Source: Planctomycetaceae bacterium
Lineage (GTDB): Bacteria > Planctomycetota > Planctomycetia > Planctomycetales > Planctomycetaceae
Length of the DNA: 64,000 nucleotides
Assembly: GCA_021732785.1 (NCBI GenBank)
Contig: JAKFUG010000006.1
Location: forward strand, 62,001-126,000
Reading direction: 5' to 3'
Each line of letters begins with the position of its first letter. Within the stretch, counting starts at the first letter, position 1. A program made the position numbers and the translations under genes. This document shows, piece after piece, positions 1-64,000 of this stretch. The notes under the pieces were generated by a model. It worked only from the letters and a program-made list of their open reading frames with translations. It did no database searches and was not told where the DNA came from.

Positions 1-756
1 CAGGAGGTCGATGACGCCTCGATTCCATCTCAAGAGACCGCCGTTGCGACGGCGTCGATTCACATCAAATGGCTCACACGTCGTCCCGATGCTCAGGATA
101 TCAATCTGGTCGATGGGCCAGCGCAGGGCCGTCATGGCTTCAATCAGGCCCACCATTGCCGGACAGTTTGCCCACACACCACCGTCAATAAATGCTCGGC
201 CGTCGTGGTCTGTATAAGCATTGAAGTACGTCGGTGCTGCCGAGGTTGCGAGGGCCACGGTTGTGGCTGGTAGCTGATAGTCCATTCGGTACGCGGGACA
301 ATGTGCTGTTTTGAAAAGTTGGATATCACCATTGAGCGCGTTGAACGCTGGGATCACCAGTCGATTTCGGGAGGCTCCGAAGTGTTGCCCGCCAAGAACC
401 CTTTGCAATTCGCCTGCGAGGACTGTTTGCGAGTGCTTCGGTTGCATGACGTGGCGCCAGATTTCGGCAATCTTGCCTCGAATCCCGGCGGCGGGTGGAG
501 GAAAAATCACGGGCCCCCGCTTGACGTACAGATCGACGATTTCACTCAAGGGGACTCCAAGCCCAATGGCGACCGCAATGATACCGCCAGTTGACGTACC
601 GGTGATCAGATCAAAATGATCGCTGATGGACTTGCTGCTCAGTTTTTCCAAAGTATGAAGCACTGAGGCCGTGAAGGCTCCCTTCACGCCGCCCCCATCC
701 AGTGACAGGATGCGATATCGTCGCCGTGAATTAGTTTCTTCGGAATCGTCGCTCAT
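1..756 (-). CDS. capV: Patatin-like phospholipase, CapV-type CBASS effector (C-terminus beyond window)
   Basis: Predicted lipid hydrolase that degrades membrane phospholipids when activated by a cyclic nucleotide, killing the infected cell. The 252 visible residues carry the patatin signature: glycine-rich DGGGVKG (20-26, oxyanion hole), nucleophile elbow GTSTG (53-57, Ser55) and DGG (Asp191), the Ser-Asp dyad. The ATG at 756 overlaps the end of the upstream E2-like gene by 26 nt, so the two are translationally coupled. It is third in a leftward operon after the CD-NTase and E2 genes, which is the usual CBASS layout with a CapV effector. The frame is open to position 1, so the C-terminal part, and possibly a further operon gene, lies outside. 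The family call rests on motifs; the CBASS role is inferred from the neighbours. Confidence 0.92.
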   Translation of the reverse strand, partial: MSDDSEETNSRRRYRILSLDGGGVKGAFTASVLHTLEKLSSKSISDHFDLITGTSTGGIIAVAIGLGVPLSEIVDLYVKRGPVIFPPPAAGIRGKIAEIWRHVMQPKHSQTVLAGELQRVLGGQHFGASRNRLVIPAFNALNGDIQLFKTAHCPAYRMDYQLPATTVALATSAAPTYFNAYTDHDGRAFIDGGVWANCPAMVGLIEAMTALRWPIDQIDILSIGTTCEPFDVNRRRRNGGLLRWNRGVIDLL

Positions 757-1186
757 AGCCCGCCTTTCGAATCGTTATGGGGATCTCGGGATGAATTCCA
801 CCGCCGAGCCATTCTCCCGTCGCGTGCCAGACTTCGTAGAAGTAGAGCCACAGGGATGTCCAAGGGAGAATAGTGTGGGCAATGGGATCGTCCGGCTTCC
901 ATTCGCCACCTCCCGGCAGGAACAAACAGAGCCGCTCCTGTGAGTACATGTGCGGTATCTTTTCGCCGCCAGCACCCTTTCGAAGTTCTGGATTCACAAC
1001 ACGAACTTCGGGGCTCCGACCGCCCCGCTGATTGACGCAGACCGTGTAAGTTGCGGAAAGCTCGGAGGGCCGAAGTTCGCCAACGGCGGACAATGTGGCA
1101 CCGCAAATCTTGCTGCGGAAGTTTGGCCACCACAGCCTGAGATACGCCAACTGCTCTCCCAAACCCAAGACACGTTGCGGAATCAA
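731..1186 (-). CDS. Stand-alone E2-like protein of a type II (short) CBASS operon
   Basis: A 151-residue ubiquitin-conjugating-enzyme-like protein. In type II CBASS, E2-like activity attaches the C-terminus of the CD-NTase to a target and primes nucleotide synthesis. The recognisable core is His79, then the RLCLFLP segment with the presumed catalytic Cys87, then the LPWTSLWLYFYEVW stretch (108-120) and GEWLGGG (124-130), typical of short bacterial E2s beside CapV. No E1 or JAB gene is visible between the operon members, hence the 'short' type. No ATG fits. A TTG at 1184-1186 overlaps the TGA stop of the CD-NTase, a coupled arrangement that gives a product of expected length; a longer reading into the CD-NTase frame would add non-homologous residues. 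The stop overlaps the patatin start. Confidence 0.85.
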   Translation of the reverse strand: MIPQRVLGLGEQLAYLRLWWPNFRSKICGATLSAVGELRPSELSATYTVCVNQRGGRSPEVRVVNPELRKGAGGEKIPHMYSQERLCLFLPGGGEWKPDDPIAHTILPWTSLWLYFYEVWHATGEWLGGGIHPEIPITIRKAGYERRFRRN

Positions 1187-2355
1187 TCGTTGTCTCCATG
1201 GAAGTGATTCGACGGCATTCGCACGCTGGTCGCTGCCGAAATCGCTGCTGGAACCAACAGGCCCGACTGTGCCTGAACGTGCAATGAGCGATTGGTCCGG
1301 GGACGAACGACACTGCGATCGGCCAGCGACTTCACCGCATTGCGGACCGGCGATTCGCCAAAGAGTTCGGACAGTTCCTGCTCGATGGCGTGAATTCCGC
1401 GTAGCGCCTGCAATCGCTCCCAACGCTCCAGGAACGCCGTCACTGCGGTGCAGAAATCCCGATATGCGGTTGGATTAGAGTCCCATTTTTCACAGATGTT
1501 CTCGGACGAATGTGCCGGATTGGTCAACCGTAGGCGTTTTCCCGACTCGATTGTCTGGACGGTCGATTCGAGAATCGAATGCAGCGAGTCCGTGCAGAGT
1601 TGTTGCCCTCCATAGAAATGGCCACTGAGCGTCGTCAGGATGATTGACGGCGGAGCCAGGTTGGGGCGGTCGACATAATCGACATCCCGCCAACGTTTGA
1701 AGAGCTGCACGCTTCGTTTCAGCGCTGGCTTGGAGTGAACGGCCTCTTTTTCAGGGACCGGATCGACTTGGGCTCGCGCGTACTTGGCATTGAGCGTCCA
1801 GACTGGAATGCACAGATCTTCGAACCAGACCGCATAGTCCTGCGGATTCGTGGATTTCCACACGTTGTTCGCGGGGTGCTCAAGCGCGAGATCGGCATTC
1901 AGGTCCGGAACGAGAATGCAATTTCCACCGCAGGCGGAATCAGGAATCGCCGGAGCAATGTCGAGATGGAAATCACCGGCATATTCGAGCCGAATGCAAC
2001 GTGGCATTCGCTTCATCATTGGCCGGTAAAGCTCGTTGGCGTACAGGCGATCCCAGATCAACTGATACAGTTCCCCAGGATGCCAATCCTGGGAGGCGGT
2101 CAACTTGCAGACCGCATCGAGATCGAATTCGGATTTTCCGATGGGCTTCGTCGTCGTCCCCAGGCGTTGCGACCCTTGCGGGAAAATATGCGGATCAAAT
2201 CCCCAGAGGGGACTGCCTTCGCGTGAAAGCCAGTCCGCGACGGCTCCATAGTGGCTGCGTGCTTTTCCGTCTTGCGTTTCCGTCAATTGCAACTCGACGC
2301 AGACCAATTCCAGTAGCGCGTCCAGCGTATGATTTGCGGATGCCGTTAGATTCAT
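1183..2355 (-). CDS. CBASS CD-NTase (cGAS/DncV-like cyclic oligonucleotide synthase)
   Basis: A 390-residue nucleotidyltransferase expected to sense infection and make a cyclic di- or trinucleotide that activates the patatin. Motifs: GSQRLG (61-66) is the Gly-Ser turn of the polymerase-beta fold, EFDLD gives metal-binding Asp78 and Asp80, and Asp132 in FHLDIAP is the third acidic residue. Length suits the DncV-like group. The ATG at 2355 is preceded by GGGAGG about 9 nt upstream; a TTG at 2403 would add 16 residues without a comparable ribosome site, so it was not chosen. First gene of the leftward operon and divergent from the IetA-like gene across about 190 nt. The clade and nucleotide product cannot be told from sequence alone. 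Confidence 0.92.
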   Translation of the reverse strand: MNLTASANHTLDALLELVCVELQLTETQDGKARSHYGAVADWLSREGSPLWGFDPHIFPQGSQRLGTTTKPIGKSEFDLDAVCKLTASQDWHPGELYQLIWDRLYANELYRPMMKRMPRCIRLEYAGDFHLDIAPAIPDSACGGNCILVPDLNADLALEHPANNVWKSTNPQDYAVWFEDLCIPVWTLNAKYARAQVDPVPEKEAVHSKPALKRSVQLFKRWRDVDYVDRPNLAPPSIILTTLSGHFYGGQQLCTDSLHSILESTVQTIESGKRLRLTNPAHSSENICEKWDSNPTAYRDFCTAVTAFLERWERLQALRGIHAIEQELSELFGESPVRNAVKSLADRSVVRPRTNRSLHVQAQSGLLVPAAISAATSVRMPSNHFHGDND

Positions 2356-2480
2356 TGACAAGTCCTCCCATTTGACCGCCCCTGGACGACTCTGTTGCGA
2401 CAATCGCAGAACTCGTCCATCAAATCACCCCTGATTTCCGCAAGAATACCGCCGAGAACGGACGATGTCAACGTTCTGTG

Positions 2481-2509
2481 TTGAAAAGTAGCCCACTCTG
2501 TGCCACAAT
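2481..2509 (+). promoter_or_regulatory. Candidate sigma-70-type promoter for the AAA ATPase operon
   Basis: TTGAAA (2481-2486) and CACAAT (2504-2509) are separated by 17 nt, 34 nt ahead of the AAA ATPase start, with a GGAG ribosome site at 2532-2535. It lies in the gap shared with the divergent CBASS operon. A match to consensus only. Confidence 0.4.
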
Positions 2510-2542
2510 GGGGCCAGCACAAATGCTCGAAGGAGACACGAA

Positions 2543-3664
2543 ATGGACGAAGCCAAAGAACAAGGCAAGGATTTAGTCCAGTTGGCGCGACTCGCGTTGG
2601 CCGGACGTCCTCAAGATATTCAGACTTATGTGACGCGGATCTCTCGCAAGTACCAGAAGCTTTCACCAGAACTGGGCGAGCAACTGAAGGAATTGATGAA
2701 GCTCGCGCCAACCCGACAGTCGCCGCTCCGCAGTGAAGGGGTCGCGACGATTCCGGTGGATCGCGACAGCCGTTTGCAATTGCTGCGTCACGAACCGGGG
2801 GCTAGGCTGGAGCATGAACCAATCTGGACGGCGACCGTTGCCGAACAATTGGGGCAAATCGTCTCGGAGCATCTCCGCTCTGACGAACTCCTGGCCAAAG
2901 GGCTGGCTCCCACTCGAACAGCGATCTTCACCGGTCCGCCCGGTGTCGGCAAGACTCTGGCGGCGCGCTGGCTGGCGGCTCAACTCGATCGTCCGCTGCT
3001 CACGCTGGATTTGTCAGCGGTGATGAGCAGTTTTCTGGGTCGTACTGGCACCAATGTCAGGCACGTTCTCGACTATGCCAAGGGCGTGACATGCGTCTTG
3101 TTGTTGGACGAACTTGATGCCATTGCGAAGCGACGTGATGATGCGCAGGAGGTCGGCGAGTTGAAACGCTTGGTGACCGTGTTGCTGCAAGAAGTGGATG
3201 ACTGGCCGGAAGGAGGGTTATTAGTCTCGGCGAGTAATCATCCCGAACTTCTGGACCCTGCCGTCTGGCGACGATTCGAAATGCAGATCGAATTTGAACT
3301 TCCAGAAAAAGACGCCGTGCAACAGGCCATTCAATTGTTTGTGGATGATGCGGCGGCACTCAATGGCAGTTGGTCAGCCGCTCTGGCAGAGGTGCTCTGC
3401 GGCCAATCCTTCAGCGACATCGAACGCGAACTCAAGAGCCTGCGGCGGCAAGCGGTACTCAGCAAATGCCCCCTCGCAGATCTCTTTCCCCGACTGATAC
3501 GCCAGCACATCGACGGTCAACCCAAAACCGCCAGGAAAGACATTGCCTTGCGACTGGCAGAGGCCGGTCTTTCCCAACGTTCCGTTCATGAATTGACAGG
3601 AATCAGCCGTGATACACTCCGGAAGCTGAACCAGGCGGACGAACACCCTTTGGAGCAGAACTGA
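2543..3664 (+). CDS. ietA: AAA+ ATPase of an IetAS-type defence pair
   Basis: A 373-residue AAA+ ATPase. Walker A is GPPGVGKT (131-138), Walker B LLLDELD (186-192), followed by a sensor-like SASNHPELLDPAVWRRF stretch. After a lid region the C-terminus (about 337-366) reads like a helix-turn-helix (LSQRSVHELTGISRDTLRKL). The gene is followed after 1 nt by a subtilisin-like protease; this ATPase plus S8 protease pair is the ietA-ietS arrangement, first described in plasmid incompatibility and later reported as antiphage. The ATG is preceded by GGAG with good spacing. The ATPase is presumed to control or present substrate to the protease; what triggers it is unknown. Six genes from here to 12.56 kb lie close together on one strand. 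Confidence 0.85.
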   Translation: MDEAKEQGKDLVQLARLALAGRPQDIQTYVTRISRKYQKLSPELGEQLKELMKLAPTRQSPLRSEGVATIPVDRDSRLQLLRHEPGARLEHEPIWTATVAEQLGQIVSEHLRSDELLAKGLAPTRTAIFTGPPGVGKTLAARWLAAQLDRPLLTLDLSAVMSSFLGRTGTNVRHVLDYAKGVTCVLLLDELDAIAKRRDDAQEVGELKRLVTVLLQEVDDWPEGGLLVSASNHPELLDPAVWRRFEMQIEFELPEKDAVQQAIQLFVDDAAALNGSWSAALAEVLCGQSFSDIERELKSLRRQAVLSKCPLADLFPRLIRQHIDGQPKTARKDIALRLAEAGLSQRSVHELTGISRDTLRKLNQADEHPLEQN

Positions 3665-3665
3665 G

Positions 3666-5888
3666 ATGGCTAAGCAACCCAATTTTCTGCTCGGCAACGG
3701 GCATCGACTCACTTCACCAGTAAAAGTTGGCAAGGGAATGGAGCCGAAGGCTCCGCCTTACGATTTGGGCACGGCCAAACAGCGATTGTCTTCCCAATTC
3801 GCGACGGCAGTTGCCGAATTCGCCGAATTACCTACGGCAGCGTGCCCCGACGGATACACGGTGGGACTCATCACACTTCATCCTCAATACACCGCCAAAT
3901 CCTACTTCCCCGACGACCTCCTCAAAGACGCACGCATGCAGGCGATTGGATCACGTCCTGCACGCGTGACGCCGGAGCAGTGGACGAAGAAATCCGCTCC
4001 CGAAGAATCACCAACGACCGAACTGTTTGTTGCCGCCAGGCGCGAAGATTTCGCCGCCTTCGCCAAGCAGTTGCCGCGAATCTCTGAGTCCGACAACGCT
4101 TCCCGAGATTTATTTAAGGTCGAAGCCTTTCGCGCTCCACAGTCGAAAGACCGGATTCAGCGAATCAACAAGAAACTCGATCGTCCGCTGTTGGAGATTG
4201 TTCTCCACACCAGCGGCATCCGCAGACCAGCCCGCATACTGGAAGCCTTTGAGGAATACGCACAGTCGCTGGACCTTAAACCGGATCTTGACCGCCGCTT
4301 TGAAGTGGGAGCACTGTGCTTCCTTCCCATGCGGGCTCCTCGCGAGTTGATTGACGAACTCAGCAAGTTTTCGTTTCTGCGCACGATTCGCGAAATGCCG
4401 GGATTGCGACCACTCCGCCCCATCATCCGTGCCACAGCGAAGTCCAAGCCTTTTCCTGTGTCGCTGCCGAATCAGGAGCCTCTCGACAAACAACTTCGGG
4501 CGGCCGTGTTTGATGGCGGGATCTCGGAAGAGATGGGGAATACGTCTTTTGCAAACGCCCACGAGCCAGAGGGGATTGGAGCCGCAGTCGATGGCTACGT
4601 CGATCACGGGACGGCAGTGACGTCGGCGCTTCTATTCGGCCCGATTGTCAAAGGTCAGACGCTCCCGCAGCCCTATGGTGTTGTCGATCATTACCGGGTG
4701 CTGGATGATCAGTCCAGCAACGATCCCTTCGAACTCTATGATGCACTCACCCGCATCCGTGACGTTTTGCAGTCCCGCGATTACTCGTTTATCAATCTCA
4801 GCATCGGCCCGTCACTCCCCATCGAAGATCATGAAGTCCATGCGTGGACCGCCGTGCTGGACTCGTTGTTGGCTGACGGCGAAGCGCTGACAACCGTGGC
4901 TGTCGGAAACGATGGAGAAAAGGACCATGAGTCGGGTAATGCGCGCGTTCAAGTCCCATCCGACTCGGTGAACTCACTGGCGATCGGTGCGGCATGCAGC
5001 ACGAGCAAGACTTGGGGCCGTGCCTCCTATAGTTGTATCGGCCCCGGTCGCAGCCCAGGACTCATCAAACCCGAAGTCGTCGCCTTTGGCGGCAGTAGCA
5101 GTGAACCATTCTTCGTGCTCGACCAATCCGTCAGCATTGCCACCCCCGATGCCGGCACCAGCTTCGCATCGCCATTTGCCTTGCGCATGGGGATGGGAGT
5201 GCGGGCTCACTTTGGGGCGAGTCTCTCACCCTTGGCAATCAAGTCGCTGCTCGTCCATTGCTCGGAACCTGCCAAGAAAATCCCTGTTCATGAAATTGGT
5301 TGGGGCCGAATTCCTCAAGACCTGGAGGCCATTGTCATCTGCCAAGAAGGCGAGGCCCGAATCGTTTATCAAGGTGATCTCACTCCGGGTCAGTACTTGC
5401 GAACGCCGGTGCCCCTGCCTCAAGGAACATTGGCAGGCATGGTAACCGTCACCGCCACGTTCTGCTTTGCCTGTCAGACTGATCCGCATGACCCCGGCAA
5501 CTATACGCGTGGGGGGCTCGATGTGACGTTTCGACCGCATGCCGACAAATTCGGCGAGGATGCCGTTCACCCAAAATCACATTCCTTCTTTCGGCAGACC
5601 GACTACGACACCGAGAAAGAGTTGCGACACGACGCCCACAAATGGGAAACGACCCTGCACCGCCGTTGCCGCTTCCGAGCGGCGACCCTGAAGGACCCGG
5701 TGTTCGACGTTCACTATCAGGTTCGCGAATCGGGACAGGCGTCATCGGGCGAAAAAATTCGATATGCCCTGATCATCACGGTCTCAGCTCCGAAGGTCAA
5801 AAACCTCTATGACCGCATCGTCCAGAGGTATCAAACCCAACTCGAACCGATCTTGCCGGTGATCGAAGTCCCAATTCACGTTCGGTAA
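3666..5888 (+). CDS. ietS: Subtilisin-like S8 serine protease of an IetAS-type pair
   Basis: A 740-residue cytoplasmic protease with no signal peptide. The catalytic triad is visible: Asp283 (AVFDGGI), His314 (VDHGTAV) and Ser499 (GTSFASP), with the oxyanion Asn415 in VAVGND. An N-terminal region of about 270 residues precedes the protease core and a roughly 200-residue beta-rich C-terminal part follows, as in other long intracellular S8 proteins paired with AAA ATPases. The start lies 1 nt after the ATPase stop, so the genes are almost certainly co-translated. The triad is intact, so the enzyme should be active. Its target may be a host protein, which would make the system abortive, or a phage protein; sequence cannot tell. 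Confidence 0.88.
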   Translation: MAKQPNFLLGNGHRLTSPVKVGKGMEPKAPPYDLGTAKQRLSSQFATAVAEFAELPTAACPDGYTVGLITLHPQYTAKSYFPDDLLKDARMQAIGSRPARVTPEQWTKKSAPEESPTTELFVAARREDFAAFAKQLPRISESDNASRDLFKVEAFRAPQSKDRIQRINKKLDRPLLEIVLHTSGIRRPARILEAFEEYAQSLDLKPDLDRRFEVGALCFLPMRAPRELIDELSKFSFLRTIREMPGLRPLRPIIRATAKSKPFPVSLPNQEPLDKQLRAAVFDGGISEEMGNTSFANAHEPEGIGAAVDGYVDHGTAVTSALLFGPIVKGQTLPQPYGVVDHYRVLDDQSSNDPFELYDALTRIRDVLQSRDYSFINLSIGPSLPIEDHEVHAWTAVLDSLLADGEALTTVAVGNDGEKDHESGNARVQVPSDSVNSLAIGAACSTSKTWGRASYSCIGPGRSPGLIKPEVVAFGGSSSEPFFVLDQSVSIATPDAGTSFASPFALRMGMGVRAHFGASLSPLAIKSLLVHCSEPAKKIPVHEIGWGRIPQDLEAIVICQEGEARIVYQGDLTPGQYLRTPVPLPQGTLAGMVTVTATFCFACQTDPHDPGNYTRGGLDVTFRPHADKFGEDAVHPKSHSFFRQTDYDTEKELRHDAHKWETTLHRRCRFRAATLKDPVFDVHYQVRESGQASSGEKIRYALIITVSAPKVKNLYDRIVQRYQTQLEPILPVIEVPIHVR

Positions 5889-5949
5889 TACGCCCCGTAC
5901 GTTTCCACATGACAGGAAGGAAATAGTACAATTGCCGGTGAGGTAAACC

Positions 5950-7404
5950 ATGACCACAACCACTGCAACCAACCGGAGAACATTCCAGGAACTGCTACCG
6001 GAATTGATTGATGCGTATTCTTTGGCTCCCTTGGAATCGCACCCGTTGGCGGATCATACGAATCGGCTGACACCGGCGTTTGCTTCACTGAGCGACAGTA
6101 TCTGGACGGCATTGCCCATAACCGATTTCTCAACAGCCATGACGCATACGGACGTGGCGCGTTCGGTCGGTCAGTGCGCCGCGACTTTGGAACAGAAGCA
6201 ACAAGATGTGCGACAATTTGTGGAATCAATCTGCTATCACGCAGTTGAGTTGCGTGTTCGGGGGCCGCACATTCCGGACGCACGGGCGTCGGCATTGCAA
6301 TCTGCCAGACTCCCCCTGTTGGAAGCCGTCAATCAAGTCACGCAGCCTTTGCGACCTGCGCTCACGGCCGATCTGATGGCCCAGCCGCTGAGTGTTGTGC
6401 ATCCGGAAGTCAATGCGTGGGTTCGCGAAGCATGCCATACCATCGCAGGGCAGTTGCTGTTGTCGATGCATGTCCTGGTGGAACTGGAAACGGTCGGCGT
6501 GATCGAATGGCCGGGCGAAACGACTTGCAAACTCCATTTCTTTCGCCATTTGGTCACGCAGGACCGCATTCGTACTCAGACCACCCGACAAGTTACGGAG
6601 GATGGCGACTCGGACAACCAAATTGTCCGGGTGACTGAACTGCGGCAGACGATGGGCCGCAATCTCTATTCGATCGAACGTCACGAACATCATGTGATGA
6701 ACGCCGAAGTGAGAGAAGTCGATCGCACACAGTTTCCAATTCCCCAAACCTATCAGGAATTCATTCACGCAATTCCCCCGTGGATCAAGCAGTATGTCCG
6801 AATTCTCGAAGGGGATCTGATCCTGGAGCGTGTCACCCAGCGTGACCTGCGGGAAGAAACCTGGGAAACGACGGCCGTGCAACGGACTGCCTACGAAATT
6901 GAGCCTGCGATCTTGCTTGGTCACTATGTCATCACCGGCTGGGGGCAACAAGAAGTCGACCGCGAACAATTTCGCCGAAATCGAATCGCCCAGCGGGAAC
7001 CTCAGGCTGAGCCGGTCAAAGATGACTCCTCGCGGCGCAATGCGGGGAAACAATTCTCCGAATTAGCTCCGCTTGCCAAAGCAACATTCGCGGCCGCTGT
7101 CGCAGTAATGCTGTTCAGCCGCTTGCAACACAGCGTCATGGTTCCCCTGGCGCTGTTGCTGTCCTTGGCAGCCGTGGGTCTCCACGGACGCACTTTTGGC
7201 CTTCAGTCGCTCTGGCGAAATGGTGATGTTGACCGGTTGTTTGTGGGGGCAGGCACGATCGCCATCGCTTCGAGCCTATTGGCGATTGAATCCGCTCTCT
7301 ATGGCGTGTTGTACGGCAGTTGGACAATGGTCGGTTGGTCATTACCGGTGGGAATCGTGGCCATGATCACGTGGGGCATGGCGTCCTCACGGCAGCCAAG
7401 GTAG
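5950..7404 (+). CDS. Unrecognised protein: soluble region plus four C-terminal membrane helices
   Basis: 484 residues, family not recognised. The first 365 or so residues are soluble, largely helical at first, then carry a strand-rich middle part (about 180-300) with many charged residues. Four hydrophobic segments follow from about 372 to the end, so the protein should sit in the inner membrane with its large N-terminal part in the cytoplasm. No signal peptide, P-loop or catalytic motif was found. It starts 61 nt after the protease gene on the same strand, with GAGG ahead of the ATG, and is followed after 6 nt by the next membrane protein. Being locked between IetAS and three further membrane proteins, it may belong to the same functional unit; that is inference. 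Confidence 0.75.
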   Translation: MTTTTATNRRTFQELLPELIDAYSLAPLESHPLADHTNRLTPAFASLSDSIWTALPITDFSTAMTHTDVARSVGQCAATLEQKQQDVRQFVESICYHAVELRVRGPHIPDARASALQSARLPLLEAVNQVTQPLRPALTADLMAQPLSVVHPEVNAWVREACHTIAGQLLLSMHVLVELETVGVIEWPGETTCKLHFFRHLVTQDRIRTQTTRQVTEDGDSDNQIVRVTELRQTMGRNLYSIERHEHHVMNAEVREVDRTQFPIPQTYQEFIHAIPPWIKQYVRILEGDLILERVTQRDLREETWETTAVQRTAYEIEPAILLGHYVITGWGQQEVDREQFRRNRIAQREPQAEPVKDDSSRRNAGKQFSELAPLAKATFAAAVAVMLFSRLQHSVMVPLALLLSLAAVGLHGRTFGLQSLWRNGDVDRLFVGAGTIAIASSLLAIESALYGVLYGSWTMVGWSLPVGIVAMITWGMASSRQPR

Positions 7405-7410
7405 GCCATC

Positions 7411-8706
7411 ATGACTTCGACATCTCCCAACAATCGTCGTGGTGTCGCCGAGCATCTCACGCATTCACAACTGATGCTCTCCGCCTTTACGGTTGTGTTG
7501 TTGCTCGCGGGATGGTCGATCTTCGTCTGGTTTGGAATTGGCACATTACTCGCGCCACCAGCACCGCCGACTCCACCTCCCTCACCGTCTCCCGTCGGTC
7601 CCCAGCCCCCAATTCCAGTCAAACCTCCGGTATCCAAAGAGATGCCCTATGAGGAAGTCGAGCGTGACCTACTGGGTACGTTGCAACGAAGTGAGATCAC
7701 TGCTCGTTTGCTACCGCTTCAGAAGCTTCTCGACGAAGCCCAGTCGCTGAATTTGGGTTGGACCCGTCGAATTCAGGACTTACGGACCAGTGCTGACGGA
7801 CGCCGCTTGGCTACGGTCGACTTCGCAAGACGGATTCGCTTTCTGGAACAGGCGGCTGCACAGATTAAGCTCGACGAAATCCGCCAAGATCTGGACAAGA
7901 TCGACGTCCAGGTCCGCGATGTTCGTGGTTCCCTTCCGAGCTTTCACGAAGTCGACGTCACCGTAAGCCGTGCCAGCACGGAATTGACCAGCGCCACCGC
8001 CACTCTCCGGCAATGTGAAATGGCGATCAAGCAGATGCTTTCCGCATCGCCGCAGTCGCAGGCCGACTCATTGCAACAGGTCCTTGATTCTTTGGATCAA
8101 CAGGATAGCAGCGACATCAAAGCGATGGTGAATTCGCGGTTGGAAAAGCTCAAAGAAGCACAGACTGACGCAGAGCGCGTGGCCTTTGATCGTCAGCGGC
8201 AATTGAAGGCTGACCTCAAGAATGCTTCGATGGCTTTAGGACAACAGGAGACCGAATCGGCCGAAATTTTGCGAACCGCTCAAGACGCAGACAAAGCAAC
8301 AGCGAAGTCGCTGGCTGATCAGCGGGCTGCTGCAAAAAAACAATTGCAACAGGACTACCCGGCCGTTCGCACGTTGCTGACTCCATTCACGTCCAGTGGA
8401 TATCGTCAACTCGATGCCTCGTCGCGACTCGTTCCCACGGCGGATTCTCTGCCCCTGTCATATTCTGGTTTGCTGCGATCGGGGGCACTGGAAGATACCA
8501 AGAAGGGACTCGAAGCCCTGTTTCGAATCGGACAACAGAAAGATGGCTTCGGAGCGACCAATGATCGGTCACTGGGAGCGTTTCCCGAACTGACTTCCGA
8601 GTTCGATATCGGCAAGCCGGACATCGTTAAAAAACTCAAACAGGCCCAATCGTTTTTGCGCACTTACGGCGAAGCGATGGTTGAGGCCAAACTTCTGTCA
8701 CCCTGA
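7411..8706 (+). CDS. Membrane-anchored coiled-coil protein A, paralogue of the next gene
   Basis: 431 residues. One hydrophobic helix (about 22-44) is followed by a proline-rich linker (46-75) and a long charged, Gln/Ala-rich helical region likely to form coiled coil (about 80-330). The last 100 residues match the end of the next protein: a LLTPF start, a YRQLDASSR stretch, LSYSGL, then SLGAFPEL and a closing KLKQAQSFLRTYGEAM...AKLLSP segment. Topology is single-pass; the side of the membrane is uncertain because the helix lacks a clear cleavage site. Gaps of 6 and 10 nt to the neighbours indicate one transcript. Function unknown; the layout resembles a scaffold or stalk rather than an enzyme. 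Confidence 0.75.
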   Translation: MTSTSPNNRRGVAEHLTHSQLMLSAFTVVLLLAGWSIFVWFGIGTLLAPPAPPTPPPSPSPVGPQPPIPVKPPVSKEMPYEEVERDLLGTLQRSEITARLLPLQKLLDEAQSLNLGWTRRIQDLRTSADGRRLATVDFARRIRFLEQAAAQIKLDEIRQDLDKIDVQVRDVRGSLPSFHEVDVTVSRASTELTSATATLRQCEMAIKQMLSASPQSQADSLQQVLDSLDQQDSSDIKAMVNSRLEKLKEAQTDAERVAFDRQRQLKADLKNASMALGQQETESAEILRTAQDADKATAKSLADQRAAAKKQLQQDYPAVRTLLTPFTSSGYRQLDASSRLVPTADSLPLSYSGLLRSGALEDTKKGLEALFRIGQQKDGFGATNDRSLGAFPELTSEFDIGKPDIVKKLKQAQSFLRTYGEAMVEAKLLSP

Positions 8707-8716
8707 AGACGCCGCC

Positions 8717-9784
8717 ATGACACCGTCACCACAACCCTCAACGGGAATGAAAGATCTGCTGCAAGCAGCCGTTTTGTTGTGCGTCGTTCCGTTATTGTTC
8801 TACGGAGGTTACTCCCTGCTCACACGCACCGCAGAAACGGTCCCAGAGCCGCTTCCACCGATTTTCGAAGGCACGAAGGAAAAACTGACACCGCTCATTG
8901 AAGTTCTGATACCGCCACCGGGGCCCCCACCCGGCGATGCGTGGGTGGCGGAAATCGACCGAATAAAAGCCAAGCTGACCGCGATTGCTCCTCGACTTTC
9001 AGCGGATCAGTTTCAGGAGCTTAACCTGCGGCTCGATCGACTGCGAAAGCACTGCGTCGAGCGGCGAACTCAGGTTCCGAAACAAATTGGAACCGAGTCG
9101 TTGCTGGGCCAGTCATTGCTTCGCACCGCCGAGACGATCGATCGGTTGGGGCAGAAGTCCGAAGAGTCGGCGTTACCCTGGGACTGGGAAGCAGAATTTG
9201 CGGTTGCCGAGGAGACGCGGCTTGATCAACGAAAAGCGAGCATTGAAAAGCAGTTTGATGACCAGAGCCGTCCGCTCATGGCCGAGCATCAAAACACGCT
9301 CGTGCGGATCACGCGTGATAACCGGCAGATCGAAGACGATGTGCAGCGAAAACAGGATGCCATCGCCACGATCCGGCGGAACAATTCGGAACGGGTAGAC
9401 CAGCAGAAACGACGTACTGCATTTGAAAAAGATAAGAAAGAGATTGAACGGCTGCTTTCGCCGTTCATTACTCCCGCCTACTGGCAACTCTCGACTTCCG
9501 CTCGTGACTGGAAAAAGACGGCGGAAGCCAAGCCGGTGTCCTACCGCGACTTGGAACGGCTTGAAGCGCTGCTGCCAACGATAGAGGGGCTCCGCGAGTT
9601 TGCCACAATCGGTGGGTTCCCACAGCATGTCAATCCCACCACGGCACGACCACTCGGGGCGTTTCCGGCTTTCTACGACACCACGCTCAGCGATCCGGCT
9701 CAGTTGGAGACCATCAAGCGTGCTCAACGACTTCTGAAAGAGCATGCTCCGTATCTCATTGAGTCCGGGCTGCTACTACCATAG
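8717..9784 (+). CDS. Membrane-anchored coiled-coil protein B, paralogue of the preceding gene
   Basis: 355 residues. An N-terminal hydrophobic helix (about 12-32, LLQAAVLLCVVPLLFYGGYSLL) precedes a proline-rich stretch (EPLPPIF ... PPPGPPPGD) and a helical, Arg/Gln/Glu-rich region with heptad character. The C-terminal 110 residues share an ordered set of matches with protein A (LLSPFITPAYWQL, PVSYRDL, RPLGAFPAF, IKRAQRLLKEHAPYLIESGLLLP against the corresponding segments), which points to tandem duplication. An ATG further upstream at 8681 lies inside the preceding gene and would put charged residues before the membrane helix, so 8717 was chosen. The next gene begins 9 nt after the stop. Function unknown. 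Confidence 0.75.
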   Translation: MTPSPQPSTGMKDLLQAAVLLCVVPLLFYGGYSLLTRTAETVPEPLPPIFEGTKEKLTPLIEVLIPPPGPPPGDAWVAEIDRIKAKLTAIAPRLSADQFQELNLRLDRLRKHCVERRTQVPKQIGTESLLGQSLLRTAETIDRLGQKSEESALPWDWEAEFAVAEETRLDQRKASIEKQFDDQSRPLMAEHQNTLVRITRDNRQIEDDVQRKQDAIATIRRNNSERVDQQKRRTAFEKDKKEIERLLSPFITPAYWQLSTSARDWKKTAEAKPVSYRDLERLEALLPTIEGLREFATIGGFPQHVNPTTARPLGAFPAFYDTTLSDPAQLETIKRAQRLLKEHAPYLIESGLLLP

Positions 9785-9793
9785 GAGCGACGC

Positions 9794-12562
9794 ATGAACA
9801 ACCAGACGCAAATCTATAAGTTCCTGATCCCGATTATCGCGATCCCATTTCTGCTGCTCTTCATCCCATACTTTTCTCGTCGGCCGGTCCCGGCTCCGGT
9901 TCCCACGACTCAGCCTCCCGCTCAAACCCAGCCCCAACCTGTCCCCGCGTCGCAGGTAGAACCTCTACAAACAGCGGATCATCAGGGAACACAAGTCGAG
10001 ATGCCTGCGAAGCCAATCCCTTCGCCAACGCCAATCTTAGATGCCCCTTCGCCAATTGAGAAAGCTCTGGAGGAGTCTCGCGAACGCCGCAAGAAAGCAC
10101 GGGCCGCCTATCAACGGCTCGTTTCTGCAATTGATGCCGAATCGCTGAATACTTTCGGTGGTCAAGACTGGGCTCAGATTCAGGCCCTGGAACGCGAAGC
10201 GGAATCGGCGGAGCAGCCTGAACTTTCCATCGAGCGTTTGACTGAAGCACAATCACGGCTTGAGAACCTGAGAAGTGACCTTCCCACACGCCAGCGGCTC
10301 TATGAGATTCAAAAGCTGCAATCAGAAGGCCGCTATCTCGATTATTTGAAAGCGGTCGTTGCGGCGAATGAGCCTCGTTCGCCACTTCCCGTCGAGCGTT
10401 TCTGGTCCGAGATCACCGGCTGGGACAACACTCGCTGGATGGAGTTGGCTCGTCACGAAGTCGACTCCATGGCACCGGACGATCCGGGTTTCGCGGAGAT
10501 CATGCTGGCGGTTGCCGATTTTCATGCCCGCCAAGGCGATACCGGCGAGGCACATCGAGCAAACGAACAAGCCTGGACCCGTGTGGCACGCCTGACCAAC
10601 GCCCATCGTGCGGCGGAATCCGCTGTATTCGTCTTGCAACGCCTGCTGCCGTCTCTGCCGGAGTCGCGACAGAAGGAACTCCTGATCGAAGGGACGCAAT
10701 TGGTGTCCCAAGCTTCGCATCCCAGGCTGCGCATTGAACTGTTGACCGATCTGTCCAGCATGCTCCGCGCTCGGGGCTACGAGGCCGAAGCCCAATCGCA
10801 CTTGGACAAGGCGATTGCGGACTCTCAGAATTCCAAGCTCCAACTCAGTGAATACTGGCCATACATCCTTCGCTGTCGTGCGTTGTCGACTTCGTCACCT
10901 GCGAAATCCATCTTCGAGATTTGCGTTTCCATTCCGAAATATAATGGCTCACGAGGACTCGATCCATTTCCGGCCAACGCGATGGGTTACTCCTATGCCG
11001 CTCAAGCGGCAGTCCACTCGGGCAATCCCGTGGATGTATCGCAGGGAGTCCTCCTGGCAGAGGCACAACTCCTTGATGTCACGGGTTCCAACAACGACGA
11101 ATTCCTGGCTCGTCGACTTCTGGCCGAGGCCGATCTTTTACAGAAACACTGGCGACGAGCTTTGATCTCCGCCCAAAACATCGCGGAATTGAATCTGCGC
11201 GCCGGGCTGGTGTATCAGATCATGGTGGCCGCCCCAGACGAGGTGCCACGGGAGGTCGCGTTACAAGTCCTCAATTCACGTCCGACTCATCAGGGAGCCA
11301 CGCTCGCGATCGCACACTATCTACCGAGGCTGGCGGCTGACGACTCGACGAGGTTGCCGGAGTTATTGCCTTGGATTCTGAAACAAAAGGCCAATAGCAC
11401 CCGCGCTGCCGCCTTCTTGGGACTCGCACAATACGCGGGGACGTCCAGGTCTGGCCTCGCCGAGACGACACGCTTACCGCGTCCCGTACCAAGCGTTGAA
11501 GACGTGCGCAGCCTGCTTGAAACCGCCGAGACCGACGTCAATCTGTTGCAGATGCCACTTGACAGAGCGTGGGCTTCGATCTGGATTGCCCTCTGTTGGC
11601 ATCGTCTCGATCAACCGGCCAGTTACCGCCGTGCCTGTCAGCAAGTCCACGAGCATCTCTTCGTCGCTTGGCAGAGCTATTGGAGAGGCGAGAAACCCGA
11701 GAACCCGCGTGACCCGGCAGGGGAGTATCGCTCATCCCAGAATCGTACGAGGGATCTGGCGAGAATTGTCGAATGCTACATCAGCTTTGCCGAAGCGCAA
11801 GCGTTCTTGCTGAAAGACGCTCAAGGTGCACTCGCCACTTGCATTGACGCCGCACGTGCGTCCGAACACCAGTACCAAGCCAAGTACGACCCCATGGTCC
11901 GGTTGAAACTGGTTTTTCAAGCGGTCCATCGCGAATGCGGACTGTCGACCGGTCTGCTGGACACCGCGTCCTTTCAGGTCAACCATTTTTTCCCCTTGCT
12001 GGAAGCGGCTTCCCAAGGCGACATCACCAATGTGGAACGACGTCTGCAACTTATCGAGACAGAAGGCCCTGGCTACGATTTCAAAAAGGGGGATTGTTTG
12101 GCGCGCGGTTACGCGGAACTCGCAATTCTGACCGCTCGTAGCGGCAATCTCCCGGCGTATCAAGCGGCGCGGCGTAAGGCACTGGCCCAGATTCAAACGC
12201 AGGGCGCGACCGACTCGATCCTGCTCCCGATCTACGAAGCCGATGCCTACGCAGGCGAATTTGCCTTGGCGGCGAAGCTCAAGAGTAGCGACGGTCCGCT
12301 ACCAATCTATGGCACTGGCGCACGACCGCAGGCCGCCCTGTGTGTCGAACTCAGTGTGGCGCGACGATCTGAAGACGCATTGAAACAGCTTCCGCCGCTG
12401 TCACAACCGTATTGGCGAATGCAGGCGATGCATGCCATTGCGGCCGCACGGTTCCAACAGGAGCCCACAAGCGAGCACTTGGCCTGGCTGGCGACGCTGC
12501 CGGAGCCGATTGACCGCATCGCGGCCTTGTGTGGCTTGGCACTCAAGAAACCGAGACTTTGA
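9794..12562 (+). CDS. Membrane-anchored repeat protein (TPR/alpha-solenoid-like), 922 residues
   Basis: A single N-terminal membrane helix (about 9-27) is followed by a proline- and glutamine-rich linker to about residue 75, as in the two preceding proteins. The rest is alpha-helical with repeated Ala/Leu-rich helix pairs such as AEIMLAVADFHARQGDTGEAHRA and AHRAAESAVFVLQRLLPSL, which look like degenerate TPR or solenoid repeats suited to protein binding. No catalytic motif was seen. Last of the co-directional set beginning with the IetA-like ATPase; the ATG follows the preceding stop by 9 nt with GGAG upstream. The shared helix-plus-Pro-linker plan of three consecutive proteins suggests one membrane complex. 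Family not recognised. Confidence 0.72.
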   Translation: MNNQTQIYKFLIPIIAIPFLLLFIPYFSRRPVPAPVPTTQPPAQTQPQPVPASQVEPLQTADHQGTQVEMPAKPIPSPTPILDAPSPIEKALEESRERRKKARAAYQRLVSAIDAESLNTFGGQDWAQIQALEREAESAEQPELSIERLTEAQSRLENLRSDLPTRQRLYEIQKLQSEGRYLDYLKAVVAANEPRSPLPVERFWSEITGWDNTRWMELARHEVDSMAPDDPGFAEIMLAVADFHARQGDTGEAHRANEQAWTRVARLTNAHRAAESAVFVLQRLLPSLPESRQKELLIEGTQLVSQASHPRLRIELLTDLSSMLRARGYEAEAQSHLDKAIADSQNSKLQLSEYWPYILRCRALSTSSPAKSIFEICVSIPKYNGSRGLDPFPANAMGYSYAAQAAVHSGNPVDVSQGVLLAEAQLLDVTGSNNDEFLARRLLAEADLLQKHWRRALISAQNIAELNLRAGLVYQIMVAAPDEVPREVALQVLNSRPTHQGATLAIAHYLPRLAADDSTRLPELLPWILKQKANSTRAAAFLGLAQYAGTSRSGLAETTRLPRPVPSVEDVRSLLETAETDVNLLQMPLDRAWASIWIALCWHRLDQPASYRRACQQVHEHLFVAWQSYWRGEKPENPRDPAGEYRSSQNRTRDLARIVECYISFAEAQAFLLKDAQGALATCIDAARASEHQYQAKYDPMVRLKLVFQAVHRECGLSTGLLDTASFQVNHFFPLLEAASQGDITNVERRLQLIETEGPGYDFKKGDCLARGYAELAILTARSGNLPAYQAARRKALAQIQTQGATDSILLPIYEADAYAGEFALAAKLKSSDGPLPIYGTGARPQAALCVELSVARRSEDALKQLPPLSQPYWRMQAMHAIAAARFQQEPTSEHLAWLATLPEPIDRIAALCGLALKKPRL

Positions 12563-12606
12563 TCCAACGGCCATTGCCCCACCGATTGATGAGTTGTATC
12601 CGAAAA

Positions 12607-12626
12607 ACTTGCATCACCATGCAAGT
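12607..12626. other. Short hairpin after the membrane-protein operon
   Basis: Stem ACTTGCAT / ATGCAAGT (8 bp) with loop CACC, 44 nt past the last stop codon. There is no U-run on the plus strand, so it is at best a weak transcription end or an RNA-stabilising stem. Confidence 0.4.
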
Positions 12627-12643
12627 CGTGGTACGACCGTTCC

Positions 12644-12886
12644 ATGATGCATGTTTACCTCGGTTGGGCGGATTCCGAAGGGTTGAGATTCTTTCAGCCG
12701 GAAACTGACTCGACGTTGCGCCGTTTCGCTCAACTCCTTCAGCACGATCACCGACGTGTGGCAGTTTGGTCCGTCCTCGATTCTACCGCCCTCGCGGCCG
12801 TCAATTCCCTACTGGATGTTGCGGATTACAAGACCGCATGGCAGGTCTTGCAGAATCATTCCGCACACTTGGGTCGCTTGATTTAG
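12644..12886 (+). CDS. Small hypothetical protein, 80 residues
   Basis: A short acidic/helical protein with no recognised motif, beginning MMHVYLGWADSEG and rich in Leu, Ala and Gln. It follows the membrane-protein operon by about 80 nt beyond a hairpin. No strong ribosome site is visible ahead of the tandem ATG. It may be a real small gene or chance; support is only that the frame is open, protein-like in composition and in a plausible place. Confidence 0.4.
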   Translation: MMHVYLGWADSEGLRFFQPETDSTLRRFAQLLQHDHRRVAVWSVLDSTALAAVNSLLDVADYKTAWQVLQNHSAHLGRLI

Positions 12887-13053
12887 CTGCGATCCCAAGT
12901 CCACTGAATTGTTTGTGACACGGCCACGAAAGTCTGCTAACTGACCCGGATGAGCCTTGGCTCAGATGCTCTTTTGCCATTTCATCGGGTAGACGCATTC
13001 ACAGACCTTTGCGGGCATTCTTCCAGTCGGCCCACAGAGGTCGGTGGTCTGAA

Positions 13054-13136
13054 GGTTTTCACCAGCGATGGACAGCGCGGTTGAATCCCCGAGCGGTGCA
13101 ATGCACCCCTGGATGGTTCAACCGCTGTGGTGAACC
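13054..13136. promoter_or_regulatory. Multi-stem palindrome in the leader of the DUF932 gene
   Basis: A central stem GCGGTTGAA (13077-13085) pairs with TTCAACCGC (13117-13125). Inside it, GGTGC (13095-13099) pairs with GCACC (13103-13107) around a 3-nt loop. Outside it, GGTTTTCACCAGCG is roughly complementary to CGCTGTGGTGAACC with bulges. The structure ends about 30 nt before the DUF932 start codon, so it could be a cis-acting leader RNA or a protein-binding palindrome. Class not recognised. Confidence 0.5.
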
Positions 13137-13167
13137 GATTCGTATCCTCAAATCGGGAGCCTCGTCT

Positions 13168-14187
13168 ATGTCTACTCTCATGAAAGCGAATCAGGAGCTG
13201 TATCGTCGCACTCCGGATGAATGCTTCCACACCCTCGACGAACTGCACACGCTTTGCCGTGCGCAGCGGGAGAATTCCCAAGACTATTGGGAACGCCCGG
13301 AACAGTTGCTTTTGACCCACGACATGACGCTGGCGATTGGCGGTGCCGCCGATCTCTCGCTCAATGATTGGTCGTTCTCGCAACTGTGCCGCATGGCGAA
13401 TGTGAGCAAGGAAACGATCAATCGACTCAGCACCAAGACGGCCAGCAAAGCCTTCGAGGAGACGCTGCCGCAGTCCGAGAAGCCGCTGCAACTCCTCGCG
13501 ACAGGGAATACGATCCGTTCGATTCACGGAGTCGCCTACACCCGTCTGTGGAACTCTGAGTTGTTGGACGTCGTCCGTGATGCCGCCCCCGATTTCACAC
13601 CGCCACAGACGGCGTGCGATGGAGTCAGCACCGGACTGTACTGCGGGGAACAGGATTTGTTCGCGTTCCTGATCGATCCGCTCGGATGGGTCGATATCGG
13701 TGGCGAATCGTTCGCGCCCGGCTTCTTCGTCTGGAATTCGGAAGTCGGCCGTCGGTCACTGGGAATTCAGACGTTTTGGTTTCAGCGGATCTGCCAGAAC
13801 CACATCGTCTGGGATGCGACACAGGTGATTGAGTTCTCACGCAAGCACACAGCCAATGTGCGCGACGGCTTGACCGACATTCGACGCCATATCGACGACT
13901 TGGTCAAAGCCCGCGATGCGCGTCGCGACTCCTTCGCTGCCGTCCTGCAACGGGCGATGTCGACACGGCTGGGAGACGATGCCGAACAGGCGGCCAAACC
14001 GTTGTTGTCCGCTGGGATTCCCCGCACGCTGATCAAGGATGCGCTGGAACTGGCCCAACAACAGGGTGGTTTCACGATCTTTGCCGTGGTGGATGCGCTC
14101 ACCAAACTGTCGCAGAAGGTCGTCTATGCCGGTGATCGCGTCGAATTGGACGCCAAAATCGGTGCGTTATTGGCACTCGCGGCGTAA
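13168..14187 (+). CDS. DUF932 plasmid/phage-type protein
   Basis: 339 residues resembling the DUF932 family (phage/plasmid-like protein) found on conjugative elements and phages; biochemical role unknown. Recognisable parts are an N-terminal segment around LTHDMTLAIGG, the TGLYCGEQDLFAFLIDP and FAPGFFVWNSEVGRRSLGIQTFWFQRICQNHIVWDA core (about 155-220), and a helical C-terminus. The start is the ATG at 13168, with GGGAG about 9 nt upstream; an open frame from 13009 overlaps the leader palindrome and looks non-coding. It is followed by the first copy of the small paralogous protein. It belongs to the element's maintenance/transfer backbone rather than its cargo. Confidence 0.82.
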   Translation: MSTLMKANQELYRRTPDECFHTLDELHTLCRAQRENSQDYWERPEQLLLTHDMTLAIGGAADLSLNDWSFSQLCRMANVSKETINRLSTKTASKAFEETLPQSEKPLQLLATGNTIRSIHGVAYTRLWNSELLDVVRDAAPDFTPPQTACDGVSTGLYCGEQDLFAFLIDPLGWVDIGGESFAPGFFVWNSEVGRRSLGIQTFWFQRICQNHIVWDATQVIEFSRKHTANVRDGLTDIRRHIDDLVKARDARRDSFAAVLQRAMSTRLGDDAEQAAKPLLSAGIPRTLIKDALELAQQQGGFTIFAVVDALTKLSQKVVYAGDRVELDAKIGALLALAA

Positions 14188-14293
14188 GCCGAAAACGCGG
14201 TGCGGCGAACGTCGATTCGTGTTACTGCCATCGAAGGCATGGGGATTGTCCTCATGCCTTTTTGTTTCCCCGAACCCATTGGAGATGATTGTC

Positions 14294-14563
14294 ATGGCTA
14301 CTGAAAAAACTCGTCCCGTCCACGAAGTCAAACTGGGTCGCATTCGCGCGGCCGTGTGGGAAAACACCACTCAAAATGGTGTTCGCCACAACGTCACGGT
14401 CTCGCGACTGTATAAGGACGGTGATCAATGGAAAGACTCCTCGTCCTTCGGACGTGAAGACTTGCCGCTCGTCATCAAAGTGCTCGACCAGGCACATACA
14501 TGGATCTACGAGCATCCCGCCGCCGCTGCTGCGGACAACGGTGACGAGTCGGGTTCTCGCTGA
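14294..14563 (+). CDS. Small conserved protein, copy 1 of 3
   Basis: 89 residues: EVKLGRIRAAVWEN, then VRHNVTVSRLYKDGDQWKDS, FGREDLPLVIKVLDQAHTWIYE. Two more copies lie at 34587-34841 and 35661-35894 with the same order of blocks (I-R-x-G-x-I-x-x-x-I-W, a T-V-T-R-x-Y-x strand, then R-D-D and a closing helix ending W-I). The predicted four strands plus a helix recall PC4-like single-stranded-nucleic-acid binders, but that likeness is weak and unproven. The ATG at 14294 has GGAG about 10 nt upstream. Recurrence beside DUF932, T4CP and methyltransferase genes suggests a role in element DNA handling. Confidence 0.75.
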   Translation: MATEKTRPVHEVKLGRIRAAVWENTTQNGVRHNVTVSRLYKDGDQWKDSSSFGREDLPLVIKVLDQAHTWIYEHPAAAAADNGDESGSR

Positions 14564-15364
14564 ACCGATCACGCATTTTCCCGCTGCGAAGCCGGTTTCT
14601 CGACCAGGTTGCCGACCACCGACTTCGCACATTCTTCAGCGCAATGGATTTTTGAGGCATGACTCGCATCAGAGTCACTACGGCGGCAAATGGGAGGGGC
14701 GGTCGAAGAGTCACGCTGGACCGCGCAGCAGAAACCTTGTGTGAGCAGAACATCCCATGAAAAACAGAACGGTGCAGCCAGCCCAAGGCTCACTCTGCAC
14801 CGTCCCACCAGCACGGAGTGACTCCGACGCATCGACTCGGCTATTCCTTGGCGCGGTTGCTTCCCAGCAGAGCCTGCCTCCGCTTCACCGAGTAGCCATA
14901 TCCTGCCACCGATCTGCCCACGGCGCAAGGGCAACAGCAGGCCCCACGGGTGTCAGGTCCGGCTGCTCAGACAGCCGCGTGACTGTTGCTCGCAATCGCG
15001 AATTCCCCTGGACGGTTGTTGGCGATCCATGCCAGTCTGAAATTGGCGGACGCAATCCCGCATCGACATCGTTGGCTTGAGTAGACCGAACAAGACCACC
15101 GTCTTCCGTGTGATTTCTGGCACATCGAAGTCGGTGGCGTGCCTGCGAAGGTTTTGCCTCATAAATGCCCCGTCATCGGCTTCTCTGATTGTACCACGGC
15201 GTTCAAGGTCCGCTTTCGCCTGCGGCGATGCGCTGCTGCTTGGCCAGTGGCCAGTGGCCAAGGCTCCACCTTGACCTGCCGTGTCGTCGAGTTCCAGCCG
15301 CCGACGGGCCGTCTACCACTTTCACACAGAAGCATGACAGTCGGCTTGCTTCTGCCGGAGACGA
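14564..15364. other. 800-nt gap without a credible gene, hairpin-rich
   Basis: Open frames here lack protein-like composition or ribosome sites. Clear stems are TGACTC/GAGTCA (14660-14677, 6-nt loop) and ACGGTGCAG/CTGCACCGT (14769-14803). GGCTG/CAGCC and GGCAC/GTGCC pairs occur further right, as does a short GGCCAGT tandem near 15242. It may hold a structured RNA or a degraded insertion; nothing specific was recognised. Confidence 0.5.
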
Positions 15365-15367
15365 ATG

Positions 15368-16213
15368 ATGAATCGAGAAGAAGCACTAAAAAAGAGCGAT
15401 GACGCACTGAAGGAACTGGCTCTGGCCTTACAACAAGGAAAGAGCGACACGCTGGTTAAGTACTTGGATATGTTGTCCAGATTCCACAACTATTCCTTTG
15501 GGAATTGCCTCCTCATCGCCCTGCAAATGCCTATTGCGACTCACGTTGCCGGATTCCACCGCTGGAAATCGCTGGGACGCTACGTCAAAAAGGACGAAAA
15601 AGGCATTGGCATCCTGGCTCCGCTCGCCAACCGCAACAAGAAACGCGAGGAAACTGAAGACGACAAAGAACCGGAAGAGCGACGCTCGGCGCTTCGAGGA
15701 TTTCGCGTCGTTCATGTTTTTGATGTCACACAGACGGAAGGAGCTGATCTTCCTGAATTCGCTGCTCTGGGCGGTGATCCCGGCGGAAGACTCCTCAGTC
15801 TGGAAACGCTGATTCGATCTCAAGGCATCCATTTCGAATTTGTGGACGCACTGGGCGGGGCGAATGGCGTCTCTGAAGGCGGTGCGATTAAGATCGTAGA
15901 GTCTCTGCCAGTCGCCCAGAAATTCTCGACCATGTGTCACGAATTGGCCCACGAACTGCTTCATCGTGGCGACCGACGTGCTCAAACGACGAAAGCGGTT
16001 CGTGAAACTGAAGCCGAAGCGGTGGCCTATGTCGTGTGTCGATCGGTAGGACTGGAATGTTCGACGCGCGCTTCGGACTACATCCAAATCTGGAACGGTG
16101 ATGAACAAGTCCTGATCCAGTCCCTGGAACTGATTCGAGATGTTGCCACACACATCATCACTTCGCTCGACGAAACTCAAGTCAACGTCGAGGAGGTCAG
16201 CCATGCCGCGTGA
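15368..16213 (+). CDS. ardC: ArdC-like antirestriction protein (ssDNA-binding domain plus metallopeptidase)
   Basis: 281 residues. The N-terminal half matches the ArdC ssDNA-binding domain (YLDMLSRFHNYSFGNCLLIALQMP, then AGFHRWKSLGRYVKKDEKGIGILAP, about 31-84). The C-terminal half is a zinc metallopeptidase with HELAH (191-195) and a downstream ETEAEAVAY glutamate motif. ArdC proteins protect incoming single-stranded plasmid DNA from host restriction during conjugation. Of two adjacent ATGs, the second (15368) has better spacing from GGAG. A charged Lys/Glu insert (about 89-107) links the domains. The next small gene starts 11 nt before this stop. Its presence supports entry of the element as single strand. 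Confidence 0.88.
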   Translation: MNREEALKKSDDALKELALALQQGKSDTLVKYLDMLSRFHNYSFGNCLLIALQMPIATHVAGFHRWKSLGRYVKKDEKGIGILAPLANRNKKREETEDDKEPEERRSALRGFRVVHVFDVTQTEGADLPEFAALGGDPGGRLLSLETLIRSQGIHFEFVDALGGANGVSEGGAIKIVESLPVAQKFSTMCHELAHELLHRGDRRAQTTKAVRETEAEAVAYVVCRSVGLECSTRASDYIQIWNGDEQVLIQSLELIRDVATHIITSLDETQVNVEEVSHAA

Positions 16214-16445
16214 CCCATCTCCACACTTCCGATTGGGGTGCTTCCACTGCGATCGGGAAGACTACGATGGCGTGACCGAACTCCCCAAGGATTGGACAGA
16301 CATCACGGAGGTTCAAACCCTGGAACAAGCGCTGACACCGGTGGACTTCACTGCCCCGACTCGCCTCAACATCTTCGAATGGCAAACCCATCTGGGAGTT
16401 TGCCCGGAATGCCAAACCGAGGACGAAGGACCAGCCGTCACATAA
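16203..16445 (+). CDS. Small two-CxxC protein overlapping ardC
   Basis: 80 residues. One CFHC pair lies near the N-terminus and one CPEC pair near the C-terminus, compatible with a single zinc-binding knuckle. No other motif. It overlaps the end of ardC by 11 nt, with GAGG in the ardC coding end as ribosome site, so it is coupled to ardC and probably an accessory of it. Function unknown. Confidence 0.6.
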   Translation: MPRDPSPHFRLGCFHCDREDYDGVTELPKDWTDITEVQTLEQALTPVDFTAPTRLNIFEWQTHLGVCPECQTEDEGPAVT

Positions 16446-16475
16446 CCGGCCGAAAGGATTCCGTTTTTCTTACCT

Positions 16476-16508
16476 ACGAGGTTGCTGAGGCACGCCACTC
16501 AACCTCGT
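16476..16508. other. Hairpin downstream of ardC cluster
   Basis: Stem ACGAGGTTG / CAACCTCGT (9 bp) with a 15-nt loop. No U-run on either side, so not a canonical terminator. Lies between the small CxxC gene and the membrane-protein gene. Confidence 0.4.
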
Positions 16509-16590
16509 TATCAATTCTCCAAAGTTTCATTTCCTCCAGAAAAGAACGTCGCCACTTGCCGATTTCTTCAATCTGTCGTACTTTCAGCCG

Positions 16591-17478
16591 ATGGAAATTG
16601 ACCGGAACAATCGGACTGCATGGCGGTTGCCAAGCTTCATTTTTGCCATCAGTGTGGCCGGTTGCCTTCTTGTCACCGCATTCGGTGCCCCTTGGATGCC
16701 GCCGCTTTGGCTGGGACTGTTGATCAGCGTCGTGCTGGCACTCCAATTCTATCGGGCGCACCCCGGCCGGTCAGAATCGTTCGAATTGCTGGAAACGCCA
16801 TTCTATCTCTCTCACGACACAGAAGTATTTGAACGATACAGGCAGTTCTCCCAGCAACTGCTGAAGATCAGCCAACGTTCCAGCAAAGTTTACCGTGACC
16901 TGGCCCTGCGACAACTGGAAGAGATGACGCGCCACTGCGTGGAACTCGGACAGGGACTGATCGTCTTCACCGAGACTGAGACCTGGCGACTGGCGTATGA
17001 ACGGCTGTTGCGGGAGCCGACCGTCTTCACATACCGATCCGTCGCCGTGGTGCGTCATCCTCGCTACTGGCAGGACGCTGCCGGTGTCGGGAGTATGCAA
17101 TTCAACTTTCAACTGATTGACGAGCACGTCATCACCATCGAACGCATTGTGGTGATCGCGGATGCTCTCTGGCCGAAGGAGCAGGATCTTCCCGACGACG
17201 AATTGCGCCAATGGATTCACGAACAATCGGTCCACGGTATCTGGATCTCGTTGGTCCGCATCTCCGATCTCGCATCTGAGCCAGAACTTGTCCGCGACAT
17301 GGGGATCTACGGTCAATTGGCGGTCGGCACGCAGCTACTCGCCGAAGACAACCTGCGAACCCAACGGTTCCTGCTGAATTTCGACCTCAACGCCGTTCGA
17401 GACGCGGAACGCCTGTGGGAAAAACTGGGGATTTATTCCGTGGCTTACAAGGCTCTACTGGATCAGTTTCGCCTGTAA
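16591..17478 (+). CDS. Unrecognised membrane protein, 295 residues, paired with a PLP enzyme
   Basis: Two close hydrophobic segments (about 13-31 and 36-53) form an N-terminal hairpin in the membrane. A cytoplasmic part of about 240 residues follows, with conserved-looking blocks FTETETWRLAYERLLREP (about 126-143), EHVITIERIVVIADALWP (about 178-195) and DMGIYGQLAVGTQLL (about 235-250). The family is not recognised; the regular pattern of motifs suggests a sensor or signalling domain rather than a transporter. The PLP-dependent gene begins 39 nt after the stop, and the two probably act together. Not an obvious transfer or replication gene, so treated as cargo. Confidence 0.65.
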   Translation: MEIDRNNRTAWRLPSFIFAISVAGCLLVTAFGAPWMPPLWLGLLISVVLALQFYRAHPGRSESFELLETPFYLSHDTEVFERYRQFSQQLLKISQRSSKVYRDLALRQLEEMTRHCVELGQGLIVFTETETWRLAYERLLREPTVFTYRSVAVVRHPRYWQDAAGVGSMQFNFQLIDEHVITIERIVVIADALWPKEQDLPDDELRQWIHEQSVHGIWISLVRISDLASEPELVRDMGIYGQLAVGTQLLAEDNLRTQRFLLNFDLNAVRDAERLWEKLGIYSVAYKALLDQFRL

Positions 17479-17517
17479 CATTACGATCGAGCCGGACTCT
17501 CAAACGGACGGTTCGAT

Positions 17518-18750
17518 ATGCGTTTCTATCTGGACACAGCTCGGATGGGACAAGCTTGTCCCGCAGCGTTGCAAGTTCAGTGCGAAAGTGCCCGACTTGC
17601 CGCTGATGATCCGTCGCTGTACTCGCTTCCTTTTCTCAAGGACGGTGCAAAGGCTTGGCCAGATGATGTGCAGCAGGAATTTCCTGCCTTACGTCAGTGG
17701 CAGGGGACCTGGCAACTGAAGCAAAGATTTGCGACTGCCTGGGGCGTGCCCGATCCGAACCGAGTTTTCTTGGCCGATCAGACCGCTCGGCTCTTGCGAA
17801 TTGCGGCCCGCGTCATGTTTCGCCAGTCCACTCATGTGTTGACCACCGATCTGAATTGGCCCGCTTGGCAGTCCATTGTCGAGGAAGAAGGCCAGCGACA
17901 CGGTCGCCGTGTTTTTCGAGCGGCTATTGCCGAACCCCTCTTGAATCACGGTTGGACGGCGGAAGAAGTCGTACAACACTTGTTGCGGACGTTCTGTGAA
18001 CAGCGTTGCGATGGGGTGTTTCTCCCGGCGGTAAGCAGTCTTGGTGTCTGCCTCCCTGTTACCCAGTTGGTACATCGATTGAAACAACAGGCTGCGCTTC
18101 GATTCGTGCTGATCGATGCCGCTCAGGCATTTTGCCAGATGCCCGATGTTGGAATCGCAGATTGTTGCGATGTGTTGGTCACCGGCTGTCACAAATGGCT
18201 GGGGGCTCATCTTCCGATGGGCATCGCTGTCGCTGGCAATTCCCTGGCTGCAGAACAAATTCGCTGTGTCATCAATGGCCCTCGACACTCGGCTGCTTAC
18301 GATGACCCTTTGTTGCAACTGACCGAACAGCTTCAGACTTCTCACGTGAGTCGCTACTCCGAAACGGTGAATATCCTGCCGGTGCTTTCCGCGAACGCGG
18401 CTTTGGCAAACGTCAAGAATCACCAGCAAGTGTTGGCCTCCGAGTACCGACAGAGGCGGGTCAATGCGGATCTGGTTGCTGAATGCCTTGCGGAAACGGC
18501 TTGGCATCCAGTCGATCTGGATGATTCCGTTCGATCTGCCATTCTCCTGGCACGATGTCGGAGTGGGGTAACCAACTATCTTGACCCGGATGAATTGCAA
18601 TCGGGGTTCCAGCGGCAGGGCATCGCCCTGAGCGCCTATTCCGGTGGATGGCTGCGGGTTTCGATGCCATCGCAAGTCTTCTCACCGGATCACGTCCACC
18701 AACTGACCGCCGCCGTGCATGCCGTTAGTCAGCTATTTCAGTCTTCGTAA
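17518..18750 (+). CDS. PLP-dependent enzyme of aminotransferase class V / cysteine desulfurase fold
   Basis: 410 residues. The fold-type-I signature is present: Asp200 and Gln203 in LIDAAQAF (cofactor ring nitrogen and stacking region) and the Schiff-base Lys226 in TGCHKWLGA. The C-terminal small domain ends with the GWLRVSMPSQVFSPDHV pattern usual for class V enzymes (substrate-side Arg). Substrate unknown: the desulfurase active-site loop with a catalytic Cys is not evident. The start ATG follows the membrane protein by 39 nt. Such an enzyme beside a membrane protein of unknown function on a mobile element is unusual; it might modify a nucleotide or amino acid as part of a defence or signalling pair, which is speculation. 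Confidence 0.75.
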   Translation: MRFYLDTARMGQACPAALQVQCESARLAADDPSLYSLPFLKDGAKAWPDDVQQEFPALRQWQGTWQLKQRFATAWGVPDPNRVFLADQTARLLRIAARVMFRQSTHVLTTDLNWPAWQSIVEEEGQRHGRRVFRAAIAEPLLNHGWTAEEVVQHLLRTFCEQRCDGVFLPAVSSLGVCLPVTQLVHRLKQQAALRFVLIDAAQAFCQMPDVGIADCCDVLVTGCHKWLGAHLPMGIAVAGNSLAAEQIRCVINGPRHSAAYDDPLLQLTEQLQTSHVSRYSETVNILPVLSANAALANVKNHQQVLASEYRQRRVNADLVAECLAETAWHPVDLDDSVRSAILLARCRSGVTNYLDPDELQSGFQRQGIALSAYSGGWLRVSMPSQVFSPDHVHQLTAAVHAVSQLFQSS

Positions 18751-19332
18751 CTCGCTGACGGTCAAATCGTTCTCACGGCTTTCGTACGAAAGACAAAGGA
18801 AAAGAGAGCCTCTCGCCCTGCGATCGCAGAGTAGAAAGTCAGATGTCTTATCCTGGGCGATTCGGTAGCACTGTCAATGCAATGTTTGTTATTCGATTTC
18901 GCACCACAGACTGTTCTGAAAGTGCAGGCCGTAACGATGGGATAGTTCACACGGCAATTGCATTTGGGCGTTGCCCCAAGGGGCCGGGCTTGCTCCGGGC
19001 TGCGCTGTCGCTCGGTCCTGCGGACTGCGTCGCACCCTACGCATCCCTAACGCGGACAGACCACTGAAAGGCCACTCGACTTGGAATGGCCGAGTGGCCA
19101 CGGCGTCAATAACTGTCCGTGTCACTCGCTGCTGATTGGACCTGCGGCCTACGAGGCACTTTGACCGACCTTGATGACAAATGAAGTCAAAATGGTCTTC
19201 ACGGCCGCCAGGACTTCCAAATGCTCCTCAGAACCAACGATGAGTAAACGACAATGACACCCATCGCGGCACCCGGATATTTCACAGCCATCAGCAATAA
19301 GATTGCATAGAAGAAGACGAACTGGGCGGCCA
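18751..19332. other. 580-nt gap with an inverted repeat, no gene seen
   Basis: GGCCACTCG (19070-19078) and CGAGTGGCC (19091-19099) form a 9-bp stem with a 12-nt loop. A self-complementary CTGCGATCGCAG lies near 18821, and GC-rich short repeats lie at 18966-19050. The rest looks non-coding. Confidence 0.5.
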
Positions 19333-20004
19333 TCAGGCCACCTGAAAATTGCAGTCGCCGGTGGGCGCGAAGGGTTGCGTGATTTGCCTTCGTAACGACA
19401 ACGCTGATGCGGGAACGATTTCGTATCCCGCCTGACGACGCACATGATTCACGGTGCGGAGGATGTTCAAAAGCTGACGGCGAATCGGTGCGTAACGAGC
19501 AAATGGGATACGCCGGAAATCTTCGGTCAGCGTGGCCAATTTCCGATGAGCCGCCCGCATGAGAAAATACGCCTTCAATTGTTGATACGTCGTGGCATCA
19601 ATCCGCACGCAGGCGTGCCACTTTGGCGCTGCTCCACCTCGCGGAGTCATCCCGGCGCGACGGTAGCTGATCGAATAGCCCTCGAAGCGAATGGGGTGTC
19701 TGCGACAGTCGCGGATCTGTTCCTGCTGTTTGAAGGGATGGTGTCCTTCGGTCGCGAGCAAGAGAAACCAATCCTGGTAACGGATGTATTGCATATTGGC
19801 CAAGCCTTTAGCTTTGCGAGCCGACCGTTGCCTCTCGGAAATGTCGATTCCGTACTTGGCAACCAGCTTCCGATCGACAGAGTCTGCATCCTTGGAATGG
19901 GGGATTCTGCCGCTGACATACCACCAATAGCCGTGACGCAAGTAGCACACGGCAACTTGTTGAACGAGTCCCTCAGGGCTGCTGGCCACGCATCGGTATT
20001 TCAT
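19333..20004 (-). CDS. Hypothetical element-associated protein, 223 residues
   Basis: A basic protein with many Tyr, Trp, His and Arg residues: HGYWWYVSGRIP, NMQYIRYQDWFLLLATEGHHPF, IRDCRRHPIRFEGYSISYRR, WHACVRIDATTY. The Y/W/R-rich blocks suggest a nucleic-acid-binding protein, but the family is not recognised. The ATG at 20004 is preferred over a TTG at 20028, although no strong ribosome site precedes either. It lies just past the end of the hairpin-rich 20.2-21.5 kb segment on the same strand, so the two could share a transcript. Confidence 0.6.
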   Translation of the reverse strand: MKYRCVASSPEGLVQQVAVCYLRHGYWWYVSGRIPHSKDADSVDRKLVAKYGIDISERQRSARKAKGLANMQYIRYQDWFLLLATEGHHPFKQQEQIRDCRRHPIRFEGYSISYRRAGMTPRGGAAPKWHACVRIDATTYQQLKAYFLMRAAHRKLATLTEDFRRIPFARYAPIRRQLLNILRTVNHVRRQAGYEIVPASALSLRRQITQPFAPTGDCNFQVA

Positions 20005-20172
20005 ACGTTGCCAACTCAAGCACGTCAAAGTTTAAGTCGCAAGAACTTTCTTCGCTGCTTCTCAACCCGCCTCAATGCGTGTTCGCAATGGCTCAAGATT
20101 GTGGGGTTGTTGCGGCCAACCCCACCAAGCCGTTGCAAATCCTTGTCGTATGGACCGACTGAATCCGTCACG

Positions 20173-21541
20173 ATTGTGCGGGACGCACTGCTTTCGTCAG
20201 TGCACCCGCACAATTCATAGTGCCCACGTTCGCATAACCTCAGCCGAACGTTTCGCAGTGCGAAGACGCACCCCGAGCGTTCGTCGTCAGTCTGCCGCCA
20301 ACAGTGGTCGCTCTCCCGAGCCACCACCATCGGCCACATGCTGCCTGCCAAGGACTGAGCCGCACCGATCGTCGGTGCGACTCCTGCAAATCTCCAAACA
20401 GGGTCGGCGACTGACATCGCCTTCAAACCCCTCAGCCCTTTCGTTTCCGTTGATTCGGGGCATCACTCCCAAACACGGACGGGACGCGACTGCCTTGCCG
20501 CGCACGAACTGCCCACCCTGGAAAGGTGGAATTCGTGACCAGACCTTCGCCTGATTCACCGCGCATGCTCCCGCATGCTTCCTACTGAGGCCACTCTCCC
20601 CCACAACGGCACACACCGTTTGAAAACGGATATCTGGCGACCAACCAGACCGCCGGAGTGCCTAACTCCGGACGCCGCTGTGGCTCCTGCGTTAGCATCG
20701 ACCTTCGATTTCGAGTTCACGTTGCTAGGACGTGTTACCGTCCGATCCGCTCAGGTGTGTGCCCCCTTCCGGCAGGCCACACTTTCTCGGCGAATTGCCC
20801 CAGGCAATCACACCGAATTTCCTCTTACGAAAGCAGAAGCTGAGAGTACCGCTCCTGAACGGACTTTCGCGATTCGGCACCGTCTCCTCGAAATCTCACT
20901 GGCAAGCTCTTTCGTTCGTAGTCGATTGAGCCTTTCATGGTTGAGCTTTTCACCGCCGGGCGTTTAACCCAGTCGCCGAAACGGTCATTCCGGTGTCCGT
21001 TGTCGCCAACGAACAGCTCCCCACGCCAGCCGCGTTGAGCGAACTCACATTGCTGCAAGCCCGAACCCCACGGACGGGATTTGCACCCGCTTTGACCTTC
21101 GACCAAAGTCAAAGGCGAAACCAGATTCTGGTTTCATCGACACGGCCTTGTCATGCAAACATGACAAGGGATGTCCGCATCGCCCGCTTTGGCTCTAGCG
21201 GCGTTTCGAACGCCGCGAGCCTTGCCATTGGATAGAACGCCGGGATTACTTCGAGACAACTCCTGGCTCCGATACAAAGGGAGTCAGGTTGGCTCGGGAT
21301 TACTCCGACGAGCCTCCATTGAACTGGACGAGCCACTCTCATGGCAATCCAGCTCGAAGGGTCAGCGCGAGGAAGGGTGGCAACCCTTCAGTCCTTATCC
21401 TCGGTTGATGCGACCGAGATTCCCGGACCCGCTGTCCCCGTTTGGAGAGATCAGCTCAAATCGCTCTTCTTCCCGGTTGGAATACCGGTCTTCGAGCGAA
21501 TGCGTTGTGCTTGAGCATGACGACCGGCAGGTTTCCCTGCC
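20173..21541 (-). ncRNA. Candidate large structured RNA (about 1.37 kb, hairpin-dense)
   Basis: No frame here reads as a protein. At least fifteen hairpins follow one another. Examples with plus-strand coordinates: 20173-20214 (10-bp ATTGTGCGGG/CCCGCACAAT enclosing GCACTG/CAGTGC), 20304-20327, 20362-20378, 20503-20537 (CACGAA/TTCGTG enclosing CCACC/GGTGG), 20563-20578, 20653-20671, 20728-20743, 20998-21011, 21117-21135, 21147-21168, 21191-21221, 21372-21389, 21462-21498 and 21526-21541. Read on the minus strand, the loops at 20314-20317, 20569-20572, 21003-21006 and 21532-21535 are GGGA, GGGA, GCGA and GAAA, all GNRA. This bias favours leftward transcription, in the same direction as and downstream of rep. 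Alternatives are an origin region or several adjacent small RNAs. No known class was recognised. Confidence 0.5.
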
Positions 21542-21862
21542 TACGCAAACGATGGTAGCCGGATGACGAAAGACTGTCACGAACTTCCTGCTGCCGTCGT
21601 CCGCCCTGGCATCGGCAAGCTGGCTCAGCGATACCGATCGCCCGTCACGATGACGTGTCGGAGGCGTCGCACGAATTCGGCGTTCAGGCGTGTCGTTTGC
21701 GTCGCATTTTCCCCTCAAGACGTGTCGCAATCGTCGCAACGAGTACGCCACATCCCGTTCCAAGTTGCGGAAATGACACGACAAATCCGTGGGACGCATA
21801 ATCGCCAAAGGTACTGGTACAAAGAGAATATGAAAAACAAAGGGAGAATTGCTGGAAACGAT

Positions 21863-23131
21863 TCAGAGAAGTCTTTTGAGTAAGTCCGCCGTCGACTCGG
21901 GATTGGGACTCTTCGATGTTCGAGGTGACTGGGAACCGAATACCTCATCGACCAGTCGAGACAGCACTTTTCTGCCTTCAGCGGTCGGATGCTGTTTTCG
22001 AAGTTCTTGCCGACGAGCAGCGTGCCACCAGTCCGGTGGCGTTCGCAATCCCAACGCTGCTTGTTTCAACGAGTCGACCAGAAACGCCATCGGGCTGACT
22101 CGGAAATGATGGTTACCAAAACGTTCCAATGCGGCCTGCGTGATGTCGATCCAGAGTGCTACCTGCGATTGCGGATATTTCTGAATGAGTCGCACGGCGG
22201 CGGCGGCCTCAAATCCAATCGCCAACAGGCCGTCCATCAACGGAGAGTTCTCGACAGATGACTGTTTCGTTCGCGGCACTGTCGCGTCGAGTCTGTCGCC
22301 GCGCTCGAAGGCAACAGAGAAGACGCCGGGACGCATGCGTGAAATCGCTGATTCCTTGATAATGCCCGCGTCGGTCAACCGGAGCAGCGTGCGTTGCACT
22401 TTCACTTTCACGTCGCGAATGGCCAGGTTTGAAGAAAGCCCCAACACGTCGACTCCCAAATGAGACAATTCAAACACCGGCAATCGCCCCGGTCGATAAC
22501 CTACCTTCAAAATCAGCAACAGCAGTCGCCGGGATGCGGCATCCAGTGAGCGATAGAGTTCGAGATCAAACCGCATGCCACCACCGTTCGCCTGAATCAA
22601 AGCAAAGAACACTCTGTCCCAGCAGATTGTCCAGGCACGGCTGGATTCGGGATTAGCAGGCAGCGAGTAACTCAGGAATCCAAAGCTGACTTTGCGGTAC
22701 TCGCTGCGCGATGGGTCATAACAGGCATCGCTGAGATACTTCACCATCGATAACCGTTGGAGTGCTGCGGAAAACTCCTGATACTGACGCCCGCCGCGTC
22801 GTGTTCCGGCATCAATGAGCCCCAATTGCGTCAGGCACCAGTGTGGCGTCGCCGTGAGGGTTCCATCCGTCTCATGCTGTTCGAGCGTCAGCGCCAGTAA
22901 GCCCCACAAATAGAGTTCGTCCGTGGGCGAGAGTCCCAGCGGCGCAAATACTCGGACCTTGGCCGTCTGCCGTCTTCGACGGGCATCACTGTAGTGATAC
23001 TCGACGGCATGGATGAGATTGTTTTTCGTCGTCCGGTCCAGCGGACACAGCGAGTGTTCGACCAATGACAATTGGCCCACACCCACACGCCGTTTTGCTG
23101 CTTGCTTCAACACACTTAAAGCAGTTAGCAC
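21863..23131 (-). CDS. Plasmid-type replication initiator (RepA-like)
   Basis: 422 residues resembling the 'replication initiator protein A' group of plasmid Rep proteins, which bind origin repeats and recruit the helicase. Supporting blocks are VRVFAPLGLSPTDELYLWGLLALTL, the winged-helix-like CLTQLGLIDAGTRRGGRQYQEFSAALQRLS segment and a second winged helix around LRLTDAGIIKE. The last 100 residues are basic and Pro/Ser-rich. It is divergent from parA-parB across about 100 nt, the classic replicon layout. The start is uncertain: GTG at 23131 was used, no ATG being available near the N-terminus. Its presence means the integrated element can, or once could, replicate on its own. Confidence 0.78.
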   Translation of the reverse strand: MLTALSVLKQAAKRRVGVGQLSLVEHSLCPLDRTTKNNLIHAVEYHYSDARRRRQTAKVRVFAPLGLSPTDELYLWGLLALTLEQHETDGTLTATPHWCLTQLGLIDAGTRRGGRQYQEFSAALQRLSMVKYLSDACYDPSRSEYRKVSFGFLSYSLPANPESSRAWTICWDRVFFALIQANGGGMRFDLELYRSLDAASRRLLLLILKVGYRPGRLPVFELSHLGVDVLGLSSNLAIRDVKVKVQRTLLRLTDAGIIKESAISRMRPGVFSVAFERGDRLDATVPRTKQSSVENSPLMDGLLAIGFEAAAAVRLIQKYPQSQVALWIDITQAALERFGNHHFRVSPMAFLVDSLKQAALGLRTPPDWWHAARRQELRKQHPTAEGRKVLSRLVDEVFGSQSPRTSKSPNPESTADLLKRLL

Positions 23132-23231
23132 GACTCGCCGGAAAATGGAAATGACGATTTTGCTTGACGACCTTCCTCGTTTCGTGACACGGTTTCCTCA
23201 GTATTCATGAAGACTTAAAGGAGAATTGCCA

Positions 23232-24059
23232 ATGGCAATCGGCAACCAGCACACCACATCCATCTGCCTGATCAACCAGAAAGGGGGCTGCGGCAAGAGT
23301 TCCACCTGCTTTCACCTGGCGGGAACGTTCGCTGCTTTCGGCCGACGAGTCCTGCTCGTCGATGCCGATCCGCAAGGTTCCATCAGCCAGGGCTTCTTCG
23401 GTTCCGACGCGGTGGAGCAGTTGCCTGCGTGGGACACTTTGGCGGCACTGTTTGATGAACGGTGCCATCACATCGATCCGGAAGCATTAATTCGGCCCAC
23501 GCAGATCGACGGAATTCATGTCCTGCCTGCCAACCATCATCTGGCGGCCTTCAACACGCCATTGCCGGAACAGGGCGGTGTCATGCAATTCGCATTGCGG
23601 GATTTTTTGGAGCCACTGCCGCGGTTCGACGTTGTGCTGTTTGACTGTCCGCCGAATCTGTATCAATGCAGTTGGAACGCCATGATCGCGGCAGAACATG
23701 TCCTGATTCCGATACCTCCCGAAGATTTCGGCACGCAGGGAATCCGAGCCGTGCATCAGGCGGTGGCCAATGCCCGTGTCCTGAATCCGTCCCTGCGACG
23801 ACTGGGGCACCTGATTACGCGCAGTGACCGCCGCATGTTGGTCCATCGTGCCTACGAAGCGCGGCTGCGCGACCTATACGGCGAACTCGTGTTGCAAACG
23901 ACGATTCCGGAGCTGTCCGCCTTCAAAGTCGCTTTGGCCTGTAGACTGCCGGTGCAAATGCATGCACCGAAATCGGCCGCTGCTGTTGTTACCCGGCAAC
24001 TGATCGAGGAGCTGACGCAACGGATTCAGAGTCGAAAGCTCCACAAGGAGGCCGCATGA
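23232..24059 (+). CDS. parA: ParA-type partition ATPase
   Basis: 275 residues. The deviant Walker A motif KGGCGKSS (17-24) has the signature lysine at its start; DADPQGSISQ and LFDCPPNL provide the A' and B regions of the MinD/ParA family. The ATPase binds DNA non-specifically and moves ParB-bound plasmid copies apart. The ATG at 23232 has an AAAGGAG site 9 nt upstream; a TTG at 23226 lies inside the same leader. The stop overlaps parB as ATGA. It lacks an N-terminal HTH, so autoregulation would need ParB or Rep. Confidence 0.9.
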   Translation: MAIGNQHTTSICLINQKGGCGKSSTCFHLAGTFAAFGRRVLLVDADPQGSISQGFFGSDAVEQLPAWDTLAALFDERCHHIDPEALIRPTQIDGIHVLPANHHLAAFNTPLPEQGGVMQFALRDFLEPLPRFDVVLFDCPPNLYQCSWNAMIAAEHVLIPIPPEDFGTQGIRAVHQAVANARVLNPSLRRLGHLITRSDRRMLVHRAYEARLRDLYGELVLQTTIPELSAFKVALACRLPVQMHAPKSAAAVVTRQLIEELTQRIQSRKLHKEAA

Positions 24060-24952
24060 GCAACACACGCAATGTCCTGAAACAAATGAACGACAATCTC
24101 AATGAATCGATCGGCGTACGAAGAACGGAACTGCGTCCGCAACTGAGTCCCATCGCTGCTGCCCGTGATATCGGTCGACGCGGGAATCGGGCATTTGGGC
24201 AGATTGAGATTGATCGAATCCAGCCTGACCCCGACCAGCCGCGGACGGAATTCGATCCGATTGCACTGGAACACCTCGCAGGCAGTATGCGTGATAAAGG
24301 CCAGCTCGCACCAATTCGAGTCCGCTGGTCTGAGCCACTTGCGACATGGCTGATCATTTCCGGCGAACGTCGTTGGCGCGCCGCGCAACAAGCCGGGATG
24401 AAGGTCATCAATTGTTACTTTCAGGAACTGGCCTTGAGTCCCACACAGATTCTGGAGGAACAACTGATTGAGAATCTGTTGCGAGTCGATCTGAGACCCG
24501 TCGAAGAAGCAGAGTCATTTCAGAAACTGATGACGGTCAACAAATGGACTGGCAAAGACCTCGCAGCGGCACTCAATATCAGCCCCACGCGCGTCTCACG
24601 GGCACTGGCGTTGCTCAAGCTCCCGCACGAGATGCGAGTCCGAGTTGATGAGGGCGAACTCTCGCCGCGTGCCGGTTACGAACTTTCCAAACTCTCCGAA
24701 CCGCAGTTGGCGCAGGTGAAACACGTCAGCCAGCCGCTGACAGTCGAGCAGGCGTCTCGCGTTGTTCGTCAGCGAACAGGTAAGGCTCAACCGACTTCGC
24801 GTGGAGCGCGGCAGACTTTCATTGCTGAGAACGGCTGGCAGATTGTGGCCAAGTCATCCCGCAAAGGAACGTACCACGAAATCGAAGCGGCACTTGTTGA
24901 AGCCCTCGAAGAAGTCCGATTGCGAATCGACAACCGCGTGAATCTGCTGTAG
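24056..24952 (+). CDS. parB: ParB-type partition protein
   Basis: 298 residues. The N-terminal ParB/Srx CTPase domain shows DPDQPR, then GQLAPIRVR and the GERRWRAAQQAG arginine patch (about 102-113). The HTH follows (TGKDLAAALNISPTRVSRALALLKLP, about 163-188) and a C-terminal dimerisation region ends the protein. It binds a centromere-like parS site and spreads. The ATGA overlap with parA gives coupled translation. No parS could be identified by eye; the GC-rich palindromes just downstream (24972-25190) are candidates only by position. Confidence 0.9.
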   Translation: MSNTRNVLKQMNDNLNESIGVRRTELRPQLSPIAAARDIGRRGNRAFGQIEIDRIQPDPDQPRTEFDPIALEHLAGSMRDKGQLAPIRVRWSEPLATWLIISGERRWRAAQQAGMKVINCYFQELALSPTQILEEQLIENLLRVDLRPVEEAESFQKLMTVNKWTGKDLAAALNISPTRVSRALALLKLPHEMRVRVDEGELSPRAGYELSKLSEPQLAQVKHVSQPLTVEQASRVVRQRTGKAQPTSRGARQTFIAENGWQIVAKSSRKGTYHEIEAALVEALEEVRLRIDNRVNLL

Positions 24953-24971
24953 TCCTCACCCACTCCGACGA

Positions 24972-25190
24972 CGGAATGGCGGCGGCTCCGCTGGACGCTG
25001 CGCCGGCCCTGAACGGGCCATTCCGCAGACTGGCGGGGGCCAGCCTGCGGCGGGCTGGACGCCCTAGGGCTCGCTGGGCCGCTCGCCCTGAGTCCGAGCC
25101 TGCTGGGGCAGGCTGCGGACTCTTCGGCCTCCGCTGGACGCTGCGGCCAGTTGCGGCTCACCTGCGGTTCGCCGCTAGTCAGTGGGGAGG
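24972..25190. other. GC-rich palindrome cluster downstream of parB
   Basis: CGGAATGGC (24972-24980) pairs with GCCATTCCG (25017-25025). CTGGC/GCCAG with a GGGG loop and GTCCG/CGGAC enclosing CCTGC/GCAGG follow. The 16-mer TCCGCTGGACGCTGCG occurs twice (near 24986 and 25129). This could be a partition site, a transcription end, or an inserted palindromic repeat. No gene in 24953-25390. Confidence 0.5.
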
Positions 25191-25390
25191 TTGACGACTG
25201 GCATCTCGACTGGCACGACAACTGAGTTCCCCAAGTTCCGACCGACTTGCCGCCGAATCTCCACAAATCCCTTTGAAACAGCATAATACCGACTGGCACG
25301 TGTTGACCTACCGTATTGTCGTGCGGACACGTTGCCACTTTGATACCTTGAGAGCTATCAAACCTGACTCGATAGCGAGGGCGCGGGAAC

Positions 25391-26368
25391 TTGGCACGGG
25401 ACCATTTTTACTTCAAACGACAGCGATACGACGTGGTCGATCGCGCCGTGCTGGGACGGAAAGAATTCCTGCTCACTCGCCAACTCTCGTCCGGCCCCCG
25501 TCGCCGGTTTCTGGCATACGATCCCATCGCCGGTCCGAAAGGTGCTTTGCGAATCGTGCAGTTCATGCCCCATGTTGGCGACTCCTGGCAGCGTGTGGGC
25601 GTGCTCCAGCGATTGTCGCAGCACAACCCAGAGCTGCCGCAGATCGTCGAATTTCACCGCCATCGCGATGAAATCGTGTCGGTGGAAACGTGGATTGAAG
25701 GCCGGGATCTGCGGTGGTGGATTCGAGCGATGCGTGAATCCACGCGACAGCGGCTGGGAGCCCCTGAAGCGATGCGACTGTTTCGTCAACTCGCTCATGC
25801 GTTGCATCACATTCATCGTCACTGCGGCGTGATCCACGCCGATATCAAACCAGCCAATATCATTCTCTCACACACGTCCCGGAAACTGACTCTGATCGAT
25901 TTCGGGAGTGCCTGGGGTGTGGAACGCAGCCACGTTCGTCACACGGGTGATGGTCGTAGCGACCTCTACGCCGCCCCCGAAATTATGAATGACGCGGCCG
26001 GCGTCAACTTTCGCGCGGACTATTTCTCGCTGGCGGTCGTTTGCTTTGAAGTGTTGGCATTGCAACTCCCGTATGACGGACTCGGTGGACGTGCCGGTTT
26101 GTCAAAGTATGTTGGCCAGCAGGACTCACTGTATGTGCCATGCAGCCAGCTCAGTCGAGAGCAGCAGAAATTGGACCGACGTGTCTGGCTCGCCATTGAC
26201 GCATTTCTGACCCGCGCCCTCAGCATCGATCCGGAGCAACGTCACAGCAATGGCATCGACTGGCTCGCAGAATGGGACTCGGTTGTGAATCTGATTCAGC
26301 GACCGGAACCCGTTTCTCTGTGGACTCGGTTGATGATGAAAGTCAGTGATTGGCTCGATACTCGCTAA
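25391..26368 (+). CDS. Hanks-type Ser/Thr protein kinase-like protein
   Basis: 325 residues. Catalytic loop HADIKPAN (149-156; HRD is HAD, with the catalytic Asp kept), DFG (170-172) and APE (195-197, in YAAPE) are present, followed by the ADYFSLAVVCFEVL helix of the C-lobe. The glycine loop is poor, and the beta-3 ATP-binding lysine appears to be replaced by Arg (GALRIVQFMP, about residue 54), so activity is likely but not certain. No transmembrane segment. No ATG fits; TTG at 25391, after a GGGAA stretch, gives the full N-lobe. It ends 4 nt inside the convergent Cas4-like gene and faces a pseudokinase gene, so the three form one cassette. Confidence 0.78.
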   Translation: MARDHFYFKRQRYDVVDRAVLGRKEFLLTRQLSSGPRRRFLAYDPIAGPKGALRIVQFMPHVGDSWQRVGVLQRLSQHNPELPQIVEFHRHRDEIVSVETWIEGRDLRWWIRAMRESTRQRLGAPEAMRLFRQLAHALHHIHRHCGVIHADIKPANIILSHTSRKLTLIDFGSAWGVERSHVRHTGDGRSDLYAAPEIMNDAAGVNFRADYFSLAVVCFEVLALQLPYDGLGGRAGLSKYVGQQDSLYVPCSQLSREQQKLDRRVWLAIDAFLTRALSIDPEQRHSNGIDWLAEWDSVVNLIQRPEPVSLWTRLMMKVSDWLDTR

Positions 26369-27390
26369 TTGTCTTGCCCGAACGACTGACGATAGGGCGG
26401 TTCCCATTCGAATCGGTCGCCGCAATCCGAGTGTTGCCCGTCATCGTTCTTGAATGGCGGCAACGGCGCTCCGAAACGCACGATGCGTTGACCGAGCAGG
26501 GCGGAACGTGGTTGCCCCAGCGGACAGCGACTGCATTTCCGGGAATCATAGGTGACGGTTGACTCGTTGCGATGTTCCGCAGCCTGAGCCAAATGTCGCA
26601 GGGAAACCAGACTGTTGTGAAAGTCTGTCCGAAATCGCTCACAGTTCGGCACAACAAAGCCGGAATAGTCTTCTCCGGTCAGAATGATCCCGTATGGACA
26701 TTCGGAACCAAACACCACGCTGCTTAACCGACAGTAGGCCATGATTTTGACGATCTGCGGTTCCCGAGGAGCTTCCTGTGAAGAGCGGGTCCGAAAGACC
26801 GGGATGCATAACGAGCCTTTTTGCAGAATTCGCCAAGGCTTCCCTTCCAGATTCCAATCGTTGTCGCGCAACGCATCTTTAACGTCGCGGGACTCAAACC
26901 CGAGATTCAGCAGGCCGAACCAGTTTGTCGGCTGCATGATCTCCGAATAGGGGTCGGGTTCTTCGCATCGACCATCCAACAAGGTCTTGCGGCGACGCAA
27001 CAATTCCTGAAGCACCATCAACACGCTGAGGCTTTGATGCGTGAGATACACCAACGCCACGCCAGCCAACACCAGATACCAATACTGTCGCAGGTAAACC
27101 GCAATCGGACTGCTGGCGGCGATCACGAGTACGGACCACAGCCACCGCATCAGCCGCTGATAGTTCCGCGCGAGTTCGGCTTCAATCGCCTGGATTTCAA
27201 AGCGTGGGAGTGTATCGAACGCGGGCGGCGTATCGTCGGGGTCAGCGCGTTTGTTTTCGTAAGCAAGCAGTCCCGCACGCGGACAGAAGGTGTATTCCGC
27301 AACCGCATGCACACTCAGCCACGGTTCGCTGGGTGTGGCCTTCATGCGTGAAACGCGGGCCGGTCGTCCTCCATCAAATCCGTCACTCAT
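26365..27390 (-). CDS. Membrane-anchored Cas4-like (PD-(D/E)XK) protein with degraded active site
   Basis: 341 residues. The N-terminal LSVHAVAEYTFCPRAGLLAYE block matches the start of Cas4/RecB-like nucleases with its first iron-sulphur cysteine. Two hydrophobic segments (about 82-120) are inserted after it. The later WRILQKGSLCIPVFRTR stretch aligns with the nuclease core normally reading GKPD...IPVEVK, but the Asp is Trp and the Glu and Lys are Phe and Thr. MAYCRLSSVVFG, CPYGIIL and KCSRCPLGQP keep the C-terminal pattern, though a fourth cluster cysteine is unclear. So the fold seems retained and catalysis lost. The ATG at 27390 overlaps the pseudokinase stop as ATGA. No CRISPR array or other cas gene is nearby. 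Confidence 0.65.
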   Translation of the reverse strand: MSDGFDGGRPARVSRMKATPSEPWLSVHAVAEYTFCPRAGLLAYENKRADPDDTPPAFDTLPRFEIQAIEAELARNYQRLMRWLWSVLVIAASSPIAVYLRQYWYLVLAGVALVYLTHQSLSVLMVLQELLRRRKTLLDGRCEEPDPYSEIMQPTNWFGLLNLGFESRDVKDALRDNDWNLEGKPWRILQKGSLCIPVFRTRSSQEAPREPQIVKIMAYCRLSSVVFGSECPYGIILTGEDYSGFVVPNCERFRTDFHNSLVSLRHLAQAAEHRNESTVTYDSRKCSRCPLGQPRSALLGQRIVRFGAPLPPFKNDDGQHSDCGDRFEWEPPYRQSFGQDN

Positions 27391-28436
27391 GCCGACCCTT
27401 TCCACTCGTTAAATACCACAATCACATCCTCAAACTGAGTGGGCCGCGAACGACGCGACACCGACAGGGACTTCAGCAGGACATGTTCGACGTTCTTAGG
27501 TAGTTTCGCAGTTCGCAAGGCATCACGTTCCGTCCCTTCGTCCGGGAGCGTGCCCAGCAAGAGATGCAGAGTCACACGCCCCCAGGAAAAAATGTCCGCC
27601 CGTTGATCGACATCCTCAGAACTGGCTTCCGGCGCACGATAAGGATCAATCGGCCAATCGTCGTTGGAAACCGTCGGACTCCCATCCAATAACTTTGCGA
27701 GTTCAAACTCGGTCAATACGGTTCGCTCGGACTCTTCTTCGATCAAGATGCTCTGCGGTGAGAGTTCGCGACGGACGATCCCCGCAAAATTCAGACGAGC
27801 CATTGCCTGTGCTGTTTCCAACGCAATTCGAACAGCAAGGTTTCTCGGCAATCGTTGCCTCTTGAGCAACTCGCTCAGCTTGCTGCCGCTGATCCACTCG
27901 TCAATCACCCACCAGCAGGCGTCGCCCGGCCCTGCAAACGTGGTGACGTTGCCGATGATGTGCGAATGATTGCCAACCCGCGCACAGACTTCCGCGTGAC
28001 GCAGCAATGCTGTCCGACTCCGTTCGCGTTCCGCACTGGCCATCCCCTGCAAGTCATAACACTTGCCGCGAGCCAGTTTCGGCAAGTGCTCATGTTTGAG
28101 TCGCCAGATGCGGAACTGCAATTGATTCGAGGCTGTGATCCACTTGGATTCCGCCGACTCCAACAACCATTCGTGTATTCGTGCCGGACTGCTCGTCATT
28201 CCTTCGACTTCAGAGCGAAGCAATTCGTCAATGCTCGCCAGTCGGAACGCAGTGCGAAACTTCTCGGCGGTGGCCCAGTAGACGGGATGCGCGGCATTCA
28301 ACACCGCTGAAACACTTCCAGTGGAAAGCAACGCCCGCTGCGCCAGTTGTTCGATACTCCACCCCTTCTGACGCATTAGCCGACTGATTCGCTCCGGGTC
28401 GAGTACGACAGTTCGATGCTTCCGATTATCTGCCAT
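27387..28436 (-). CDS. HTH plus pseudokinase protein
   Basis: 349 residues. Residues 12-70 hold an XRE-like helix-turn-helix (ISRLMRQKGWSIEQLAQRALLSTGSVSAVLN). A kinase-like domain spans about 115-345, but its catalytic loop reads RRELSPQS (222-229) in place of HRDxKPxN, and EFE (243-245) replaces DFG. YRAPE and the DIFSWGRVTLHLLLG helix are kept. It should therefore bind DNA and perhaps ligand or partner kinase, without phosphorylating. The ATG at 28436 puts the HTH near the start; an open frame back to 28541 looks like leader. The stop overlaps the Cas4-like gene as ATGA. It probably senses the neighbouring kinase or controls the cassette's transcription. Confidence 0.7.
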   Translation of the reverse strand: MADNRKHRTVVLDPERISRLMRQKGWSIEQLAQRALLSTGSVSAVLNAAHPVYWATAEKFRTAFRLASIDELLRSEVEGMTSSPARIHEWLLESAESKWITASNQLQFRIWRLKHEHLPKLARGKCYDLQGMASAERERSRTALLRHAEVCARVGNHSHIIGNVTTFAGPGDACWWVIDEWISGSKLSELLKRQRLPRNLAVRIALETAQAMARLNFAGIVRRELSPQSILIEEESERTVLTEFELAKLLDGSPTVSNDDWPIDPYRAPEASSEDVDQRADIFSWGRVTLHLLLGTLPDEGTERDALRTAKLPKNVEHVLLKSLSVSRRSRPTQFEDVIVVFNEWKGSA

Positions 28437-28566
28437 CAATGCTGCCAATCCAGATTCCGCGAGATTGAAGGAGCCTGCGTGGAGCGTGAATCGGACCGGA
28501 CGTTTAATGCGACCAGTCCGATTCAACACACGTGCTGCCAACCCTTCAAGTCAGGAGTCGTGCCTC

Positions 28567-28959
28567 ATGTTTCAGAAAAATGTTCAATGGTTCGTGGACC
28601 GACTGGTCGAGCGTCTCGTGCCGACCATCGGCAGCTTTTTGACATCCGCTCTCCAGCGGATGCTCATTCTAAATCATGCGGAGCATCACAACCAACTGGA
28701 AGAGCAAGCTCAGCGTTACGAAGCCGTCGGAAGGCAGGAAATCGCTGACCTGATTCGCAGCCAGGCCAAGGGATTGACGCTCGACAAACCTCTGCCATTG
28801 GCAGAGCAGGTGCTCGAAGACTTCGACGCGGCCAACCCGGCGTTATTCGAGGCGTCTCAGGGGAGTGCTCCGTTGGCGCTGGCTGATGCGAACCGACGTC
28901 CGAAGCCTCGTAAACGAAACGACGAAATCACCCCAGATGCAGAAGGTGGATTGTCGTGA
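28567..28959 (+). CDS. Small helical hypothetical protein at the head of the transfer cluster
   Basis: 130 residues. A hydrophobic/amphipathic N-terminus (WFVDRLVERLVPTIGSFLTSALQRMLIL) leads into a charged helical region (EEQAQRYEAVGRQEIADLIRSQAKGL) and a basic, Arg/Lys/Pro-rich tail. Family unknown; the pattern suits a small peripheral membrane or DNA-associated protein. The ATG at 28567 has AGGAG 10 nt upstream. The stop overlaps the next gene's start (TGATGA), so it opens a tightly packed rightward operon that includes the coupling protein. Confidence 0.65.
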   Translation: MFQKNVQWFVDRLVERLVPTIGSFLTSALQRMLILNHAEHHNQLEEQAQRYEAVGRQEIADLIRSQAKGLTLDKPLPLAEQVLEDFDAANPALFEASQGSAPLALADANRRPKPRKRNDEITPDAEGGLS

Positions 28960-29594
28960 TGAACGCATTGAGGCTGCGAAGTCGCGATCTGCTGTTGCTA
29001 GAAGCGCTGGCTCTGCGAGTCCGACTCATTGGACAACGTCAAGCGGCGGAAGCGTTCTGGGCTGGCCACATGGCCAATGCCAGACGCCGACTGCTGCAAC
29101 TCGCGGCGAGCGGCATGTTGACGCGGCACATTGTCAACGCCCAACCGCTTCCGGAACTAATTGACCCGGTCGTGCGCTGGCAACCGGGACAGCCAATTCC
29201 GGATGCCGATCGCATCGCCTTTCAGTTGCAGAATCGCTGGCGGTTTCGCTCGCTTCGTCCAACCGTCGTTTACTTCCCGACCGAGAAGACGATCACAGAA
29301 TTCGGAGGCCGCCCTCGAACCCAGGCCGTCCTGACGCAGATCACGCATGACCTCGGCGTCACGGCGGTTTGGCTGAGATATGCCAAACAGAACTCGACGC
29401 TCACGTCTTTGTGGGTGGGAGAAGACATCCTCGCGCCTTCCCGTGTCGATCAAAAACTCCCCGACGCCGCTTTGGTGGACCAACACGGTGAACCGACGCT
29501 ACTGATTGAATTTGGCGGTAGCTACGGAGCCGCCCGTGTGGCTGATTTCCACGATGACGCCGCAGCACGCGGACTCCCTTATCACTTGTGGTGA
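28959..29594 (+). CDS. Replication-relaxation-like protein, copy 1
   Basis: 211 residues. The N-terminal half reads as a winged helix (LRSRDLLLLEALALRVRLIGQRQAAEAFW ... ARRRLLQLAASGMLTR). The C-terminal half has LPDAALVDQHGEPTLLIEFGGSY, a PD...E pattern like the nuclease-like core of replication-relaxation proteins on conjugative plasmids. The lysine of PD-(D/E)XK is not evident (EFG), so cleavage is doubtful. It ends in YHLW; the copy at 32789-33385 ends in YEMW. It overlaps the preceding stop and is 4 nt ahead of its partner gene. Probably a plasmid mobilisation accessory. Confidence 0.6.
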   Translation: MNALRLRSRDLLLLEALALRVRLIGQRQAAEAFWAGHMANARRRLLQLAASGMLTRHIVNAQPLPELIDPVVRWQPGQPIPDADRIAFQLQNRWRFRSLRPTVVYFPTEKTITEFGGRPRTQAVLTQITHDLGVTAVWLRYAKQNSTLTSLWVGEDILAPSRVDQKLPDAALVDQHGEPTLLIEFGGSYGAARVADFHDDAAARGLPYHLW

Positions 29595-29598
29595 AAAT

Positions 29599-30258
29599 AT
29601 GACTGACCGAGATCAAAGCATCGTGCAAATGACCGACCGCTATCGGATCGGAACCAATGCGGCCTATCGGCGACTCATCTTTGCCGAACAGTCGCTCAAC
29701 GCCGTGACGAAAGTCACTGCCCGCATGTGTCGGCAGGGGTGGTTGCAGCGTTATCCGCTGATTCCGCCCGAGGACTACTTCACGCTCGGACCACAAGCCG
29801 TTCGACAGTTTGGGTATGCCCCCAGGCGAACCGAGCCACTGGGACCGCAAGCCTTGCCAATTGACTATGCCGTACTGCTCTATGCCACGCATGGAGAACG
29901 GTCACGGCTCACGTCTTCCGAACTCACAGCGCTGGCTCCGTGGTTGCCCGGTGAATTGCTGCATGCACCGTACTGTCGGACAGCGGGAGGAGTGTTGGAA
30001 CTGATTCGCGTGGATTTGGGCGGCTCGCCTCAGCACGTCGCCAGGAAAGCTGCGGTGGATTGCTCAAGACGACTGGAAATCCCCGAGTTCCAACAGCTTG
30101 TTGATCAACAACGATTTCAATTGGTCGTGTTGACCACCACCGCCAGCAAAGCCCGCCTGATCCGACAGGCCATCGAAGAACTGTCGTGGCAATTCAATGC
30201 CCGTTTGCACCTCACCGTAATTCCACGTCTGACCTTACTCCATCTCCGACAACAATAA
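29599..30258 (+). CDS. Partner of replication-relaxation-like protein, copy 1
   Basis: 219 residues, family not recognised. The N-terminus (IGTNAAYRRLIFAEQSLNAVTKVTARMCRQGWLQRYPL) looks like a winged helix. The C-terminal half (GGVLELIRVDLGG ... FQQLVDQQRFQLVVLTTTASKARLIRQAIEEL) resembles in layout the protein encoded at 33389-34045. The ATG at 29599 follows the previous stop by 4 nt; a longer frame starting at 29506 lies inside the previous gene. The T4CP gene follows 12 nt later with AAGGAG. The coupling suggests it works with the preceding protein. Confidence 0.6.
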   Translation: MTDRDQSIVQMTDRYRIGTNAAYRRLIFAEQSLNAVTKVTARMCRQGWLQRYPLIPPEDYFTLGPQAVRQFGYAPRRTEPLGPQALPIDYAVLLYATHGERSRLTSSELTALAPWLPGELLHAPYCRTAGGVLELIRVDLGGSPQHVARKAAVDCSRRLEIPEFQQLVDQQRFQLVVLTTTASKARLIRQAIEELSWQFNARLHLTVIPRLTLLHLRQQ

Positions 30259-30270
30259 GGAGTCCAACTG

Positions 30271-32745
30271 ATGCCTCGCGATACGTATTTCCAACACTCG
30301 GGCAATCCGGTGCAGACTGACAGGCTTCCGACGGAAGACTTGCGATTGCAGTTTGCCCATAACTCTGCGGACCCAGCAGCCGATACGACCTTCTCCCGCA
30401 TTGTGCTGCGTAATCTCTTCCTCGTCGCTGGAATCTGCCTCGCGGGAGACTGGCTTGCTGACGTCTTCCGCCTTTCGTTTCCGTTCAACTTAGTAGCCGC
30501 GTTTGTGATGATTCATGGCATGATTCGGCTCTGGCAAGCGGCCACCGTCTACCAGCCGCACTTCCTCCTGTTGGCCATCCCGTTTGCCATCCATATGTAC
30601 GGACTGCCGTTTCTCACGCGAGTTGCGCTGACTACCACATGTGCCGCGTTTGTGGGGCGAGAATTCGCTCGGCACTACGTTTATCTGGCGACGAGTTTTC
30701 CGTGCGATCGCGTTGTGGCCGATGCAGAACGCGGGCATTGGGATGTATTCACAATCTTCTGTGCGCTGCTGGTGCTGCCGGTTGGTCTCGCATTAGTCGC
30801 ACCGAGCACGGCGTCCTTTTGGATGATGGTCTTCGTCGGCGGAATCGTCGTGTTGTTGTGCATTGGCGACCCGCTCCGGATCACAGCAGATGTGGCGACG
30901 GCGTGGTACTCGTGGTGTACCTATAACCGGAACGATGAATTGGCTCCCGGAATACTGTCCAGTCCTGCGGGACCACTGACTCTCCGACTCGGTATGACCG
31001 TCTGGCTGGTGAGCGATATGACATTGCTGCTGGCCTCGCGGAGTCCCATGTCGCAATTAGTCTGGGGAAATGCTCCCGTCACGCTGGGGGCGGCCCACGC
31101 GGTGCTGTGGACCGTATTGACGTTCATGTTGATTGGTCTTCCGGTAGCTGTTGCCATTCTCCTGCTGATATTGGTCGCTCTTCCCGCAATCTGTCGCTTC
31201 AGCCTGCCGACTTCGCCTGGATCACAATCCGCTGACTGGAACGTGGTGACGGAATCGATTCGCAATTCCTCGAATCCCGTTGAGCGCGACAGCATCTTTC
31301 TCGGTCGAGTTGCTCACGATGGATCACCACTGCTCGTGCCGCGCGCCGTATTCCGAGAACACGCTCACATTCTCGGTGACAGCGGTTCCGGCAAGACGGC
31401 CCGAGGTCTGATTCCACTCGCGGAACAATTGATCGCCGACCGGCAAAGCAGCCTGATGGTCATTGACCTCAAAGGCGATTCACAAGAAATCCTGTCTTCG
31501 TTGAATGTCTGTGCGAAACAGTATGGCAACGGCAGTTCGCCGATCCCGGTTCGGCATTTCAGCATCCGCGAGGATCACGCCACTTTTGCGTTCAATCCAT
31601 TTCAACTTCCGTGTTGGCAGCGACTGAATCTGTTCCAGCGAACCGACGTACTGTGCGGTGCATTGGGTTTGACCTATGGCACCGATTATGGGCGAGGCTT
31701 CTACAGTTCGGCCAATGCCAGTGTGCTACACGCCACACTGCGGGCCTTTCCCCAGGTGGGTTCGTTCTCGGAACTCTCCGACAGAATCGCCTTCGTCACG
31801 TCTCGCTCCAAGGCCCATGGGCTGAGTGACGGTCAGTCGGACGCCGGAAACCATGTCCGCATGATCGCAGACCGATTGGCGTCATTCAAACCGTTGAATG
31901 TGACACCCGAGCAAACCCCGTCGCCGGAGGTGACTCGACAGGCGATGGACCCCGCACAGCTTTTTGCTCGCCAGGAGATCTTCTATTTCCACCTGTCCAC
32001 AACACTGGGCCCCGGTTCGTCACCCGAGATTGCGCGACTGGCGATGTTCATGCTGCTGACGACGGCCACGCTCACAGAACAACGACGACAAGTGTATTTG
32101 ATGATCGACGAGTTTCAGCGTGTGGCGGCGCAGAATGTCGATGCAATTCTGCAAATCGCCCGCAGCATGAACATCGGCGTCATCTTGGCCAATCAGTCGA
32201 TGCTCGATCTCAAACGGGACGACCTGATTCATGTGGTCGAAGCGAACTGTCGGTATCGGCAGTGGTATGCCGTCTCTTCGCCAGAAGAGCAGGAGCGACT
32301 TTCGAAGGCCAGTGGTCAAACCGTCGATCTGCTGCATTCCGAGTCCACATCACGGCAACGCGATGGCTGGGAGGTGCGGACCACGACATCCCGTGGAAGC
32401 AATCAATTCCTTGCCCCGCGACTCAGCATCAACGACATCAAACTTGCCAGCGACGATCCACGGAAGAGCATCGCACTGGTGACGCGTGGTGCCGGTTACA
32501 GCCAGTTCGGTGGGATGCCGGTCATTGTCGAATCGGATTTTCACATTTCAGAAACGGAGTTCCAAGCGCGCAAGAACGCGCCGTGGCCGTCAGCGACGTC
32601 CGGCTCATTCGTGCCTTGTGATTGGAGCACGCCGAATCAGGCACTGCCCAAAGGGCGCAAGAAACGCGGTCCTTTAGTGACGGAAGAAACGATCGGCGAC
32701 GAACCGGACTTGTTCGGCAAATTCCTGGCCGACAACTCCAATTGA
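30271..32745 (+). CDS. VirD4/TraD-like type IV coupling protein
   Basis: 824 residues. Multiple hydrophobic segments occupy residues 45-310. The ATPase region follows: Walker A GDSGSGKT (369-376), Walker B VYLMIDEF (608-615) and a conserved SMNIGVILANQS block just after. In conjugative and mobilisable elements this hexameric ATPase recruits the relaxase-DNA complex to the secretion channel at the inner membrane. It has more membrane helices than the usual two, nearer TraG/Bacteroidetes-style forms. No relaxase or mating-pair genes are in view, so the element is either mobilisable in trans or has those genes left of the window. AAGGAG lies ahead of the ATG. Confidence 0.85.
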   Translation: MPRDTYFQHSGNPVQTDRLPTEDLRLQFAHNSADPAADTTFSRIVLRNLFLVAGICLAGDWLADVFRLSFPFNLVAAFVMIHGMIRLWQAATVYQPHFLLLAIPFAIHMYGLPFLTRVALTTTCAAFVGREFARHYVYLATSFPCDRVVADAERGHWDVFTIFCALLVLPVGLALVAPSTASFWMMVFVGGIVVLLCIGDPLRITADVATAWYSWCTYNRNDELAPGILSSPAGPLTLRLGMTVWLVSDMTLLLASRSPMSQLVWGNAPVTLGAAHAVLWTVLTFMLIGLPVAVAILLLILVALPAICRFSLPTSPGSQSADWNVVTESIRNSSNPVERDSIFLGRVAHDGSPLLVPRAVFREHAHILGDSGSGKTARGLIPLAEQLIADRQSSLMVIDLKGDSQEILSSLNVCAKQYGNGSSPIPVRHFSIREDHATFAFNPFQLPCWQRLNLFQRTDVLCGALGLTYGTDYGRGFYSSANASVLHATLRAFPQVGSFSELSDRIAFVTSRSKAHGLSDGQSDAGNHVRMIADRLASFKPLNVTPEQTPSPEVTRQAMDPAQLFARQEIFYFHLSTTLGPGSSPEIARLAMFMLLTTATLTEQRRQVYLMIDEFQRVAAQNVDAILQIARSMNIGVILANQSMLDLKRDDLIHVVEANCRYRQWYAVSSPEEQERLSKASGQTVDLLHSESTSRQRDGWEVRTTTSRGSNQFLAPRLSINDIKLASDDPRKSIALVTRGAGYSQFGGMPVIVESDFHISETEFQARKNAPWPSATSGSFVPCDWSTPNQALPKGRKKRGPLVTEETIGDEPDLFGKFLADNSN

Positions 32746-32788
32746 AAGCCCCAATCCCATGCCCTGGACGAAAGTGGAAACCGAAATC

Positions 32789-33385
32789 ATGACATCCCTG
32801 ACCTGTCAGATCCGAGTCCTGTCGCAACAGCAACTCGAACGGGGCTGGCAAACCGAAAATGCCACCAAAGCGCTGGCGGTCAGTATTGTGAAGCTGACCG
32901 CCGCGCAACTGATTCGCAGCGAAGTGTGGAACGTGGTGCCGCCACAAATTGGCAAGGTGCCTCTCTTCACTTGGAAGCCGGGAGCCCCCAAGCCCGATAC
33001 GTGGCGATTATCCCAGACAATTCGCGCGCGATGGAACCGCCCGTCAACGACGCTCACCGTCTATCAGGCAACCGAATTGGCAGGCCGTCTCTTTGGATCG
33101 CGGTCTGGCCACAACATTCGCGTCATTGAGCAACGGCATGACCTGTTGCTGGCCGAAGTGTTCATTCTGTATCGGCGGCAACTGTCCGAACTGGCGGAAT
33201 GCTGGGTTGGCGAAGAGGCCCTGCCGATGGCCGAACGCGGCGTCAAAAACCCTGATGCCTTCTTGTTCGATTCACAGCGGCAACCCCGCCGCGTGATCGA
33301 GTCGGCGGGGGCGTACTCGCAGTCGCAAGTGGAGACGTTCCACGAATACTGCCGAGTGAGCCGCCTGCCTTATGAAATGTGGTGA
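32789..33385 (+). CDS. Replication-relaxation-like protein, copy 2
   Basis: 198 residues, diverged from the protein at 28959-29594. It has an N-terminal winged-helix-like part (SQQQLERGWQTENATKALAVSIVKLTAAQLIRSEVW) and a C-terminal NPDAFLFDSQRQPRRVIESAGAYS block, giving the same PD...E arrangement with E-S-A-G replacing E-F-G-G. It ends with YEMW. The ATG at 32789 gives a length equal to copy 1; an ATG at 32759 is possible. It follows the coupling protein on the same strand and precedes its own partner gene by 3 nt. Confidence 0.58.
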   Translation: MTSLTCQIRVLSQQQLERGWQTENATKALAVSIVKLTAAQLIRSEVWNVVPPQIGKVPLFTWKPGAPKPDTWRLSQTIRARWNRPSTTLTVYQATELAGRLFGSRSGHNIRVIEQRHDLLLAEVFILYRRQLSELAECWVGEEALPMAERGVKNPDAFLFDSQRQPRRVIESAGAYSQSQVETFHEYCRVSRLPYEMW

Positions 33386-33388
33386 AGC

Positions 33389-34045
33389 ATGAATCCCCAT
33401 CGCTCTCTCTCGGGACTCATGAACGAAGTGCGTCGCTACCGCATCGCACTGCTGGACCTGCTGCTCGCAGACCGACCGCAACCTTTTGGCGAACTCACGA
33501 CAGCCGTGCAGACCTGCCCGGAACTTCTGATGTTTGATGCGGTGTCTGGGGACCGTTGCGTCTGCTTACGCCGACGCAACCTTCCTACGGCGCTGGCAGT
33601 AGCGCGTGCCGTCGCGATTCAACTGTTCTGTCGAGCGGACACCACGAAGCGAAACTTGTTAACTCATCGCGACATCAATCAGTACTTTCCGACCTTGTTC
33701 CGATCTGGACTGCCGTCCGGTTACTACGTGGACGGGACGAACGGATCACCAATCTTAGGCTTCGTGCGAGTCGATACGCATCTTGCGCCGCTGTCGAGAA
33801 TTCGCCAGCACACACAAGAGTTGATCGAACGACATGCGAGCGATGCCGCGTTTCGCCCACTGATTTCCAGGCAACAGTTCGAAGTGACATGGTTGGTACC
33901 GACCGAAACCAAAGCAGCCGGATTCAATGACATCGCGGCCACACTTCGTACGTGTGGCATTCGGTGTGAATCGCAATGCGTTCCCAAACTCCTGGAGTTG
34001 TTGGTGCCGCTGAGAAACACATTCCCCGACGTTGTGGGTTTGTAA
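33389..34045 (+). CDS. Partner of replication-relaxation-like protein, copy 2
   Basis: 218 residues with the same apparent plan as the protein at 29599-30258: a helical N-terminus (NEVRRYRIALLDLLLADRPQPFGELTTAVQTCPELLMF), then PILGFVRVDTHLAP, a helix, and RQQFEVTWLVPTETKAAGFNDIAATLRT matching RFQLVVLTTTASKARLIRQAIEEL. Both copies stand directly after a replication-relaxation-like gene, so the pair was duplicated as a unit. Function unknown. The start follows the previous stop by 3 nt. Confidence 0.58.
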   Translation: MNPHRSLSGLMNEVRRYRIALLDLLLADRPQPFGELTTAVQTCPELLMFDAVSGDRCVCLRRRNLPTALAVARAVAIQLFCRADTTKRNLLTHRDINQYFPTLFRSGLPSGYYVDGTNGSPILGFVRVDTHLAPLSRIRQHTQELIERHASDAAFRPLISRQQFEVTWLVPTETKAAGFNDIAATLRTCGIRCESQCVPKLLELLVPLRNTFPDVVGL

Positions 34046-34100
34046 ACGGCTCTTGGCCCGAGAGCGACAGAAAACAAAGGGCAAGCGGATTCCTCATTGG

Positions 34101-34130
34101 GATGACTGACAGTTCTGACTGCCAGTCATC
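34101..34130. other. Hairpin after the transfer cluster
   Basis: Stem GATGACTG / CAGTCATC (8 bp), 14-nt loop, about 55 nt past the last stop of the transfer cluster. No U-run, so not a canonical terminator. Confidence 0.4.
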
Positions 34131-34180
34131 CAACTGCCGTCAGCATGGGGCTGACGACAGCGAAGCAGGAGGAAATGAAT

Positions 34181-34600
34181 ATGTGGGTATTTCGATACTT
34201 TCGATTCGTCCGCTGGTGGCGGGATGGAAAACGTCTGTCGATGCGATCCGTCCTGTTGCTCCCGATTACCGTGCCAATCCTGATCACTCAGGTCACGTTG
34301 ATCGGCATCGTACTCGCCGTGTTGTTCTACATCGCGGTGAATTTGTCAGACGCCTTCGACTTGATCGGCCGCGCCGTCGCGGACGCACAGTCGAGCGATG
34401 AAGTCGACGAGCCCTTTTTGTTTGTCAAGGGAGGTGAGTTTCGACAAGCAGGTGATCAGAGAAGAGGTTCTACGGCTCGTCTTGCCGAGCCAAAGAGCGG
34501 CGATGACTTACGTCATCGTCTTGATGAACTGCGATCAACGAGGACGGGAATTCCTGCACGTCGGTCGCGCAACTTAGGAGGCCAATATGGCAAACAATAA
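34181..34600 (+). CDS. Small membrane protein, about 139 residues
   Basis: A hydrophobic stretch (LLLPITVPILITQVTLIGIVLAVLFYIAVNL, about 23-53) follows a basic N-terminus, giving one or two membrane passes; the tail is charged and Arg-rich. AGGAGG sits 8 nt before the ATG at 34181 and too close to the one at 34175. Two perfect hairpins lie within the last third (34474-34491 and 34501-34518), so the C-terminus may be altered by inserted palindromes or the true end may be earlier. The end overlaps the next gene by 14 nt. Function unknown. Confidence 0.5.
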   Translation: MWVFRYFRFVRWWRDGKRLSMRSVLLLPITVPILITQVTLIGIVLAVLFYIAVNLSDAFDLIGRAVADAQSSDEVDEPFLFVKGGEFRQAGDQRRGSTARLAEPKSGDDLRHRLDELRSTRTGIPARRSRNLGGQYGKQ

Positions 34601-34841
34601 ACCCGCACATCAAATCCGTTCTGGTGTGATTCGGGCGGCAATCTGGCTCAACGTGTCTGAAAAGACCGGTGAGACATGGTTCACCGTCACCGTCACGCGC
34701 AGCTACCGAGACAAGGAGCAACTCAAAGATACGTCGACGTTTCGTCGAGACGATCTGCTGACTGTTTCGAAGCTTGTCGAGATGGCATTCAATTGGATCT
34801 GGGAGCAATCCGCTCCCAGTGACTCAGAGGTGAACGAGTAG
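34587..34841 (+). CDS. Small conserved protein, copy 2 of 3
   Basis: 84 residues: QIRSGVIRAAIWLNVSEKTG, WFTVTVTRSYRDKEQLKDT, FRRDDLLTVSKLVEMAFNWIWE. It matches copies at 14294-14563 and 35661-35894 in every block, with two extra residues in the first loop. The ribosome site is AGGAGG 9 nt before the ATG. A hairpin follows the stop (34857-34875). Confidence 0.75.
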   Translation: MANNKPAHQIRSGVIRAAIWLNVSEKTGETWFTVTVTRSYRDKEQLKDTSTFRRDDLLTVSKLVEMAFNWIWEQSAPSDSEVNE

Positions 34842-34856
34842 TTGTTCAACCCGCTG

Positions 34857-34875
34857 GCAGGACTGCAAGTCCTGC
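34857..34875. other. Short hairpin between small genes
   Basis: Stem GCAGGACT / AGTCCTGC (8 bp) with loop GCA. No U-run. Similar in size to the other short stems in this element's gaps, with an unrelated stem sequence. Confidence 0.4.
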
Positions 34876-34903
34876 TGGCCTACTCGAAATGGAGGCTATC
34901 ACG

Positions 34904-35188
34904 ATGACGGCTGTGAAATCAAACGGAAGGTTCTTGCTGGGACAGGTGATGATTACTCGGGGGGCGTTGCAAGTTCTTCCCGCACGCGAAGTGTGGGAAA
35001 GCATGCAGCGTCATGTCCAGGGTGACTGGGGCGACATTTGCGAAGGGGACTGGAAACTGAACGACGAGGCTCTCAAGCATGAGGGGCGCCTTTTGTCTCG
35101 GTACCTCAGCAATCAAGGCACCCGATTCTGGATTATCACCGAATGGGATCGTTCCCTGACGACTGTTTTGCTTCCAGAAGAATACTGA
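34904..35188 (+). CDS. Plasmid/ICE-type small protein of unknown function (LPEEY-ending)
   Basis: 94 residues. It belongs to a small protein family common on plasmids and integrative elements: LGQVMITRGALQVLP, then HVQGDWGDICEGDWKLNDEAL, LLSRYLSNQGTRFWIITEWDRSLTTVLLPEEY. Members are often mislabelled as type I restriction subunits in databases; no such activity is supported here. GGAGG stands 8 nt before the ATG at 34904, which was preferred over 34889. A strong terminator follows. Confidence 0.7.
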   Translation: MTAVKSNGRFLLGQVMITRGALQVLPAREVWESMQRHVQGDWGDICEGDWKLNDEALKHEGRLLSRYLSNQGTRFWIITEWDRSLTTVLLPEEY

Positions 35189-35225
35189 GAGAAGGGTTTT
35201 ACACAGGTTTTGCATGTTGGTTTTC

Positions 35226-35257
35226 GGTCGGCTGGTTCGCCAGCCGACCACTTTTTC
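35226..35257 (+). terminator. Rho-independent terminator with UUCG loop
   Basis: A perfect 10-bp stem GGTCGGCTGG / CCAGCCGACC closed by TTCG is followed by AC and five T. It lies 38 nt after the small-protein stop and separates it from the next cluster. Confidence 0.85.
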
Positions 35258-35298
35258 CCAACACCCTTTATCGGCCCTTGGCCGAAGCGAGATTTTCG

Positions 35299-35661
35299 AT
35301 GAATTCGATGGAGCCTTCGATGACCGAACCTTCCGACGAGGAGTTTGGCAAAAAGCCATACAGCTTCGTCGGCGCTGGGCGACTGACATCCTTGCTTTGG
35401 AAAGCGGGCAGCGAGCATTCCGAGTGGAAATATCGGTTCAACATAGTTCGCGGGCCAACAGTGCTGGAATCGTTCAACCCGCTGTTTGAACCAGCAGATC
35501 TGTCCCACCTTGTGAAGCTGGTGCAAGTCATGGCGTCGGTGATCGTCGATGATGGCTGCCTCAATGCAGACGACCGTGAGCGATTGCGAACGCTTGTCAC
35601 GGACCTGGATGAGCTGACCGTTCGCTGGGATTCCGCCGCTCTGGACAAGGGAGAAAGATAA
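35299..35661 (+). CDS. Hypothetical protein, 120 residues
   Basis: An acidic, helical protein with no recognised motif: a central FNPLFEPADLSHLVKLVQVMASVIVDDG block and a DRERLRTLVTDLDELTVRW helix. The ATG at 35299 follows a terminator-bearing gap. Its stop overlaps the next start as TAATG, so it opens a four-gene coupled cluster with the third small paralogue, the MT-A70 methyltransferase and a short gene ahead of the recombinase. Confidence 0.55.
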   Translation: MNSMEPSMTEPSDEEFGKKPYSFVGAGRLTSLLWKAGSEHSEWKYRFNIVRGPTVLESFNPLFEPADLSHLVKLVQVMASVIVDDGCLNADDRERLRTLVTDLDELTVRWDSAALDKGER

Positions 35662-35894
35662 TGGCCAAGTCTCCCATTCATGAAATCCGTCGGGGACTGA
35701 TCACGATTCGGATTTGGCAGAAGCACACACGCGGTCACCTGCGGCACACGATTACGGTCACTCGCCTCTATCGCAACGGCGATCTCTGGAAAGAGTCCAC
35801 ACGCTTCGAACGAGACGATATCGCTCTGGTTCGACTGGCTCTCGATGTCGCCCAAACTTGGATCATACAACAACAGCAGGTTCGCAACTCGTGA
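35661..35894 (+). CDS. Small conserved protein, copy 3 of 3
   Basis: 77 residues: EIRRGLITIRIWQKHTRG, HTITVTRLYRNGDLWKES, FERDDIALVRLALDVAQTWI. Blocks match the copies at 14294 and 34587. It overlaps the preceding stop (TAATG) and the following MT-A70 start (GTGA), so it is translated in register with the methyltransferase. This tight link hints that the family acts with DNA-modifying or DNA-binding partners. Confidence 0.75.
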   Translation: MAKSPIHEIRRGLITIRIWQKHTRGHLRHTITVTRLYRNGDLWKESTRFERDDIALVRLALDVAQTWIIQQQQVRNS

Positions 35895-36505
35895 CATCCA
35901 TCCCTCCAAATCCCGAACAAGCCTCAGACGAGCCAGCAAGCTTTGGCGACTTACCCGAGCAAACTGGCGTTCCGTCGATTGTTCGTGACTTGTCGCACCT
36001 CATTGTATCGGGGGCGAAGTTCTCGACGATTTACGCCGATCCGTCGTGGCCCTATTCCAACACTGCTGCACGCGGAGCCGCCGAAAACCACTATCGCACG
36101 ATGACGATGGAGGAAATCCGCAGCGAACCAGTCCGAGTGCTCGCAACTGAGCAGGCTCATCTGCACTTGTGGACGACAAACGCTTTTCTTCGTGAAGCGT
36201 TCGATATCATCCGAGAATGGGGATTCACTTATAAGTCCTGTCTAGTGTGGATCAAGCCGCAAATCGGCATGGGAAACTATTGGCGGGTGTCGCACGAATT
36301 CTTGCTTCTCGGCCTCCGAGGGGATCTTTCGTTCCAAAGCTGGCAACTCGCCCGCCGCACGGTGCATAGCCGAAAGCCATTCTTGTTTCGCGGCCTCATC
36401 GAACAGGTCAGTCCCGGCCCCTATCTGGAACTCTACGGCCGCGAAGAACTCCCCAACACGGGGTGGACCGTCTACGGCAATCAAGTTGAACGCAGGCTTT
36501 TCTAA
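35891..36505 (+). CDS. MT-A70-family DNA adenine methyltransferase
   Basis: 204 residues. YADPSWPY (about 50-57) is the DPPW-type catalytic motif with Ser in the second position. HLHLWTTNAFLREAFDIIREWGFTYKSCLVW and the SHEFLLLGLRG block complete the MT-A70 core; LPNTGWTVYGNQVE forms the end. Such phage and plasmid orphan enzymes make N6-methyladenine, which can mask host restriction sites. The GTG start overlaps the previous stop as GTGA. No cognate endonuclease is adjacent, so protection or epigenetic marking is more likely than restriction. Confidence 0.82.
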   Translation: MTSIPPNPEQASDEPASFGDLPEQTGVPSIVRDLSHLIVSGAKFSTIYADPSWPYSNTAARGAAENHYRTMTMEEIRSEPVRVLATEQAHLHLWTTNAFLREAFDIIREWGFTYKSCLVWIKPQIGMGNYWRVSHEFLLLGLRGDLSFQSWQLARRTVHSRKPFLFRGLIEQVSPGPYLELYGREELPNTGWTVYGNQVERRLF

Positions 36506-36518
36506 GGAGCGTTCGACG

Positions 36519-36764
36519 ATGCCGAATCCCCCTGACCGCTCGCCGAAGCCTCCGCCGCTCTCCGTTCCAGCGGGCGCACCCCAATGGATCACCGTCGAAC
36601 TGCTTGAGCACACCATCCGCATTTGGCAACCATTTTACCCAGACCAGTTGATCTCGGAGGATGCCTTGGAGATCATCATGGGAGCGGATCGCATGTTCGA
36701 GTTGTTGTCGAAGGGACATGGAGATGAAACGATACGTCGCACTGGCGAGAGTCAGCAGTCGTGA
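36519..36764 (+). CDS. Small protein preceding the recombinase
   Basis: 81 residues. A proline-rich N-terminus (PNPPDRSPKPPPLSVPAGAP) precedes a helical part with ITVELLEHTIRIWQPFYPDQLISEDALEIIMGADRMFELL. AAGGAG stands 9 nt before the ATG. Its end overlaps the recombinase start by 41 nt, so it probably helps set recombinase translation or acts as a partner. Family not recognised. Confidence 0.6.
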   Translation: MPNPPDRSPKPPPLSVPAGAPQWITVELLEHTIRIWQPFYPDQLISEDALEIIMGADRMFELLSKGHGDETIRRTGESQQS

Positions 36765-38195
36765 GCAGGAGCGAGAAGGCTTTTCGCTGGATGTTCAGGA
36801 AGATGCCCTGAAACGCTTCGCGGAATCACACGGCGGGACGATCGTCAAGCTCTTCAAAATCGCAGAGACAGCCAGTAAGCGAGACGAACGCAAGACCTTC
36901 AAGGAGATGATCGCGTACGCCAAACGCCACTGCGTCGAACTTGACGGCTTGCTGTTCTACAAAGTCGACCGGGCGGCTCGAAACCTGTTTGACTACGTTG
37001 AACTGGAACGGCTCGAATCCGAATACCAGGTTCCGTTCATTTCGATTTCGCAGCAGACGGACAACAATCCGGCCGGTCGCATGATGCGACGCACACTGGC
37101 CAACATGGCAAGCTTCTTCACCGAGCAAATGGCTGTTGATATCAGCCTGGGCATCAATCGGCGCGTTCAAGAAGGACTGTTCCCTGGCAGAGCTCCTTAT
37201 GGTTATCAAAACATCAGAGCCAATGGTCGCCGCGTCATTCAATTGAACGAAGGCGAGGCGACAAACGTTCGCCGCATGTTCCATCTCTACGCTTTCGAGA
37301 ATCACACGCTTGAAGGCATCGTGAAGCGGTTCAAAGCGGATGGTGTCGTGTATCGGCCTGGCAATCCCGATTGGAGCCGTACGTCAGTCCATAACATGTT
37401 GACCGACCGAGCCTACATCGGAGAGGTTCGCTACCGGGGCAATTGGTTCCCTGGAAAGCATGCCCCGATCATTGACCGGGCGACTTGGGACCGCGTGCAA
37501 GCGCTACTTGGTAACCAGAAGCAGGTCACGCACACGATGACGTTTGCTTCGGACCTGATCGAATGCGGGCACTGCGGGCACAAAATTACGGGTGAATGGA
37601 AAATCAAACAGACGAAGAGCGGGCCTCGCGACTACCTCTATTATCGCTGCACCAAATACAACAAGCCGGATCATCCCCGCACCCGCGTGACCGAAGCCGA
37701 ACTCGACCGGCAGGTACTCGCCATTTTCGACAAGATGCGGATTGAAGACGAAAACGTTCGCGACTGGTTCCGGGCAGTGCTGGCCTCGAAGACAAAAGAC
37801 GCCCAGGCCGACACGCGAGCGCAACGGGCGGAACTTCAGAGACAGGAAACGCTCATCGCCGCTCAGCAAGATCGACTGCTCAATCTCCGCATTGACGGAC
37901 AAATCGATGACGACACCTTCAACCGGAAGCAAACCGAACTTCGCGACCGACTTGCGTCGATAATGCTGCAACTGGAAGTTCTGAATCGAACTCGCGACGA
38001 AAACGCCGAATTAGCATCGAGGGTGTTTGAACTTTCTCAAACCCTGCGGAGTAAATGGCTTACGTCTGACTATGCCGAAAAACGTAAGATCCTCGAAATC
38101 GTCTGGTTGAACTGCCGACTCGTTGACGCAACTCTTTGCCCTGAAATAAGAAAGCCCTTCGACATACTTGCCGAAGGGCTTCTTGTTCCAGAAAG

Positions 38196-38205
<10 letters not shown>
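36724..38205 (+). CDS. Large serine recombinase (site-specific integrase)
   Basis: 493 residues. The N-terminal resolvase domain has YVALARVSSREQ with catalytic Ser11 and DGLLFYKVDRAARN. The Recombinase domain follows (GRAPYGYQNI to AYIGEVRYRG, about 155-240). A zinc ribbon (IECGHCGHKITG ... YYRCTKYN) and a coiled-coil region (about 350-440) complete the large serine integrase plan. GGAG precedes the ATG at 36724. The last residues, RKPFDILAEGLLVPESGG, are coded by DNA that on the other strand is the terminator and 3' end of tRNA-Ala. It is therefore the integrase that set this element into the tRNA. Confidence 0.9.
38153..38180 (-). terminator. Terminator of tRNA-Ala, inside the recombinase coding end
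   Basis: Stem AGCCCTTCG / CGAAGGGCT (9 bp), 10-nt loop. On the minus strand it is followed by TTTCTTATTTC, 16 nt past the tRNA 3' end. The same bases encode KPFDILAEGL of the recombinase on the plus strand. Confidence 0.75.
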
Positions 38206-38268
<63 letters not shown>

Positions 38269-38716
38269 GATATTGTGACACCGGCAACGGACACTCCGCT
38301 TGGGGGGAGTGTTCGCATTCTTCCGGTCCACAAGATAATCGGATTTTTAACGACTGGCGTTCATGAAATCTAGCCTGACAGTGAGTTTGGCGAGCGAGAA
38401 AATTGAAAAATCGCCGCAAGCCAATATTGCAAAAGGCTTTGCGGTATTTCTCAGCATTCAACTTACACTACACACTCGGCAGTGATCTGGTCGATCCCGA
38501 CTTGAATCGGAGCTTTCCCCTGTAAATGCGCGGGCGAAGAGTGTTTCCTTAAGCCACGCTCAAACTCGCCCATGTACGGTGCCGGTTCCTGACGGTTACG
38601 TTAGCGCAGTCCGCTCGCTTGGTTGCCGACAATCGTTGCCGCTTGGTACGGTGTCGAACTGTGATTCACACTACTTGATGCGCACGACTCAAGCCGGATT
38701 CAGGGAGCCCTTTCCG
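38269..38716. other. 450-nt gap upstream of tRNA-Ala and the DUF1080 gene
   Basis: It contains a stem ACACTCC/GGAGTGT near 38288-38309 just upstream of the tRNA. No convincing open frame. Promoters for both divergent genes are expected here; none stands out. Confidence 0.4.
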
Positions 38717-39697
38717 ATGCAGAACTTCTGGTCTTTGACTTTGTTCGCGGGGTTAATGATGGCGACTTCGCTGATGGCGGCCGACGATCCGAAGAATCCA
38801 ACGAAGAAGGCCTTCCTTGATGCTCAGGAAGCCGGACCGGACTTCGCAGTGCAGGGCGAGTACACGGGCAAACTCGGCGATGCGGGGATTGCAGTGCAGG
38901 TGATTGCTCGGGGAAGCGGCAAATTTGACGCGGTTGTGCTGCCCGGCGGATTGCCCGGTGCCGGATGGGATGGCAAAGGCCGTCATGCGTTGTCGGGGGC
39001 GACCGAAGCGGGCAAAACCACGCTGAAAGGCGACGGAGGGAGTGCCGTCATTGATGGCGAAACGCTCACCCTGACCTGGGCCGATAAGAAAGCGGACCTC
39101 AAAAAAATGATCCGGACATCACCCACGATCGGGATGAAACCTCCCGCCGGGTCCAAAGTGATTTCCGTGCTCTTCGATGGCAGTAACGTCGATGCGTGGA
39201 TTCCGGGCAAAATGGAAGAAGGGGGACTGATGGGTGTCGGGACAAGAACGCATACCAAGTTCGACAGCTTCACGTTGCACCTGGAATTCCGCACGCCGTT
39301 CATGCCGAACGCCACGGGTCAGGCACGCGGCAACAGCGGGATGTATTTGCAGGATCAATACGAATGCCAGATCCTCGACTCGTTCGGCCTCACCGGGGAA
39401 GACAACGAATGTGGCGGGATCTATAAGAACTCGCGTCCGATGACCAACATGTGCCTGCCGCCACTGACATGGCAAACCTACGATGTGGAATTCACCGGGG
39501 CGAAGTTCGATGCCGATGGAAAAGTCACCGCGCCAGGGAAATGTACGATCAAGCACAACGGCGTGATGATTCATGATGAACTGGAGTTGAAGACGACACC
39601 TGGCGGCGGACAAGCCGATCAGAAACCCGGCGCGTTGTTCCTCCAGGATCACGGCGATCCGGTGCGGTTCCGGAATATCTGGGTTACCGAAAAGTAG
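38717..39697 (+). CDS. DUF1080 (3-keto-disaccharide hydrolase-like) secreted protein
   Basis: 326 residues. A signal peptide (about 1-21, ending LMAADD) exports it. The C-terminal 190 residues form the DUF1080 lectin/laminin-G-like sandwich (VLFDGSNVDAWIPGK, TRTHTKFDSFTLHLEFRTPF, GNSGMYLQDQYECQILDSFG, NECGGIYK, QTYDVEF, NGVMIHDELEL, FLQDHGDPVRFRNIWV). Planctomycetes carry many copies; characterised members hydrolyse 3-keto-glycosides. An N-terminal region of about 115 residues precedes it. GGGAG lies upstream of the ATG at 38717; an open frame from 38579 looks like leader. First gene on the chromosomal side of the tRNA. Confidence 0.88.
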   Translation: MQNFWSLTLFAGLMMATSLMAADDPKNPTKKAFLDAQEAGPDFAVQGEYTGKLGDAGIAVQVIARGSGKFDAVVLPGGLPGAGWDGKGRHALSGATEAGKTTLKGDGGSAVIDGETLTLTWADKKADLKKMIRTSPTIGMKPPAGSKVISVLFDGSNVDAWIPGKMEEGGLMGVGTRTHTKFDSFTLHLEFRTPFMPNATGQARGNSGMYLQDQYECQILDSFGLTGEDNECGGIYKNSRPMTNMCLPPLTWQTYDVEFTGAKFDADGKVTAPGKCTIKHNGVMIHDELELKTTPGGGQADQKPGALFLQDHGDPVRFRNIWVTEK

Positions 39698-39786
39698 GCG
39701 ATTGTCCGTTGGGAGGGGACGGTAACACGGTTCCTCGATCACCACTGGCAACGGACCACGAACAACTAACCACGGACCACGGATCC

Positions 39787-41295
39787 ATGCCCGGTCGCGT
39801 TTTTCTCGTCGGTGCCGGGCCGGGCGATCCGGGTTTGTTGACGCTGCGCGGAAAGGCCTGTTTGGAACAAGCCGATCTCGTGCTGTATGACGGCCTGGTG
39901 AATCCGCTGCTGTTGCGCCATTCCCACGCCAAGGCACAGCGGACGTGCCGGGTGGGGGGACCCGGCGAGCGGCATCTCGATCAGTCCGAAATCAATCGCG
40001 AACTGATTGCGGCGGCGAAGTCGGGCCTGACGGTGGTGCGGCTCAAAGGGGGCGATCCGTTCATCTTCGGTCGCGGCAGTGAAGAAGCCGCGGCGCTTGC
40101 TGCCGAGGGGATTCCTTTTGAAGTTGTTCCGGGCATTACCGCCGCAACGGGGGCCGCGGTGTATGCCGGAATCTCGCTGACCCATCGCGATCATGCTTCG
40201 GCGGTCGCGTTCATCACCGGCCATGAAGACCCGACGAAGCCAGAATCGGCGATCGATTACGAAGCCCTCGCGCGGTTTCCTGGCACGCTGGTCTTTTACA
40301 TGGGACTGCATCGACTCCCGCAGATTGCCGAACGGTTGATCGCCGCGGGGAAGCCGCCGTCAACACCGGCGGCGGTGGTTAACCGGGCGACAACGCCGCG
40401 GCAGCGCACAGTCACGGCAACGTTGTCGGACTTACCGGACGCGGTGGCGGCGGCGAAATTGTCGCCGCCGTCCCTGGTCATCATCGGGGAATGTGTGAGC
40501 GTTCGTGGCCAAGCCCAATGGTTTGAAGATCGCCCGCTGTTTGGCCAGGTGATTGGGATTACGCGGCCCGAGGAACAAGCGGATTCGGCCATCGATCGCG
40601 CTGTCGCGCTCGGTGCGTTACCCGTCGTGATTCCAACCATCGCGATCGGCCCCGCACCAGACCTGGTCGCCGTGGACGCCGTGCTGGATCGGCTGGATCA
40701 GTTCGAGTGGTTGATTTTCACCAGTGTGAATGGCGTCCGTGGATTACTCACGCGCTTGTGGGAACGTGGTGGCGATGTGCGTCGATTGGCCCATACAAAA
40801 TTGGCCGCGATTGGCCCCAGCACGGCTGCCGCACTCGTCGAGTTTTCCTTGCGCTGTGATGTGGTGCCCGATGAGTATCGTGCGGAGGCATTAGCCGAGA
40901 GGCTTGCCCCGCTGGTGAAAGACCAGCGCGTGTTATGGGCGCGGGCCGATCGCGGTCGCGATGTCTTGCCGCAATGTTTGGCCGCAGCCGGGGCGCAGTT
41001 GGAACAAATCGTGGTCTATACCAATCGTGATGTAGCGGCTTTGCCCGCGACCGAACTGGCAATGCTCGAACGAGGCGAAGTCGATTGGATCGGACTGTCG
41101 AGTCCGTCCATCGCCCGTAATCTGTCGACGCTGTTAAGTCCCGTGGCCCGGCAACAACTCGGCGTTCGCACCCGGTTGTGTGCCATCAGCCCCGTCACCG
41201 CCGCTGCCGCCGAAGAGGCCGGATTGCCGATCGCGGTGACGGCAAAGGATTACACCTGGAACGGAATGTTCGCGGCGATGATCAACAGCCGGTGA
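39787..41295 (+). CDS. cobA-hemD: Uroporphyrinogen-III C-methyltransferase / uroporphyrinogen-III synthase fusion
   Basis: 502 residues with two enzymes. The first 245 residues are the SAM-dependent methyltransferase (VGAGPGDPGLLTLRG near the start, RLKGGDPFIFGRG, VVPGITAATGAAVYAGI, THRDHA, YMGLHRL), which makes precorrin-2 for sirohaem or B12. The rest is HemD (GQVIGITRPEEQADSAI, WLIFTSVNGVRGLLTRL, KLAAIGPSTAAALVEF, GLSSPSIARNLSTLL), which closes the tetrapyrrole ring. This fusion is known in several phyla. The ATG at 39787 gives the canonical N-terminus; the upstream open frame is non-coding. It is convergent with the next gene, 4 nt apart. Confidence 0.93.
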   Translation: MPGRVFLVGAGPGDPGLLTLRGKACLEQADLVLYDGLVNPLLLRHSHAKAQRTCRVGGPGERHLDQSEINRELIAAAKSGLTVVRLKGGDPFIFGRGSEEAAALAAEGIPFEVVPGITAATGAAVYAGISLTHRDHASAVAFITGHEDPTKPESAIDYEALARFPGTLVFYMGLHRLPQIAERLIAAGKPPSTPAAVVNRATTPRQRTVTATLSDLPDAVAAAKLSPPSLVIIGECVSVRGQAQWFEDRPLFGQVIGITRPEEQADSAIDRAVALGALPVVIPTIAIGPAPDLVAVDAVLDRLDQFEWLIFTSVNGVRGLLTRLWERGGDVRRLAHTKLAAIGPSTAAALVEFSLRCDVVPDEYRAEALAERLAPLVKDQRVLWARADRGRDVLPQCLAAAGAQLEQIVVYTNRDVAALPATELAMLERGEVDWIGLSSPSIARNLSTLLSPVARQQLGVRTRLCAISPVTAAAAEEAGLPIAVTAKDYTWNGMFAAMINSR

Positions 41296-41299
41296 AGCA

Positions 41300-42520
41300 T
41301 TATTGTCGCAGCGCCGGCATTTTGGCGGCTGTCATCGCGCCATAGCCGGTCGGCCATTGGGATTCGATCTCGAACGTGGCCACGTGATCTTGTTCATTCA
41401 CCGTTTCCTGTGGATTTTTCGCCAGCCGACCGGTCCGATCCACTGAGACAACCACGCGGTATTTGCCGGGGGGAAGCATTGGCTTGGCAGCCAAATCTTT
41501 CGCGCGCTGCGAATTGCGGGGGGCGGTCACGGTCAAGTGCTGCTGCCATAACTTTCCTTTGCCGAAGACCGCGCGGTCACCTGTTGCCCAGCGGTCTCGC
41601 GACCAGCCGCCCGGTTGCGACGCGTCGGTCCGATAGACATCGACCTGCAGCAACAGCTTGTCGAATGATTCGGGCACATCGGTCAACTTGAACCAGATGT
41701 CGGTCGCACGGCCCACTTCCGCCAGCGGCGCGGGCAAATCTCTGGCTGCGCGGTATTGGCCTTGAGCCGACGCCGCATAGTCCTCGATGAAGGCGAGGAA
41801 CTGTTTGTAGCTCCGGTCGCCAATCAGCATTTTCTGTCCGCCGCCATGCTCCACTTGCAGGGTGGGCTTCAACAGAATTGGGCTCTGCGTCGGCTTTTCG
41901 AGGTCGATGAGTCCCTGATCGAGCAGCTTTTGCAGCGTCGCGGCGGGATCTTCGGGAACGATCCACGAGATGCGTTCGCCGTGCTTTTTCACCTGCTCTT
42001 TGTTGAGCCGCGGCGAGTGACAAGCCGCGCAGCGCAAGGATTCCGACCAGATGTGTTCCACGAACGAAGCGAGCACCTGATCGCTGCGCCCGTGTCGGAC
42101 CACTTCGACGGGGACTTTCGGTCCGGTCGTTGTCACTTTCTGCTTTGCGTCACGAAACTTCGGATCGGCCGCCGCGGCTTCAATCCACGCACTGAATGCG
42201 GCGAGTTCTTCTTCCCGTACGGAAGCGGGGATCAGAGAAGTCTTCTCCGGTTTGCGGCGAATGAAGGTGAGCAGCTTCGATTCCTTCGGTTTCTTCACGT
42301 CGATCAACCCCGCATCGCGCAAGGCCACGAACGTCTCCGTCGGATCGGGCCGCAAATAGTCCTTCAAATCGACGCCGCTCAGATGGCACTCCGCGCAACT
42401 GGAGGGTTTCGGCGAATTGAGAATCGGCAGGATACGACGCTCAAAGACCGTGCGCGGGTCATCGGCAAAGGATGACGCGGTGAGAATAAGTACGAACGAG
42501 AGCGCTTGGGAGATGTTCAT
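41300..42520 (-). CDS. Secreted cytochrome c-like protein with two CxxCH motifs
   Basis: 406 residues. Signal peptide MNISQALSFVLILTASSFA. Two haem-binding motifs are seen, SCAECH (about residue 42) and RCAACH (about 167), each followed by similar repeats (DLKDYLRPDPTETFVALRDAGLIDVKKP and DPAATLQKLLDQGLIDLEKP), so the N-terminal half is a duplicated domain of the planctomycete cytochrome type. The C-terminal 150 residues are a beta-rich region (ATDIWFKLTDV, PPGKYRVVVSVDRTG). Function unknown, likely periplasmic redox or binding. The ATG at 42520 opens a proper signal peptide; an upstream frame to 42688 is not credible. Confidence 0.75.
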   Translation of the reverse strand: MNISQALSFVLILTASSFADDPRTVFERRILPILNSPKPSSCAECHLSGVDLKDYLRPDPTETFVALRDAGLIDVKKPKESKLLTFIRRKPEKTSLIPASVREEELAAFSAWIEAAAADPKFRDAKQKVTTTGPKVPVEVVRHGRSDQVLASFVEHIWSESLRCAACHSPRLNKEQVKKHGERISWIVPEDPAATLQKLLDQGLIDLEKPTQSPILLKPTLQVEHGGGQKMLIGDRSYKQFLAFIEDYAASAQGQYRAARDLPAPLAEVGRATDIWFKLTDVPESFDKLLLQVDVYRTDASQPGGWSRDRWATGDRAVFGKGKLWQQHLTVTAPRNSQRAKDLAAKPMLPPGKYRVVVSVDRTGRLAKNPQETVNEQDHVATFEIESQWPTGYGAMTAAKMPALRQ

Positions 42521-42552
42521 GAGTGACGGTCCGATGAGGCCGATGGCGGAAT

Positions 42553-43029
42553 TCACGAATCCGAGCAGTCTCCGATTGCCTTTGCCCAGTTTCGATCGCG
42601 GAGCGCTGCCAATCCAGCTTGGTCGAAACAGCATAGCGAACTTGGGCGAGGTGCAACGATACCGTCTTTCAAGGTTGTCGGCACACAACGATACCCGCCA
42701 CGCAAACGGGGCTTGATTCGATGCTGAGGCATGTACGCAATATGTTGCGGAGTTCCTTCCGTTGCTCCCGGTGCAAAAAAGACCAGCACGAGGACCATTT
42801 CGGGATGCAACGCTGTCAGTCGTCCGGCATATCCGTAAGTGGCACGATCCCCCTTACCAACAGTGGGGTACAGTCCCTTCACTTGAACAGGACGGACGAG
42901 AGCATGTGTCGCGTCCTCAATGGTGATCATGAAATCAAAACCTTTGTCCCGGTGTGGGAAGTAAATATTCCACCCCGCATCTGCCATCAAACCCGCGACG
43001 TACATTTCCGCAAAGTAGTCTCTTGCCAT
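42553..43029 (-). CDS. Hypothetical PD-(D/E)XK-like protein
   Basis: 158 residues. YVAGLMADAGWNIYFPHRDKGFDFMIT followed by VRPVQVKGLYP gives the D...QVK pattern of restriction-endonuclease-like folds seen in small DUF4365-like proteins. The usual Glu before Lys is Gln (Q-V-K), as in several active members. The C-terminus is basic and Cys/Arg-rich. The ATG at 43029 was chosen over an upstream start at 43062, which falls inside glcF. It sits 16 nt past glcF and 32 nt before the cytochrome gene on the same strand. Role unknown; a stray nuclease-like gene in a core locus. Confidence 0.55.
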   Translation of the reverse strand: MARDYFAEMYVAGLMADAGWNIYFPHRDKGFDFMITIEDATHALVRPVQVKGLYPTVGKGDRATYGYAGRLTALHPEMVLVLVFFAPGATEGTPQHIAYMPQHRIKPRLRGGYRCVPTTLKDGIVAPRPSSLCCFDQAGLAALRDRNWAKAIGDCSDS

Positions 43030-43045
43030 TTTGGACTTCCGGGAA

Positions 43046-44281
43046 TCAGATGCGGTTATCAATTGGACTGGCGACGGAATCCAGCAGTTGGATAACGTGA
43101 GCGACCTGATACGGCCGTTTCACCAGACCCGTTTTTCCGGCGGAGTGCCATTGCATCAGGCAGACGTGATTGGCCGTCGCGAGGATGGTCGGTGAACCTT
43201 CGGCGGTGTTGAGGAACGCGGCTTTACGAGCCAGGATGGCTTGCGCGTTCTCCGGTTTTTCGATGTTATACACGCCGCCGGAGCCGCAGCAGTCGCGGGC
43301 GTTCGGAGCATATTCCCAACGGTAGCCGGTGGCGTCGAGCACCGACCGCGGAATCTCTGGCACCTTCTGGCCATGCACGAGATGGCACGGCAGGTCGACA
43401 TAGACCCGGGTGCCATTCGGTTCGCGTTGTCTTCGTGTCGGGCCGATGTCGCCGAGAAAACTCAGCACGTCGCGCACCGGGACGGTTCCTTTCAGCGTCT
43501 TCCCCAGTGCGTGCCCGCAGCCGGAAGAATTCGTCACGACGGCATCGATGTCGAGCGGCCCAAACACGCGCCGGCTTTGCTCTTGCAAGGCAACGACGCC
43601 GTCGAGACCGGTATGTTCCTGAAACGCACCGCAGCAACCTTGATCGCGTGGAACGATCACTTGCACGTTGTTCTCGATCAGCACCCGCACCGTGGCAAAG
43701 TTGATTTCGCGAAACAACGATTCCATCAAGCAGCCGGTAAGGAGCGCCACGCGCGGGCCCGTTGGCTGGCGGCGGGACATGAGCCATGCGGCATACTCCG
43801 CGGTCGATTGCGTCGCCGAAGGTTGCCCCGCAAAGACGAACCGGTGAGGCAACAGTCCTGCGGTCCGTAACACCCGCGCCGGCAGAAACGCCCAATTCAT
43901 CAGCGCAGGCCTGGCAACGAGTTTCGCCATGCCGCGCAATAACAGTGATGGTTTCGCTCGACCGGTGGCGACATGCTCATGACGGACGTGTTCAAAAATC
44001 TTGCCGTACGGCACATTGGCCGGACACGCCGATTCGCACGCCAGGCAACCGACGCATTCCGACGTGTAGAAGTCGGTCCACTCATCCCGCGGCAACCGCC
44101 CGTCGGCTTCCTCGCGCCACAACCGCAGCCGCCCGCGCGGCGAATTGTTCTCGTCCCCGGTGAGCTGGTACGTTGGGCAGACCTCGAGACACAACCCGCA
44201 ATGGACGCAACTGCTCAGCAGATCGGGATCGAGCGGTGCGCAACGGTTTTCAACGGGAGCAGCGTTCACGGGAGCCGACAT
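43046..44281 (-). CDS. glcF: Glycolate oxidase iron-sulphur subunit
   Basis: 411 residues. Two 4Fe-4S motifs are visible, CVHCGLCLEVCP (about 25-36) and CVGCLACESACP (about 76-87). Two CCG domains follow: GCLMESL...QGCCGAFQEHTG and DLPCHLVHGQ...DCCGSGGVYN. It passes electrons from glycolate or D-lactate oxidation in the GlcDE flavoprotein to the quinone pool. It overlaps the upstream GlcD-GlcE gene by 16 nt, confirming a two-gene operon in place of the usual three. Confidence 0.93.
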   Translation of the reverse strand: MSAPVNAAPVENRCAPLDPDLLSSCVHCGLCLEVCPTYQLTGDENNSPRGRLRLWREEADGRLPRDEWTDFYTSECVGCLACESACPANVPYGKIFEHVRHEHVATGRAKPSLLLRGMAKLVARPALMNWAFLPARVLRTAGLLPHRFVFAGQPSATQSTAEYAAWLMSRRQPTGPRVALLTGCLMESLFREINFATVRVLIENNVQVIVPRDQGCCGAFQEHTGLDGVVALQEQSRRVFGPLDIDAVVTNSSGCGHALGKTLKGTVPVRDVLSFLGDIGPTRRQREPNGTRVYVDLPCHLVHGQKVPEIPRSVLDATGYRWEYAPNARDCCGSGGVYNIEKPENAQAILARKAAFLNTAEGSPTILATANHVCLMQWHSAGKTGLVKRPYQVAHVIQLLDSVASPIDNRI

Positions 44282-46620
44282 GCGTGTTCCAGGTGTGTGA
44301 TCCAGACGGATTCAGCCGCGGTGGGAGTGAGCGCCGGACGATGGCGCGAGTGCCAGTCACCACCGAGTTTGTGCAGTGCTTCCGTATGCCGAGCAATGAG
44401 CGCTGCCATCGTCGCGGAGTCACCATAAGCATGGATCACGCCGGTATAACAGAGCGCCACAACCTGCACTCCCCGTCTGGCGATCTCGCGAGCCAAACCG
44501 ACGACATGCTCCGGCGCGGTTTTCAGAACGAGGTCAGGACAACCATCCCGCAATGGAGGCGCGTGGTCGTTGATGGTGATCGCCAAGTGCTGTTTTCGAG
44601 CGAATTCCGTCAGAAACAACGTGTAAACCGGCCATTCATCAGCTTGAGCCGCGATCCCGATTCGTAACTGCGTGTCGTCGCCATTGACGAGCAGATCGAT
44701 GGAATCGAACCAGTGCATCCAGCCATCGTGCAGCAACGGTGGCACCGCGGTAACGACGGCTTCCGCGCGGCCGGACATCGTGATGACGGCATTGACCTCG
44801 CTCGTCGGTCGCAATCGCAACACGTAATCGATCGGTGAGCCGAAACGTTGTCCCGAACCGAGCAGAAAGCGGAACAGGTCATACCCGGTGGTCGTCTTCA
44901 CGACGCGCTCGCCGACACGGATCACGCGACCGTTGGGGAGCCGCCAGTTCATGCCGACGATATTGTCGCAGTATGGACCGAACCGCGATGACGCCGGGGC
45001 GAAACCAGTGGCGTCGACTTGCTGCCGCAGTGGCGTGTGATCATCGAGCAGCAATGGAAATCGCCACCGATGGGGACCGGCGATGCGCTCGATGTCCTCC
45101 GCCACGGCATCCGCGGAGATGCAAGCGATGCCATCAATCGTGTCGAGGAACGGTTCAAAAAGGCGTTCGGAAGTTGCCGCATGATGCCCGTTGGTTTTGG
45201 CCGGCGGCGATGTTGACGTGGACGATTCAAAGCGGCGATTCGCGAAGACTTTGAGAGGGTTGAGCTGGTGTCGCGGGTTGAAAATGGTGGGGATCAACAG
45301 TTGCAGCCGCAGCGAATCGGGGCCGAAGACGAGGGGCATGTAGGCGGTTTTGTCGTTGCCGATGCCGTGTTCGCCGGAGAGCGTGCCACCCACTTCCACC
45401 ACGCGCTGCATCAGCCGTTTGCCGATGTGTTCGACCTTTTCCAACTCGCCGGGATTGCGGGAATCGAAGAGAAAATTGGGATGCAGGTTGCCATCACCGG
45501 CGTGGAAGACATTCACCGCGCGAATCCCCGCGGCGTCCGCTTCGTCATAAACGAGTTGCAGCAATTCGGCGAGTGCTCGCTTGGGAATCACGGCATCCTG
45601 CACCACGAAATCGGCACTCAATTGCCCCATCAACCCTCCGGCGACTTTGCGGGCCTTCCACAGTTTCTTGCGTTGATCTTCTTCGTCACTGAAGACCACA
45701 TCCTGAGCACCCGCATTGCGCAAGATCTGAGACACGGATTCCACACGGGCATCCACCAATGCCGCGGGGCCATCGATCTCCGTCAGCAACATGAAGGCGT
45801 TTTTGGGCAATCCGACGGCCATCGGACTGTTCTCGACCATTTCCACGCACCGCGGGTCCATCAGTTCGATTGCCACGGGATTCGATGAATGGACCACGAG
45901 CGCGTGGATCGCTTTCTCGGCGGTCATCAAATCGGGATAAGTCGCCCGAAACGTCCACACTTTTTCGGGACGCGGAAGCAGTCGCAGCCAGAAGCGCGTG
46001 AACGCCCCCAGCGTTCCTTCGCTGCCGACCATGAAGCGTTTCCAGTCTTCACGCCACGGACCGCGTCCACCGGCGGGACCACCGAAACGGTGTACACTGC
46101 CGTCAAGAAGGACGGCTTCCACACCGAGGACGTAATTACTCGTCACGCCATACCGGAAGCAGTGGGCCCCCCCGGCGTTCATCGCCACATTGCCGCCGAG
46201 TGTACACACCGGCCCGCTGGACGGATCGGGCGGATAAAACAATCCATGCGGCAGCAGCGCATCATCGAGTCGTTGCAGATTGACGCTGCACTCCGCTTCG
46301 CACCAGAACCCTTCACGGTTGATCTGCGTGATGTTCTTCAGTGCCGAAGTATGAACGACCACTCCCCCTTGAGCCGCGACGGGACCGCCGGAGAGTGATG
46401 TTCCCGCGCCGCGCACGCAGACGGGGACATCCCATTCCTGCGCGTGCTGGATGACGCGGACCATTTCGTCGGCATCGGCCGGAATCACCACGGCATCGGG
46501 GCGAAACGTTTTGTATCCCAAACCGTCGGTGTCATATCCCGCGAGTTGTGCCGGCGCGGTGAGGATGCGTCCGCGCGTGACACAGCGTTTTAGTTGAGCT
46601 TCGAGGGCTGACGATGACAT
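44266..46620 (-). CDS. glcDE: Glycolate oxidase GlcD-GlcE fusion (FAD-linked)
   Basis: 784 residues. The first 470 are GlcD: FAD-binding VCVRGAGTSLSGGPVA, PDPSSGPVCTLGGNVAMNAGG, GSEGTLGAFT and the C-terminal HAGDGNLHPNFLFD / GGTLSGEHGIG metal-site motifs. A Ser/Thr/Pro linker (about 478-495) leads to a GlcE-like half with SSRFGPYCDNIVGMNWRLPNGRVIRVGERVVKTTTGYDLFRFLLGS. It oxidises glycolate to glyoxylate. The ATG at 46620 gives the natural N-terminus; a GTG 6 nt earlier is possible. D-lactate dehydrogenase activity is an alternative. GlcD, GlcE and GlcF therefore come from two genes here. Confidence 0.88.
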   Translation of the reverse strand: MSSSALEAQLKRCVTRGRILTAPAQLAGYDTDGLGYKTFRPDAVVIPADADEMVRVIQHAQEWDVPVCVRGAGTSLSGGPVAAQGGVVVHTSALKNITQINREGFWCEAECSVNLQRLDDALLPHGLFYPPDPSSGPVCTLGGNVAMNAGGAHCFRYGVTSNYVLGVEAVLLDGSVHRFGGPAGGRGPWREDWKRFMVGSEGTLGAFTRFWLRLLPRPEKVWTFRATYPDLMTAEKAIHALVVHSSNPVAIELMDPRCVEMVENSPMAVGLPKNAFMLLTEIDGPAALVDARVESVSQILRNAGAQDVVFSDEEDQRKKLWKARKVAGGLMGQLSADFVVQDAVIPKRALAELLQLVYDEADAAGIRAVNVFHAGDGNLHPNFLFDSRNPGELEKVEHIGKRLMQRVVEVGGTLSGEHGIGNDKTAYMPLVFGPDSLRLQLLIPTIFNPRHQLNPLKVFANRRFESSTSTSPPAKTNGHHAATSERLFEPFLDTIDGIACISADAVAEDIERIAGPHRWRFPLLLDDHTPLRQQVDATGFAPASSRFGPYCDNIVGMNWRLPNGRVIRVGERVVKTTTGYDLFRFLLGSGQRFGSPIDYVLRLRPTSEVNAVITMSGRAEAVVTAVPPLLHDGWMHWFDSIDLLVNGDDTQLRIGIAAQADEWPVYTLFLTEFARKQHLAITINDHAPPLRDGCPDLVLKTAPEHVVGLAREIARRGVQVVALCYTGVIHAYGDSATMAALIARHTEALHKLGGDWHSRHRPALTPTAAESVWITHLEHACRLP

Positions 46621-46665
46621 GAGCACTCACCCAGGAAAGATTTCCACGACCTTCCGGAGTGAGAA

Positions 46666-47451
46666 TTACAATGCCCCTTCGGCACGGTTGCTCCACCACG
46701 GCAATCCCACGCCGCCGTCGACGGTGAGGGTGCCGCCGGTCATGTATTCCGCATCATCGCTGGAGACGAACGCGACCGCTTTGCCGACTTCATCGGGGCG
46801 GCCGAGACGTTTCCACGGCAGCGCTTTGCCGCCCTGTTCGAGTTGTTCCTCACTGAAGAACTTCCGTTCGCCGGGAGTATCAATCCAACCGGGATGGACG
46901 ATGTTCACACGAATGCGGTGCGGAGCGAGTTCGACCGCGGCGGTGCGGGCCATGTGATCGATCGCCGCTTTGGCCATGTTGTAAGCCATTGCCGTGGGGA
47001 TCGCGAGGACCGCATGCGGCGAACTGACAACGACGATAGAACCGCCCTTGCCTTGCTTGACCATCTGCAATGCCGCCCCGCGGACCCCGTAGAAGGCCCC
47101 CCACATGCCGACGTCGATGGTCTTCCGGAAACCGTCGAGGTCGGCTTCGATCATCAGTTGACGGTCGCTGTAGACGGCGTTGGAGACGAAGCAATCGAGG
47201 CTGCCGAAGGCGTCCGCGGTTTCGGCAATCATGGCTTCCACACGGACCCGATCGGAAACGTCGCCGCCGAGGACAATCGCCTTCACGCCGAAGGAACGGG
47301 CTTCGTTCGCGACCATTTCCGCTTCGGATTGGTGCGAATGATAATTGATGGCGACGTTGGCCCCTTCCTTCGCCATCTCCAGAACGCAGCCCTTGCCGAT
47401 GCCGCGCGAGGAACCGGTGACGAAGACGTTTTTACCAGCGAGACGAGGCAT
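46666..47451 (-). CDS. SDR-family oxidoreductase
   Basis: 261 residues, a classical short-chain dehydrogenase: TGSSRGIGKG cofactor loop (12-21), NYHSHQSEAE suggesting NADP preference, the N-A-V-Y motif, and catalytic Ser with YNMAK (about 156-160). The C-terminus has the GRPDEVGKAVAFVSSDDAEYMTGGTLTVDGG pattern. Substrate unknown (3-oxoacyl or sugar/polyol type). It is the first gene upstream of glcDE, 45 nt away on the same strand, and may be co-transcribed. Confidence 0.88.
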   Translation of the reverse strand: MPRLAGKNVFVTGSSRGIGKGCVLEMAKEGANVAINYHSHQSEAEMVANEARSFGVKAIVLGGDVSDRVRVEAMIAETADAFGSLDCFVSNAVYSDRQLMIEADLDGFRKTIDVGMWGAFYGVRGAALQMVKQGKGGSIVVVSSPHAVLAIPTAMAYNMAKAAIDHMARTAAVELAPHRIRVNIVHPGWIDTPGERKFFSEEQLEQGGKALPWKRLGRPDEVGKAVAFVSSDDAEYMTGGTLTVDGGVGLPWWSNRAEGAL

Positions 47452-47492
47452 TGAGGGAGAGTCCTAAATGATGGCGATTTTGGATAGGGATA

Positions 47493-47663
47493 AAATTCCA
47501 AGTTCCAAGGGCCAAATTCCAAACAAATCACAAATTCCAAGTTCCAAACGGGGATTACCACATATTCTCTGACTCACCGACATTGATCAACTCACCTTTG
47601 TCTTCGTTTGGAATTTGAAATTTATCCGTTGTTTGGAGCTCGGAATTTGGAGCTTGGAACTTC
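47493..47663. repeat. AAATTCCAAGTTCCAA repeat cluster with inverted copies
   Basis: Direct copies at 47493-47508 and 47532-47547, with shorter CCAAATTCCAAAC pieces between. Inverted relatives (TTTGGAATTTG near 47607, GGAATTTGGAGCTTGGAACTT near 47642) lie about 100 nt on. It looks like an intergenic palindromic repeat cluster between the SDR and fur genes. Confidence 0.6.
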
Positions 47664-47673
47664 TTATTCAATC

Positions 47674-48114
47674 CTACTGCGGCACGCACGTCAGACAGTG
47701 GCCCTTCAGCAGGATTTCCGTGACGCGGCCCACTTTTGACCAGCTCTTTTGCGAGCTTTTCGGGATATCGCCGTCGTGGATGCAGGTCACACTGCCGCAG
47801 TCGACACACACGAAATGCGGGTGGTGGCCGTCGGGGTGATTGGGATTCTTGAGTTCGAACCGCCAGACGTGATCGCCGAGTTCCGTCCGCGAGACCAACC
47901 CCGCATCGACGAGATCGGTGAGGTTGCGAAAGATCGTCGCCTTGTCGAAACCCAGCGGGACCAGATTCTCGGCGACTTCCGCATGCGACAGCGGCGACTT
48001 GGCCCCTTGCAGACGGCGCACGACCGCCAGTCGTGCCGCAGTGGTCCGCAAACCCACTTTGGTCAGCAGGGTGCGAACCTGGGCAATCGCTTCAATTTCG
48101 TGATCGGTCGCCAT
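47674..48114 (-). CDS. Fur-family metal-responsive regulator
   Basis: 146 residues. The winged-helix N-terminus (GLRTTAARLAVVRRLQGAKSPLSHAEVAENL, FDKATIFRNLTDLVDAGLVSR) and the C-terminal dimerisation/metal part (HHPHFVCVDCGSVTCIHD, CLTC) are typical of Fur, Zur or PerR. The CVDC and CLTC pairs make a structural zinc site. Which metal or peroxide it senses is not clear. It represses promoters when metal-bound. It is monocistronic on the minus strand between the repeat cluster and the ccs genes. Confidence 0.88.
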   Translation of the reverse strand: MATDHEIEAIAQVRTLLTKVGLRTTAARLAVVRRLQGAKSPLSHAEVAENLVPLGFDKATIFRNLTDLVDAGLVSRTELGDHVWRFELKNPNHPDGHHPHFVCVDCGSVTCIHDGDIPKSSQKSWSKVGRVTEILLKGHCLTCVPQ

Positions 48115-48294
48115 GCGACGGTCCTTCGTGCGAACGGATGGGTGCCCCTTCAGACGCGGCGGAACCCTCGATTCTCGAAGTATACCGGCTCAGCCACGAT
48201 TCCGACAATTCGCCACCCTGCTGGCGCTTTGCCGACGCCATACGAAGCGCTGTTTGACCAGCGCTTCCCGGTGATTTGCAAAGCGACAAGCGGG

Positions 48295-51200
48295 TCAGGC
48301 GAGGGATTGGCCTCTGGCCGGACGAGTGCCTTCGCTCCACCATAACCGCGTGGGAATGAGTCCCACGCCAATCACCGCGAGGAAGAACAGTCCGCTCATG
48401 GATAGCGCGAACAACCGGCCTTCGGTTTGACCGTAGGCATGCAGACCGATGCCCAATTCGTTCACACCGAACCACGACCAACTGACGACAATATTCCCGG
48501 CGATCGTCAGCAGTGCCAGCCCGCGGGCTTTCACCATTCCGCCCCAGCGAGCGTGCAGACAAAGAGCGTTCCACAGCACGATCATCAAAGCGCCGTTTTC
48601 TTTCGGGTCCCAACCCCAGAACCGGCCCCACGAATCATCGGCCCACAAGCCGCCGAGGACGGTGCCGACAAAGCTGAAGAAGATCGAGAAACAGAGCGTG
48701 CCGTACATCATGTTGTACAAATCGCGGGCAAACTTCTGATTGAGCAGCGGCGTCGCTATGCCGAGAAACACATACGCGATTCCCAGCAACCCGGCGACAT
48801 ACGTCGTCATGTAACCAAAAGTGATGCAGGTGACGTGCGTCGCCAGCCAGAACTGCGTATCGAGCACGGCTTGCAGCACGACGAACGTGTCCCCGTCGAG
48901 CGACAACTGATTCGCAATCCCGAGTGAGAGAAACGCGGCGGCGGTTCCAATGACGGTCCCAATCAGCGAGCCGATACCGTTGCGGAACGCCATACTCAAC
49001 ACGAAGCCCAGCAGAGCCCCTCCCCAGCCGATAAAGATCGCCGAGGAATACAGGTTGGTCACCGGCGGGCGTCCCGAAATGTAGATTCGGGCCGAGAGAG
49101 CAAACGTATGCAGCAGGAAGGCCACGATCGCAATCCCCACCGCCATGCGGGTGGAGGCGGAACCCCACGTTGGCCACACGAAGCCGAACAACGCCAGAAT
49201 CCCGAAGATAAACGCCGTGACGTAGAGCATCTGCGCGGTAAAGAACGGTTGCAGCCGGTTAAAGAACGATTCGAAGTTCGTCTTCGACAGCGATAAATCA
49301 TCGGGGCGATGATCTGTCAGCCACGCTTTGTAGGCGTAGACTTCCTTGTTGAATTCGTCCGGTTTGTTGCTGGCATATGCCACCAGAATGCGGGTCATCG
49401 CCTCAGCCGGTTCTTCCGCGGGCTGGCTGAGAGCCGTCGTCTGAATCAGATTTCGTGTCCATCCCGAAGCGAAGGTGTCCCATTGCCCCCCTTTTTCCTG
49501 TGGCGGGATGACCAGCGGCGGGTGGCGTTGCCGCAGCGCTTGCTGCCGCTGTACCGCCCCGCGGAGATCTTCCCGCCAAGTCTCGGGCCGGATGTTCGGC
49601 GGCGAGAACGATTGCAGCAGCAGGTCGAGAATCCCGATCTTCTTTTCGAGCTCGAGAATCTTCCCCTGATAGACGCTGACGTTGGCTTTATCCTGCTTGC
49701 GAGCCAACTCGGCCTGTTCTGTCAGCGCTTCCAGTTTGGGCAGGAACTCTTCGGGCGAATACCGGAAGCGTTCGCGCCATTCGAGTCCGAGCAATTGCTG
49801 CACTTCCGGATTCTCGATGCGGAAGACCTTGTGCTTAAAACACGCTTCCGGCTTGGCCATCACATCCAGCAACCACCGGATTGCGGGTTGAGATTTGTCG
49901 TTGTGGTCGTTGAAAGTCTGCTTGCCTGAAGAGATCACGAGCAGACTGCTCCGCGCGACAGTATCGAGCGGTTTGGTGCGGCCGTCGGCGACCACGGGGA
50001 TCGAGCCGAACGCTTCGAGATCGAACTCGCCTGTTGATACTTTGGGGAATGCAGCCCGCAGACCTACCGTCGCCACGATCAAGGCCGCAAGAGTCGCCGC
50101 ACCGATGCCACAAGCCAGTGTCGCACGGCTGTTAAAGAAGTTAAGGGACGTTGTCTCAGCCCGGTACAGAAAGCGGGACAGCGTAATCAGGAAGTGTGAC
50201 AGCATGCCGATGGCCACGATCATGCACGACACGTACGGAATCATCCACCCCGTATTGGTGACCACCTGCAGCGTGGTCCCTTCGATCTGTGTCATCGGAT
50301 CGCGATGGTAACCGCTCTGGTAAAATGTCTCACCGGCGAACCGCAACGGATTGTTCATCCAGATGTGGACATTGCGGTCGACATGGCGGGTGTCGTCCAC
50401 CAGCCGGACATCGGACGAGTAATTTCGCGGCGTGTCGGTCCCGATGTAATCATCCTTGCGGGCATCGGTCAGTTGGAACTTGTACGGCTTGTAAGTCCGC
50501 TTGAACCGCAGGGCCACATCGTACGATTTGCCATCGACGGTGACGGTTTCGTTCTCATTCTGAGCCGAGAAAATCAGACCGAGCAGATAGGTTCCGAGAT
50601 CCTCGCCCGATTTGCTTTTGAAGGTCACGTACGCCGACGAAAGATCGACCTTGCTGTCCATGTCGGTCCCGCTGCCGGGGCGAATGTTTTCGACAAAGTA
50701 TTCCAGTCCGTGGCCTTTGGTCGCCAGATTGGTGTCGTCCTTGCGAAGCTTTCGCAATGCGGAGTTTTGAAGGAACTGTTTGATCTCGATGTCAAATGGC
50801 AAACGCGGATCGGTGATCAGCGAATTTGGCTTTGAAGCGTAGCCAATCCGCGTTTTGGGAATCACGGTGACGTGATCGACTTGGGGATCGGAATGGTCAA
50901 TCACGGCCAATTCGACCGTGCGGATGTCCTGCACGAAGTTGACGGTTTCGCCTTCCTGCAATTGCAGTTGGCCTTCGACCGCAATGATTCCAACGAGGAG
51001 TTCGCCGAACATCATCAGGCCGATGCCCGCATGCAGCAGCACCACACCGGCCCGCTTCTTGAAGACGAGGCCGCAACCGACGAGCAACAGCAATCCCACG
51101 CCGCCGCCTTGCGTTAATTGCCACAGGATGCGCATGGCGGAATCGCTGAGCCGCTCGCCGCGGAGCGCCATCGATAGCAAAATGAAAACCCCACTCCCAA

Positions 51201-51852
51201 GGAGCAGCAGTGTCGGAATGGCTAAACGGTGAAGCCAGTAAATCGGAAGCCCGGTCTTCCCAAACGATAGTCGCACCCAAGATGCCACGATGGCGGTGTA
51301 GGTAACGGTTGCCGAACCGACGAAGCACCACCACAGGGCGTCATACGACACCCACGGTTGCGCCTGCAGTCCTTCCGAGTTGTTGGCCGACATGATGACC
51401 AGTGTGGTCAGCACCATCCCCGCGAGAATTACCAGCAACCCGGAGATGAGCGGCCAGCCTTTCGCCTGCACCTTGAAGCGGATCAAATGCGCGGCGAGCA
51501 AGTTCAAGGCCATCAGCGAGCCGACCAATTGCCCGCCGGGAAAGGGAAACACTCCAGGAATCTTTGGCATGGGGGCGGAGGTAAACGCTTTCCAGAACGA
51601 CGGCGGCAGAAAGATCTTCAAATCGACCCAAGCGATCCACGTGCGGAAATATTCGTCGAGGACCTGCCCGATGTCCTTGTCGACCTGCGCAAGAGTCCCC
51701 GCGAGAATGATGAAGATCGACGCCGCGAGCAGCGCAACGGTGAACTTCAGCGAGGCCAGCGGTGACAAGACCGCATTCATCAGCGGCCCCACCCCCGAGC
51801 CATCGCGTTGATACTGGGTGAGCTCTTGATCATTCGCGGTCGCGGTCGACAT
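48295..51852 (-). CDS. Cytochrome c biogenesis ResB-CcsA fusion
   Basis: 1185 residues. The N-terminal half is ResB-like: four membrane helices (to about residue 280), a large periplasmic loop, another helix near 545. A linker domain (about 590-850) with a coiled stretch (LEALTEQAELARKQDKANVSVYQGKILELEKKIG) follows. The C-terminal CcsA has its membrane helices and the WWD-like haem motif WADDSWGRFWGWDPKENGALM. System II machinery brings haem to apocytochromes outside the membrane, fitting the CxxCH protein at 41.3-42.5 kb. The ATG at 51852 was chosen over 51882. ResB-CcsA fusions are known elsewhere; the long central domain is unusual. Confidence 0.88.
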   Translation of the reverse strand: MSTATANDQELTQYQRDGSGVGPLMNAVLSPLASLKFTVALLAASIFIILAGTLAQVDKDIGQVLDEYFRTWIAWVDLKIFLPPSFWKAFTSAPMPKIPGVFPFPGGQLVGSLMALNLLAAHLIRFKVQAKGWPLISGLLVILAGMVLTTLVIMSANNSEGLQAQPWVSYDALWWCFVGSATVTYTAIVASWVRLSFGKTGLPIYWLHRLAIPTLLLLGSGVFILLSMALRGERLSDSAMRILWQLTQGGGVGLLLLVGCGLVFKKRAGVVLLHAGIGLMMFGELLVGIIAVEGQLQLQEGETVNFVQDIRTVELAVIDHSDPQVDHVTVIPKTRIGYASKPNSLITDPRLPFDIEIKQFLQNSALRKLRKDDTNLATKGHGLEYFVENIRPGSGTDMDSKVDLSSAYVTFKSKSGEDLGTYLLGLIFSAQNENETVTVDGKSYDVALRFKRTYKPYKFQLTDARKDDYIGTDTPRNYSSDVRLVDDTRHVDRNVHIWMNNPLRFAGETFYQSGYHRDPMTQIEGTTLQVVTNTGWMIPYVSCMIVAIGMLSHFLITLSRFLYRAETTSLNFFNSRATLACGIGAATLAALIVATVGLRAAFPKVSTGEFDLEAFGSIPVVADGRTKPLDTVARSSLLVISSGKQTFNDHNDKSQPAIRWLLDVMAKPEACFKHKVFRIENPEVQQLLGLEWRERFRYSPEEFLPKLEALTEQAELARKQDKANVSVYQGKILELEKKIGILDLLLQSFSPPNIRPETWREDLRGAVQRQQALRQRHPPLVIPPQEKGGQWDTFASGWTRNLIQTTALSQPAEEPAEAMTRILVAYASNKPDEFNKEVYAYKAWLTDHRPDDLSLSKTNFESFFNRLQPFFTAQMLYVTAFIFGILALFGFVWPTWGSASTRMAVGIAIVAFLLHTFALSARIYISGRPPVTNLYSSAIFIGWGGALLGFVLSMAFRNGIGSLIGTVIGTAAAFLSLGIANQLSLDGDTFVVLQAVLDTQFWLATHVTCITFGYMTTYVAGLLGIAYVFLGIATPLLNQKFARDLYNMMYGTLCFSIFFSFVGTVLGGLWADDSWGRFWGWDPKENGALMIVLWNALCLHARWGGMVKARGLALLTIAGNIVVSWSWFGVNELGIGLHAYGQTEGRLFALSMSGLFFLAVIGVGLIPTRLWWSEGTRPARGQSLA

Positions 51853-51904
51853 GGAACGCCTCTTTATAATACTCGTTCCCACGCGATGCAGGCAGCGAGT
51901 TCAA

Positions 51905-52025
51905 CTCCGGTCCCCTCTCCCCCGTCTGCGGGGGAGAGGGCCAGGGTGAGGGGGCGGATCGAAACGCCCGGCCCCCTCATCCGGCCTTCGGCCACCTTCT
52001 CCCACGCGGACGGGGGAGAAGGGAC
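51905..52025. repeat. GC-rich palindromic intergenic repeat
   Basis: A 12-bp stem CCCTCTCCCCCG / CGGGGGAGAGGG (51913-51940, TCTG loop). A second, imperfect arm ends in CCTTCTCCC ... GGGGGAGAAGG (about 51998-52021). GGTGAGGGGGC pairs with GCCCCCTCATCC. It looks like a dispersed REP-type element rather than a gene. Confidence 0.65.
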
Positions 52026-52039
52026 CCATTCACACTCTC

Positions 52040-53155
52040 TTACGGCAACTGTACACTCTTCACAAACGCTTCAAACGCGGCCTTTTCCTGCAGCGCCAAC
52101 GCCGTGGTGGCCTGCAGTTTGATGAACCACGTTTTGTCCCCTTTGTCGACGATCACACCGAGGATCGATTGCCCTTTTTCCGCATCGGGCGGGGCAATCA
52201 ACACCGCATAATCGCCGGTGTCGGCACCGACTTCGATGGGCTGCAACGCGGCCTTCAATCCCTCGGCGTCATACGTTTTCGCACCGATCTGCCCGGCCCA
52301 GCGATTCACGTTGGCCAGACGATCGCCCGCTGCCTTGGCGAGATCGATGATGGTGACTTCGCCTTTCCCGGCGGCCCCTTCAATTTCATAGGCAGCTTTG
52401 CGCATCCCGCCCGATTTGCCCGGCCGCCAGTCGGGCGGGGCGGTCATTTTCAGGGGCGAAGCCGTCGCATTCGCGGCATCGTTCATCGGCGGGGCCGCCA
52501 TCGGGCGATCAAAGCCGCCACGCCCCCCGGCGAACGGTCCGCCCATGCCGCCGGCCGCTTTCGCTTGTCCTTCGAGATTCACAAAGACCGCAGTGTGATC
52601 TTTGGGCAGCGTGAGCGTTTCTGTCTCACTCGATAACTGGTCGCTCTTCATCGGCGGCAATGAGAGTTGCCCGCGCCATCGATTCAGGTTCGCGAGCACG
52701 CCTTCCTGCTGATCACCCTCTCCGGCGGGAAGCACGGTGACAGATGTTTCCAGCGGGGGCTGGGTGTCGATGACCAGTGTCGCGAACCGTAAGCCACTCG
52801 AAGGTTGTTGCGACCACCCGCCGGGCAGCGTCCATTGCGGCTTGCCGGAATCGTTGAACGTCATCGACTGCACGACCTGGCGAAATTCGGCCACGCGGCT
52901 TGCCACGGCATCGAGCGGACCGGTGAGTTTAAGGAACCAGAATTGTCCGTCATGCGGAATGATCGCCCCGAGCATCCGCTGCGGTTCCCCCGCGGAATTC
53001 GACGCGCTGCCTTTACCAGTTGGGGTCGGAAGCTGGATGGCTTCCACCTTCGGGACGTCGTACTGCGTGATGTTGTCCTGCGGACGGCAGCCCCCGTTAG
53101 CCGTGGCAACGAGTCCACAAACGAGCACCATTCTCAGTGTGGAAAAAAGCTTCAC
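52040..53155 (-). CDS. Predicted lipoprotein upstream of ResB-CcsA
   Basis: 371 residues. The lipobox-like ATANGGC near residue 25 follows a hydrophobic stretch (MVLVCGLVATAN), suggesting lipid anchoring. Two copies of a similar domain are seen: GEPQRMLGAIIPHDGQFWFLKLTGPLDAV...EFRQVVQSMTF and GQSILGVIVDKGDKTWFIKLQATTALAL...AFEAFVKSVQL. A Gly/Pro/Ala-rich middle (about 205-245) joins them. GTG at 53155 has GGGAG upstream; ATG at 53131 is an alternative. It is on the strand of the ccs gene and separated from it by the palindromic repeat. Function unknown. Confidence 0.7.
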   Translation of the reverse strand: MKLFSTLRMVLVCGLVATANGGCRPQDNITQYDVPKVEAIQLPTPTGKGSASNSAGEPQRMLGAIIPHDGQFWFLKLTGPLDAVASRVAEFRQVVQSMTFNDSGKPQWTLPGGWSQQPSSGLRFATLVIDTQPPLETSVTVLPAGEGDQQEGVLANLNRWRGQLSLPPMKSDQLSSETETLTLPKDHTAVFVNLEGQAKAAGGMGGPFAGGRGGFDRPMAAPPMNDAANATASPLKMTAPPDWRPGKSGGMRKAAYEIEGAAGKGEVTIIDLAKAAGDRLANVNRWAGQIGAKTYDAEGLKAALQPIEVGADTGDYAVLIAPPDAEKGQSILGVIVDKGDKTWFIKLQATTALALQEKAAFEAFVKSVQLP

Positions 53156-53328
53156 GGACGTTAACTCCCGGGGAGGCACCCGAGACACACTCCGCGGAGT
53201 GTGATTGTTTCGGGAAGGTTTGTTCAGGCAGGACCGACTCGATTTCGGCTCGAAGCGGCGAAAAACGGCTCCACATGATTATAGTTGTCCCGACCGAGGA
53301 AAGTACACTTGCCCGGAAAAGACCACCG

Positions 53329-54276
53329 ATGACTGCTGATCATTCACCCGGGTTGATGATTTCTTCTGTTAGCGTCCGCGAGTGGCCCACGGCGCTGGAG
53401 TTGTTGTTCGCGACTTTTCCTGCGGAGGAAGTGCAGCCACGGATTGATTCCACGCTGATCGCCGTCAGCGAAGGTCGGCTCGATTTGTCCGGACTGCGGT
53501 GGATCACCCGCAACGGCGCTCCGCTCGCCGTGTCCCTGACGATGGAGCAACCCGACAGTGTCACGCTGGTCTGGCCCCCCGTCATGAGTTCGGACGCCGA
53601 AAATCCCGCCGTGATGGAAGCCGCCCTGCTGCGGGAATTGACCGCCCGCCTCGATCAATCGGGATCGCGGCTGGCCCAGATCCTGCTTGATCCGACGGAA
53701 ACCACCGACTGTTCCATTTACGAAGCGCACGGGTTCAGCACGCGGGCCGATCTCGATTTTCTCGTCCGTACGCTCGACGGAACGCTGCCGATTCCGGACA
53801 TCGCCGACTGGGAAGTGGAAACGTTTGATGAATCTTCAAACCGGGAGCGTTTCGTGACGCTGATCGAAGCGACCTACCTTGGTTCGCAGGATTGCACGGT
53901 TCTGGATGGTCTGCGGAATGGGCAAGAGGCGCTGGCGAGTCATCGACTTTCCGGGCAATTTCATCCCGAGCTGTGGACACTGTACAAAATCGCCGGAACA
54001 GACGTCGCTGTGGTGCTGCTCAACGAACATCCGGAACAATCCGCGGTGGAGTTGGTGTATTTCGGTGTCACCCCGGCTGCACGTGGTCGCGGTTACGGTC
54101 AAAACGCCTTGATTCAGGCCTTGAACAGCGCCGCGGCGCGCGGCAATCTGCTCGCCTTTCTTGCCGTTGATGCCAAAAACCGTTTCGCCGTTGATGTTTA
54201 CGCCAATCTGGGCTTCTCGCATCTCTCCCGGCGGCAAGCCCTCTTTCGCTGGCCCGGCGGTTTGGCACGAAAGTAA
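53329..54276 (+). CDS. Tandem GNAT acetyltransferase
   Basis: 315 residues. The N-terminal half has a degraded GNAT pattern (GAPLAVSLTMEQPDS, ALLRELTARLDQSGSRLAQILLD, YEAHGF). The C-terminal half has an intact acetyl-CoA site (VELVYFGVTPAARGRGYGQNALIQAL) and FAVDVYANLGFSHLSRRQALFRW. Two-lobed GNATs of this kind include mycothiol synthase-like enzymes, but planctomycetes are not known to make mycothiol, so the substrate is open. The ATG at 53329 gives a compact start; 53356 is possible. It is divergent from the lipoprotein gene. Confidence 0.78.
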   Translation: MTADHSPGLMISSVSVREWPTALELLFATFPAEEVQPRIDSTLIAVSEGRLDLSGLRWITRNGAPLAVSLTMEQPDSVTLVWPPVMSSDAENPAVMEAALLRELTARLDQSGSRLAQILLDPTETTDCSIYEAHGFSTRADLDFLVRTLDGTLPIPDIADWEVETFDESSNRERFVTLIEATYLGSQDCTVLDGLRNGQEALASHRLSGQFHPELWTLYKIAGTDVAVVLLNEHPEQSAVELVYFGVTPAARGRGYGQNALIQALNSAAARGNLLAFLAVDAKNRFAVDVYANLGFSHLSRRQALFRWPGGLARK

Positions 54277-54692
54277 TTGACAGCTTCTGAACATGACGGC
54301 CGACCAATTCTGGCGCTCCGTTCCGAATTGCGGGAGGCGGCAACCCCCGGTCTTCTCGCGACTTTTGAAGGTTTCTTCCAGACGATGAACGCGGCGCGAA
54401 TTTTTTGCGAAGCCGATGGGTTTGACTCCCGCCGCGCCGGAGATACGATCAGCCCCACTGAGTGAGTCTGAAAGACGCTCACCGCGCGACCCGAATGGTG
54501 TCTGGAATTGGACATCAAAATGGTGGCGGGGCGGGTTGTCTGTTTCCAACAATCCAACACTCTCCGAACAACATTCACGAAAGTGCGGAACCAGGGGTGG
54601 GTCTGCACGACGAGCGTGGCTGCGCCATTGGCAAAGCTGGCTCGACGTGGACATTGGCGAAGATTGGCGGACCGGAGTGTGGGGGTCGCAAG
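54277..54692. other. 415-nt gap upstream of the dnaA-like gene
   Basis: Frames here are open but not protein-like. No clear TTATCCACA-type DnaA boxes were seen, so there is no direct sign of a chromosome origin. Confidence 0.4.
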
Positions 54693-56198
54693 ATGCAGCC
54701 CGGCATGAAGCCGACAGAGACGGATTGCGCCGCGATGGGTCACGATGATCCCCGCAAAGCCGCCGTGCTGGCAGAATTGAAATTCCGTCTGGGTGCGCAA
54801 CCGTATGCGTTGTGGTGCCAGGACAAAATCGAACTCGACATTCGGGACGACGTGTTGACCATCGCGGTCGGCAGTCCGTTCCTGCTCAACTGCATGCAGA
54901 AGCAGTTCAGCGCGGTGCTGACCGAAGCCGCACAAGCGGTAATCGGCCCGAGCGCTTCCGCAGTGTTAACCGTCGATGCACGGCTGTCGCTGAAACCGGG
55001 TTCCACCGCGTCGAGCACGTCGCGCAGCGCGGTGCGTAAGCCGCCGGTTACCTCCAGCACGGCAATGACTGTCGCACCCCCGTCCTCCAACAAGGACGCG
55101 AGTGCGCGCATTGTGCCCATGACGGAATCGGCGGGAGCCGCGTTGGCCATCCCGCGGCAGCGCCGGCTGGCGGAACTTTCCGAGTTCATCGCCGGGCCGT
55201 CGACCGAGATCGCGCACACCGCGTGCAAGCAAGTGGCGATCTCACCCGGATTGCAGTTCAACCCGCTCTACATTCACGGCGCTGTGGGAACCGGCAAATC
55301 GCACCTTCTGGAAGGGATTTGTCGTCAACTGCGGCGGTCGCATCCGAACCTGCAAGTGGTGTTGATCACGGCGGAAGGCTTCGCCAACTATTTTACACAA
55401 TCGTTACGGGACCGGACGTTACCCAGCTTCCGTCAGAAGTTCCGCGGCGTTGATCTGCTGCTCGTGGACGACATCGACTTCTTTGAATCGAAGCGTGTCT
55501 TTCAGGAAGAGTTCCTGCACACGCTGGCCGACCTCATCGATCATCGCCGTCAGGTGGTCATGACGGGCGATCGGCATCCGCGGTTGTTGTCGAAGCTGGG
55601 CGATGACCTCATCTCCCGGATGCAATCGGGATTGGTTTGCCGGTTGGAAACGCCGGACGCCGAGACGCGCCGCAAGATTGTGACCGTGAAAGCCCAACGG
55701 CTCGATGGCGAATTCGCGCCGGAAGCGCTCGAGTTCATCGCCGACCGATTCACCGGCAGCGTGCGGGAACTCGAAGGCGCGTTGAACTGCCTGCAAACGT
55801 ATTTCTCCATGACCCGTAAGCGGATCACTGTGAACACCGCCCGACAGGTCCTGGCCGATCTCGAACGCGATTGTTTGCGGATCGTGCGGCTGGCGGATGT
55901 CGAACGGGTGGTTTGTGCGTTGTTCGGTTTGCGACCGAAGGACCTCAAATCGGACAGCCGCGTTCGCACACTCGCCCAACCGCGGATGTTGGCGATGTTT
56001 CTTGCGCGGAAACACACGCCGTCGGCATATTCGGAAATCGGCCAGCATTTCGGTGGGCGCAATCACAGCACAGTCATGTCCGCCGAGCGCAAGGTGCAGG
56101 GCTGGCTGGAAGAAAATGCGTCGGTCCGCATCGCATCGCAAGATTGGACGATCGGCGAAATCGTCAGCACCCTGGAGCAACAGCTCCTCGCCGGCTAA
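54693..56198 (+). CDS. dnaA: DnaA-like replication initiator
   Basis: 501 residues. Domain I (LKFRLGAQPYALWCQDKIELDIRDDVLTIAVGSPFLLNCMQKQF, about 29-72), a Ser/Thr/Pro linker (about 103-150), an AAA+ domain with Walker A GAVGTGKS (196-203) and Walker B LLLVDDIDF (255-263), and domain IV ending in SAYSEIGQHFGGRNHSTVMSAERKV, the DnaA-box-binding signature. It opens the chromosome origin. The start is uncertain (ATG at 54693, 54705 or 54738). The Walker A reads GAVGTGKS where most DnaA read GGxGLGKT, so this could be a second, diverged DnaA paralogue. Confidence 0.88.
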   Translation: MQPGMKPTETDCAAMGHDDPRKAAVLAELKFRLGAQPYALWCQDKIELDIRDDVLTIAVGSPFLLNCMQKQFSAVLTEAAQAVIGPSASAVLTVDARLSLKPGSTASSTSRSAVRKPPVTSSTAMTVAPPSSNKDASARIVPMTESAGAALAIPRQRRLAELSEFIAGPSTEIAHTACKQVAISPGLQFNPLYIHGAVGTGKSHLLEGICRQLRRSHPNLQVVLITAEGFANYFTQSLRDRTLPSFRQKFRGVDLLLVDDIDFFESKRVFQEEFLHTLADLIDHRRQVVMTGDRHPRLLSKLGDDLISRMQSGLVCRLETPDAETRRKIVTVKAQRLDGEFAPEALEFIADRFTGSVRELEGALNCLQTYFSMTRKRITVNTARQVLADLERDCLRIVRLADVERVVCALFGLRPKDLKSDSRVRTLAQPRMLAMFLARKHTPSAYSEIGQHFGGRNHSTVMSAERKVQGWLEENASVRIASQDWTIGEIVSTLEQQLLAG

Positions 56199-56422
56199 CG
56201 CTTGCCGCTTTGCAGAATCCCATTTCCCGCTGGTGTGGTTCAGATTCTTCCGGCGGTGCCACCCGTAGCGATTGTGCGTCGTGAGAACTCCACGCGGGAG
56301 TTTCGTTTTGGCACAAGCACGTCGCCAAATAAAAGCTAGAGTTGCCCATCGGCAACAGTCCGTTTGCGGCGCAGAGTGCGTCCGTCCCGTTGCTGAGTTC
56401 GCTCATTTTGAGAACTTTGCAC

Positions 56423-57412
56423 GTGGCACAATACCTCGTCACCGGCGGTGCCGGATTCATCGGTTCGCACATCGTCACCCGCTTGTGCCGCGAGGGCCAT
56501 TCGGTCCGCGTGCTCGATAACCTTTCGACCGGGTCGCTCGAGAACCTCGCGCATGTCGCCGGTCAGTATGAATTCGTGCAGGCGGATTTGAACGATCGCT
56601 GCAGCGTTGACCGGGCCGTGACCGAAGTGGAAGTCGTCTTCCATGAAGCGGCGTTGGCTTCGGTGCCGCGAAGTGTCGAACAACCGTTGGAGACACACGC
56701 CGCGTGCGTTACGGGGACCGTCAACCTGCTGGATGCCTGCCGAAAAGCGGGGGTCCGCCGCGTGGTGTATGCCGCTTCGAGTAGTGCCTACGGCAATGCG
56801 GAAGTGATGCCCAAACACGAAGGTCAGTTGCCGGGGCCGTTGTCGCCGTATGCCGCCGCGAAACTGGCCGCGGAACTCTATTGCGAAGCTTTCGCCGCCA
56901 CCTACGGATTGGAAACCGTGCGGCTGCGATACTTCAATGTGTTCGGTCCCCGACAGGATCCGAACAGCCCCTATTCCGCTGTGATCCCGCGGTTCGTTGC
57001 GGCCCTGCTCGCCGGAGAACAGCCGGTGATCTATGGCGATGGATCTCAATCGCGCGACTTCACCTACATCGACAACGTGGTGGCAGGCAATCTGCTGGCA
57101 GCGCGCGTGCCGGGGATCAGTGGCCGCGTTTATAACTGCGCGTGCGGTTCTTCGCTCGATCTGATCACGCTGCTCCGCACCATCTGCGAACAACTGGACG
57201 TTCCGTTCGCGCCGCGGTTTGCCGCCCCGCGCGTGGGGGATGTGCTCCATTCCTGGGCCGATATTTCCGCGGCGGAGCGCGATCTCGGCTACCACCCACA
57301 AGTGCCGATTCGTGACGGCCTGACGCGCACGGTCGCCTGGTATCTGGAACAGCATCAGCAACGTCAAAGCGAACAGCACGGCTGCCTGAGCGCATCCGTT
57401 TCGGCCCGGTAA
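56423..57412 (+). CDS. NAD-dependent nucleotide-sugar epimerase (GalE/WbpP-like)
   Basis: 329 residues, extended SDR family: [10 protein letters not shown] cofactor loop (about 7-16), [11 protein letters not shown], catalytic Ser in ASSSAYG and [29 protein letters not shown] and [16 protein letters not shown] are typical of UDP-GlcNAc or UDP-glucose 4-epimerases. It should supply activated sugars for surface polysaccharide, fitting the Wzc-like gene next to it. The start is inferred: GTG at 56423 places the Rossmann motif at the N-terminus; a TTG 5 nt earlier is out of frame. Substrate not determined. Confidence 0.85.
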
Positions 57413-57479
57413 TCTTCGCGATTACACATTCCGATCAACAACACGCAATCCTGCACTTCCTTACGGAAGGACCGCTCCC

Positions 57480-59798
57480 GTGACAAAAGAACTCGAGTTT
57501 CACGCCGGTAAGCTCCCGGGGCATACCCATCCCGACGAAGAGGCGTACCGCAAGCCGGTCAACTTCGCGCTGCTGGCCTTGCGCTATCGCTGGTGGTTGG
57601 CTGCAGGCGGGATTCTCGGCTTCGCGATGGGATTCGCGTACTATCTGAAAGCTGGCCCGGAGTACGACGCGACGGCGCAGATTCTCGTCTCGCGCCAGCA
57701 CACCAGCCCGATCCCCGCCGAACAGCGAACGCTGAGCGATTGGGGCGAACGAAGCGAACACATCGCGATCATTCTCAGCCCGATGATCGTGGATCGCGCG
57801 GTGGACATCGGCAAGCTCGACCAGTTGTCGATCTACCGCAAGGCGAAAGATCGGGAAGAATTCGTCGAAGACGTGATCAGTGGGCTGAAAGTGAAACGGA
57901 CGTCCGGACAAGACCGCTCGTTCACCAACGTTCTCACGCTGACATACTCCGACAAGAATCCGCACGATGCCCGCGCCGTGGTGCAGGCCATCGTCGGGGC
58001 CTACGCGGCTTATCTGCAGACCACGCGCCAGGAAAAGGCGTCGGAAGTGCTCGTCAGTACGCAGAAAGCGCACGATGATCTGCTGGCCAAACTCCGCCAG
58101 CGCGAACAGGAATACCACGAGTTCCGCGATTCCGCGCCGTTTCAATGGAAAGCCCCCCTGGGGGCAACCGCGGCCGACGGGAACCTCACCACCAACGTTC
58201 ATCAGGAACGGATCATCGCGATTGAAGAACAACGCAAGCTCAATCTGCTACGACAGGCGGAACTGCAATCGCGTCAGAAAATCCTGACCGAAGGTTTGAA
58301 AAATCGGGAACCGCGTGAAAGTCTGGAGATCATCGTTCAACGGTTTCTGACACAGGACGGCACGGCCAGTATCGAGCGGCAACGGCAACAGGATTCGGGG
58401 ATCTTCGAGAACCGTTACCTGCCGATGCTGCTGGAAGAGAAAAAGCTGCTGCGCGATTACGGCGTCGATCATCCCGATGTGCAGATGATTCAGAAGTCGC
58501 TGGCATCAGTTCGCGAGTTCTATCGGATGCAGGGGATTCGTTTGCCCGAAGATTTGCCGAAGAAGCCGGACGGCCGCCCGCAGGTGATGCCCGAGCAGGA
58601 CATTGTAGCGTCCTATCTGGAATCGTTGCGGTTACAGCTCACGGAACTCACGCTGCGAGATTCCGAACTGGCCACCGTGTTCGAGCACGAATCCCAACAA
58701 GCGAAGGATGTCGCGCGGTTCCAGGCGAAAGATCAATCGTTGAATGCGGAATTGACCCGCTTGCGCGATTTGTGGGGTCAGCTCGTCACGCAGGTCAATC
58801 AGGTTGGCATCGAAAAAGACGGCAGCGGTTATTCATTGAAACAGCTCGCGCCGGTGAAAGATGCCCTGTCGATCAAGCGAATTCTCAAGTTCGTCGGCGC
58901 GGGAACCATCGCCGGGATGGGCTTGCTCGCCGCGATCTGCGTGCTGCGGGAACTGAGTGACACGCGACTCAAGACGTTGGCCGATGTCCGTACGATGATT
59001 CATCATCCGTTGCTCGGCAGCATTGCCCGCTTCGGACATCAGGAAGATCGCACGTCGCCATCGACGGCCCACGCTCATCCGGGCATGCGGTATCTGCTGG
59101 CACCCCACTCGCTGGAAGCGGAAAACTTCCGGTCGTTGCGAGCCGCGGTCAGCATTGCCTGCGAGGATGCTCACGCCAAGCTATTGCTGGTCACCAGTCC
59201 GGAGCCGAGCGATGGCAAGTCGACGACCACCGCGAACCTCGCGGTGGCGATCGCTCAGTCGGGCAAGCGCGTGCTGCTGATCGATGCGGACCTGCGTCGA
59301 CCGACCGCACATCGCTTGTTCCGCATCCCGGCCGATGTCGGCTTGACCGACGTCCTGCAGGGAGAAGCCAACTGGATGCCGTTGGTGCGACAAACGACCA
59401 TTGATAACCTGTCGGTCTTGCCTGCCGGTGCATCGCCGGAGAATCCCGCAGAGTTGTTGTCCTCGGCCCGGTTGTCGCGATTACTGAAAGATGCGCGGGA
59501 CGAATACGATCTGGTGCTGGTCGATGCCCCGCCGATGCTGGCCGTCAGCGATCCGTGTGTGATCGCCCGGCATACCGAACGGACCTTGCTGGTGGTTCGT
59601 CTCGGCAAGAGCAGCATGAGTTCGATGGCCCAGGCTCGCGAACTGGTGAAAACGCACGGCATCAAGTTGCTTGGTGTGGTGGCCAACGATCTGTCGGCCA
59701 ATGATGATGCCGATTACGCCAATCGCGGGGCTTACTACCGGGAATACACGTCGGATCCGAAAGCGGTGAGCCGCGAACCGGCCACGGTCTCGGTATAA
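57480..59798 (+). CDS. Wzc-like polysaccharide co-polymerase / BY-kinase
   Basis: 772 residues. The N-terminal Wzz-like domain has a first membrane helix (about 37-57, RWWLAAGGILGFAMGFAYYL), a long periplasmic coiled part, and a second helix near 470 (IAGMGLLAAICVL). The cytoplasmic tyrosine kinase follows: Walker A near residue 576 (SPEPSDGKSTTTA), Walker A' LLIDADLRRP and Walker B LVLVDAPP. A C-terminal tyrosine cluster (DYANRGAYYREYTSDP) is the autophosphorylation tail. It sets chain length in exopolysaccharide export. GTG start with AAGGA upstream. Confidence 0.9.
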   Translation: MTKELEFHAGKLPGHTHPDEEAYRKPVNFALLALRYRWWLAAGGILGFAMGFAYYLKAGPEYDATAQILVSRQHTSPIPAEQRTLSDWGERSEHIAIILSPMIVDRAVDIGKLDQLSIYRKAKDREEFVEDVISGLKVKRTSGQDRSFTNVLTLTYSDKNPHDARAVVQAIVGAYAAYLQTTRQEKASEVLVSTQKAHDDLLAKLRQREQEYHEFRDSAPFQWKAPLGATAADGNLTTNVHQERIIAIEEQRKLNLLRQAELQSRQKILTEGLKNREPRESLEIIVQRFLTQDGTASIERQRQQDSGIFENRYLPMLLEEKKLLRDYGVDHPDVQMIQKSLASVREFYRMQGIRLPEDLPKKPDGRPQVMPEQDIVASYLESLRLQLTELTLRDSELATVFEHESQQAKDVARFQAKDQSLNAELTRLRDLWGQLVTQVNQVGIEKDGSGYSLKQLAPVKDALSIKRILKFVGAGTIAGMGLLAAICVLRELSDTRLKTLADVRTMIHHPLLGSIARFGHQEDRTSPSTAHAHPGMRYLLAPHSLEAENFRSLRAAVSIACEDAHAKLLLVTSPEPSDGKSTTTANLAVAIAQSGKRVLLIDADLRRPTAHRLFRIPADVGLTDVLQGEANWMPLVRQTTIDNLSVLPAGASPENPAELLSSARLSRLLKDARDEYDLVLVDAPPMLAVSDPCVIARHTERTLLVVRLGKSSMSSMAQARELVKTHGIKLLGVVANDLSANDDADYANRGAYYREYTSDPKAVSREPATVSV

Positions 59799-59853
59799 TC
59801 ACCGTCGTGTGATTTCGATCGAGCATGACGACCATGATGAACGCAGGTTGGTG

Positions 59854-60831
59854 ATGAGCGCGTTTTCGCGGCGGGAGATCGGTACGACAGGGATGCAGGT
59901 GACGCCGTTGGCCCTGGGATGCTGGCCCATCGCGGGAATCACCAGCATCGACGTCACGGAGTCGGCGAGCCGGGCCACCATCGCGGCAGCACTCGACGCG
60001 GGAATCAACTTTTTTGATACCGCGTACTGCTACGGCTACGAGGGGGAAAGCGAACGGATGGTGGGCGACGTCCTCCGTCCGCATCGCGATCAAGTCGTCA
60101 TCGCCACCAAAGGCGGCATCGAATGGGGCCCGGACAAGAAGCAGGTGCGCGATGGCCGCCCCGCCACCATTCACCGTCATTGTGATGAAAGCCTTCGACG
60201 GCTCGGCGTCGATGTGATTGACCTGTATTACCTGCACGCGCCCGATCCCAACACACCGGTCGAAGTGACGGCGACTGCGTATCGGCAGTTACTCGACACC
60301 GGCAAGGTCCGCGCGGTCGGGCTCTCCAATGCGACGACGGCCCAACTGGCATCGTTCCACCAAGTCTGCCCGCTGTCGGCGTTCCAGCCGCATTTCAACA
60401 TGCTGCAACGGGAAATTGAGATCGACCAGTTGCCCTGGTGCGTGGCCCACAACGTTTCCGTGATGGTGTACTGGCCGTTGATGAAAGGCTTGCTGGCGGG
60501 AAAGCTGCCGCGGAATCACGTCTTCGACGAACGCGATGGTCGCCGGAAGTATCCGATGTTCCAGGGCGAAGAATGGAACAGGAATCAGGATTTTCTCGAC
60601 CAACTGCGACCGATCGCCGATGAGACCGGGCACTCGCTGGCGCAGGTCGTCTTGAACTGGACGATTCAACAACCCGGTATCACTGTCGCCCTCTGCGGCG
60701 CGAAACGTCCCGAGCAAATCCTCGACAACGCGGCGGGGCAAACGTGGCGATTGACACCGCAGCAACTCGCACGGATTGACGCCGCCATTGCCGCACGCGG
60801 CCCTATCCAATCCCGCGCCGCAGTCACATAA
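59854..60831 (+). CDS. Aldo/keto reductase
   Basis: 325 residues of the AKR fold. [19 protein letters not shown] start, [23 protein letters not shown] with catalytic Asp and Tyr, TKGGIE (Lys), and [25 protein letters not shown] with catalytic His. The C-terminus has [32 protein letters not shown]-dependent carbonyl reduction; substrate unknown. The ATG at 59854 gives the normal N-terminus; the open frame back to 59809 overlaps the gap after wzc. Confidence 0.9.
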
Positions 60832-60923
60832 CGCGAACCAGCCCGAAGCGCCGGCGACGGGTTTCTTCGATGGAAATCCAGTATATTTCCACGATACCGA
60901 TTCTCTCTCGTGGAAGCCCCTCG

Positions 60924-61691
60924 ATGTCTTTACTGCTGGAAACCACCAACGGTGTGCTGCGGATCACGCTCAACCGTCCCGAACGCCGAAATGCTCTTTC
61001 CGAACAAATGCTGACCGATCTCGGCACCGCGCTCGATAATGCCGCCGCGGATCGATCGGTACGGGTGATTGTTCTCGCTGCGACCGGTCCGGTTTTCAGT
61101 TCGGGACACGATCTCGGCGAAATGAAGGACCGGTCCGCCGACGATTACCAATCGCTCTTTGCACGCTGTTCACAAGTGATGCAGCGGTTGCGAACGGTCC
61201 CCCAACCGGTAATTGCCCGTGTGCAGGGTTTGGCCACCGCGGCGGGATGCCAGTTGGTTGCCGCGTGCGATTTGGCCGTCGCCGCCACCGATGCCCGCTT
61301 TGCCACGCCGGGCGTGAAAATCGGCCTCTTCTGCACCACGCCGATGGTCCCGCTGGTACGGAGCATCCCGGCAAAGATCGCCATGGAAATGCTGCTCACT
61401 GGACAACCCTTATCCGCCGAACGTGCGCTCGAAGTGGGCTTGGTTAATCGCGTTGTTCCGTCCGATCAATTGGACGCCGCGATTCAACATCTAACGGACG
61501 CGATCTGTGCCAGCAGTCCGCTCACGATTCAAATTGGTAAGCAGGCGTTCTACGATCAGGCAAACCTCGACGAAACCGAAGCCTACGATCGCGCCGTCGC
61601 TGTCATGACCGACAACGCCTGTCGGCACGATGCCCAGGAAGGGATCGCGGCCTTCCTGCAAAAACGCCCGGCGAATTGGACGGGAACGTAG
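60924..61691 (+). CDS. Enoyl-CoA hydratase/isomerase
   Basis: 255 residues, crotonase fold: [16 protein letters not shown] (CoA binding), [16 protein letters not shown] (oxyanion hole), [40 protein letters not shown] (active-site helix). The usual catalytic Glu pair is only partly evident, so hydratase versus isomerase is not settled. ATG at 60924 gives the family start. Confidence 0.88.
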
Positions 61692-61757
61692 GAGAAAAGG
61701 AAGCGGACGGCCCGCAAGCCGCCGTCGGTCGCGTCGCCTGCGCGGTTAGGCATTCGC

Positions 61758-61946
61758 TCAATGGACGGCGACATTCTTTGCCAGGGTTTTGAATCGCTCC
61801 CCGTTGGACTGGACCACCGTGATGGTGACGTGCCCGGTCTTGCTGGTGTTGATGTCGGTGACGGTGCCCGATTTGCCCTTGTGGACGCCGCCAATCACGT
61901 TGCAAGCCGCGCCGTCGATTAATTTGCTTGTGGGTTTGGCTTTCAT
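61758..61946 (-). CDS. Small KOW-domain protein
   Basis: 62 residues: NVIGGVHKGKSGTVTDINTSKTGHVTITVVQ is a KOW motif, as in ribosomal L24 and NusG, probably RNA-binding. It stands alone, not in a ribosomal operon. The ATG at 61946 gives a compact domain; an open frame back to 61991 has no better start. Small KOW proteins are common and mostly uncharacterised. Confidence 0.7.
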   Translation of the reverse strand: MKAKPTSKLIDGAACNVIGGVHKGKSGTVTDINTSKTGHVTITVVQSNGERFKTLAKNVAVH

Positions 61947-62142
61947 GTCATGAGTTCCGAAGCGTTTGGTTTGGATGTGTGATTCGGCCACTTGCTGTCT
62001 TGTGGCAAGTGCCGAGGACTGAGTGATGCGACATCAACCCGTGTCATTGAATTAACGACCGCATTCGCGAATGCGGATGTAATGTCTCGGCGAGGTCGGT
62101 ATCGTAACAGGAACAAATATCACACACAGCGGAGTCATCTCG

Positions 62143-64000
62143 GTGAACGATCTTACCGCAGAGTCTGCATCCTTGAGAATCGATTATGGGAAACGATCGC
62201 TTTGGAAATTGTGGTGGACCATTCGACGACAGTCGCCGCCGCGGGGGCACAAGCGTCCCGCTCCCATCGAACCGTTGGAAGTTCGCACGCTGTTAACCGC
62301 GAATACGGCTTCTCTCGGCGACATCGGCACGAATGCGCTGACCGTGGTTCCGGAAGGATTGCTGATTTACTACGCCTATCCATCCGGGATCAATGGAACG
62401 TTCTCGGTCAACGGAGCCGCTGCGGAATTTGCAAAGTACTCCTTCGTGGTTCTCGGGGGAGGACTGGAGCAAACCGGCCATGCCGATCACGCGAACACCG
62501 CCGCGATTCTGAATCATCCGGCGACGGCGAACACCACGTTTTTCGGCTATGTCGACCTGGGTGTTTCCACGAGCAATTTCACGACCGCGGAAATCCATCA
62601 GCGGATTGATGCCTGGCAGGTCACCGGCGCGGATGCCATCTTTCTCGATGATTATGGGTACGACTTCGGAGTCTCGCGGGCACGCCAGAACGACGCCGTG
62701 GACTATGCGCACAGCCTCGGCCTGCCCGTCGTGGCGAACGGTTTCTTTATCAACGAAGTGTTCGGCAATCAGGTCGATCCGCAGTACAACCCCGGTGGGG
62801 CCGCCCCGAGTCTGCAAGCCACGGATTATTACCTCTACGAGAGCTATCAGATCACGGAAGGGAGTTTTGTCGGTGGATCAACATGGCGTGCGAAAGCGGA
62901 CGCGCTGGCGGCCGTGCGGACCACACTCCCCATCAAGGTTCTCGCCGTCACGACGACTCTCAGCGCCACATTCGATCAAAGCCAGTTCGATTATGCCTAC
63001 TGGTCGGCGGCGATGGATGGTTATTCCGCCTTTGGGTGGGGCGAGCCATCCTTCTCTTCCAGCACGGCGAGCGCGCCGTTTCGATCTCGGCCGGCAACCG
63101 ACCCTGGTTCCGCCTACAGTTCACCGATCGGCGGCGATTCTTCATTGTACACCCGTGAGACGAATCTCGGCCGGATTACGGTCAATCCAACCGCCCATCA
63201 GGCCGGGTTCAATGAACTCGATTTCGGCGATGCCCCCGAACTCGTGTCGAGCCCGGCGCCGGGCAGCTATCAAACCAAGCTCAGCAGCAATGGTCCACGC
63301 CATCGCATTGGTGGTCCGCGTTTGGGGACGCAGGTCGACTTTGAATCGGACGCCGTTCTGTATAACGAGGATAAAATCGACACCGGTTACGGCACCGGTG
63401 ACAACATTTATGGAGCCGATGAAGACGGCGTGACGTTCACGTCGTTCATGCAACCCTCACCGACGGTGGCGACATCGGCAACCGTCACGGTGAATGCGCA
63501 GAACACGAATGGAAATGCGCGGCTGGATGCGTGGGTGGACTTCAATCGAGACGGCGACTTTTCCGATGCAGGCGAGCAGATTTTCCAGAATCGTTCGCTC
63601 GCGGAAGGGAACAATGCGTTGACATTTGCCGTCCCTGCGGGGGCCGCTAACGGGAAATCGTTCGCCCGGTTTCGCGTGAGTACGGCGGGCAATCTGGCTC
63701 CAACCGGCCTGGCGAACGATGGCGAAGTGGAAGACCATGCGGTCGTGCTCGGCAGCAACGCGACGCTCCAGGTCATCGAGAACGCGATCCTCGCGCACCG
63801 CTTTCCAAATGGTGTCTTGAGGTCGAGCAACGGCGTCTCGTTTTACCAGCGCGACAATGGGCACGCGTGGTATATCCTCGATCCTTACTTTTCGTCTTTT
63901 GCCGTACGAGCGCTGCTCGCGGGACCGAACCTTGGCACGGCCGACAAATACGGCGTTGCGGAAAACCACCTCGCGTTCTGGCTATCGCACGTTCAAGGGA
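62143..64000 (+). CDS. Large secreted protein, GH-like domain plus GEVED-type domain (partial)
   Basis: At least 619 residues, open to the window end. The N-terminus carries a basic stretch and IEPLEVRTLLT, the leader type seen on giant planctomycete exported proteins. Residues about 65-310 look like a TIM-barrel glycoside hydrolase (EIHQRIDAWQVTGADAIFLDDYGYDFGVSRARQ, GLPVVANGFF), distantly like GH114-type proteins. A GEVEDH-containing beta domain follows (ARLDAWVDFNRDGDFSDAGEQIF, about 460-545), related to GEVED adhesion modules. GTG at 62143 has GGAG 9 nt upstream. Substrate unknown; the barrel call is by pattern only. Confidence 0.75.
   Translation, partial: MNDLTAESASLRIDYGKRSLWKLWWTIRRQSPPRGHKRPAPIEPLEVRTLLTANTASLGDIGTNALTVVPEGLLIYYAYPSGINGTFSVNGAAAEFAKYSFVVLGGGLEQTGHADHANTAAILNHPATANTTFFGYVDLGVSTSNFTTAEIHQRIDAWQVTGADAIFLDDYGYDFGVSRARQNDAVDYAHSLGLPVVANGFFINEVFGNQVDPQYNPGGAAPSLQATDYYLYESYQITEGSFVGGSTWRAKADALAAVRTTLPIKVLAVTTTLSATFDQSQFDYAYWSAAMDGYSAFGWGEPSFSSSTASAPFRSRPATDPGSAYSSPIGGDSSLYTRETNLGRITVNPTAHQAGFNELDFGDAPELVSSPAPGSYQTKLSSNGPRHRIGGPRLGTQVDFESDAVLYNEDKIDTGYGTGDNIYGADEDGVTFTSFMQPSPTVATSATVTVNAQNTNGNARLDAWVDFNRDGDFSDAGEQIFQNRSLAEGNNALTFAVPAGAANGKSFARFRVSTAGNLAPTGLANDGEVEDHAVVLGSNATLQVIENAILAHRFPNGVLRSSNGVSFYQRDNGHAWYILDPYFSSFAVRALLAGPNLGTADKYGVAENHLAFWLSHVQG

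Follow-up and report, generated by a model that had tools for sequence, protein, structure and literature searches.

The RNA encoded on the minus strand at 20173-21541 of the window (the whole 64-kb stretch of planctomycete DNA analysed here) is almost certainly a circularly permuted (CP) group II ribozyme, a rare but known class first called T-large (Roth et al. 2021, PMC8637638). It is thus not the undescribed class that the initial annotation had proposed, as domains 5 and 6 (D5-D6) were detected at the homologous place in its relatives. The best explanation of the locus, with a probability of roughly 0.8, is a CP group II ribozyme and, encoded alongside it, a dedicated protein cofactor, AcpG. 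Both this RNA class and the association of AcpG with it are already published, and the planctomycete and other hosts, a split domain 4 (D4) stem, and a predicted maturase-like fold of AcpG with a model of its origin are new within the literature searched. Among the papers listed in these searches, none was seen to connect AcpG with a maturase.

The segment had been described as a large structured RNA with the minus strand as sense, and both folding energy and covariation in homologues bear this out. Energies were computed for 50 intervals of 200 nt with starts from 18500 to 23400, each compared with 40 dinucleotide shuffles. On the minus strand, z was at or below -2 in 12 of the 14 intervals starting within 20100-21400 (lowest value -5.90; exceptions at 20800 and 21200), compared with 4 of the 36 outside (18500, 19000, 20000, and 22500), indicating the energy excess over shuffled controls that the annotation had anticipated. 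The plus strand was also low within the segment (z at or below -2 in 11/14 intervals), because perfect stems fold on both strands, and in 10 of these 14 the minus strand had the lower z. The minimum free energy of 20173-21541 was -660.5 kcal/mol, a single value obtained without shuffles at full length. Moreover, reading the sequence confirmed the GNRA loops GGGA, GGGA, GCGA, and GAAA on the minus strand; this loop bias had rightly pointed to the strand that is sense. The proposed ends were also nearly right, since the alignment of the best homologue (L026) spans 20236-21528 and the pieces of another (L027) start at 20185.

BLASTN against 59 relatives revealed good homologues in seven other genomes, one of which (G017) has several copies; 20861-21083 and 21297-21366 stood out as conserved blocks. 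BLASTN of the RNA against plasmids returned no match. Rfam gave no match to the segment in the 64-kb window, where only a tRNA at 38 kb was found, and relaxed thresholds left the segment without a match. In several relatives, the corresponding region reached the cut-off of Rfam family RF00029 (group II D5-D6); there, D5 lies near the 5' end and is followed by about 1 kb of conserved RNA, suggesting the CP group II arrangement. The RNA runs from high to low coordinates and was mapped as follows:

20173..21541, minus strand: CP group II ribozyme as a whole (energy excess, homologues, covariation, and D5-D6 matches in relatives)
21399..21419, minus strand: 5' hairpin corresponding to P2 (predicted hairpin; loop bases 21406-21410 pair with 20461-20465)
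21357..21361, minus strand: bases immediately before D5, best read as the 3' half of the split basal stem of D4 (pairs with 20428-20432)
21321..21355, minus strand: domain 5, with AGC start, GAGA tetraloop, and UC bulge (sequence, alignment A3, and covariation)
21227..21318, minus strand: domain 6 (covariation in its basal and upper helices; 3' splice site at 21227/21226)
21186..21226, minus strand: linker of 41 nt enclosed by the reversed splice sites (predicted to be released as a circle; contains IBS1, 21186-21190)
20790..21185, minus strand: domain 1, 3' limit approximate (EBS1 at 20830-20834; a GGGCGAT start marks the predicted 5' splice site)
20433..20789, minus strand: domains 2 and 3 taken together, limits approximate (alignment and covariation)
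20428..20432, minus strand: strand best read as the 5' strand of the split D4 basal stem (covarying with 21357-21361)
20173..20427, minus strand: distal D4-like hairpins before the AcpG gene (energy and fold; assigned by position only)

In alignment A3, which comprises 39 of the 41 sequences (L060 and L152 left out), the D5 bulge was TT or TC in all 39, and the UC of the window copy is of the UN form. D6 (21318-21227) terminates in CTATCCAAT, and, by analogy, a branch-point A is predicted at 21233. The linker measured 12-63 nt across 40 sequences.

According to PMC8637638, CP RNAs are marked by D5 and D6 upstream of D1-D4, by a UN instead of an AY bulge in D5, by reversed splice sites that enclose a linker of usually less than 100 nt and have GUGYG-like and AY ends, by EBS1-IBS1 pairing, and by a pseudoknot between the P2 loop and the D2 loop. 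In the alignments, which include a covariance model (R1, from 39 sequences) aligned to the plasmids pTT8 and pPNAP05, D5 and D6 of the segment precede D1-D4. A canonical group II intron, with D1-D6 in order and splice sites at its ends, was ruled out by this domain order. The splice-site ends in the window are AAT and GGGCGAT; GGGCGA deviates from GUGYG, as do the ends in pTT8 and pPNAP05, where the R1 matches have GGGCGAC at the 5' splice site. These two plasmids, whose CP RNAs were published by Roth et al., carry full-length R1 matches (pTT8 5921-5753, minus strand; pPNAP05 130-289) scoring 32.3 and 42.8 bits, respectively, a range shared with loci that look canonical, and the class argument was therefore drawn from domain order and aligned splice sites rather than from the R1 score. 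The near-certain assignment is based on the D5-D6-linker-D1-D2/D3-D4 order, the UN bulge, the reversed splice sites, the IBS1/EBS1 pairing, and the P2-type loop contact.

Covariation in the homologues, a check that the annotation had proposed, proved strong in alignments of 39-41 sequences. Counting a pair as compensated when at least one sequence had both sides changed with pairing kept, 28/35 predicted pairs were compensated in D5, D6, and the 5' splice-site hairpin (39 sequences), 43/55 in the D1 region, and 41/46 in the D2/D3 region (both 41 sequences). A downstream scan for a partner of the last bases of the linker placed 20829-20834 at the top: its best register had 84% of pairs formed, the background averaging 35%. 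When IBS1 and EBS1 were set in register as in the window copy (AAAGC with GCTTT), 11 of 40 sequences were fully paired and 79.5% of pairs formed, and none of 2000 row shuffles was as good (mean 3.3 fully paired, maximum 10).

Two further contacts emerged from a scan of the 5' leader against the rest of the RNA, evaluated by row shuffles that keep sequence relatedness. Bases 21357-21361 paired fully with 20428-20432 in 39/41 sequences through 16 combinations, and the P2-type loop (21406-21410) did so with 20461-20465 in 31/39, neither being equalled in 2000 row shuffles; the partner of the loop lies within the D2/D3 region, the known partner in the P2 pseudoknot being the D2 loop. The former contact joins bases just 5' of D5 to bases just 3' of D3 and is best read as a D4 stem split by the permutation, because pairing between these positions constitutes the D4 stem in a linear intron. 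The maturase ORF is usually located in D4, and a split D4 stem would therefore place the permutation breakpoint within the domain where ordinary introns carry the maturase gene.

Downstream of the RNA lies the following gene:

19333..20004, minus strand: acpG-like gene with an ATG at 20004 and a product of 223 aa (RT palm and thumb predicted, catalytic aspartates absent)

In Thermus, AcpG is TTHC007 (PMC8637638); its length and position suggest that it corresponds to pTT8 6164-6943. The window protein family gave no match to this single protein, either by BLASTP or with a profile. The 38-member profile of this family matched that of five Thermus AcpG proteins with a probability of 95.1 (E 3.2e-8) over 167 colinear columns; a repeat comparison gave 94.0, against 1.5 for the best of 100 column-shuffled profiles and 0.4 for the reversed profile. 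From this profile similarity, the product of 19333-20004 is considered a remote homologue of AcpG. Locus L092 was excluded from the protein alignments owing to a stop within the coordinates used.

The gene accompanies the RNA at most loci. Among 46 distinct CP loci found by signature, a set that is partly protein-selected since some loci were fetched through the AcpG protein, 37 had an AcpG gene, always on the same strand and 1.03-1.79 kb after D5; six of the nine negative loci have less than 1.3 kb of downstream sequence. A pattern scan of genome contigs (at least 120 stretches) was independent of AcpG. Among the matches listed, AcpG was found at 24/24 signature loci with at least 1.6 kb downstream and, with the same downstream length, at 7/10 further loci with R1 scores of at least 86 bits, giving 31/34 CP loci with AcpG on the same strand among the matches listed, although a few of the 34 are close relatives of each other. 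AcpG was not found downstream of the CP loci L080, L090, and L140, and no 5' splice-site motif was seen in the latter two. The first of these (L080:1389-1596, plus strand, Bythopirellula) has a strong CP RNA of 137.5 bits with no AcpG in 6.6 kb downstream, and may serve as a test case for protein-free function or for AcpG acting in trans. For loci obtained by RNA BLAST with at least 2 kb downstream, AcpG was present at 4/7, and an unfiltered HMM search also detected no downstream AcpG at L031, L034, and L035. In addition, 9 of 392 planctomycete genomes had R1 matches of at least 86 bits and 8 had AcpG, all among these 9, the RNA of the ninth lying 340 nt from a contig end; a further 35 planctomycete genomes had R1 matches of at most 45.5 bits, canonical and CP forms being counted together. 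In pPNAP05, the 135-aa protein downstream is not AcpG-like. The planctomycete genome G017 has AcpG homologues on six contigs (C176, C88, C159, C161, C201, and C239), one of which is broken by a TAG, suggesting an expansion.

The surroundings of the RNA are plasmid-like, as had been claimed, and include the following genes:

21863..23131, minus strand: rep-like gene upstream of the RNA, in the same direction (named in the initial annotation; homologues adjoin the RNA in relatives)
23226..24059, plus strand: parA (domain searches)
24056..24952, plus strand: parB (domain searches)

The RNA lies downstream of the rep-like gene and is codirectional with it, and neither Pfam nor NCBIfam gave a match for the 21863..23131 product. 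Homologues of the rep, parA, or parB genes of the window occurred in the examined flanks of 10/46 CP loci and of 4/88 other pattern loci, all four with strong CP RNA by R1. Next to parB, a protein kinase gene (25391-26368, plus strand) was detected, whose best NCBIfam match is the defence kinase MAD6, far below the model cut-off.

The CP class is present in Planctomycetota and in other phyla, including Cyanobacteriota, none of which is named among the hosts in the available text of Roth et al. (PMC8637638). Nine loci with CP RNA and AcpG (L084, L099, L095, L096, L131, L175, L133, L041, and L123) have record names of Bdellovibrionales, Alphaproteobacteria, Hydrogenedentota, Bryobacterales, Acidobacteria, Thiocystis, and cyanobacteria; as several of them are MAGs, misbinning is possible. 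A plasmid of Calothrix NIES-4101 has two CP-type D5-D6 matches 2.1 kb apart (L042:658-818 and 2809-2959, plus strand), with AcpG closely after the second only. A 5.5-kb Planococcus plasmid has a rep gene and a CP-type match (L043:3074-3218, plus strand, 54.8 bits), which a divergent AcpG follows at a distance of about 0.65 kb, and could be a compact laboratory model. The D5 pattern scan of viral contigs found none, and AcpG alignment A2 gave four pattern matches in viral contigs, none of which was confirmed.

In one relative, a canonical ORF-less group II intron (GTGCG...CCTAC, 712 nt; L029:4024-4735, plus strand) lies inside D5 of a CP ribozyme, the flanks of which join to a perfect D5 without it. 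A second CP copy (L030) has the same insertion and is 84% identical over the compared part, and G017:C271:141-358 is a further 5' fragment. In such a twintron, the CP active site would be available only once the inserted intron has been spliced out. A canonical intron nested in D5 of a CP ribozyme is new within the literature searched.

Regarding the nature of AcpG, an AlphaFold2 model from 26 sequences reached a pLDDT of 90 and a pTM of 0.84; a run on the single sequence of L142 gave a pLDDT of 41 and was unusable as an independent model. The first eight of the 50 structural matches listed (8h2h, 8fli, 8t2r, 8t2s, 6me0, 7uim, 9d5x, and 6ar1) are group II intron reverse transcriptases (RTs) or the group II-like G2L4 RT, with Z of 10.3 over 200 residues for 8h2h and 8.1 for 6ar1. 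The others of the 50 are spliceosome core chains, DRT9, retrons, and other RTs or related polymerases. The spliceosome core chains, which we take to be Prp8 (chain A), follow the group II RTs with Z of about 6-8, a range in which values of 7-8 are common for unrelated models according to the caution of the tool itself. Foldseek was weak on the same model (best E 0.014, TM 0.26).

The AcpG profile matched that of 17 RT sequences taken from the loci with an E of 1.8e-4 or 4.1e-4, depending on column choice. The score was 35.7, compared with 23.5 for the best of 200 shuffles and at most 19.7 for six unrelated families; it ranged from 24.0 to 46.6 in half-samples and was only 25.1 with an automatically clustered RT family (best shuffle 23.5). 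The alignment places MQYIRYQDWFLLLAT of AcpG on VNYVRYADDFVITGI of the RTs in the YADD register, such that RYQDWF falls on RYADDF and FEGYSIS on FLGQNL, with the next helix on the thumb. Arg83, opposite the Arg of RYADD, is invariant (38/38), whereas none of the 38 members has the DD pair at the motif C position or the motif A Asp, the position of the latter being placed by eye on YVxGxIP. AcpG was therefore not filed as a reverse transcriptase. Among other searches, the Thermus AcpG proteins alone gave no match to RTs (12.4), AcpG had no hit to the Pfam RT domain, the host genome yielded no GIIM maturase domain, and the PDB sequence search with the AcpG profile returned only three weak, unrelated chains. 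PF14907 was matched by 2/38 members (best E 0.0051), and the window protein scored 13.7 bits against PF15132 (cut-off 27). From one predicted model and a modest profile score, AcpG is likely a shrunken, RT-dead relative of group II maturases.

The same data bear on a competing reading, in which the CP ribozyme is real and AcpG is an unrelated nucleic-acid-binding alpha/beta protein that merely resembles an RT palm and thumb. This would be in keeping with the weak Foldseek result, the modest and sample-dependent profile score, the Thermus proteins without RT similarity, and the loci, here and in PMC8637638, at which AcpG is absent or lies elsewhere. It is nevertheless improbable, given that rows 1-8 of the structural comparison are group II RTs and the others of the 50 are RTs, related polymerases, and spliceosome chains, and that the YADD-register alignment, the Arg83 of all 38 members, and the position of the gene right after D4 all point to a maturase relative. 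Still less probable is a decayed CP group II remnant that hitch-hikes on the plasmid with no activity or role, as might be imagined from the incomplete look of L034, from the interruption of L029 and L030 by another intron, and from the near-complete deletion in pTT8 that left replication unaffected (PMC8637638); the window copy has kept D5, the splice sites, the IBS1-EBS1 pairing, and the split D4 stem intact, and the covariation in relatives implies long purifying selection. Finally, an undescribed class of structured RNA, or a hairpin array acting as DNA (an origin or recombination site), would fit the missing Rfam match in the window and the good folding of both strands, but has a negligible probability in view of the lower minus-strand z in 10/14 intervals, the GNRA loops on that strand, and the D5-D6, splice sites, EBS1, and CP-type loop contact that identify the class, and the DNA array was dropped once D5-D6 and covariation had been found.

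With a CP ribozyme and its cofactor AcpG as the preferred reading, the minus-strand transcript would run in the order P2, D4 3' strand, D5, D6, linker, D1, D2/D3, D4 5' strand, and AcpG gene. The locus would thus resemble an ordinary ORF-bearing group II intron opened in D4 just after the maturase gene, with the splice sites inside; in ordinary group II introns, the ORF is located in D4 (PMC8637638). Pairing between the D4 strands, together with the contact made by the P2 loop, would hold the ends of the RNA together, and AcpG, as a mini RT palm and thumb, may bind the RNA as a maturase does and stabilise its active fold. The 2'-OH of A21233 would attack the 21186/21185 junction, and the freed 3' end would then attack 21227/21226, yielding a 41-nt circle (21186-21226) and a 2'-5' branched RNA. 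Back-splicing chemistry in vitro has been published for five relatives (PMC8637638), and by analogy the window copy is predicted to be active in back-splicing. RNA binding by AcpG and its descent from an intron-encoded protein are both inferred. It is fairly probable that the intron-encoded maturase itself survives as AcpG, having stayed behind D4 when the intron was permuted and then lost its fingers, endonuclease, and RT catalysis. The plasmid might benefit from a branch-protected transcript or from an EBS-guided, trans-acting ribonucleoprotein.

The nature of AcpG, the protein need of CP ribozymes, and their role were left open by Roth et al. (PMC8637638). Together, the split of D4 and the predicted maturase-like fold of AcpG suggest one answer on what AcpG is, on the protein need of these ribozymes, and on the origin of the permutation. 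If true, CP ribozyme and AcpG would form a self-contained back-splicing ribonucleoprotein without retromobility, a bacterial parallel to the RT-dead Prp8, and RT-dead maturases for rearranged group II cores would have arisen both in bacteria and on the lineage to Prp8.

Compared with the CP ribozymes of PMC8637638, the window RNA is alike in its D5-D6-D1-D2-D3-D4 order, UN bulge, predicted branch A in D6, reversed splice sites, short linker, EBS/IBS pairing, P2-type loop contact, lack of an internal ORF, plasmid setting, and nearby AcpG. It differs in length (about 1.35 kb vs about 900 nt), in that AcpG lies downstream on the same strand wherever it was found at signature loci (37/46), and in the split D4 described here. 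The locus has the domains of canonical ORF-bearing group II introns, including D5 and D6, as well as their EBS1-IBS1 pairing and a protein gene placed behind the 5' strand of D4, whereas its splice sites are reversed and internal. Likewise, the predicted fold and motif register of AcpG resemble the palm and thumb of canonical maturases, but AcpG has only about 220 aa and lacks fingers, endonuclease, and catalytic aspartates. With Thermus AcpG (TTHC007), it shares colinear profile homology over 167 columns and the association with CP RNA, in contrast to the missing sequence similarity by BLASTP and to gene placement, which is upstream and divergent in Thermus (PMC8637638) and downstream and codirectional in the window. 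Similar to Prp8, AcpG would be RT-like, devoid of catalytic activity, and in the service of an active site of group II type, a functional parallel that we infer; unlike Prp8, it is a small bacterial protein associated with a single ribozyme.
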